Positions 1 to 32,800 of a stretch of DNA of 32,800 nt are shown piece by piece. Position 1 is the first letter of the stretch, and each line of letters begins with the position of its first letter. The stretch spans positions 1-32,800 of the forward strand of contig JQID01000113.1 of assembly GCA_000770645.1 (NCBI GenBank), written 5' to 3'. Origin of the DNA: Desulfosporosinus sp. Tol-M. GTDB lineage: Bacteria > Bacillota > Desulfitobacteriia > Desulfitobacteriales > Desulfitobacteriaceae. The notes beneath the pieces were generated by a model. It was not told the origin of the DNA and did not search any database. It saw only the letters and a list, made by a program, of their open reading frames with translations. The translations under genes were made by a program, and so were the position numbers.

Positions 1-411
1 GGCAGTGTGGCAGTAAGCGGTCCCGTAGAAATTAGTGGCACCGTAGGCCTTAGTGGTCATAGTATCGTTGATTCCGGACCAGTCCTAACTACTATCAATA
101 GCGGTGGAACCGGCGAGTCCGGAGCGGCAAGTGGAGGTTCATATGATGTATTGAGCTTCACATCGTGGACGCTCGCAGTAAAATACAGCGGTGCCAGCGG
201 AGACCAGGTGCACGTCATATTAGAGAAATCCGCGTTAAGCGGTGGTGAAGCAACGAATAGCGACTATGTCTATGATTCAAGCGGGACGTTTACAAGTGAA
301 AAATGGCAATTCCTTACAGCAGGAATAACCCCAAGATATGCGCGATTGTATTATGTAGATACCAGCACTTCCTCCGGAACATTACTGAGTTATTTCCAAG
401 CCCAAAACTAG
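1..411 (+). CDS. C-terminal part of a VSGTV-repeat surface protein (partial)
   Basis: The reading frame is open to the left edge, so this is the 3' end of a longer gene; the GTG at position 7 is probably not the start. The visible N-terminal part is low-complexity, rich in Ser, Gly and Val, with repeats of the type V-x-I-S-G-T-V-x-x-S-G. A more complex, Tyr-, Thr- and Ser-rich C-terminal domain of about 90 residues follows and ends in YFQAQN. The style resembles clostridial DUF6385-type proteins, which carry long VSGTV repeat runs; that match is from memory and not verified. No membrane segment or cell-wall anchor is visible. It is convergent with the Maf-HAD gene. Its repetitive nature and its place next to a glycan island suggest a surface or spore-surface structural protein, perhaps a glycan acceptor; this is inference. 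Confidence 0.6.
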   Translation, partial: GSVAVSGPVEISGTVGLSGHSIVDSGPVLTTINSGGTGESGAASGGSYDVLSFTSWTLAVKYSGASGDQVHVILEKSALSGGEATNSDYVYDSSGTFTSEKWQFLTAGITPRYARLYYVDTSTSSGTLLSYFQAQN

Positions 412-491
412 GCATTGTGTAGCGAAAAAGCTGGTTTCATACTTTCAACAAACATCGTTTTCGAGCCGCAAAGCTTGGAAACGGTGTATAT

Positions 492-2825
492 TTAATTATA
501 TTTGTCTTTGGTAAGCAGTTCGGCTATTTCATATATTGCTCCCTGTCCTCCGTCGGTTGCAAGCACGTAATCGACCTCTTGCTGGAGTTCGGGGGAAGAG
601 TCTCCCACTGCGAAGCTTAAACCCACCTGCTTTAACAATTTCAAATCGCTCAGATCATTGATAATGCAAGCAACCTCTTCATAATTGAGCGCATATTTCT
701 CCAGAACGGTTGTTGCAATTCCATTTTTCTCTCTTGAAGATATGGTATCGATTCCTGATTTTAAAGCAGCATGTTTTATCACCGGGTTGGCTTCCTGATT
801 AATAAGCAGGGCTTGAATGCCCTTTTTTCGCAAAAGGATAATGCCGGCACAGTCTTTATAATTGAATTTTTTCATTTCCTCCCCGGATGCTGAATAATAG
901 ATAGCTCCATCGGTGAGGATTCCATCACAATCCAGCATCAGGATCTTCGTCCGTGCAGCCTTTTTCCGAATTTTATACACCTTTTCGTATTCCAGGATGG
1001 TATTATTCAATTCCTGAAACAGGGGGATTATAGTATTGATATCCTGTTCACAAACAGTAAGGTAGGGGCGAAACTCTTTTTCCATCATTTGAGCTTTTCT
1101 GATGGGGTCTCTATCCCGGGAAATCTCAGGGATGGCAAGTAATAATAACTCAAGTTCGACCCGGCTCATCGGCGTGATAAAGGTGGCAAAGAACTGATTG
1201 GTTCTTAAGTTTTCCATGCTGAAATTAAATTTGTCATAGCTCTGCTCGATATTTATTAAATCGCCGCTCGAGGCCAGGGCTGCGATATTATCCAGATCCA
1301 GTTTGCATTTATCCAGTAACTGGGTAACATTGGCACAAGCATTTTTCATTATTTGGTTTTGGGTTATCAAATACTCCAGATTATAACTACAGTTTAAGGG
1401 TAGCTGCCAATCATCCTCAACTACCCGGTTAGGCAGATAATCTTTTATAACCTCTTCCAGGATTTGAAATCTGGTTCCCTCAATATGAGCGCCGTTTTTC
1501 GTAGTGTTGATTACGTTCGTATCTGGAAGACCGCTGAGGTAGTTTTCAATTTGCAGTCTCATGCGAAGGTAACTATTGCTGCTATACACCTCATTTCCAT
1601 AGACGTCCTTAACCAGGACGGCACTTTTCAGTTCTGTTTGATTGGCCTCGTGTAAGGGATAAGTTGAACCGGACATATAATTTTTGCCATCAAGATAAGC
1701 AAGGTTTTGCCCCACCAGGATGATAGGGTTAAAACCCAGCTTATGCAAAAGCTGCAGGGTTATCACGGCAATACTGGCAGCATCACTGATAAATGCCAGT
1801 CTTTCGCCGCTTTGGGGTTGTAAATAAAACGCTGCCAGGGTATCCTGGTTGATTAACATATGCATTTTGGGACCAGGGTATTTTTCCAGGGTTTCGTAGC
1901 CTACTGTACTGCCGAAAATCAGGGGAATGGATTTGAGGCCTTTTTCCAGGACTTCCTTGCAGACAATTTGATTTTCATCGCTGGGATCATAGGTACAGGC
2001 GGCATGGGGATAAATTCCGCACTTAACCAGAGCGTTGAGGGCGGTTCCAACCGTAAAAATATAGGCCAGGCCGTTATCCCTGATTTTTTTTAAGTTTTCA
2101 ATTTCTGCTTCCAGGGATGGGCCCGAAGCAACCAGAAGGGCGGGCGTATTTTTGAAGAAGTCTTTTTTCGCCAGCAGGATATTAGGACTGTTCAGAACCT
2201 GGATAAAGTTTTTAATACTATTGATAGTCCAGCGTTTTTGAAAAGTGGAATACGTAGCCAAGGAAGTGCAGCGCTCTCTCAAATGGTTTTCGAATGAAGA
2301 GAAAAAGGCCTGGCGTTTTTGCGGGAAGATGCTCCGGTAAGCGGGGAGATCGATGATCAAGATGGAGCTGCGTATCCTTTTTACCATGTTCGAGAAGAAC
2401 CTGTCCGGATCATCCGGCTTGTTCTCAAGATCAAAGTATTTAACTAAATGGAGCGGGAACCGTTTGAGATCTGTGTGACAGAGGAAATGATGAAAAACCT
2501 CAGGAATCGGTTCATAGATGGAAAAGGGTTTATCGGGGTAATGTTCCACAAAGGCTTTGATGTGGTAGCCCAGTCCAATCCCGTAAAAAAGAATATCTGA
2601 ATGATTATTAATATTTTCAAACTGTTCAATAAAAGCTGTTCCTTCCTGGAGAGGATTCTTTTTATCATGGATATAGGTTTTTTCTATCTGTAAGGTTGTA
2701 TGACCTTCTTTGTTGGTAACCAGCCCGACCAGGTTCTTATCCAGCGTGACTTCTAACTCTGAAAATTTTTGCCATAGTTTGGGAAAGGACTCCTTTAGTA
2801 GTTCCATATTAGCGCGTAATGTCAT
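492..2825 (-). CDS. Maf-type (DUF115) glycosyltransferase fused to a KdsC-like HAD phosphatase
   Basis: 777 residues in two parts. Residues about 1-600 resemble the motility accessory factor (Maf/DUF115, MptE-like) family, with the hallmark ASGPSLE at about 233-239 and a following V-G-T-A-L-N segment. Family members transfer nonulosonic acids to flagellin Ser/Thr. Residues about 622-777 form a KdsC-like HAD phosphatase: LDCDGILTDG carries the Asp nucleophile (D632) and the acid/base Asp (D634), REKNG supplies the Lys, and the end has GGQGAIYE. Motif IV reads INDLSD where KdsC enzymes usually have GDDxxD, so one acidic position is Asn (about 723). The ATG has an AAAGGAGGG site 6-7 nt upstream, inside the preceding CMP-sugar synthetase gene, which it overlaps by 17 nt. 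It is last in a three-gene operon. Transfer of the CMP-sugar made by its neighbours to a protein is the likely job; the acceptor is unknown. Loss of phosphatase activity is possible. Confidence 0.8.
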   Translation of the reverse strand: MTLRANMELLKESFPKLWQKFSELEVTLDKNLVGLVTNKEGHTTLQIEKTYIHDKKNPLQEGTAFIEQFENINNHSDILFYGIGLGYHIKAFVEHYPDKPFSIYEPIPEVFHHFLCHTDLKRFPLHLVKYFDLENKPDDPDRFFSNMVKRIRSSILIIDLPAYRSIFPQKRQAFFSSFENHLRERCTSLATYSTFQKRWTINSIKNFIQVLNSPNILLAKKDFFKNTPALLVASGPSLEAEIENLKKIRDNGLAYIFTVGTALNALVKCGIYPHAACTYDPSDENQIVCKEVLEKGLKSIPLIFGSTVGYETLEKYPGPKMHMLINQDTLAAFYLQPQSGERLAFISDAASIAVITLQLLHKLGFNPIILVGQNLAYLDGKNYMSGSTYPLHEANQTELKSAVLVKDVYGNEVYSSNSYLRMRLQIENYLSGLPDTNVINTTKNGAHIEGTRFQILEEVIKDYLPNRVVEDDWQLPLNCSYNLEYLITQNQIMKNACANVTQLLDKCKLDLDNIAALASSGDLINIEQSYDKFNFSMENLRTNQFFATFITPMSRVELELLLLAIPEISRDRDPIRKAQMMEKEFRPYLTVCEQDINTIIPLFQELNNTILEYEKVYKIRKKAARTKILMLDCDGILTDGAIYYSASGEEMKKFNYKDCAGIILLRKKGIQALLINQEANPVIKHAALKSGIDTISSREKNGIATTVLEKYALNYEEVACIINDLSDLKLLKQVGLSFAVGDSSPELQQEVDYVLATDGGQGAIYEIAELLTKDKYN

Positions 2826-3513
2826 AATACCCTCCTTTGAGCAGTGAACAGTAGTGAAAGTCAGCTTCGCTATCTATGTCCCACGACCGGTCGGGAGGCA
2901 TGATGTAGGCTAAGGTTTCTGTGGTGATATAATTTTTTTTCAGGAGCAAAAAGTTCGTTTCAGCTACGTAAACAGCTCCGTTTTCAATATATATTGGAGG
3001 AAGGTCCTGCCTGCGTTTGATCGACTGACCCGTTTGCAGCAGTGGGTGTAAGCGGTGACGTTCGTCTAAGGTATGCATCCAATAGGGGTGTTTATCTGTC
3101 AGAGATATGGAAACACAAACCGGCGCACCTTCCTGTACACAGTAATGGATACAGCCATCAATGTCTTCTTTGGTGCGTAACGGAGAAGTAGGTTGCAGCA
3201 GTACTACATAGTCGTAATGTACACCAATACAATTTAGCGCGTGGATTACCGGTTCTATACCTGGGGTATCATCTCGGGCCAGCTCAACCGGTCGAACGAA
3301 AGGGGTTTCACATCCCAACGCTGCTGCAGTTTCGATGATCTCTGCATCTTCGGAGGAGAGTATTAGACGATCCAGGTATTGAGACTTATTAGCCTCTTCT
3401 ATTGTCCAGGCGATTAACGGTTTACCGGCCAGAAGTTTAAGATTTTTGCGAGGAATAGCCTTAGAACCGCCACGCGCGGGGATTATTCCTAAAATCTTCT
3501 TACCATTTATCAT
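2809..3513 (-). CDS. legF: CMP-nonulosonic (sialic/legionaminic-type) acid synthetase
   Basis: 234 residues, the normal size for acylneuraminate cytidylyltransferases. Near the N-terminus is the CTP-binding motif IIPARGGSKAIPRKNL, and further on LLQPTSPLRT, both diagnostic of the NeuA/LegF/PseF family. It would activate a nonulosonic acid with CTP, releasing pyrophosphate, in the cytoplasm. The ATG overlaps the stop of the upstream PtmE-like gene as ATGA (4 nt), and its 3' end overlaps the Maf-HAD gene by 17 nt, so the three are translationally coupled. Assignment to legionaminic rather than neuraminic acid comes from context (PtmE-, LegB- and LegC-like genes nearby), not from sequence alone. 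Symbol given as the best pathway guess. Confidence 0.85.
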   Translation of the reverse strand: MINGKKILGIIPARGGSKAIPRKNLKLLAGKPLIAWTIEEANKSQYLDRLILSSEDAEIIETAAALGCETPFVRPVELARDDTPGIEPVIHALNCIGVHYDYVVLLQPTSPLRTKEDIDGCIHYCVQEGAPVCVSISLTDKHPYWMHTLDERHRLHPLLQTGQSIKRRQDLPPIYIENGAVYVAETNFLLLKKNYITTETLAYIMPPDRSWDIDSEADFHYCSLLKGGYYDITR

Positions 3514-4553
3514 TTGAACACCTTCGAAAAATCATTATTGGCTCTTTGGTAGTCATCAAACCGTCCAATATCTATCCAATATTCACGAATGGGGAAAACG
3601 GCTATATCTTTTCCCTGATCCAATAGCATCCTGAGGAGAACGGGGACATCCAGGTATGAGTTGACCGGGACATTATCGAGAACAGAGGGATTAAACACGT
3701 ATAGTCCTCCATTAATAAGAAATTGCTGCAGTGGTTTTTCTTCAATTTCCAAGAGCTGATTTTTCTGGGTAATGATCACTCCATAGGGAATCTGGAGGTT
3801 ATATTCCTTAACGCAGATCGTAGCGACGGTCAGATTTTTTTGGTGGAAATCGAGTAATTTACCATAGTTAATCTTGGAAAGAATGTCTCCATTCATCAGA
3901 AGCAGCGGTTTTTCGGGTTTAGCTGGGAGCAGTCCCAGGGCACCGGCTGTTCCCAGAGGCTTGCTTTCATGCAGATATTCAATCTTCACTGCCCAACGGG
4001 AACCATTTCCGAAATGGTTGATAATCGTCTCAGCTTTATAATTCACTGAGATATAGAAATACTTGAATCCCTGTTCGATATAACTTTCCAGGATAGTCTC
4101 CAGAAGAGGTTTGTCGCCCACTTTTAACAAAGGTTTGGGGCAGTTTTCTGTTAGGGGCTCCAAGCGCCGTCCCAGCCCGCCGGCCATGAGCATTACCCAG
4201 TTGTCACGCGGAGGGGGGGTCAAGAGTTCATCGGCAATTTCCAGGCCAACCACACGGTGTTCTTCATCGAGAACGGGAATTTGGCGAAGTTTTTTACTTA
4301 TCATCAGCAGGTTGGCATTTTCCCGGGATTGGTTACGGTAAACAAAGCAGGGGGCAGGGTTCATTACTTTGATTACTGTTTCATCCAGACTAAGGTGTTT
4401 AAGGATAGCCCGCCGAATATCACCATCTGTCACTGTCCCCAGTAACCGTCCATTTTCATTGACTACCAGAGCAATCTGCAATCCTGCCCGATCAATTATT
4501 TCAATAGCTTTTACAATGGGGGTGTCGGTAGTGATTAGAACATTTTTCCACAT
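3510..4553 (-). CDS. ptmE: CBS-domain sugar-1-phosphate nucleotidyltransferase, PtmE-like
   Basis: 347 residues. Residues about 1-115 look like a tandem CBS pair (GTVTDGDIRRAI and later IPVLDEEHRVVGL). Residues about 118-347 are a nucleotidyltransferase with MAGGLGRRLEPLTENCPKPL (signature and catalytic Lys), PLGTAGAL and NGDILS. This architecture matches Campylobacter PtmE, the glucosamine-1-phosphate guanylyltransferase that opens the GDP-linked legionaminic acid route; by homology it makes GDP-GlcN. The CBS pair may sense a nucleotide. It is the first gene of the minus-strand operon ptmE-legF-maf/HAD, starting at an ATG with AGGGAGGA-type sequence just upstream. The 198-bp region shared with the divergent radical SAM gene should hold both promoters; I could not assign their boxes. 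Substrate specificity is inferred. Confidence 0.8.
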   Translation of the reverse strand: MWKNVLITTDTPIVKAIEIIDRAGLQIALVVNENGRLLGTVTDGDIRRAILKHLSLDETVIKVMNPAPCFVYRNQSRENANLLMISKKLRQIPVLDEEHRVVGLEIADELLTPPPRDNWVMLMAGGLGRRLEPLTENCPKPLLKVGDKPLLETILESYIEQGFKYFYISVNYKAETIINHFGNGSRWAVKIEYLHESKPLGTAGALGLLPAKPEKPLLLMNGDILSKINYGKLLDFHQKNLTVATICVKEYNLQIPYGVIITQKNQLLEIEEKPLQQFLINGGLYVFNPSVLDNVPVNSYLDVPVLLRMLLDQGKDIAVFPIREYWIDIGRFDDYQRANNDFSKVFK

Positions 4554-4751
4554 TTAAGCGTCCTCCCTATGGTGCTAAGGTACTTCATAATATGAAATCT
4601 GTTTAGGAAGAGTGCCGTTGCATAAAGCACAGACACATTAACCCATCATCCTTTACTTGCATAATTTAATATTAAGAGGTAACTATGCGACAAAAATAAG
4701 TGAGGTATCCTGTTTTGAACCTTGAGCGAAGCGAAAGGAATGGATTTAGAA

Positions 4752-6140
4752 ATGAGAATTCTTTTAGTGGCTTATGATAACGACTCTTATATTTCATGGT
4801 TTCCGCAGGGGTTAGCTTATATCGCATCAGTATGTCTGAAGGCTGGGCATGAGGTTAAGATTTACAATCAAGACGTTTATCACTGGCCAGAGTCTCATTT
4901 AACTGATTTATTAAATAAAGAGCGCTATGACTTTATTGGGGTCAGCATGTGCGGCGGATATTATCAATACCGGAAAGTATTAAAACTATCCGAGGCTATT
5001 AATAAAGCCAAACATAGACCTTTTTATGTATTGGGAGGGCATTTGGCTGCACCGGAACCGGCCTATTTCTTAAATAAAACCTCTGCGGATGCTATTGTCA
5101 TTGGTGAGGGCGAGATTACAGTGCTAAACCTACTGGAAGCTTTAGAACAAAAAAAACCGTTACACTCGGTAAACGGCATAGCTTTCCTGGAAAACGGGGT
5201 ATGTGTTCAACCCCCCCGGCAAGATTTAATCGAAGATATAGACGGGATACCTTTTCCGGCCTGGGAGTTGTTCCCGATTGACCATTATGCCTTGCTCAGG
5301 GCGCCTTATATCAAAAATGGTGAACGCTGGTTTCCGGTCTTATCGGGAAGAGGGTGTACCTTTAAGTGCAACTTTTGTTACCGTATGGATGAGGGCTTTC
5401 GGGGACGAAGCCCGGAAAGCATCGTTGAAGAAATTAAAATTCTGCAAAAAGACTATATGATTTCATTCATAACCTTCTCTGATGAGCTCTTAATGAATTC
5501 CGCGCAGAGGACGGTTGAATTATGTGAAACTTTTCTAAAAAATAAACTAAATATCAAGTGGGATTGTAACGGGAGACTTAATTACGCCAAACCCGACGTT
5601 CTAAAGTTAATGAAAGAGGCAGGCTGTGTTTTTATTAACTACGGAATTGAATCTTTGGATGAACAGGTCTTGCGCAACATGAATAAAGCTCTAACCGTCA
5701 AGCAGATTGTCAAGGGCATTGAAAACACCTCGGCGGCGGGGTTAAGCCCGGGCTTTAACATTATTTTTGGCAATATAGGCGAAAGCGCTGAATCGCTGCG
5801 GCTGGGGGTTGAATTCTTATTAAAATACGACGATCATGCCCAGATGAGAACCATCAGACCGGTAACGCCATATCCCGGTTCTTCTTTATACTATTACGCT
5901 ATACAAAAAGGCCTTTTAAAAGACTGTGAAGATTTTTATGAGCAGAAGCATGTAAATTCCGACTTACTTTCCGTTAATTTTACCGATCTGAGTGATGCGG
6001 AGTTTCATCGAGTTTTGTACGAAGCTAACCAAAAACTTCTGTTAAATTATTACGCAGCGCAAATTACGAAAACAAACGAGGCGCTGCATAAATTATATCT
6101 CGAAAAGGACAGCTCATTTAGAGGATTTCGCCAATCTTAG
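4752..6140 (+). CDS. Cobalamin-binding-type radical SAM protein
   Basis: About 462 residues. The N-terminal ~130 residues have the Rossmann-like fold typical of B12-binding radical SAM enzymes (MRILLVAYDN start, later VLGGHLAAPEP and VIGEGE). The canonical DxHxxG cobalamin motif is not evident. The radical SAM core follows with GRGCTFKCNFCY, giving the CxxxCxxC [4Fe-4S] ligands at about residues 202, 206 and 209, then NYGIESLDEQVL, as in BchE/MiaB-type enzymes. ATG 4752 is preferred because it gives the usual start and a workable AAAGGA (4734-4739); ATG 4740 sits directly against that site and TTG 4722 is weaker. The reaction is unknown. Its place at the head of a nonulosonate gene set suggests sugar or lipid modification, such as methylation or rearrangement; this is inference. 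Confidence 0.8.
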   Translation: MRILLVAYDNDSYISWFPQGLAYIASVCLKAGHEVKIYNQDVYHWPESHLTDLLNKERYDFIGVSMCGGYYQYRKVLKLSEAINKAKHRPFYVLGGHLAAPEPAYFLNKTSADAIVIGEGEITVLNLLEALEQKKPLHSVNGIAFLENGVCVQPPRQDLIEDIDGIPFPAWELFPIDHYALLRAPYIKNGERWFPVLSGRGCTFKCNFCYRMDEGFRGRSPESIVEEIKILQKDYMISFITFSDELLMNSAQRTVELCETFLKNKLNIKWDCNGRLNYAKPDVLKLMKEAGCVFINYGIESLDEQVLRNMNKALTVKQIVKGIENTSAAGLSPGFNIIFGNIGESAESLRLGVEFLLKYDDHAQMRTIRPVTPYPGSSLYYYAIQKGLLKDCEDFYEQKHVNSDLLSVNFTDLSDAEFHRVLYEANQKLLLNYYAAQITKTNEALHKLYLEKDSSFRGFRQS

Positions 6141-6339
6141 TCAATTGCTAATCCAGCAGGAATTGCCAGACCCCCATGCCGCTGTTCGGCAAGCGTTAGA
6201 ACATCGAGATGATTGAAAGGGATCTGTGTGATGAACGTCAGTGCGGCCAGTGGAACCGTTAGTGCTGTGTTGAGAGTACGCGAGGAATGGTGAAAGACTT
6301 GAAGAGATGCGCAAGACGCTGGGGGGTAAGGGGAAATGA
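6121..6339 (+). pseudogene. Possible remnant of a lost gene between radical SAM and aminotransferase genes
   Basis: This gap contains short protein-like stretches in alternating frames. One runs up to a TGA at 6214-6216 and reads LPDPHAAVRQALEHRDD near its end. A second (6213-6293) contains NVSAASGTVSAVLR. A third (6274-6339) reads YARNGERLEEMRKTLGGKGK. The last ends at a TGA that overlaps the next gene's ATG as ATGA, the same 4-nt coupling seen between intact genes here. The pattern suggests the degraded 3' end of an upstream operon gene with two or more frameshifts, or sequencing indels. The first frame enters the 3' end of the radical SAM gene, so that gene's own C-terminus could also be affected. 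The protein family is not recognised. Confidence 0.3.
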
Positions 6340-7436
6340 CAAAGAAAAGATTTGAAATCGGAGGCGAATATCCCCTTGATGCTGTGCACCTTTCTTCGAA
6401 AGAAGATAATTTATACAATAGGCTGAAAGGATTTGAAGCAGTATATTTCAACACCGGCAGAAGTGCGATCAGAGGTGTATTGCGGCAGCTGAAGGGTAAA
6501 AGGGCATTACTGCCGGCCTACATCTGCCAGTCGGTAATCCAAGCCTTTGAGCAGGAGCATTATGTTCTTGATTTTTACAATATTAACACCGATCATTCCC
6601 TGGATGTTGATGATGTAAAACGAAAGTGTACCCCAAATAGCGATGTTTTTTTTGTTATACATTATTATGGCACTCTGCAAAATGAGAATGACTTAACTGC
6701 CATCCGAAATCTTTGTCACATGCTGTCCATTACTATTGTTGAGGACACGACCCACAGTATTCTGACTAAAGTGCAAACTATTGGTGATTATTGCGTTGCC
6801 AGCCTGCGCAAATGGTTTGCTTTGCCGGATGGCGGTGTCGCCTATTCTTTGTCACAAAAAATAGATGCCGTACCTTCCAGTAGAGAAATGTCATTTACCA
6901 ATACCCGTCTTGCCGGCATGTTCCTCAAAGGGTTATACCTTAACAGATTGACGGATTGTAACGGGACATATCGCAAGCTGTTTGCCGCAGCAGAAAAGAC
7001 GATTGACGGAGAAAGCGAAATATTCGCCATATCAGATTTTTCTAAGGAAATCGTTAAAGCTTTTGATATTGGAAAAGCAACCCAAAAGCGCAAGGAAAAT
7101 GCGGCTTATTTACAAAAGTTTTTAAATAATCCCCTTGTAAAGTCTGTTTTTCAAGAACTTAATGTGGGCGTATGCCCGTTTTTTTATCCGCTTTATGTAG
7201 GAGATAGGGAAAAACTACGCTGTTATTTAAATCAAAACAATATATATTGTCCTGTGCATTGGCTATTAGAAGATCAAAGACTGATTGCATATGATACGGT
7301 GAGGTACATTTCAGAGCATATTATCTCGCTCCCTATTGACCAAAGATACGGCGTATCCGATATGGCATACCTGTGCAGGGTCATCAACAGATATCCTGGA
7401 GGCAATTGTGAGAACCTTCGAAATAATCGCTTTTAG
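6336..7436 (+). CDS. PLP-dependent aminotransferase-like protein (fold type I, DegT-like)
   Basis: 366 residues. It shows the fold-type I landmarks: NTGRSAI at about 39-45 (cofactor phosphate loop), LLPAYICQSV, VEDTTHS at about 135-141 (Asp for the pyridine nitrogen), and SLRKWFALPDGG with the likely Schiff-base Lys159. It is shorter and more divergent than the LegC aminotransferase at 10749-11915, so it probably acts on a different sugar or an acyl donor. A GGGGTAAGGGG ribosome site precedes the ATG. Its 3' end overlaps the next gene, whose GTG start lies 29 nt inside it, so the two are coupled. The amino group it installs could be the target of the neighbouring FemAB/GNAT-like enzyme; this is inference. 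Substrate unknown. Confidence 0.7.
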   Translation: MTKKRFEIGGEYPLDAVHLSSKEDNLYNRLKGFEAVYFNTGRSAIRGVLRQLKGKRALLPAYICQSVIQAFEQEHYVLDFYNINTDHSLDVDDVKRKCTPNSDVFFVIHYYGTLQNENDLTAIRNLCHMLSITIVEDTTHSILTKVQTIGDYCVASLRKWFALPDGGVAYSLSQKIDAVPSSREMSFTNTRLAGMFLKGLYLNRLTDCNGTYRKLFAAAEKTIDGESEIFAISDFSKEIVKAFDIGKATQKRKENAAYLQKFLNNPLVKSVFQELNVGVCPFFYPLYVGDREKLRCYLNQNNIYCPVHWLLEDQRLIAYDTVRYISEHIISLPIDQRYGVSDMAYLCRVINRYPGGNCENLRNNRF

Positions 7437-8469
7437 CGAAAAAGATCAATGGAATGATATCGTAAAGTCGTTTGCCACACATGACGTATATTATTTAAAT
7501 GAATATGTCTCCGCTTTCCGTTACACAAATGACGGGAAGCCGTTGCTGCTATATTACCATGGCGACGCAATGCATTTGTGTTATGTTGTACAGCAAAGTG
7601 ATCTTGCGGAATCAGTTAAGTTTAGTGGTCTTCTACAACAAGGCAAGTATTATGACTGGTCAACACCGTATGGCTACGGTGGGCCATTAACGGATTGTTA
7701 TGATGAGAAAGAAATGAGCGATTTTTTCAAATTGCTAAACGGTTACTGTAGAGCAAACAATATTGTTACCCAGTTCATTCGTTTCCACCCACTTTTACAA
7801 AATCAAAGAACCTTTGAGATCTTTTGCGATTTACGAAGATTCAAAAATACCGTTTTCATTGATACATGTGATATAGCTACTATTTATACAAATATGGACT
7901 CAAAAAGCAGGAATCTGGTTAGAAAGGCCCAAAAGAACAAGATTGAGATTATAACTGACAGGAGTAAAGAAGCCAAAGCAGCGTTTTTAGATAGTTATAA
8001 AAGCACCATGCAGCGGCACAATGCAGCTGAATATTATTACTTTAATCAGCTGTTTTTTGATGATCTGAGCTTAAATCTTGCAGAATATTATACGCTTTTT
8101 AGTGCAAAGCTTAACGGGAAAATAATAAGTTCCGCCATTGTAATGCATTGTAACGGTAATCTGCATTACCATCTGGCGGCATCTTTGCGTGAGTACATGC
8201 ATCTTGCACCGAACAACCTGTTATTATTTAGCGCAGCTTGCTGGGCGGCGGAAAATGGCTATACCAGATTTCATCTTGGCGGCGGAGTGGGCATAGAGGA
8301 CAGCTTATTTTCATTTAAAAAATCGTTTAATAAAAATGGTTTACTAGATTTTTATATCGGAAGAAGTGTGTTTTGCAAGGAAATATATCAAGAATTATTG
8401 GACATTCGTACAGCCGCGAATTCGGATTTTAATCCTCATAATAACCATTTAATTCAATACCGGGCATAA
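7408..8469 (+). CDS. FemAB/GNAT-like acyl- or aminoacyltransferase
   Basis: 353 residues from the GTG at 7408. This start is chosen because GGAGG (7398-7402) sits 5 nt upstream; an ATG at 7336 would give a longer overlap and no comparable site. The sequence fits the Acetyltransf_6/FemAB-like GNAT group: SRNLVRKAQKN in the middle (typical RR/RK-A-x-K motif), HYHLAAS, then LHLGGG-type sequence FHLGGGVGIEDSLFSFKKSF near the end. Family members transfer amino acids or acyl groups to amino sugars or lipid-linked precursors. It lies between an aminotransferase and NeuB/LegI, and no conventional LegH acetyltransferase is seen here. It is therefore a candidate for N-acylating an amino-sugar intermediate or the finished nonulosonate. 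The donor (acyl-CoA or aminoacyl-tRNA) is not determinable from sequence. Confidence 0.65.
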   Translation: MRTFEIIAFSEKDQWNDIVKSFATHDVYYLNEYVSAFRYTNDGKPLLLYYHGDAMHLCYVVQQSDLAESVKFSGLLQQGKYYDWSTPYGYGGPLTDCYDEKEMSDFFKLLNGYCRANNIVTQFIRFHPLLQNQRTFEIFCDLRRFKNTVFIDTCDIATIYTNMDSKSRNLVRKAQKNKIEIITDRSKEAKAAFLDSYKSTMQRHNAAEYYYFNQLFFDDLSLNLAEYYTLFSAKLNGKIISSAIVMHCNGNLHYHLAASLREYMHLAPNNLLLFSAACWAAENGYTRFHLGGGVGIEDSLFSFKKSFNKNGLLDFYIGRSVFCKEIYQELLDIRTAANSDFNPHNNHLIQYRA

Positions 8470-8488
8470 CTGAAGGAGCTCGAAAAGA

Positions 8489-9487
8489 ATGAACAAAACG
8501 TTGATTATTGCCGAAGCAGGTGTTAATCATAACGGCGAAATGGATTTAGCTTACAGTTTAATAGACGTTGCAGCAAAGGCTGGGGCGGATTATGTAAAAT
8601 TTCAAACCTGGAAAAGTGAAAATGTTATCTCCAAATTTGCCCCAAAAGCCGAGTATCAGAAGGAATCTACTGACGCAGATGAATCTCTGCTGGAAATGGA
8701 AAAGAAGTTAGAATTTCCTTTTGAAAACTTTCTGCCCTTGAAGAACTATTGCCATAAAAAAGGCATTGGCTTTATATCCACACCATTTGATCTTGAAAGT
8801 GCGCTATTCCTATTTTCCATCGGTGTGGATCTGATAAAAATCCCCTCCGGCGAAATCACCAACTTGCCGTTGTTGGAAGTGATCGCCGAACATTCCCGCC
8901 CGGTAATCTTATCAACCGGCATGTGTGAAATGCAGGAGATCGCAGCTGCAATTCATATTTTGCAGAGCAAGGGTAATAACAAAATCACTTTGCTTCATTG
9001 CAATACCCACTATCCAACCCCTATGCGGGATGTTAACTTGCGGGCAATGCAAACCCTAAAGGAGAGGTTTGAGCTGCCGGTAGGTCTGTCCGATCATTCG
9101 TTAGGCATTGAAGTGCCTATTGCCGCCTTAGCGTTGGGGGCGGTAGTGATCGAAAAACATTTCACTTTAAATCGGGCGATGCAAGGGCCTGACCATAAAG
9201 CCAGTGTTGAACCGGACGAACTATGCAATATGGTAAAATCCATACGTAACATTGAATTAGCGCTGGGAAGCGGTGAGAAGCATGTAACGGAATCTGAAAG
9301 AGGAAATATCGCAGTCGCTCGAAAGAGTATCGTGGCCGCAAAAAGAATTTCAAAAGGTCAGGTTTTTTCTCAGGATAATATCACAACCAAACGGCCAGGC
9401 ACAGGTATATCGCCAATGAAATGGTATGATGTCTTGGGCGGAGTGGCAAAGCGTGATTTTCAGGAAGACGAGATGATTGATTTATGA
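8489..9487 (+). CDS. legI: N-acetylneuraminate/legionaminate synthase (NeuB family)
   Basis: 332 residues. The N-terminal TIM-barrel motifs are complete: IAEAGVNHNG (about 6-15), YVKFQTWK, STPFD, PSGEITN, LSTGM, GLSDHS and EKHFTL. A C-terminal SAF (antifreeze-like) domain starts near ARKSIVAAKRI and continues through TKRPGTGI. These enzymes condense phosphoenolpyruvate with a six-carbon N-acyl amino sugar to give a nine-carbon acid. The ATG has GGAG 13 nt upstream (AAGGAGCTCGAAAAGA). The stop overlaps the LegG/NeuC start as ATGA, so synthase and 2-epimerase are coupled. LegI is preferred over NeuB because LegB- and LegC-type genes are close; sequence alone cannot separate sialic from legionaminic substrate. 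Confidence 0.87.
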   Translation: MNKTLIIAEAGVNHNGEMDLAYSLIDVAAKAGADYVKFQTWKSENVISKFAPKAEYQKESTDADESLLEMEKKLEFPFENFLPLKNYCHKKGIGFISTPFDLESALFLFSIGVDLIKIPSGEITNLPLLEVIAEHSRPVILSTGMCEMQEIAAAIHILQSKGNNKITLLHCNTHYPTPMRDVNLRAMQTLKERFELPVGLSDHSLGIEVPIAALALGAVVIEKHFTLNRAMQGPDHKASVEPDELCNMVKSIRNIELALGSGEKHVTESERGNIAVARKSIVAAKRISKGQVFSQDNITTKRPGTGISPMKWYDVLGGVAKRDFQEDEMIDL

Positions 9488-10662
9488 TCGAAAAATACAG
9501 GATTTGTGTTATTACCACTACCAGAGCGGAATTTGGGCTCTTAAGTTCGGTCATCAAGCGCATTCAGGAAGATCCTGAGTGTAAACTTCAGCTAATTGCT
9601 ACCGGCACTCATTTGGAAGAAGAATTTGGCATGACCTACAAGGAAATTGAACTGGATGGCATTGAAATCGCGCGGAAGATAGCGATTTATCAGGGTAGCG
9701 AGGAAGGGCAAGTGTTGCAAACAATGTCTCTGGCGGTATCTCAAATTGGCAAAGCGCTGATGGAACTGCATCCTCAGATCGTTGTTTTACTAGGTGACAG
9801 GTATGAATTGCTGCCGATTGCCAGTGCCTGTGTCGTTCTAAGAATACCAATAGCCCACATATCAGGCGGCGAAATTTCGGAAGGTGCCTATGATGAGTAT
9901 ATCCGGCATGCAGTGTCGAAGCTATCGTACATTCATTTTACATCAACTGAAGCATATCGCCGGAGAGTTATCCAGTTAGGTGAAGCACCGGAACGGGTAT
10001 ATAATGTCGGAGATCTGGGGGTTGAAAACATTCAAAATCTAACAAGGCTGACCAAAGAGCAGCTGGAAAATGAACTTGGTATTTCCATAGGTGATAAAAT
10101 GCTCCAGGTCACCTTTCACGCCACAACTTTGGAGGATGATTCAGTGCACCAGTTTGAGCAGTTGTTAGCTGCTCTTGAAGAAAGACCTGAATTTCAGGTA
10201 GTGTTTACAAGACCAAATGCTGACAGCGGAAGCTCGGCGTTAAACCGCATGATTGATGAGTTTGTCGAAAGGAATGCCAAGCGCAGTTATGTTTTTGCTT
10301 CTTTGGGATATACAAGGTTTTTAAGCTTAGTCTCATACTGTGCGGCTATGGCTGGGAATTCTTCCAGCGGGATTGTTGAAGCACCGAGTCTTAAAGTAGG
10401 AACCATTGATATTGGCAATCGGCAAAAGGGCAGGATTTGTGCTGAATCAGTTATTCATTGCCAACCGGAAAAAGGTGAAATAATAGCTGCATTAGATGCA
10501 GCCTGTTCGGTTGATTATAAAGAAAAGTTGCAACGAATTAAAAACCCCTATGAATCGAAGGGCACTTCGGCAAAAATTCTAAAGCAAATTATGCTGTGTT
10601 TAGACAATTATTCAGGTATGTATAAGAAATTTGAAGATTATTATTTTAGTGGGGGAAGTTGA
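9484..10662 (+). CDS. legG: Hydrolysing NDP-N-acyl-aminosugar 2-epimerase (NeuC/LegG family)
   Basis: 392 residues, slightly longer than typical NeuC. Hallmarks visible: TTTRAEFGLLSSV near the N-terminus, IATGTHLEEEFG, VLLGDRYELLPIA, HISGGE, VTFHATTLE and NSSSGIVEAPSL in the nucleotide-binding half. These are the landmarks of the hydrolysing UDP-GlcNAc 2-epimerases of the GT-B-like WecB superfamily. The enzyme releases the nucleotide and inverts C2, giving the free sugar for the synthase encoded just upstream (ATGA overlap). In the legionaminic route the substrate would be a GDP- or UDP-2,4-diacetamido-trideoxyglucose. It ends the plus-strand block and is convergent with the LegC gene, with 86 bp between the two stops and no clear terminator. 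Confidence 0.85.
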   Translation: MIEKYRICVITTTRAEFGLLSSVIKRIQEDPECKLQLIATGTHLEEEFGMTYKEIELDGIEIARKIAIYQGSEEGQVLQTMSLAVSQIGKALMELHPQIVVLLGDRYELLPIASACVVLRIPIAHISGGEISEGAYDEYIRHAVSKLSYIHFTSTEAYRRRVIQLGEAPERVYNVGDLGVENIQNLTRLTKEQLENELGISIGDKMLQVTFHATTLEDDSVHQFEQLLAALEERPEFQVVFTRPNADSGSSALNRMIDEFVERNAKRSYVFASLGYTRFLSLVSYCAAMAGNSSSGIVEAPSLKVGTIDIGNRQKGRICAESVIHCQPEKGEIIAALDAACSVDYKEKLQRIKNPYESKGTSAKILKQIMLCLDNYSGMYKKFEDYYFSGGS

Positions 10663-10748
10663 GTTCGGCAGGATTGTTAACTAACCGGCAAGCGCCGCTG
10701 ATCTTGTTGAGCAGAGGTGAAAGAGGGTTATTTGGTAGTAAGCTAAGG

Positions 10749-11915
10749 CTAAAGGAAGGCACTGCTGGGTAAATTTATTATCCGACGCTCCAGGTTTTCA
10801 GCTGTACTCAGGTCCATCCGCGGACAATACTGATACATGGGCAGTTGGTGCATTAAGGTCCAGGCCGGGCGGGTCATGATGCCAAGCTTGTTGGTTAACT
10901 CCAGAATAGTGTCCCGTGCGGCAGAATATTCTTCATCCAGCAAGAGAACGTTTAACCAGTAGTTACTGCGGGCAAAGTCAGCTTCTTTAAAAGCTTTTAC
11001 ACCCTTCAAATCAGCAAATGCTTCCTGATACCGTACGGCCAGAGACCTTTTTTGCTTAATAAACTCTGGTAGTTGTTCGAGTTGGGCACAACCCAGGGCG
11101 GCGTTGATATTTGGCATTCTGTAGTTATAACCCACCATATCATGATTGAACGACCAGGCGTGGGGCAGTTTGGCCTGTGTGGTCAGGTGTCGAGCCAATA
11201 CGGCAAGAGAGGATTCGTTAGTTAAGATAGCTCCGCCACCGCCGGTGGTAACGATCTTGTTGCCATTAAAGCTGAGAGCCGAAAGCCGTCCCCAACATCC
11301 GGTATGATAACCCTTGTACAAAGAACCTAAAGATTCTGCCGCATCCTCTACAAGCATCAGTTTGTATCTCTGGCAGACCTCCATCAGCGGGTCAATATCC
11401 ACAGGGTGTCCGAAGGTATGCATGGGCAGCACTGCTTTTATACGCCGCCCGCTTTTCTTATTGAAGCAGCCTTCAGTTCGAAGTTCGCTGATCTCTCGAA
11501 GATAGTCACCCAGCTTGAAAGGGTCTAAACCCAGGGTTCTTTCCTCATTGTCCGCAAAATGGGGAACAGCGCCGCAATAGCTAACCGCATTGGTTGTAGC
11601 GATAAAGGTTAACGCAGGCACTAAAACCTCGTCACCGGATGTGACTCCAGCCAACTGCAAGCAAATATGGAGCGCTGCTGTACCATTTACAACCGCGATC
11701 ACATGTTTTATTCCGGAGTACTCCGCCAGTTGTTTTTCAAAGCGGTCTACATCTTTCCCGGTCGAAGAAACCCAGCCACTGTCCAGGCATTTCTTAACAT
11801 AATTCCATTCATTTCCTTTAAATAACGGTTCGTGCAGGGCAATTGATTTTTGTTCTCGGGGTAACACACCTTGTAAAGTTTGGATAATAGTCTTTGGATC
11901 GAATTCCTTTTTCAT
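10749..11915 (-). CDS. legC: LegC-family aminotransferase (DegT/DnrJ/EryC1/StrS)
   Basis: 388 residues, full length for the LegC group. Landmarks: SGWVSSTGKDVDRFE near the N-terminus, VNGTAALH (about 77-84), VLPMHTFGHP, VEDAAESLGS (about 189-198) and SFNGNKIVTTGGGG with the Schiff-base Lys220. By family it aminates C4 of an NDP-4-keto-6-deoxy-GlcNAc using glutamate, the step after LegB. The ATG overlaps the LegB stop (ATGA), so LegB-LegC form a coupled pair on the minus strand. It is transcribed toward the LegI-LegG genes. GGNK supplies the lysine and all core residues look intact. Confidence 0.87.
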   Translation of the reverse strand: MKKEFDPKTIIQTLQGVLPREQKSIALHEPLFKGNEWNYVKKCLDSGWVSSTGKDVDRFEKQLAEYSGIKHVIAVVNGTAALHICLQLAGVTSGDEVLVPALTFIATTNAVSYCGAVPHFADNEERTLGLDPFKLGDYLREISELRTEGCFNKKSGRRIKAVLPMHTFGHPVDIDPLMEVCQRYKLMLVEDAAESLGSLYKGYHTGCWGRLSALSFNGNKIVTTGGGGAILTNESSLAVLARHLTTQAKLPHAWSFNHDMVGYNYRMPNINAALGCAQLEQLPEFIKQKRSLAVRYQEAFADLKGVKAFKEADFARSNYWLNVLLLDEEYSAARDTILELTNKLGIMTRPAWTLMHQLPMYQYCPRMDLSTAENLERRIINLPSSAFL

Positions 11916-12922
11916 AGAGTATAAACACCAGACTTGTATTTTTTCAAATTATCGCTATTCCTGAACCAGTTTATCGTTTCCGTCAAGCCTCGTTTCAAAC
12001 CCTCATGCCCGGCATATTCAGGTTCCCAGCCCAGGAGTTTCTTGGCCTTAGTATTATCTGCCCATAAGCGTTCCACCTCGCTTTTTTCTGGGCGCAGCCG
12101 GACCTGTTCGGTCAGAATTTCGATCTTAACCTGCATTATTTCTGCGATAAGTCCAACTAATTCTCCGATAGATATCTCATAATTACTGCCTATATTGATC
12201 ACTTTACCGACAGAAGTATCTGACTCGGCTAAAGCGATAAAGCCCTGCACGGTATCTTGAACATAGTTGAAATCACGAGTGGGATGAGTGGAACCCAGCT
12301 TGATTTTACGTTGACCGCCGGCAATTTGGGTTACTACGGTGGGGATAACCGCCCGGGCTGATTGGCGCGGGCCATAAGTATTAAATGGTCGAATGACCGC
12401 TACAGGGGTGTCGAATGAGTTGTGAAATGCTAGGGCCATTTGATCAGCGGCAATCTTCGTGGCTGAATAGGGTGATTGTCCTTGCAGAGGGTGTTCTTCG
12501 TTAATTGGAGTGAAGCGAGCAGTGCCATATACTTCACTGGTAGACGTGTGGATAACTTTCTCAACTCCCAGTTTACGCGCGGCTTGAAGAATATTTAAGG
12601 TCCCTTTGATATTCGTATCGACATAAGTATCCGGGGAATGATAGGAATAGGGAATAGCAATTAAAGCGGCCAGGTGAATAACCACTTCACACCCTTTCAT
12701 TGCTTCTTGAACCCCATGCGGATCTCGAATATCACCGGAAAATATCTCAAGATTATCCTGAAGGGATTTAGGCGTATAATCCAACCATCCCCAGGAATTG
12801 AATGAATTATATAAAACAAAGGCGCGTATGCTACAGCCCAATTTCAGCAATTCTTCTGTTAGATGGGATCCGATAAAGCCGTCAGCCCCGGTAACGAGGA
12901 TTTTTTTGTTGATCAGATTCAT
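11912..12922 (-). CDS. legB: LegB-type NDP-GlcNAc 4,6-dehydratase (copy 1)
   Basis: 336 residues, extended SDR family. Visible: ILVTGADGFIGSHLTE (NAD-binding GxxGxxG), HLAALIAIPYSY, TSTSEVYG, YSATK (Tyr/Lys of YxxxK), RPFNTYGPRQSARAVIPT and a C-terminal DNTKAKKLLGW segment. The GPRQSARAVIPT stretch and overall order are typical of the LegB group. It oxidises C4 and removes water across C5-C6 of an NDP-GlcNAc to give the 4-keto-6-deoxy intermediate for LegC, its coupled downstream neighbour. A TTGGAGG ribosome site precedes the ATG. A paralogue lies at 22677-23663. The upstream 189 bp is AT-rich and carries a candidate promoter. Confidence 0.87.
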   Translation of the reverse strand: MNLINKKILVTGADGFIGSHLTEELLKLGCSIRAFVLYNSFNSWGWLDYTPKSLQDNLEIFSGDIRDPHGVQEAMKGCEVVIHLAALIAIPYSYHSPDTYVDTNIKGTLNILQAARKLGVEKVIHTSTSEVYGTARFTPINEEHPLQGQSPYSATKIAADQMALAFHNSFDTPVAVIRPFNTYGPRQSARAVIPTVVTQIAGGQRKIKLGSTHPTRDFNYVQDTVQGFIALAESDTSVGKVINIGSNYEISIGELVGLIAEIMQVKIEILTEQVRLRPEKSEVERLWADNTKAKKLLGWEPEYAGHEGLKRGLTETINWFRNSDNLKKYKSGVYTL

Positions 12923-12997
12923 TTAAACCTCCAAGATTTAATAACTCTAGAGTAACCATGTAAACAAATAAAGTTCAATACTTTTGATTAACCAAAT

Positions 12998-13026
12998 ATA
13001 TTTGATGACTCAGTCAATTATGTCAA
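12998..13026 (-). promoter_or_regulatory. Candidate sigma-A-type promoter for legB-legC
   Basis: Read on the minus strand, TTGACA (13026-13021) and AAATAT (13003-12998) are separated by 17 bp. The -35 is perfect but the -10 is weak. A separate TATAAT lies at 13032-13027 with no good -35. The palindrome TGACTCAGTCA (plus strand, about 13005-13015) falls inside the spacer and could be an operator or chance. The region is AT-rich and lies about 75-100 bp before the legB start. Confidence 0.35.
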
Positions 13027-13111
13027 ATTATAAGCATATCCGCACACCCTTAAACGATTGACGAAATAAGCATAGGCAATTACCCACATAAGAGACAATT
13101 AAAAAATATCC

Positions 13112-14107
13112 CTACTTGATTACGGTTTGATAAGCCTCTAAGGTCATCCGGGCAACTTTAGACCAAGGATAATGGTCACGGATATGCTGCATTAAGGGCC
13201 GGGGAGAGGCCTTAAAGGATTGCTCAAGGGCAGTACGTAAGCTTGCGTCATCCATGGGATGCACATAAAGGGCCATATCCCGGAAATACTCATGAGGACT
13301 TCCTTGGTCGGTCGAGATCACAACGCTGCCGCACGCGCCGGCCTCAATGCTCGATAAGCCCGGGGTTTCAAACCAGCTGGGCAGGGCATGAGTTGTGGCT
13401 GCTGAATAAGCGGAAGCGAGAAGTTCTCCCTGTAAAGTACCAATATGGATGACGTTCGAAAAGGATGTCACACTCTCAAAATACTTTTGGTCATTAACAG
13501 GTCCTAGAAGAACAAGAGGAACTCCCAGTTCGTGAGAGATTCTTGCCAGCCAATGCTGATTTTTACGTGCTGAAATTCGAGCCGCGCAAAGAATGAATTC
13601 CTTGGGAAGATTCGGAAACTGTTTCCGAAATAGTTGAGGGGTCGTCCCCATGAATGAATCTGGGAATCCATTCGGTACAACCTGATAAGGAGCGGTCTTG
13701 AGAAAGTCTTGCTGAAGAACGTTCATCTCAATTTGGCTATTGGGGAGCAAGAGTGTGCTTTCGCTCACCAAGCGGGCCCGCATGGGCTGCATGTGTTTCC
13801 AGACAGCCAGAGCATTTGTACTTGCATCTTCACGCTTGAAGTAAGCATTGGGAGGCCAATAAACAGGGGAGAGAACTACCCTTTTCTTTTGCTTTTGGGC
13901 ATTAAGAAAAAACATATAGCTTTCTTTGATGCGGGTAATATTAAAAATATGAACAAAGTCATAAGGAGACAGCTCAACGTTGGGATCAGTTGATATTTGC
14001 ACTTTAACGTCAAGGTTATTAAGCTCTTGCCCGGTAGAAACCATTTGTACAGTATCTCCCGCAGGGTTTTTCATGAAGTCCGGGCGAATTTGAAAAAGTA
14101 CTTTCAT
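13112..14107 (-). CDS. GT4-type (GT-B fold) glycosyltransferase
   Basis: 331 residues. The C-terminal half has the GT4 donor-site pattern: CAARISARKNQHWL, LLGPVNDQKYF, HIGTLQGELLASAYS and PSWFETPGLSSIEAGACG, ending with YPWSKVARMTLEAY. The N-terminal acceptor half is less conserved. It would transfer a sugar from a nucleotide donor with retention, at the cytoplasmic side; donor and acceptor unknown. The ATG has GGAGGA close upstream (AAGGAGGATTCTTT read on the minus strand). It follows the CgeB-like gene with a 74-nt gap, so the two may be co-transcribed. No signal peptide or membrane segment is visible. Confidence 0.82.
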   Translation of the reverse strand: MKVLFQIRPDFMKNPAGDTVQMVSTGQELNNLDVKVQISTDPNVELSPYDFVHIFNITRIKESYMFFLNAQKQKKRVVLSPVYWPPNAYFKREDASTNALAVWKHMQPMRARLVSESTLLLPNSQIEMNVLQQDFLKTAPYQVVPNGFPDSFMGTTPQLFRKQFPNLPKEFILCAARISARKNQHWLARISHELGVPLVLLGPVNDQKYFESVTSFSNVIHIGTLQGELLASAYSAATTHALPSWFETPGLSSIEAGACGSVVISTDQGSPHEYFRDMALYVHPMDDASLRTALEQSFKASPRPLMQHIRDHYPWSKVARMTLEAYQTVIK

Positions 14108-14181
14108 AAAGAATCCTCCTCAAAGATACTTATTTAGAGGGATTTATAAATGCAGTGAACAAGATCAGAAAGTTCGCCGGC

Positions 14182-15132
14182 CTATAACTTTTCGAGATAC
14201 TGGCGGATGGATTGGATGCGGTGTTGATAGGTATGCTTGCGGTACACTTCCTCCTGACCTTGACGGGCGATTTTTTGGCGGAGATCCGCACGCTTTAAAT
14301 AAAAACGCACAAGCTCAGTCGTCTCGTCCGGATGACGGCTCCAGACGAGATGAACATGGTTTTTAAAAATGTTTTCGATTGCTTGAGACCAGTGTGTCAA
14401 GAAAAAGGCTTGACAACCCAAGGCTTCAAAAGTTCGCATGCTCATCATCGTGGGAGAATTTATCACCGAATGTAAGCCTAAAACGATTTTCGCCGAAGAA
14501 TAAGCACAGGGTAATTGGTCATAGGGCAAATATCCTTGATATACCTCGGGTTCTAACGTGTAACGGTCCGTATTCGCCAGCCAGTGTTCGTTACCGAAAA
14601 CCTTTAAATGAAACGGTCCGGAACGTAAGGGAGTGAGAATTGTTTCCAGCCCGATTCTTCTTTGAGGATAAGTGGTATAGTAATTGGCAACAAGAAGCAA
14701 ATCGCAAGTTAGTCTAAGCGATGGTTCGGTAGGTTGATGAAAGGCCGGATTACAGGCAAAGTGGAAATAAAGCGCGCGAATTTTCTCCCGCTGATAAAGG
14801 GATAGACATTCTTCCGCCGGGGTAAGAACCAGACTGGTGCCGCGCGCCAAAGGGCGGGACATGCGGCGCCAGTCTGGGGGATCGTCTATGGCCCAATAGA
14901 TGAGTGGGAGGGAATGACGGCGTAATAGAGGAAAGAGTCTCCCGACCACAGTGGATATTGAAACACCCTCGGCTAAAGCTAAGTCTGGCTGCCATGTTCT
15001 AAACAAGTCAGTCAAACGGTCTTCCCAGTCCGGCAAGCGGACTGGGTGATAACGGATTTCATCCACTGAGGAAAAACCCGAGGCTAACCCATGGCGCAAG
15101 AGAGATGAATCATTCAAAAACAGAATCTTCAT
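14182..15132 (-). CDS. CgeB-like glycosyltransferase
   Basis: 316 residues from the ATG at 15132. An ATG 15 nt further upstream is possible but lacks a ribosome site, whereas ATGGGGA lies about 8 nt before the chosen start. The C-terminal region matches the CgeB/Glyco_trans_1_2 style: LGLHSVINSPTMMSMRTFEA, LGCQAFFLTH, then a run ending RQKIARQGQEEVY. CgeB of Bacillus acts in spore crust glycan maturation, which supports a spore-surface role here (family knowledge, not proof). The A of its ATG is also the last base of the TAA stop of the preceding small gene with an in-frame TGA, so the two genes are tightly coupled (TAATG). Confidence 0.78.
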   Translation of the reverse strand: MKILFLNDSSLLRHGLASGFSSVDEIRYHPVRLPDWEDRLTDLFRTWQPDLALAEGVSISTVVGRLFPLLRRHSLPLIYWAIDDPPDWRRMSRPLARGTSLVLTPAEECLSLYQREKIRALYFHFACNPAFHQPTEPSLRLTCDLLLVANYYTTYPQRRIGLETILTPLRSGPFHLKVFGNEHWLANTDRYTLEPEVYQGYLPYDQLPCAYSSAKIVLGLHSVINSPTMMSMRTFEALGCQAFFLTHWSQAIENIFKNHVHLVWSRHPDETTELVRFYLKRADLRQKIARQGQEEVYRKHTYQHRIQSIRQYLEKL

Positions 15133-15362
15133 TAGTAGTGTCCCCATTGATGGTTAGTCTGTCGAATCACAGCCTCCAGGGAATTAATCAGAGTTGCCGG
15201 GTTAATGTGGTATCGTTGGGCAGCCTGCTCAACGCTCATAGTGAGTAAGTGCTTGGCCCCTCAACCAGATGGAGAAATGCCAAATTTACGGAAGGTATTG
15301 GCTGCTTGAGGATACTTCGATAGAATTACGGCAAGATTAGTATCTAAATCTAGGTGGTCCAT
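15132..15362 (-). CDS. DUF1858-like small redox-domain protein with in-frame TGA: candidate selenoprotein or nonsense pseudogene
   Basis: 77 codons from the ATG at 15362 to TAA at 15134-15132, with a single TGA at codon 34 (15263-15261). Before it the protein reads LSKYPQAANTFRKFGISPSG; after it GAKHLLTMSVEQAAQRYH and NPATLINSLEAVI. Both halves align with the DUF1858/TIGR03980 redox-disulfide domain, where a CxGC motif follows F-x-K-Y-G-M-H. The TGA falls on the second Cys; the first Cys is Pro here. The frame is clean on both sides, starts inside the upstream gene (13-nt overlap) and ends exactly at the CgeB start (TAATG). That arrangement favours read-through to the end. Sec insertion is plausible in this bacterial group, but a simple Cys-to-stop mutation (TGT/TGC to TGA) gives the same picture. 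Confidence 0.6.
15228..15263 (-). promoter_or_regulatory. TGA codon with weak SECIS-like hairpin downstream
   Basis: On the minus strand the TGA (15263-15261) is followed by CTCA (15245-15242) pairing with TGAG (15238-15235) around a 3-nt loop. Below it CTTA (15249-15246) pairs with TGAG (15231-15228) across a 3-nt bulge. The apical loop is about 19 nt after the TGA, a distance that suits bacterial SECIS elements. The loop lacks the expected early G, so support is only modest. Confidence 0.3.
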
Positions 15363-17113
15363 TTGTTCCAAAAACCCCCTTTATTTTTAATCTCTTTTTT
15401 CTCTTCTTGGAGTTGAGAAATCTGTATACCTAGATTTTCCAGAGAAGAGTCGCTCTGCTCTTGTTTAGCCAGCATAACCCGAAGGACTTGAGATAGACTT
15501 TTGGTTTCCTTTTCAAGATTGGACATGGCTTCTTTAACCGGATCAGGTTCTTCAAAAGGGGTTTCTAAAACGGTTTGTGGATATTCTAATTCTTCTGTAC
15601 GAGATGGTTTTTGTTTGGATTTCTTGGGTTGTTTGGGTTGAATAACATTGTCCGAAATTGCCCCAAGGATTTGATCAAACTTCGCGAGCATAGTTTGAAG
15701 AACTAGACTTAGATTAGAACTTTCTTGTTCGAGATGAGCTACTGAAGTAATTAAGCGGTCGAGTTCGACGTTTTCTTTCACAGGTTGGGATAGTAAGATA
15801 TCTTCTGATGAATTTTCCGGTGTATCCGGCGCCTCGAGTACATCAGGCACATCAGACACATCAGGCACATCAAGTGCTTCAAGTACTTCAAGCACTTTTG
15901 GCGCTTCATCTATCTTAATCGGGGAGGGAGTACTTAAGATTTCGTCTTTTTCAGTTATTGTGGTTGAAGTTGGCGGAGAAAGATTGGGAGATATTAGGTC
16001 AGGATAAAAGGCTGGAACTGGAGGAATAGCTTGAGTAAAAATGGGCAGGGTGGTTTGTAAGGGTGTAAATACAGGAGGGGATTCCTTATTAAAAGTGAAG
16101 CCCAATTCATGGTAAAAGGCCGGAGCGCGCCGCTCAGCTTGGTCTTCCAACCAACTAGTTTGATGACAATTCTTCCTGCCTTTATATACCCATTGTAAGG
16201 GCTGATGGAAGGTAGGATGAGAGGATACTAATTTCCACCCTTTACCATCATTTTGCATGAGGATTTCTTCCCCAGTTCGGATAAGTAACCAAAGAACGCC
16301 ATTGATTTCTAAGATCCCCATACTTCTCCAAGGAGAATTGAAGGTTTTGATAGGGGCGGGCGATGGGTGCCAAGTGCTGGATAGTTCATGGGTATCGATT
16401 TGTTGCGCAGTGCGGAGTTCAAATTGCCCATTTGGTGCCTTTACGACCCAGAAAAGATGATGAACATTATCCGATGTCATGAGTGCGGCAGTATCCACGA
16501 CTTCACCTGAGATTTTTAGTGTTTCGGCAAGAGAGCCCCATAGATGAAAGGTTCCGTTAAAGCGGTTGGTATAAAGGAGAGAATATCGGCCCTGGAAGGT
16601 TATAGTTAACAAATGAAGGTTCCCCTGATTGTCCAAGTTAACGTGATAAAGGGGTATTCGCGGGTGAACAACTTCTCCCAAATGAACACTGTGCCAGGAG
16701 GAACCGTCCCAATAACTGTGTTCGATACGCCAGAGCTCTCGAATGGCTTGATGCGTATGGGCGTAAAAGATATGTATTATTTTACCTTGTGGAAAAAGAA
16801 AGAGTCGTTCGTATCTTGAGGCGCGGACATCAAGTTTGGCGATTAACGTTGTCTGGGGTGTTGCAGGACCAGAAATTAGAGTATAACAAAGTTCACCGCT
16901 TGTTTTAAGGACGACGAGATGGACAGTTTTGGTATCGGTCATGATTCCATGAGCTAGAAGCAGTGGTTCTTGAATCCGATAGTAGGGTTCAGGACTGTCT
17001 TCACCGAAAAGAGCACATCCCTGAGGATCGATGTGCAGGTACATGGATTCGTGGTCATAAGTCAGGAGAAGCGGAGTAAGCGTGGTTCTCCTTAGGAAAG
17101 CCAATACGATCAC
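15350..17113 (-). CDS. Beta-propeller-like protein with Pro/Asp-rich linker and two coiled-coil repeats
   Basis: 587 residues from GTG 17113; an AAAGGA lies too close to it, so TTG 17104 or ATG 17044 are alternative starts. Residues about 25-340 consist of short beta-strand repeats rich in Trp, His and Leu (LHLLTITF, HHLFWVVK, LWLLIRTG), like a lectin or sialidase-type propeller. Next come a Pro/Thr-rich linker and a short tandem repeat (VLEALDVPDVSDVPDVLEAP). Two similar helical segments close the protein: LEQESSNLSLVLQTMLAK and LEKETKSLSQVLRVMLAK, an internal duplication suited to coiled-coil assembly. No signal peptide is visible, as with many spore-coat proteins. It heads a coupled group with the in-frame-TGA gene and the CgeB-like gene. 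Function unknown; structural surface protein is the best guess. Confidence 0.65.
   Translation of the reverse strand: MIVLAFLRRTTLTPLLLTYDHESMYLHIDPQGCALFGEDSPEPYYRIQEPLLLAHGIMTDTKTVHLVVLKTSGELCYTLISGPATPQTTLIAKLDVRASRYERLFLFPQGKIIHIFYAHTHQAIRELWRIEHSYWDGSSWHSVHLGEVVHPRIPLYHVNLDNQGNLHLLTITFQGRYSLLYTNRFNGTFHLWGSLAETLKISGEVVDTAALMTSDNVHHLFWVVKAPNGQFELRTAQQIDTHELSSTWHPSPAPIKTFNSPWRSMGILEINGVLWLLIRTGEEILMQNDGKGWKLVSSHPTFHQPLQWVYKGRKNCHQTSWLEDQAERRAPAFYHELGFTFNKESPPVFTPLQTTLPIFTQAIPPVPAFYPDLISPNLSPPTSTTITEKDEILSTPSPIKIDEAPKVLEVLEALDVPDVSDVPDVLEAPDTPENSSEDILLSQPVKENVELDRLITSVAHLEQESSNLSLVLQTMLAKFDQILGAISDNVIQPKQPKKSKQKPSRTEELEYPQTVLETPFEEPDPVKEAMSNLEKETKSLSQVLRVMLAKQEQSDSSLENLGIQISQLQEEKKEIKNKGGFWNKWTT
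15831..15900 (-). repeat. Short degenerate tandem repeat coding for V/A-P-D units
   Basis: A run of 9-nt degenerate units (forms of CATCAGGCA and TTCAAGTGC on the plus strand) within the linker of the propeller/coiled-coil gene. It encodes alternating Asp, Val, Pro, Leu and Glu triplets. Such in-frame units can change number without breaking the frame. Confidence 0.7.
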
Positions 17114-17159
17114 TTCCTTTGTTTTTCATAAAAATATATTTGATAATCCCGTGGTAAAA

Positions 17160-17186
17160 GAAAGGGCCGTTATGGACGACCCTTTC
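17160..17186 (-). terminator. Rho-independent terminator after the YVTN gene
   Basis: A perfect 7-bp inverted repeat (GAAAGGG and CCCTTTC) is extended by an inner CGT/ACG pairing after one mismatch, with a 5-nt loop. Read on the minus strand the stem is followed by TTTTACC, giving a combined TTTCTTTT tract. It lies about 60 nt beyond the YVTN stop and before the next minus-strand gene, separating the two transcription units. Confidence 0.6.
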
Positions 17187-17244
17187 AGTCTTGAAGGGCA
17201 AGAATTTAAGGCATAAGAGAGTGACCAACAAGAAGATGAAAAGG

Positions 17245-18801
17245 TTACTGGCAGCTATCCAGCTGTGGCGGGAAGAAATCACTGGGGAATGGAGTGAGAG
17301 TGGTGTCAAAGAAATTGACACATGGATTTTGTGGTATATCCGGGAATTCCTCACAAGCCGGAGGTTCTGGACAGAACCCGAAGGCTGGAACAAGAAGTTG
17401 TACTAAGCCGGTCACTTTAGTTATCACAAAGCTTCCTATCGCAAGCTGAATTGTAGCCATTGTGAACAACGGGCTGGTCAATACTTCGGTTCTCGTTTCA
17501 ACGCGCAGGTTAAAGTCAAATTCTGGACGAGTTGGTGGGAAGTACATCACGATATCTTTGTTAATATCCGGGAGGTGACCCGTGAGGGTAAATATGGCCC
17601 CGGTTGAATCCCGCAAGGTTAAAGTGTAAGGGATTTGGATTGTGAACTGAACTCTTGAGAAATTCGGGCGGGATGGAATGGGTGTTATGACGATACTACC
17701 GGGAACGATCACACCCGTAGCAAAGGTCATGCTGATAAAGGTAAACGGCGGCACACCACTTGAAGGCAGGGAGATGGTAAAGGCAGGGAAGCATTCCCTT
17801 TGTAAGCAGCTGGCATAAACTTTTTCAACAATGATACAAACAGATTCTGTTACTTCTTCCAGTTGATAAGGGTCAGTCAAGTCAATGGGGTCACTGGGCG
17901 ATAATGCAGATCCAACTCTGCCCACGGTAACACCCCGGGGTGGGAAGGCAGTTGGAAGCGCAGCTGCAATAGTATTCGTGCTGGTGTTAATGATACTGAG
18001 CGAACTATCGCCTTCGTTAGCAACCCATACTTGCGTGCCATCACCGGTAACATCCAGGCCGCGCGGGTTGATTCCTACGGAAACATTCGTTATTACATTA
18101 AGCCCGGTTGTCGAGAGTACGCTAACACTGTTTGAACCAAAGTTAGTCACATACATAAAGACAGGATTCACGGGATTTGCCGCGATTTTTTGCGGGTTCG
18201 AACCGACTGGGATTAGGCTTAAAGTTGCATTGGTCGAGGTATTAATGACACTGACGTTGTTGCTGCCACTATTGACAACAAAGAGCTTTGTATTATCCAG
18301 GCTAACGGCCAAACCATTGGGTGAAGTACCTACCGCGATCGTTGTGATGACGGTATTAGTTACTGGGTTGATGACAGAGACCGAATCACTGCCGCTATTG
18401 CTTACGTAGACGTGGCTGCCATCACGGGCAATAGTGACATCAACAGGGCCTGTGCCAACGGTAATGGTGCTTACAACTGTGTGGGTCGGAATGCTAATGA
18501 CGGAAACAGTTCCGCTTCCAGAGTTTGTAACGTACGCTGTTGTGCTGGTCGGGTCAATCGCTACTGATGTAGGGGCAAGACCCACCGGGACCGTTGCTAA
18601 GACATGATTTGTTGCAGTACATAAGATGGAGACGGAGTTGCTGCCAAAGTTAGGAACTAAAACCTTTGTACCATCCGGCGTGCGTTTTGGGAAAGCCGGA
18701 GCAATCCCCACGGGGATGGTGGCGACAAGCACATCGCTGTAAACATTATATATAGCGACGGCGTTGTCGAGTGTTACCCAGGCATGGGTTTCAAATAGCA
18801 T
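17245..18801 (-). CDS. Seven-bladed YVTN beta-propeller protein with Cys-containing C-terminal domain
   Basis: 518 residues from the ATG at 18801, preceded by a GGGGGGG site 9 nt upstream; an in-frame ATG at 18861 would add 20 residues without a better site. Residues about 1-315 hold seven blades of about 42 residues. Six carry clear YVTN-type motifs (AYVTNSGSGT, VYVSNSGSDS, LFVVNSGSNN, MYVTNFGSNS, VWVANEGDSS, VLVPNFGSNS), alternating with (T/V)xxVGxxP turns. The remaining ~180 residues form a separate beta-rich domain with several Cys (ASCLQREC, CPEPPACEEF, NPCVNF) and many Pro; I do not recognise it with certainty. YVTN propellers are common on prokaryotic surfaces and in clostridial spore layers. 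No signal peptide is evident. It is followed by a terminator, so it appears monocistronic or the end of a unit with the TuaH-like gene (107-nt gap). Confidence 0.8.
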   Translation of the reverse strand: MLFETHAWVTLDNAVAIYNVYSDVLVATIPVGIAPAFPKRTPDGTKVLVPNFGSNSVSILCTATNHVLATVPVGLAPTSVAIDPTSTTAYVTNSGSGTVSVISIPTHTVVSTITVGTGPVDVTIARDGSHVYVSNSGSDSVSVINPVTNTVITTIAVGTSPNGLAVSLDNTKLFVVNSGSNNVSVINTSTNATLSLIPVGSNPQKIAANPVNPVFMYVTNFGSNSVSVLSTTGLNVITNVSVGINPRGLDVTGDGTQVWVANEGDSSLSIINTSTNTIAAALPTAFPPRGVTVGRVGSALSPSDPIDLTDPYQLEEVTESVCIIVEKVYASCLQRECFPAFTISLPSSGVPPFTFISMTFATGVIVPGSIVITPIPSRPNFSRVQFTIQIPYTLTLRDSTGAIFTLTGHLPDINKDIVMYFPPTRPEFDFNLRVETRTEVLTSPLFTMATIQLAIGSFVITKVTGLVQLLVPAFGFCPEPPACEEFPDIPQNPCVNFFDTTLTPFPSDFFPPQLDSCQ

Positions 18802-18908
18802 GTGTGTATTCCCCCCCTTTTTTGATTCGAAAAATGAGATAAGACTGAGCAGGACTTTCAACGTATACTATTCGATCGTAGAGTAGGGTGTTACACCTTA
18901 TTTTTCAT

Positions 18909-19898
18909 TTAATCAGCCTGGAGAAAGATTTGTTGAAGCATCCTTCCGGCCCGTTCACCCCAGTCGTTAGCTTGGGCGTAAGCCATTCGTTCAGCTTTGC
19001 TGAAATCCTTTCCTTCCAATAAATAACGTAGGCGCAGGGAGAATAATTGAGGGTTACTTTCCAGATTGATGTTCGGAACGGTAAGCAGTTCAGCAAGCGG
19101 TGTCCCAAGAACCCGGATTCCTGCTGCATAATATTCGTAGAGTTTGATAGGGTTGCACCCCTTGGTCATTTCTGTTTGAAGAAAGGGAATAAGCGCAACA
19201 TCAAAGTGATGAAGATAAGCGGGGAGTTGATGATAAGCTTTCAGACCTAAATAGAAAACATTCTTAAATTTGAGGGGAAATTTATTGAGTTGAAAGAGGG
19301 CTCCAAGAAAAACAAAGTTAAATTCTGGGCTTCCTTGGATCACGGTCCTAAGCAATTCCCAATCGACCCAGGGGGCTATTGCTCCACTGTAGCCGATGAT
19401 GGGTTTACCTGACGGAAGATCAGTTGGACGTTGCTTAGGTGTGGGCGAAAAATGGACGTAATCTACGCCGTTCGGGACAAGGCAAACTTGCGGATGACGT
19501 TTCGAAAAATAATCAAAAATGCTTTGCCCACTACAAAAAATTAGATTTGCTCTTTCGAGGATAGCTGGGAAATAGGGTGCCCAACTGGCAAATTCCTCTT
19601 TGGGTTCATCCACAGCATCATAAATAACGAGATCTGGGTTATAGGAATGAATTAAATTAATGTGCGAGGGAACGGTTAACCAAAGAATGCGTGGTTGTGG
19701 ATGGGGAATAGTCATGGCGGAAATCCCTTGGCAAAGAAGTAAGGTTGGGGATAAGCTCCTAATCCCTGGTTGGAGAAAGTTGCCGAGGTCCTCGTAAAGA
19801 ACAGTCTGGCCCGATGCGGAAAATTGACATAACAACTGCTGTGGGCGTTGAAACATCCAATTCCAGGGGATTGAGGGCGGATATATAAATGTAGGCAT
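18909..19898 (-). CDS. TuaH-like glycosyltransferase
   Basis: 329 residues. The N-terminus has IPWNWMFQRPQQLL, characteristic of TuaH-like and related GT4 enzymes. Later landmarks are FCSGQSIFDYF, LVPNGVDYVHFSP, PIIGYSGAIAPWVDWELL, FVFLGALF and IKLYEYYAAGIRVLGTPLAE (donor-binding E). A GT-B retaining glycosyltransferase in the cytoplasm is expected; B. subtilis TuaH belongs to teichuronic acid synthesis, but donor and acceptor here are unknown. The ATG has GAGGAGG upstream (read on the minus strand). Its upstream region is the hairpin-rich 331-bp gap it shares with the divergent GT4 gene at 20230. Confidence 0.8.
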   Translation of the reverse strand: MPTFIYPPSIPWNWMFQRPQQLLCQFSASGQTVLYEDLGNFLQPGIRSLSPTLLLCQGISAMTIPHPQPRILWLTVPSHINLIHSYNPDLVIYDAVDEPKEEFASWAPYFPAILERANLIFCSGQSIFDYFSKRHPQVCLVPNGVDYVHFSPTPKQRPTDLPSGKPIIGYSGAIAPWVDWELLRTVIQGSPEFNFVFLGALFQLNKFPLKFKNVFYLGLKAYHQLPAYLHHFDVALIPFLQTEMTKGCNPIKLYEYYAAGIRVLGTPLAELLTVPNINLESNPQLFSLRLRYLLEGKDFSKAERMAYAQANDWGERAGRMLQQIFLQAD

Positions 19899-20229
19899 TT
19901 GTAACCTCCTCTTACGCTACTTCCTTGCCATACGGCAGCTAGCTATCTCGTCACCTTGCCATACGGCATTTGGCCATCCTTGGCGGCGCTACTAATCTCA
20001 AACGTCCTGTTTGAGTCATGGCGGTGTTCTAACCTCAAACATTCTTGTTCGGGTCATGTTAGATACTTAGTCGTCCAAGGACTTTTATTCCATATAAGAT
20101 ATGTAGGTAGAGCTCAAAGGGTAAACAATATGGAAAAAAGGGAAAGGTTTCTTTAAAGATTAAGGGTTTGTGGCTTGTTTAGCACTTTTTAAGGCTTGTC
20201 GCATAGGATGTGGGTGTGGGGGGATAATG
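19899..20229. repeat. Hairpin-rich repeat region between divergent glycosyltransferase genes
   Basis: This 331-bp gap has no convincing gene. It contains the 15-mer CCTTGCCATACGGCA twice (19923-19937 and 19954-19968); each copy holds a small inverted repeat TGCC-ATAC-GGCA. Next come two imperfect tandem units of about 38 nt, each starting GGCGGYG and ending GTCAT. The first contains the perfect hairpin CTCAAAC-GTCCT-GTTTGAG (19997-20015), the second a related one (20034-20053) with several changes. A further GTCC-AA-GGAC lies near 20072. The rest is AT-rich and must hold the promoters of the two divergent genes, whose boxes I could not define. Regulatory or repeat-element origin is undetermined. 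Confidence 0.55.
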
Positions 20230-21345
20230 ATGAAAGTCTTATCGTTGACCAATGAATTTGAAGAAGAAAGCTTTGGTGGAGCGGGTACGGCGGCTACAGG
20301 CATGCTCTATATGTTGGATCGTTTAGGCTTTGAACAGACGATTATCTTACCACGCAGTGATGGGACCTCATCTAGCTGGGACTTGAGAGGACGACAGATT
20401 AAAGTGCTGGGATTACCTCGTACCAGCCACTATTTTGGGAATTTAGGGATGATCAAGACGGATGTTGTGCGTCAGGAATTTCCTGAGCTTAATCAGCCGT
20501 GGGATTTAATTCACAGTCATGCCATCAATTTTACCCCTCTGGCTTATACCCTTTCAGGAGGAGTCATTCCAATTCTCTATACCGTTTATTCATTTTTACG
20601 CCAAGAGCTAGGAAACCGTCCAGAACCTGAGTTGCAAGCGCAGTTTACCATTCAAGAAGAACTTCTCATGCGTTGTCAATGCATTCATCTCATTAGTGAG
20701 AGTGAAAGAAACTATCTGGCGGAGCGTTTCCCCCAATACCTTTCCAAAACTGAGGTTCTGCCGCTTGGTATTTCCCTACCCTTGGAACGATGGAGGCATG
20801 CAAACTCAATTGAGTTTCTCTACGTGGGCAGACTTACGGACTATAAAGGGATAGAAGATTTGATCAATGCCATGGCTTTAATCCGGCAAAGCGGGCGACA
20901 AATTCGATTAAATGTTGTCGGCAAGGGAGCAGACAATTATGAAGATTACTTGAAACAACTTGTTCAATCGAAGCGGCTGGGAGCTTATGTTCAGTTTCAC
21001 GGCTGGAAGCCAGGTTCAGAAGTAAGACAATTAATGGCACGCGCAGCTTGTCTCATTGTTCCGAGTCGGCGAGAAGCCTATGGACTGGTGGCCTTGGAGG
21101 GGATGGCGATCGGGACTCCTTTAATCGTGTCAAGAGCCGGGGGTCTGGCAGAACTAGTCTCTAACTCATGTGCTCTAACTTTTGAAGGCGGGAATGAAAA
21201 GCAGTTGGCAGATGCTTTAAAGACAGCCTTTGACAATCCTTCTCTTTTGCGGTCCCTTGCAGCTAGGGGCCGGGAGAGGGCTTTAACCTTCGGGTGGGAT
21301 TCGCTTGCTCCAAAATATCTGAGGCTTTTGGAGCGAATAAAGTAG
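20230..21345 (+). CDS. GT4 glycosyltransferase
   Basis: 371 residues from the ATG at 20230 (MKVLSLTNEFEEESFGG). The adjoining ATG at 20227 is equally in frame, but the GGGGGG site gives better spacing to 20230; the longer frame beginning at 20170 has a Cys-rich non-homologous leader. Landmarks: GGAGTAATGML near the N-terminus, LYVGRLTDYKGIEDL, VVGKGADNYEDYL, and PSRREAYGLVALEGMAIGTP with the GT4 E-x7-E motif, then AGGLAELV. A typical retaining glycosyltransferase, donor unknown. It is a single plus-strand gene, divergent from the TuaH-like gene and convergent with the GT4 gene at 21546. Confidence 0.85.
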   Translation: MKVLSLTNEFEEESFGGAGTAATGMLYMLDRLGFEQTIILPRSDGTSSSWDLRGRQIKVLGLPRTSHYFGNLGMIKTDVVRQEFPELNQPWDLIHSHAINFTPLAYTLSGGVIPILYTVYSFLRQELGNRPEPELQAQFTIQEELLMRCQCIHLISESERNYLAERFPQYLSKTEVLPLGISLPLERWRHANSIEFLYVGRLTDYKGIEDLINAMALIRQSGRQIRLNVVGKGADNYEDYLKQLVQSKRLGAYVQFHGWKPGSEVRQLMARAACLIVPSRREAYGLVALEGMAIGTPLIVSRAGGLAELVSNSCALTFEGGNEKQLADALKTAFDNPSLLRSLAARGRERALTFGWDSLAPKYLRLLERIK

Positions 21346-21482
21346 TTTTCATCTGGATTGTAACTTTGTCCCAATTGTTGCATATATTAAATTGAGACTA
21401 AACAAACTTAACTCTCTCCGTGCTCTCTCTGCTAAGAAACTTCTTCGGCTTGGGGGTTTCGGGGGTGGGAGCGATTGGGGGG

Positions 21483-21530
21483 TTGCTTGCTCTTATGATG
21501 CAAAAGAGCGGCATGTAGGCCCGCAAGCAA
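21483..21530. other. Unassigned branched inverted-repeat structure
   Basis: An 8-bp perfect inverted repeat (TTGCTTGC at 21483-21490, GCAAGCAA at 21523-21530) encloses two smaller hairpins: GCTCTT/AAGAGC (21489-21494 with 21504-21509) and GGC/GCC (21510-21512 with 21519-21521). The result is a possible three-way junction. No U-tract follows on either strand, so it is not a standard terminator. It lies between the stops of two convergent glycosyltransferase genes; GGGG-N8-CCCC follows at about 21540-21554. It matches no riboswitch I can name. Confidence 0.4.
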
Positions 21531-21545
21531 GGCGTTTCCGGGGAA

Positions 21546-22541
21546 CTACTGCCCCTTACTTATTTGCATTAGAACGGAGATCAGTTGGTCTGCGGTGCGT
21601 TGCCACGTCCAGTTTTGTGCAAAATGGTGACCAGCATCGGCTAGACGTTGGCGTTCATTGTTGTTGGTCAAGAGGTAATACATATTGTCGGTTAAGGCGG
21701 AAACATCGCTCGGTTGAATAACGATACAGTTTTCTCCGTTTCTGGTGTAATCACGGTTTCCTCCACAATCGGTGGTTATTACCGCTGTACCACAGGCCAT
21801 CGCTTCCAGGGGGGGTAAACCGAAGGATTCATAATATGAAGCATAGACAAAAAGGTCTGCACGGGCGTAGAGTAGGGCCATTTCGTGATCACTGGCCGCG
21901 GTCATGGTTGTATAGGGGAACGAGGTATCCAACGCTTGCTGCTCAGGATTCACAACCAAAACGTCAAAATCAGGTATGCGGTCTTTTAAACGAGCACAGG
22001 CTTCCAGAAAGTCGGCATTCCCTTTCCAGGTATAGCCCGGTCCCCGCATAATATAAAAAATAGTTTTTCGGCCTGTTTGGGCAGAGCGCTTAGGGTAGGG
22101 GTGGAAAAAAGCCGAATCTACGCCACCGGAAATAACTGAACAGTCAAGACCTATTTCGGAGAGAATAAGCCGACGTTGCCATTGAGAGATCGTTACTATC
22201 GGCATATTGATGGAATAAGTGGCTTTGGAGACATCCGCATTGGGGAGACATAAGGGCTCGTAGACAAGGCTCAGGCGAACGACCTGGCCTTTTTTGGATT
22301 GCCAGGCAGGCATTACCGTTGGGTAGAAATTTGGCAGAATAAAGTCAGCCGAGGGGAAGGAGCTCGGGGTTAATTCCTTCACTCGGGTTATTTTTGCGCG
22401 CACAGGCCAGTCTAAGATACCGTCTTTTGGCATGATAAATTCAACGTTCTGGCCACGATCTACCAGAGCATTCGCCAGCTGATATAGAAAGCGGGCTCCG
22501 CCACCCTTTTCCAAACTTAGTGCGGGAATAACAATTTTCAT
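21546..22541 (-). CDS. GT4 glycosyltransferase
   Basis: 331 residues from the ATG at 22541, which has GGAGGAGG 7 nt upstream; the longer frame to 22733 lacks homology in its first 64 residues. Landmarks: MKIVIPALSLEKGGGARFLY (acceptor-side Gly loop), ISQWQRRLI, GVDSAFFHPYP, FYIMRGPGYTWKGNADFLEA, and ASYYESFGLPPLEAMACGTA with the donor E-x7-E motif, then TTDCGGNRDY. A retaining GT-B glycosyltransferase acting in the cytoplasm. It is divergent from the LegB-2 operon, sharing a 135-bp upstream region that contains an imperfect CACATCCTTTGATGTGG hairpin (about 22588-22604). Substrates unknown. Confidence 0.85.
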   Translation of the reverse strand: MKIVIPALSLEKGGGARFLYQLANALVDRGQNVEFIMPKDGILDWPVRAKITRVKELTPSSFPSADFILPNFYPTVMPAWQSKKGQVVRLSLVYEPLCLPNADVSKATYSINMPIVTISQWQRRLILSEIGLDCSVISGGVDSAFFHPYPKRSAQTGRKTIFYIMRGPGYTWKGNADFLEACARLKDRIPDFDVLVVNPEQQALDTSFPYTTMTAASDHEMALLYARADLFVYASYYESFGLPPLEAMACGTAVITTDCGGNRDYTRNGENCIVIQPSDVSALTDNMYYLLTNNNERQRLADAGHHFAQNWTWQRTADQLISVLMQISKGQ

Positions 22542-22676
22542 AGATAAACCTCCTCCAAGCAGACGTTTATTGGTAATGTATGCTGCCACATCCTTTGATG
22601 TGGCAACATGTGTCAGATAAACAAACCTTAACATACGATATATTAATTGCGGCAGAAGGAGGAAAGGAAGAGTGTG

Positions 22677-23663
22677 ATGTGGGAACAAAAAAAGGTCTTG
22701 ATTACAGGAGCCGGCGGTTTTATCGGCAGTCACTTGACAGAGGCTTTAGTCAAAGCAGGAGCAAAAGTCCGAGCCTTTGTTCGTTATAATTCCAGAGACG
22801 GTCGTGGGAATTTGGAGGATTTAGAGCCCGGGGTACTTGAAGAGCTCGAAATCATCGCGGGAGATTTGCGGGACGCGGATGTCATAGAACGATCGGTAAA
22901 AGGTTGCGATGCAGTTTTTCACCTAGGCGCTTTGGTGGGAATTCCCTATTCCTATAAAAACCCTCGTGAGGTCGTGGAAACCAATATTATGGGGACGTTT
23001 AATGTTCTTACCGCAGCACGTGATCACGGAGTGGCTCAAATCGTTCATACATCTACAAGTGAAGTGTACGGCTCTGCGTGTTATGTCCCAATCGATGAAG
23101 CTCATCCTCTTCAGGGTCAGTCTCCCTATTCAGCTAGTAAAATCGGGGCGGATAAGTTAGCGGAAAGTTTTTTTACTTCCTACGACTTACCTGTCGTTAC
23201 GGTTAGACCGTTTAATTGTTATGGGCCGCGGCAGTCAGCGCGGGCAGTCATTCCGACGCTAATTACTCAGGTTCTTGCCTGTGAAGAAATACGTCTTGGT
23301 AATACTGAGACTTTACGTGATTTTACCTTTGTAACGGATACTGTGGACGGTTTTATGAAAGCAGCGCAGAAGCGGGCGGCGGTTGGAAAGGTTATTAATG
23401 TGGGTTCAGGACAGGAGATTTCGATTGGCCAGCTAGCTTCCCAGATTATTAAGATGCTAAGAAGCTCGGCAAAAATTGTTGTGGATGAGTCTAGGGTCCG
23501 TCCGAACCGTAGTGAGGTGAACCGTCTTTTGGCGGATAATCGGTTGGCAAAAGAAACGCTGGGGTGGGGACCGCAAGTTTCTTTGGAAGAAGGGCTAAAA
23601 AGGACAATGGCGTGGATTGCCACTCATTTGAATCGTTTCCAGGTCGGAAAATATCAAATTTGA
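22677..23663 (+). CDS. LegB-type NDP-GlcNAc 4,6-dehydratase (copy 2)
   Basis: 328 residues from the ATG at 22677. AGGAGG and a second AGGAAG lie upstream; a GTG at 22674 and a TTG at 22647 are weaker alternatives. Extended-SDR landmarks: VLITGAGGFIGSHLTE, HLGALVGIPYSY, TSTSEVYG, YSASK, RPFNCYGPRQSARAVIPT, and the C-terminal NRLAKETLGW. It keeps the same motif order and the same GPRQSARAVIPT stretch as the copy at 11912-12922, so the two are paralogues. It heads a plus-strand operon that runs to about 31328 and is followed 22 nt later by a nucleotidyltransferase. It may act on a different nucleotide form of the sugar or in a separate glycan; this is inference. Confidence 0.83.
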   Translation: MWEQKKVLITGAGGFIGSHLTEALVKAGAKVRAFVRYNSRDGRGNLEDLEPGVLEELEIIAGDLRDADVIERSVKGCDAVFHLGALVGIPYSYKNPREVVETNIMGTFNVLTAARDHGVAQIVHTSTSEVYGSACYVPIDEAHPLQGQSPYSASKIGADKLAESFFTSYDLPVVTVRPFNCYGPRQSARAVIPTLITQVLACEEIRLGNTETLRDFTFVTDTVDGFMKAAQKRAAVGKVINVGSGQEISIGQLASQIIKMLRSSAKIVVDESRVRPNRSEVNRLLADNRLAKETLGWGPQVSLEEGLKRTMAWIATHLNRFQVGKYQI

Positions 23664-23685
23664 AAAGATAAAGAAGGGAAATACA

Positions 23686-24369
23686 GTGCAAGCCATTATT
23701 TTAGCGGGTGGTCGTGGAGGACGGTTAGATCCATTTTCCCGCATTTTACCCAAACCCCTTTTTCCCATTGGAGACAAACCGATAGCAGAGATTCTGGTGC
23801 GTCAACTCCAGCTGGCAGGAGTTAATGAAATTATCATGTGTTTGGGGTATCTGGCAGATTTCATTAAGCTGTACTTCCAGGATGGGAGTTGTTTTGGTTT
23901 GACGATTCGTTATTTTGTGGAAACTAATCCGTTGGGGACTGCGGGTCCGTTGAGAATGGTTAAGGATTTAGAGGATAATTTTTTGGTTGTCAATGGGGAC
24001 GAATTGACAACCTTGGATTTCAGGGCGTTATATGAGCACCATCTGGCGACTCATGCAGATCTGACGGTTGCTGTTCAGAATAAGTCAGTCGGTTCCTCGC
24101 TTGGAGTTTTAGAGCTTAAGGAGGGCCGAGTCATAGCCTATTCGGAAAAACCTACAACTAATTATTGGGTCAGTATGGGCATCTACGTGCTTAATAAGCG
24201 GATACTGTCCTTAATTCCGGAAAATGAACGTTTTGATATGCCAGATCTGGTTCAGAGACTCCTTAAGGAAAAGGCTCAGGTGGTGAGTTATAAGAGTCAA
24301 GATCTTTGGTTTGACATTGGGACGATGTCTGATCTCGAAAAGGCTAAAAAAGAGTTTAAGCAGTTATAG
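23686..24369 (+). CDS. Sugar-1-phosphate nucleotidyltransferase
   Basis: 227 residues from GTG 23686 with AAGGGAAA upstream. It has the full nucleotidyltransferase signature: IILAGGRGGRLDPFSRILPK with the catalytic Lys, then PLFPIGDKP, NPLGTAGPLR, VVNGDELT (metal-binding Asp), YSEKPT and LWFDIGT. Unlike the PtmE-like protein at 3510-4553 there is no CBS pair, and the size fits the short RmlA/ManC-like single-domain group. It would make an NDP-sugar from NTP and a sugar-1-phosphate; base and sugar cannot be read from sequence. Its place directly after a LegB-type dehydratase suggests it supplies that enzyme's substrate. Confidence 0.83.
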   Translation: MQAIILAGGRGGRLDPFSRILPKPLFPIGDKPIAEILVRQLQLAGVNEIIMCLGYLADFIKLYFQDGSCFGLTIRYFVETNPLGTAGPLRMVKDLEDNFLVVNGDELTTLDFRALYEHHLATHADLTVAVQNKSVGSSLGVLELKEGRVIAYSEKPTTNYWVSMGIYVLNKRILSLIPENERFDMPDLVQRLLKEKAQVVSYKSQDLWFDIGTMSDLEKAKKEFKQL

Positions 24370-24406
24370 CAGCAGATAAAGCGCTATCAAAGGGGGCAGA
24401 TGTAAA

Positions 24407-25330
24407 GTGGCAAAGATTCTCGTCACGGGGAGCAGAGGTACCTTAGGCGCCCCATTAGTGGAAGAACTGAAAAATAGAGGGCACGAAGTGTGGGGAGTGG
24501 ATTTACAACACCATGCCGGGGAGCGCTACTGTCGGGCAGACATTAGTGAGTATCGGCAGTTGGAAGGTATTTTTGAACAGCCGTTCGATTTGGTCTACCA
24601 TTTGGCGGCGGAGTTTGGCCGGATTAACGGAGAAGACTATTACGATACACTTTGGAAAACCAATGTCATCGGGACACGCAACATCCTGGAGTGGCAGTTG
24701 AAAAAGGGTTTTAAGCTTGTCTTTACGAGTTCCTCAGAAATCTATGGAGAAACATCGGAGCCCTTGCTCAGTGAAGAGCTCCCTATGCGAAAAACGATTC
24801 TTCAGCACAATGACTATGCTTTAAGCAAATGGGTAAACGAAGTACAAATCACTAATTTTGAAAAGAAATATCAATCTCCGATTGTCAGGTTGCGCCTGTT
24901 TAACGCCTATGGGCCCGGAGAATACTATCATCCCTATCGCAGTGTGGTCTGTTTATTTGTTTACCGTGCCCTACAGGGGATACCCTATGATGTGTTCGAA
25001 GGCTATTCGCGCGTATTTATGTATATTGACGATTTGATTCCCAGCATGGCCAATGCGGTTGAGAGATTTAAACCGGGAGAGGTTTATAACCTTGGGGGAA
25101 CAGAATACCGAAGTGTTCAAGATTTAAGTAATCTCGTGCTGAAGTATACCGGTGGGTCTCCGGGACTGGTCAGGAATCTCCCCGAGGATAAGCATAATAC
25201 AGTCAGTAAACGACCGGATATTCGCAAAGCGACCCTTGATTTAGGTCACAATCCGAGGGTGCTCCTGGAAGAAGGGTTACCCAAAACCGTCGAGTGGATG
25301 AAGAACGTCTATGGAGGGAGACCACGATGA
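24407..25330 (+). CDS. NAD-dependent sugar-nucleotide epimerase/dehydratase (extended SDR)
   Basis: 307 residues from GTG 24407, with AGGGGGC upstream. Landmarks: ILVTGSRGTLGAPLVEEL (a GxxGxxG nucleotide loop), VDLQHH, HLAAEFGR, FTSSSEIYG, YALSK (catalytic Tyr/Lys) and RLFNAYGPGEYY, then YNLGGTEY near the end. It resembles GalE/RffG-type enzymes. Whether it epimerises C4 or dehydrates C4-C6 is not clear from motifs. The TGA overlaps the next glycosyltransferase ATG (ATGA), so it is in the same operon. Confidence 0.8.
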   Translation: MAKILVTGSRGTLGAPLVEELKNRGHEVWGVDLQHHAGERYCRADISEYRQLEGIFEQPFDLVYHLAAEFGRINGEDYYDTLWKTNVIGTRNILEWQLKKGFKLVFTSSSEIYGETSEPLLSEELPMRKTILQHNDYALSKWVNEVQITNFEKKYQSPIVRLRLFNAYGPGEYYHPYRSVVCLFVYRALQGIPYDVFEGYSRVFMYIDDLIPSMANAVERFKPGEVYNLGGTEYRSVQDLSNLVLKYTGGSPGLVRNLPEDKHNTVSKRPDIRKATLDLGHNPRVLLEEGLPKTVEWMKNVYGGRPR

Positions 25331-26025
25331 CGATGCCCAAGGTCAGTGTAGTTATACCCACGTATAATTATGCACAATATGTGGGCATTGCGGTAAAAAG
25401 TGTCCTTGATCAGAGTTATCCGAACCTGGAGATCTTTGTTGTTGATGATGGCTCAACGGATAAAACACAAGAAGTCCTGATGCCGTATATACCTTGGATT
25501 CATTATTATTATAAGGATAATGGGGGAACCGCCAGCGCTTTGAACTTTGGCATTACCCGTGCAACAGGAAAATACGTTTGCTGGTTGAGTTCAGATGATA
25601 TTTTTTTACCCGATAAGGTCGCCAAACAGGTAGCTTTAATGGAGAAAGAGCCGGGGCTGGGATTCAGTTATACCAGTTTTGTGGTGATTGATGGAGCAGG
25701 AAGTAAGCAATATGAGGTGCACTCTCCGTTCTATCGAGATCAGAGGGAGATGGTCACCAAGTTGATCGAAGGCTGTTTTATCAATGGATCTTCCGTCATG
25801 ATCCGCAAGGCTGCCCTGGATCAGGTGGGGTTCTTTGATGAAAGTATGACGACGGTGCACGACTATGAGTTGTGGTTCCGTCTGCTTCGAAGTTATCCGT
25901 GCGGATTTCTTGATGAACTGCTTTTAGGTTATCGTTGGCACGGTCAAAATGGGAGTTTATTTGTGCCGCCAAACTTTACAGAACCAGCTATAAAGAGGGC
26001 GCGGCAGCTTTTCCCTGGCCTATAA
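25327..26025 (+). CDS. GT2 glycosyltransferase
   Basis: 232 residues from the ATG at 25327, which overlaps the previous stop as ATGA and has GGAGGGAG upstream; an in-frame ATG at 25294 has no advantage. Single GT-A domain: SVVIPTYNYAQYV, VVDDGSTDKT (nucleotide-binding), LSSDDIFLPDKV (DxD-like), SSVMIRKAAL and HDYELWFRLL. A small inverting family 2 enzyme, expected to add one sugar to a lipid- or protein-linked acceptor. No membrane helices, so it relies on partners or a soluble acceptor. Confidence 0.87.
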   Translation: MTMPKVSVVIPTYNYAQYVGIAVKSVLDQSYPNLEIFVVDDGSTDKTQEVLMPYIPWIHYYYKDNGGTASALNFGITRATGKYVCWLSSDDIFLPDKVAKQVALMEKEPGLGFSYTSFVVIDGAGSKQYEVHSPFYRDQREMVTKLIEGCFINGSSVMIRKAALDQVGFFDESMTTVHDYELWFRLLRSYPCGFLDELLLGYRWHGQNGSLFVPPNFTEPAIKRARQLFPGL

Positions 26026-26074
26026 GAAAGTATAAGTTATTGGAGTTCAGTGTAAAAAGGAGCGTGAAAACGAC

Positions 26075-26959
26075 ATGAGCAAGGTATTGATCTTGGGAGG
26101 GTCAGGGATGTTAGGGCATACCCTGTTTCGCTATCTTGCAGGGAATCCTGGTCTTGATGTCTTTGCTACGGTTCGATCTGCGCAGGAATTAGTCAGTTGG
26201 TTACCAAAGGATCAGCTCAAGAAGGTGCGCCGAGATGTGGATATAAATCAAACAGATCGTCTTGTGCAGGTTTTCGCCGATGTATTGCCAGATTTTGTCA
26301 TCAACTGCATCGGCATCATCAAGCAAATACCTGAGGCGGAAGACCCCTTAGTAACAATAACCGGTAACGCACTTTTGCCGCATCGCATCGCTTTGCTTTG
26401 CGGGGCGGTAGGTGCGCGCATGATCCATATCAGTACAGATTGTGTCTTTGATGGAGAGAAAGGGAGCTATGCAGAAAGTGATCTTTCCAATGCCACCGAT
26501 CTTTATGGCAGAACTAAACTTCTTGGTGAGGTAGACTACCCGCATTGTGTTACCTTGCGCACATCAATAATTGGACATGAACTGAAAGGCAGCTATGGTT
26601 TAGTCGAATGGTTTCTAAGTCAGAAAGAAAAAGTACGGGGTTTCAAAAAGGTCATATATTCCGGCTTTCCAACGGTTGAATTATCTCGAATTATCGGGGA
26701 TTTTGTGATCCCTAATCCGGGGATGTCGGGGCTTTACCACGTATCCTCAGATCCTATTTCTAAATACGAGTTACTTCAACTGATCAATGTTCAATACGGT
26801 AAAAAAATAGAGATCGAACCGGAGGACAGTTTTTACCTGGATCGATCGTTAGATTCATCAAGCTTCCGTTCTTTAACGGGCTACAATCCGCCGATCTGGA
26901 CGGAGCTGGTGCGCAGAATGCATCAAGATTATTTACAAGGCCCATATCAAAAGGGTTAA
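26075..26959 (+). CDS. RmlD-like SDR reductase (NDP-4-keto-sugar reductase type)
   Basis: 294 residues. Landmarks: VLILGGSGMLGHTLFRYL (NADPH-binding loop), VINCIGIIKQI, HISTDCVFDG, YGRTK (catalytic Tyr/Lys), LRTSIIGHE. This is the RmlD/substrate-binding SDR type that reduces the C4 keto group of an NDP-4-keto-6-deoxy sugar. AAAAGGAGCG precedes the ATG. It is followed 17 nt later by a CapE/WbjB-like 4,6-dehydratase, which would supply the 4-keto substrate. It lacks the C-terminal cupin of CapF, so it is not a CapF equivalent. A UDP-6-deoxy-HexNAc such as a QuiNAc or FucNAc type is the likely product class; this is inference. Confidence 0.75.
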   Translation: MSKVLILGGSGMLGHTLFRYLAGNPGLDVFATVRSAQELVSWLPKDQLKKVRRDVDINQTDRLVQVFADVLPDFVINCIGIIKQIPEAEDPLVTITGNALLPHRIALLCGAVGARMIHISTDCVFDGEKGSYAESDLSNATDLYGRTKLLGEVDYPHCVTLRTSIIGHELKGSYGLVEWFLSQKEKVRGFKKVIYSGFPTVELSRIIGDFVIPNPGMSGLYHVSSDPISKYELLQLINVQYGKKIEIEPEDSFYLDRSLDSSSFRSLTGYNPPIWTELVRRMHQDYLQGPYQKG

Positions 26960-26976
26960 GCCAAGGGGGAAGAATA

Positions 26977-28041
26977 ATGGAACTTTTCGATAACAAGGTG
27001 ATTGTGATTACCGGAGGTACAGGTTCACTTGGCAAAGTGTTAACCCGTAGGCTTTTACAAAAAGAACTTGGTTCCCCTAAGAAAATTATCATCTTTTCGC
27101 GTGATGAAGCTAAGCAGCATGCTATGCGGGTCGAATACCAGCATAAACAAAATGTGACCGATGAAGTGATCTATGACAATTTTGCTCGCTTAATCGAGTT
27201 TAGAATTGGGGATATCCGGGATTATCATTCCGTCTGTTCTGCCTTGAGGGGTGCAGACATTGTCATCAATGCCGCTGCTCTAAAGCAGGTGCCTTCCTGT
27301 GAGTATTTTCCGTATGAAGCGGTTCAGACCAATGTGCTTGGTCCGGAAAATATAATACGAGCCATTGGTGAAAATAGTCTTAAAGTTGAAACTGTTGTCG
27401 GAGTCTCTACGGATAAAGCCTGTAAACCGGTCAATGCCATGGGGATCTCCAAGGCTATGCAAGAGCGGATCTTGATCGCTGCGAATGTGATGCTTCCCAA
27501 GACGAGGTTTATTTGTGTGCGCTATGGTAACGTGCTTGCCTCGAGGGGGTCTGTCATCCCTTTATTTCATGAACAACTTAAGCACGGAGGGCCGATAACA
27601 ATTACGACCAAGGAAATGACGAGATTTTTATTGCCCTTGGAAAGTGCCGTGGATACAATTTTTGCGGTTCTTCAAGGGGCTAAGCCCGGTGAAATATTTA
27701 TACCGAAAATCCCCGCGGCCCGGATCGGTGATCTTGCCAAGGTTTTAATCGGAGATCGAACAATAGCTATTAACTATACGGGAATCCGTCCCGGCGAAAA
27801 GGTCCATGAAATATTGATTTCGGAAGAAGAGGCGTGGCGAGCGTATGATCGTGGTGATTATTATGCGATTAAGCCGATGCTTCCCGAACTGTTTGAGGCG
27901 GAGATGGGCCAACAAGCGTTGTCGAAAGAATATAGCTCCGGTGATTTTCTCATGTCCTTGGAAGAAACAGAAAGCTTGTTAAGAAAACACCACTTGATAC
28001 TCGGGCAAAATAATCAGGAAGAGGGAGAACTCTTGCGATGA
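26977..28041 (+). CDS. UDP-GlcNAc 4,6-dehydratase, CapE/WbjB/FlaA1-like
   Basis: 354 residues. Landmarks: VIVITGGTGSLGKVLTRRLL, IFSRDEAKQHAMR, GDIRDYHSV, NAAALKQVPSCEYFPYEAV, VSTDKACKPVNAMGISKAM, VRYGNVLASRGSVIPLF and TRFLLPLESAV. These are typical of the short CapD/PseB/CapE group. The catalytic motif is MxxxK, a known variant of the SDR YxxxK in this group. It removes water from UDP-GlcNAc to a 4-keto-6-deoxy intermediate, possibly with C5 inversion; retaining or inverting cannot be told from sequence alone. The stop overlaps the start of the giant glycosyltransferase gene (ATGA). Confidence 0.85.
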   Translation: MELFDNKVIVITGGTGSLGKVLTRRLLQKELGSPKKIIIFSRDEAKQHAMRVEYQHKQNVTDEVIYDNFARLIEFRIGDIRDYHSVCSALRGADIVINAAALKQVPSCEYFPYEAVQTNVLGPENIIRAIGENSLKVETVVGVSTDKACKPVNAMGISKAMQERILIAANVMLPKTRFICVRYGNVLASRGSVIPLFHEQLKHGGPITITTKEMTRFLLPLESAVDTIFAVLQGAKPGEIFIPKIPAARIGDLAKVLIGDRTIAINYTGIRPGEKVHEILISEEEAWRAYDRGDYYAIKPMLPELFEAEMGQQALSKEYSSGDFLMSLEETESLLRKHHLILGQNNQEEGELLR

Positions 28042-31000
28042 ACTATAGAATTGTGGGTATTTGTCAAATATTTAATGAACTGCTCAAAGGGAATTTGGAG
28101 AGGTTCGTGCGTTATATCCAACCGCTCGTGGAGAGCTTGGTTGTCTATGATGATGGGAGTACGGACGGCAGCTATGAATATATGTTGACCCAAACACCCT
28201 ATGTTCTTCGGTCAACAAAAAATGATTTTGCCAACGAGCGTAGTCATAAGCAACTCGTGTTACAGGAAGCTTTAAAGCTGAGCCCGGATTTTATTTTATG
28301 GCTGGATGCGGACGAAGTATTGACAGCCAATGCCGTAGAGCATCTTCAAGAGATGTGTCAACTATGTGAGGAACAGCAATTTGATGCGGTATGTTTTCAT
28401 GAAATCAACTTATGGCGCAGTCATTCCTGGAGGCGGCTGGATAGCTTATTTGATACAGGTTGGTTCTGTCGTCTCTGGCGGGTTGTCCCAGGACTAAGCT
28501 TTGAAGAAGCTAAACCAGGACTTCATCAACCGCCTTATCCTTCCACAATACGAACTATGATGTGGACGGAAAAAATCCAAGTCCTGCATTACGGCTTTTC
28601 CTCCAAACAACGCCTGGCGCATAAGTATCTTGTTTATAGATCGCACGGACAACGAGGGTATGAGATGCTTGATCGTTTAATCAGTGAAGAACAGTTGGTC
28701 GTGGAGAAAGTTCATCAGCATTTCTTCCCGGAAGGCTTGTGGGTGGATGACGGGCAGCCTGCGCCATTAACTTTTGCGGAGTCTTTAGCCTATGTCGAAC
28801 AATACCGGGAAGAAGTCTTTAAACCAAAATTCAGCCTGATTTGTTTAGTCTACAAGAGTGTCGAATGGTTGAAATTCGTTCATGAGCAGGTCTTTCAATA
28901 TACAGATATGACGGATAAGGAGTTTTTCTTCATAGCGAATGATGCGAACTCCACAGTGCTCACCTATCTGCGGGATAACTATATCCCTCATTACGTTTAT
29001 ACAAATACTCCCCAGCAGCAAACAGAATGGTTTATCAACAATGTTTATCGAGCATACAATTATGCAGCCGGCAAGGCGCGGGGAGATTTTGTCGTTTTCA
29101 TCAATTCGGATATGGCGTTTACGCCAGGTTGGTTTGATAGTCTATGGCAGGCCTATAATGGGGAGAATTGTGTCTCCTCTCGATTAGTGGAGTCCGGGAA
29201 GCTGCGAAGCGGTCAATACGGTGTGGAAAGAGATTTCGGTCGGGATTATAAGGCATACCAGGAAATAGAATTTCAACAGTATGCCCACAATTTAGCGGAG
29301 TCCAAAGTGGTTGATGGCGGTCTCTATATGCCCCTCTTCATCCGAAAGGAACATTTTGAGCGGGTTGGGGGTTATCCGGAAGGAAATATTGTCCCAGGCA
29401 GCGATTTCCATCATCCGGTCATTGCTCGACTTGGAGAAGCATGTATCTCAGGGGATAATGTCTTGATGTTGAAACTGAAGGCCCAAGGGATTAGGCATCA
29501 AACAGCGTTTGATAGCATTGTTTATCATTTTCAGTGTGGGGAGTTGGATAGCCCGGGAACGGCAGATGTTGTATCGAAAAAAATCAAGGTAGCGGTATGT
29601 AATGACCTAGTCACAGGGTCCATGGGGGAAAAGGTCCTATGGAATTTTCTCCTGGAAGCCTTACCTGCCTCTGTGGGTATCGATATGTATCTTGCAGGCA
29701 GCCAAGGGGATTATGCGGCAAATGCCCGGGATTATATTCAGGCGCATTACCCGGAGGTAGAAGTCATCATTCAAAATGCTACGTTTATTAATACGGTTGA
29801 TCAATCTCGTTATACAATCGCGTTTTTACAGGACAATCTTAGGTCAATGGGCTGGGCAAACGTGCAACAAGAAGAAAATTTACGGCGGGCAGCGAAACTC
29901 GTTACCAATTCCTTGCAAACGGCATTGTCTTATCCGGAGTATGACTTTGAGATAATACCGGTGGGTGTTGATTTGGAACTCTTTAAGCCCCTTGACAAAA
30001 GGGAAGTCCGCCGGGAACTCGGATTTGGTCCAGGGCGAATAGGTATCTTTGTCGGAGATTTTACTGAGGTTAAAGGGTGGAGCAAAGTCCGCGCCTGTAT
30101 TGAACGACATCCCGAGATCACTTGGATTTTAGTTTCCAAAGCAGAAGAAACTTATGCCGCGGCTAATGTACGGGTGTTTAACAGAATTTCACAGACCCTC
30201 CTGGTTAAGCTCTTAAACTGTGCGGATTTCTTCATTATCGGTTCACCCGTTGAGACTCAGTGTTTGGCAGCTATTGAAGCCTGTTTGTGTGATGTTCCGG
30301 TGATTATGCGGCAGGTAGGCATCTTTAAGGATTATAGCGAAGAAGAGCGTGCAGAGTGCGGAATTTTTGGGGAGGACTTCGAAGCGGCTCTTCAAGAATT
30401 ACCAAACCGTACCTTCTCTCCCCGGCGAATCATGATTGAGAAGAAACTATCTACTCAGGATTCCATGCAAAAATGGCACAATTTGCTAACGACTGACTTT
30501 CAACAACTCATGGGTGTAAAAAAAACGATAAAAGCAAAAGTAGAACCGGTAAATAACCATCATAAAGTATCCATTATTATGACAACATTTCAGAGAATGC
30601 ATTTGTTGAAATGGGGTCTATATTCATTATCTCAACAGGCAATACCCTTTGATTTTGAAACCATCGTGGTTAACGATGGATTACAAGACGAAACTGAGGA
30701 GATCTGTAACGAGTATAAGGAGAAACTTAATCTGAAATATATATTTACCGGACAAAGAAATCTGGAAGCTGAGCCGGTTTGGCGAATTCCCGGCTTTGCA
30801 ATCAATATTGGAGTCAAACAATCGTCCGGAGATATTTTAGTCCTCTGTTGCGCTGAAATGTTCCATATCAACCAAACGATTGCAGGTCTTACCAGGTCTA
30901 TCCTGGATCATTCTAAATTGTTGGGAATTCCCGTTGGGAAAGATGATCGTGATGGAGCTTTTCTCGGGCATATTCATGAGCAGAATGGGATGTTTGAATT

Positions 31001-31328
31001 AGATATCTTAAATAAATGTACTGGCTTGGATACGAGAATGCCGTTCTTAATGGCAATGCATCGCCAACAGTTTTTTGAGATTGGGGGATATGACGAAGAT
31101 TTTGTGGGAATTGCCTATGATGACAGTGATTTTATCGAGCGACTATTGAGAAATGGTTGCAGTTATTGTCAGACGGATGCGATAACAGTGCACTTGTTTC
31201 ATCCCCGAGCACAAGATTATTATGAGGATCCTCCGGAGTGGGAATATAATAAAAACTTATACTTCTCCAGGATGGGTACTATTGTAAGGAACGTTGGGAG
31301 AGAATGGGGTAAATTGGAACAACTTTAA
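28038..31328 (+). CDS. Giant multidomain glycosyltransferase (GT2-GT2-GT4-GT2)
   Basis: 1096 residues with four recognisable modules. (1) About 1-260: GT2 with VVYDDGSTDG at 36-45 and LWLDADE at 87-93. (2) About 263-505: GT2-like with FSLICLVYKS and VFINSDMAFTPGWFDSLW. (3) About 515-820: GT-B, GT4-like, with IPVGVDLELF, GIFVGDFTEVKGW and ETQCLAAIEACLCDVP. (4) About 842-1090: GT2 with VSIIMTTFQRMHLL, IVVNDGLQDET and DEDFVGIAYDDSDF. Such chains usually build a repeating or multi-sugar glycan in successive steps. It is the last gene of the operon and ATGA-coupled to the CapE-like gene. No transmembrane segment is obvious. Donors and acceptor are unknown. Confidence 0.82.
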   Translation: MNYRIVGICQIFNELLKGNLERFVRYIQPLVESLVVYDDGSTDGSYEYMLTQTPYVLRSTKNDFANERSHKQLVLQEALKLSPDFILWLDADEVLTANAVEHLQEMCQLCEEQQFDAVCFHEINLWRSHSWRRLDSLFDTGWFCRLWRVVPGLSFEEAKPGLHQPPYPSTIRTMMWTEKIQVLHYGFSSKQRLAHKYLVYRSHGQRGYEMLDRLISEEQLVVEKVHQHFFPEGLWVDDGQPAPLTFAESLAYVEQYREEVFKPKFSLICLVYKSVEWLKFVHEQVFQYTDMTDKEFFFIANDANSTVLTYLRDNYIPHYVYTNTPQQQTEWFINNVYRAYNYAAGKARGDFVVFINSDMAFTPGWFDSLWQAYNGENCVSSRLVESGKLRSGQYGVERDFGRDYKAYQEIEFQQYAHNLAESKVVDGGLYMPLFIRKEHFERVGGYPEGNIVPGSDFHHPVIARLGEACISGDNVLMLKLKAQGIRHQTAFDSIVYHFQCGELDSPGTADVVSKKIKVAVCNDLVTGSMGEKVLWNFLLEALPASVGIDMYLAGSQGDYAANARDYIQAHYPEVEVIIQNATFINTVDQSRYTIAFLQDNLRSMGWANVQQEENLRRAAKLVTNSLQTALSYPEYDFEIIPVGVDLELFKPLDKREVRRELGFGPGRIGIFVGDFTEVKGWSKVRACIERHPEITWILVSKAEETYAAANVRVFNRISQTLLVKLLNCADFFIIGSPVETQCLAAIEACLCDVPVIMRQVGIFKDYSEEERAECGIFGEDFEAALQELPNRTFSPRRIMIEKKLSTQDSMQKWHNLLTTDFQQLMGVKKTIKAKVEPVNNHHKVSIIMTTFQRMHLLKWGLYSLSQQAIPFDFETIVVNDGLQDETEEICNEYKEKLNLKYIFTGQRNLEAEPVWRIPGFAINIGVKQSSGDILVLCCAEMFHINQTIAGLTRSILDHSKLLGIPVGKDDRDGAFLGHIHEQNGMFELDILNKCTGLDTRMPFLMAMHRQQFFEIGGYDEDFVGIAYDDSDFIERLLRNGCSYCQTDAITVHLFHPRAQDYYEDPPEWEYNKNLYFSRMGTIVRNVGREWGKLEQL

Positions 31329-31399
31329 ATGCTTGTCATATATTGGAAGTGAGGGGGGAGCCAGTCCCTCTATCAAGAAAAATTGTGGGAGGCAATGTA

Positions 31400-31727
31400 A
31401 TGGACGAGCGAGAATTAAAACTATTCCAAGCTATTCCAAGAGGTACAAGATTCGGTTCAACAATATAAGCCTAACTGTGGTTGCAAGATATGCCCGCAAG
31501 GTGGTAAAGGGTTCATTGAAGACAGTTTATTCATTGTAAAACATCACAAAATTATTTGGGCAGTAATCTTGTTTGATGGAACAGCGGCCTTTAAGCAAGT
31601 TTCGCCAGAATGGCTGGAAATATTTTCGGAAATAGTAGTAGATTCCCCGAGTATTTTCGTTGTATTTGATAGGTGTCATAAAATTGTTGAGTGGATTACC
31701 CACCAAGATAAGGTACGCCCTGTTTAA
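31400..31727 (+). pseudogene. Small gene broken by a 10-bp tandem duplication
   Basis: From an ATG at 31400 with GGGAGG upstream the frame reads MDERELKLFQ and then hits a stop after about 22 codons. The cause is an exact tandem copy of CTATTCCAAG (31421-31430 and 31431-31440). Removing one copy restores 318 nt (106 codons), running to TAA 31725-31727. The restored protein is about 105 residues and includes CGCKICPQGG (a CxCxxC cluster) followed by FIEDSLFIVKHHKIIW and a Phe/Val-rich C-terminal half. The downstream part is still coding-like, so the break looks recent. Sequencing error, slippage or a phase-variable switch cannot be excluded. I do not recognise the family. Confidence 0.65.
31421..31440 (+). 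repeat. Perfect 10-bp tandem duplication
   Basis: Two abutting copies of CTATTCCAAG lie inside the small gene starting at 31400. Ten is not a multiple of three, so one copy restores and two copies break the frame. Confidence 0.85.
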
Positions 31728-31804
31728 TTCCCCCCAGATGAACTATAAATAAAAAGACGCACTTAGAATTTGAAAAATACTCAATAAGTAGTTTGTAGGA
31801 AATA

Positions 31805-31835
31805 ACTCCGCATCACGATCAACGTGGTGCGGAGT
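31805..31835. terminator. Strong hairpin, possible terminator
   Basis: ACTCCGCATCACG pairs with CGTGGTGCGGAGT across a 5-nt loop (13 bp with one wobble). The following plus-strand sequence has no T-run and the minus-strand side continues only TATTTCC, so it is not a textbook intrinsic terminator. It sits between the broken small gene and the surface-protein pair and probably isolates them, or it is a transcript-end or regulatory stem. Confidence 0.4.
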
Positions 31836-31941
31836 AGCTGTTATAGGTATGAATTCAAGACTAAAGTTGAATGAAATAAGTAACCAAAAGGGGACAAAAA
31901 TAATAAAATAAACAGATCCATAATTTGGGAGGCGGAGTGAT

Positions 31942-32286
31942 GTGCCATATTTAACAACGGGTTTATTCGATAACACTGCGGTTGCGGGCATTAGACCAAG
32001 TTCAACGCTGTCCGTAAATATTTCAAATGATGATACTTCCACTGTAGCAATTCAAATAGAGGGATTTTTTCAAAGTGGAACGACAAAGGTGAAGTATGTT
32101 GAAGAGTTTTTTACTCTCGCCGCAGGAACAGTGACTTTGAGAAATTATTTTGTTCAATTTGATGCTTTTGAGTTTCAATTCTTTGTTAGCTCAGAGGCAG
32201 TAGAAGTCTCTGTTTGGGGGAAAGACGCAATTGGAAACCTCACAACGGATCATCGGGTAGTTGCCAAAGAGGTTAGAAGCTCTTAA
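31942..32286 (+). CDS. Small surface protein, paralogue of the collagen-like neighbour without a collagen tail
   Basis: 114 residues from GTG 31942, with GGGAGGCGG upstream. The whole protein is a beta-rich domain: LTTGLFDNTAVAGIRPSSTL at the start, [36 protein letters not shown] and VWGKDAIGNLTTDHRVVA. It aligns along its length with the N-terminal 110 residues of the next gene, and the DNA coding for FDAFEFQF is near-identical in both. It stops just where the other begins its Gly-X-Y region. No signal peptide. It probably assembles with the collagen-like protein on the spore or cell surface; this is inference. Confidence 0.7.
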   Translation: MPYLTTGLFDNTAVAGIRPSSTLSVNISNDDTSTVAIQIEGFFQSGTTKVKYVEEFFTLAAGTVTLRNYFVQFDAFEFQFFVSSEAVEVSVWGKDAIGNLTTDHRVVAKEVRSS

Positions 32287-32321
32287 TTAATGCGAAATTA
32301 ATAAATTAAGGAGATGGGGTA

Positions 32322-32800
32322 ATGGCTTTCTTAACTACAGGATTAATCGATAATCCTTTAGTTGCGGGGGTAAGATCAACTTCTACGCTTACGGTCAGGA
32401 TAACAAATGATGATACGGTAACAGCTGTCATTCAAATTTTTGGGTTTTACTTGACGGGAGTTACAAAAACACAGTATGTCCTGGAGTTTTTTACCTTGGC
32501 GCCTGGTGAAGTAGCAACCAGAAACTATTTCGCGCAGTTTGATGCTTTTGAGTTTCAATTTCTAAATAGTTCTGATGCTGTGGAGATTACAGCTTGGGGG
32601 AAAAATGCTGCCGGGAATTTGACAACGGCCCATCGCATGGTTGCTGAAGAATTAGATGTAATCGGTTCAGAGGGAATAACAGGGCCTACAGGACCTCAAG
32701 GAACGCAAGGCATCCAAGGAACCCAGGGCATTCAGGGGACAGCAGGAGTCGACGGAGCTCAGGGTATTCAAGGAACGCAAGGTATCCAAGGGACTCAGGG
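32322..32800 (+). CDS. Collagen-like (BclA-type) surface protein, partial
   Basis: At least 159 residues from ATG 32322 with AAGGAGAT upstream; the frame runs off the right edge. Residues about 1-114 are the same domain as in the preceding gene ([61 protein letters not shown]). From about residue 115 a Gly-X-Y region begins, with GIT, GPT and GPQ followed by mixed GTQ and GIQ triplets, about 15 visible. The Thr-rich triplets are potential O-glycosylation sites, as in the exosporium protein BclA of Bacillus. With the glycan genes beside it, it is the best candidate acceptor in the window; this is inference. The end and any C-terminal domain are not seen. Confidence 0.8.
32664..32800 (+). repeat. 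Gly-X-Y collagen-like coding repeat
   Basis: Nine-nucleotide units of the CAAGGAACG/CAAGGCATC type encode GTQ and GIQ triplets. Interruptions GTA, GVD and GAQ break the monotony. The repeat reaches the window edge, so its full length is unknown; it can be expected to vary between strains. Confidence 0.8.

Follow-up and report, generated by a model that had tools for sequence, protein, structure and literature searches.

We analysed a 32,800-nt stretch of DNA, referred to here as the window, which is one entire contig of the 3.04-Mb, 206-contig assembly of Desulfosporosinus sp. Tol-M (98.9% complete, 8.3% contaminated). An operon on its reverse strand begins with a glycosyltransferase-like gene (18909-19898 (-); family matches under curated cut-offs), followed by a YVTN beta-propeller protein with a C-terminal domain of six conserved cysteines (17245-18861 (-); profile match and neighbourhoods) and by a gene with no Pfam family above cut-off, part of whose product looks by eye like coiled-coil (15350-17113 (-)). 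Next comes the subject of this report, a predicted selenoprotein gene of 76 codons with a DUF1858 domain and one in-frame TGA (15132-15362 (-)). It is followed by a Pfam Glyco_trans_1_2 glycosyltransferase (14182-15132 (-)), which we take to be CgeB-like, CgeB being a spore maturation protein, and by a group 1 glycosyltransferase that also belongs to the conserved operon (13112-14107 (-); profile match and neighbourhoods). The start of the CgeB-like gene was set from homologues at the ATG within a TAATG junction; its mechanical ORF begins at 15147. Elsewhere in the window lie genes for nonulosonic acids, of which LegB, LegC, NeuB and NeuC score over their cut-offs and a PseF-like one below, and glycosyltransferases are found there too. 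This glycan cluster holds two LegB-type 4,6-dehydratases (11912-12922 (-) and 22647-23663 (+)), only the first of which passes the cut-off.

With TGA read as U, complement(15132-15362) encodes MDHLDLDTNLAVILSKYPQAANTFRKFGISPSGUGAKHLLTMSVEQAAQRYHINPATLINSLEAVIRQTNHQWGHY, with U at residue 34; it contains zero Cys residues. The TGA itself (codon 34, 15261-15263 (-)) is, from the orthologue alignment, the predicted selenocysteine codon. The preliminary description had the gene tightly fitted between its neighbours, and both junctions are where it placed them: the start overlaps by 13 nt the upstream ORF, whose end is at 15350, and in TAATG one A is common to the stop TAA and the ATG of the next gene. 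It had also assigned both sides of the TGA to one frame and one family, and the Pfam DUF1858 match (PF08984; residues 5-59; 33.2 bits vs. a cut-off of 32.2, with C substituted for U) does cross the TGA. A six-frame search of the genome gave this as its only DUF1858 match, at 27.8 bits, under the cut-off, and with '1 TGA'.

Protein matches were found in 57 of 198 related genomes, and the named relatives carrying the gene were Desulfosporosinus in five of five loci. Within the genus, an orthologue was found in 26 of 29 genomes (of the other three, two are 79% complete and the third is G027), and every one of the 26 contains exactly one stop, a TGA at codon 34; random stops elsewhere in the gene, which had been named as a sign against a selenoprotein, were absent from these close relatives. 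Among the other genomes of the family, 10 of 16 have an orthologue, five with TGA (G030, G031, G034, G038 and G039) and five with TGC or TGT as read in the DNA (G032, G033, G040, G043 and G044), and so TGA or Cys occupies this column in all 26 genus and 10 family orthologues. Looking for Cys or TGA at this column in relatives had been proposed as a check, and its outcome speaks for a selenoprotein. In the protein database, 11 longer proteins (P0002-P0010, P0012 and P0015) likewise have Cys at the TGA column; P0002 and P0004 are 75% and 71% identical to the window protein, showing Cys forms close to the genus that are known as proteins, and further Cys forms come from other members of the family. 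A 41-row tree, built on few columns and with many unresolved forks, requires four changes between Sec and Cys, at least two of them forced by well-supported branches.

Beyond the TGA, the frame is open to codon 74 and free of gaps in 26/26 genus copies, and each of the other two frames is stopped in 26/26. Mean diversity in codons 51-74 of these copies is 0.22, 0.11 and 0.43 at codon positions 1, 2 and 3, a pattern that indicates purifying selection on the part after the TGA.

The presence of selA, selB, selC and selD in the genome had been proposed as a check, and all four were found with scores over cut-offs: selA at 554 bits, selB at 363 and selD at 397 in profile searches, and tRNA-Sec (selC) at 64.9 bits, about 200 nt from selB. 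We used SelB to compare the kinship of the Sec machinery within the genus, a comparison that bears on the 8.3% contamination of the assembly; SelB orthologues occur in 27/29 genus genomes (one partial) and are 70-88% identical to that of the window genome, and the completeness of the two genomes lacking one is 79% and 85%. In G023, whose assembly is 85% complete, the TGA gene is present and a full SelB is absent. Conversely, G027 (99% complete) has SelB and no orthologue, its nearest candidate being a distant CxxC paralogue, so the protein is dispensable. Three genus genomes (G003:C1:2249084-2250925, G022:C95:95123-96964 and G026:C29:127437-129278) encode an additional SelB-like protein of full length, which shares 37-38% identity with the SelB of the window genome.

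A SECIS-like hairpin, UUGAGCA-GGC-UGCCCAA (15216-15232 (-)), starts 28 nt past the TGA, with its loop at 35 nt. Its general form, UUGAGCA-GGC-UGCUCAA, has a 7-bp stem and a GGC loop; the window copy pairs at six of seven positions, its single A-C mismatch being common to G004, G030, G031 and G039. The bacterial SECIS model given in the legend to Fig. 2 of PMC13188914 has an apical loop of 3-9 nt, a stem of 4-16 bp, a G within the first two loop positions, a distance of 16-37 nt from the UGA and a minimum free energy at or below -7.5 kcal/mol, and our hairpin agrees with this model in loop size, stem length, loop G and spacing. Folded alone, the 21-nt hairpin of the window reaches -6.9 kcal/mol, short of the -7.5 limit because of the A-C mismatch, and the other 25 genus copies range from -5.0 to -11.7. 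The minimum-energy fold of 57 nt of the window (-13.0) is a different structure, as it is in several relatives. Since an Rfam search of 14000-16500 gave no match, we judged the hairpin by its conservation.

Every one of the 35 TGA genes that the protein search recovered keeps at least six of the seven pairs, whereas the five Cys orthologues keep 3-5 and none of 21 Cys paralogues has six (nine of 30 paralogues were dropped, the motif that places the site not being found in them). Overall, 46 of 47 hairpins have at least six pairs and the remaining one (G335) has five; 12 of the 47 came from a DNA pattern that fixes the five inner pairs, and in these, therefore, only the outer two pairs are independent. 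In G191b the hairpin lies 29 nt from the in-frame TGA and 21 nt from a second, out-of-frame TGA. Synonymous change relative to expectation falls to 0.20 in codons 40-46 and 0.21 in codons 44-50, vs. 0.60 for the whole gene; it is likewise low (0.29) in codons 1-7, which overlap the upstream gene.

Across 34 distinct sequences, 96.6% of cells pair (vs. 93.6% in shuffles and 30-40% with the strands slid). Pair 2 is U-A in 25 sequences, C-G in five, A-U in two and unpaired in two; one of its bases is the wobble position of an I/V/L codon and the other is position 2 of the codon five places downstream, where Q, R or L appears according to the wobble base. Covariation was judged by five shuffle measures, two of which were not exceeded. 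Changes on both sides occurred in seven cells (vs. 1.2 in shuffles; 0/500 as high) and the covariation score was 0.130 (vs. 0.071; 0/500 as high), whereas the number of pairs with a both-side change (one) and of extra pair types (four) did not rise above shuffles; in the two measures not exceeded, 381 and 369 of 500 shuffles were as high. Sliding the strands by +1 to +3 likewise gives one pair with a both-side change. Covariation is thus real in one pair only, and the rest of the stem hardly varies. The preliminary description had noted a weak stem-loop after the TGA: the SECIS-like hairpin proved to be conserved, with one covarying pair, and it is stronger in most relatives, but the window copy has the A-C mismatch.

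Taking together the sel genes, the TGA in 26/26 orthologues, the selection, the Cys forms and the hairpin, we conclude that 15362-15132 is very probably a selenoprotein gene, and we regard the decoding of UGA codon 34 as selenocysteine as highly likely. The in-frame TGA first noticed in the window is thus confirmed, and its interpretation as a selenoprotein is supported.

DUF1858 selenoproteins are not new as such. Predicted members of PF08984 with CxxU are listed in two reviews (PMC9312934 and PMC13188914); they share with our gene the domain and the place of Sec, at the second Cys of CxxC. Unlike that listed family, the present subfamily has lost the first Cys and usually sits in a glycosyltransferase operon. 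The residue three before Sec in the 26 genus copies is Thr in 21 and Pro, Cys, Ser, Ile or Val in one each, so that CxxU is absent from the window protein, where Pro stands, and the first Cys occurs in 1/26 copies. The preliminary description had seen this Pro correctly, and it belongs to the window genome only among the 26; the lone Sec that it thought unusual is instead the rule in the subfamily. The Cys forms examined also lack the first Cys, and its loss therefore marks the clade and not the selenium form.

We compared the subfamily with 16 other TGA DUF1858 genes, 14 with CxxU and two with adjacent CU (L063 in G115 and L147 in G191), of which four came from the protein search and 12 were picked by eye from matches to the DNA pattern; this pattern search, the basis for finding more TGA DUF1858 genes, matched 81/398 genomes, and the mismatched hairpin of the window escapes the exact pattern. 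The hairpin core GAGCAGGNUGCUC is common to these genes and the subfamily (it is fixed by the pattern in 12/16), and the loop-to-TGA distance is 35 nt in the subfamily vs. 26-29 nt in the others. A phylum-wide PF08984 scan matched 238/398 genomes, with no stops in the best-scoring matches listed, and was of no use for locating TGA forms. Two further families bear comparison. The hybrid cluster protein-associated redox disulfide domain (TIGR03980) is homologous (31.1 bits, under the cut-off of 44.95), but a disulfide of the CxxC type is impossible in the window protein, with Pro at the first position. Peroxiredoxin selenoproteins with the motif TxxU, as listed in PMC13188914, resemble the Thr-x-x-Sec of 21/26 genus copies, yet their fold is different and the window protein has no match to a profile of that family.

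The lone-Sec subfamily and its operon appear to be new within the literature searched. The preliminary description had thought a redox domain linked to spore-type glycosylation genes to be new; DUF1858 selenoproteins as such are already included in PMC9312934 and PMC13188914. Among the matches listed in searches for selenoprotein with DUF1858, Desulfosporosinus, spore coat or Desulfitobacterium, titles and the starts of abstracts did not mention the gene; no report of selenium chemistry in a glycosylation operon occurred among the literature matches listed, and the main text of a 2026 review contains no word beginning with 'glycosyl' or 'spore'. The analysis adds a well-supported predicted selenoprotein subfamily, whose database members are cut off at residue 33, and would place selenium chemistry in a glycosylation operon. 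It also presents a predicted Sec that persists across a genus in the absence of its partner Cys, natural exchanges between Sec and Cys being available for comparison, and a hairpin core of CxxU, CU and lone-U DUF1858 genes that can serve as a motif for finding more.

The operon recurs in the order glycosyltransferase, propeller/six-Cys protein, 15350-17113-type protein, DUF1858, (CgeB-like) and glycosyltransferase, and among the family orthologues this order is found with both TGA and Cys forms. The CgeB-like gene is absent in L059-L062 (Cys forms) and L058 (G034, a TGA form), no first glycosyltransferase was detected in L061, and in L065 (G033, a Cys form) the gene is flanked by the six-Cys protein and the 15350-type protein only, with glycosyltransferases absent. 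Of 12 sequences of the propeller C-terminal domain, 10-12 have any given one of the six cysteines; at five loci in other genera (L058-L062) the domain forms a free-standing protein of 212-237 aa. L063, from another family, combines a similar short protein (E 1e-4) with a CU-type TGA DUF1858 gene and glycosyltransferases, a suggestive though weak recurrence of the grouping. The 15350-17113-type protein varies in length from 486 to 663 aa (11 sequences), and all 11 share GFWx(K/R)W at the C-terminus as well as one invariant Cys.

The structure model is helical (pLDDT 83.9, pTM 0.65), with residue 34 just before a helix at 36-40. Foldseek returned no match under E 0.001; the best solved matches were 2k5e (TM 0.76) and 2k53 (TM 0.72), small proteins also found by the family profile, and the N-terminal domain of YtfE (0.57-0.65).

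We infer Sec insertion and what would follow from it (the single-selenol chemistry, the partner, the cytosolic place and the timing) along these lines. UGA codon 34 would be decoded by SelB and tRNA-Sec, likely directed by the hairpin that starts 28 nt downstream, giving a small helical protein with Sec34 in a loop before a helix. As the protein has no Cys, Sec34 would act as a single-selenol nucleophile, forming a mixed selenenyl-sulfide with a partner thiol and not an internal CxxU bridge. Judged by gene position, the most likely partner is the six-cysteine domain protein of the operon, a tentative choice; its thiols might be reduced or rearranged by the Sec protein during assembly and glycosylation, possibly in the cytosol of the mother cell during sporulation. 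The full proposal, still speculative, is that the thiols of a six-Cys surface protein are handled, during assembly of the spore surface or another envelope, by a mother-cell DUF1858 protein that has one selenol and no cysteine, with the dedicated glycosyltransferase operon decorating the surface protein. If true, this would tie the glycan coat to selenium supply.

The likeness to YtfE raises an alternative role for the same selenoprotein, as the selenium counterpart of ScdA_N/DUF1858-type modules that handle metals or NO: Sec34 would be a ligand for a metal or an Fe-S intermediate, and the protein would not be a thiol oxidoreductase. Pfam ScdA_N does match, though below its cut-off (20.1 vs. 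32.5 bits), and the structural likeness is to the N-terminal domain of YtfE; in proteins of the YtfE (RIC) type this four-helix domain carries two conserved Cys in a loop (PMC9268430). Unlike those proteins, however, the window protein has no di-iron domain and one Sec in place of a Cys pair, leaving no Cys to share a site with Sec, and no metal-cluster gene is among the operon genes identified. We consider this role unlikely.

Another reading accepts decoding as Sec and makes the main role of the gene regulatory, with selenium-dependent translation coupled to, and switching on, the downstream glycosyltransferase. Throughout the genus and in the sister genera, the stop of the gene overlaps the next start or lies just ahead of it, as such coupling would have it, and the start of the gene overlaps the upstream gene too. 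However, the Cys forms occupy the same place in the operon although they contain no TGA for such control, the TGA form of G034 has no CgeB-like gene next to it, and the part after the TGA is under apparent purifying selection, so that a chiefly regulatory role seems quite improbable.

That the TGA is a real stop, with the second half a decaying remnant or translated separately from an ATG at codon 42, we reject as extremely improbable: the database does contain 11 proteins that stop after residue 33, at the TGA (that of the window among them), and one product, P0016, beginning at codon 42, which is ATG in 26/26 genus copies, but G031 and G039, both TGA forms, have Leu at this codon, and the reading is at odds with a TGA at the same codon in all 26 genus genomes, with an open frame conserved at codon positions 1 and 2, with Cys codons replacing the TGA in sister genera and with the conserved hairpin. 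Read-through as a residue other than Sec is unlikely, given the sel genes in the genome and the orthologues, in which this position is either TGA or a Cys codon.

We return to the thiol-handling proposal for the expression of the operon. Upstream of its first gene lies CATATCTTA (20095-20103 (-)), a promoter -10-like CATANNNTA element that is also present in 19/25 relatives. CATANNNTA was found in 20/26 upstream regions (two of 28 were dropped, their gene start lying outside the stretch), vs. 3.3 expected and a maximum of 11 in 300 simulations; in the reverse-strand control, a weak one, it matched in 13/26 regions, and because of this the element gives only a hint of mother-cell expression. 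A literature search for the sigma-factor consensus found no paper. The short repeat TGCCGTATGGCAAGG occurs twice in 19899-20168 (-), upstream of the operon, and the promoter-like element stands at -205 in the window vs. roughly -40 to -60 in most genus genomes.
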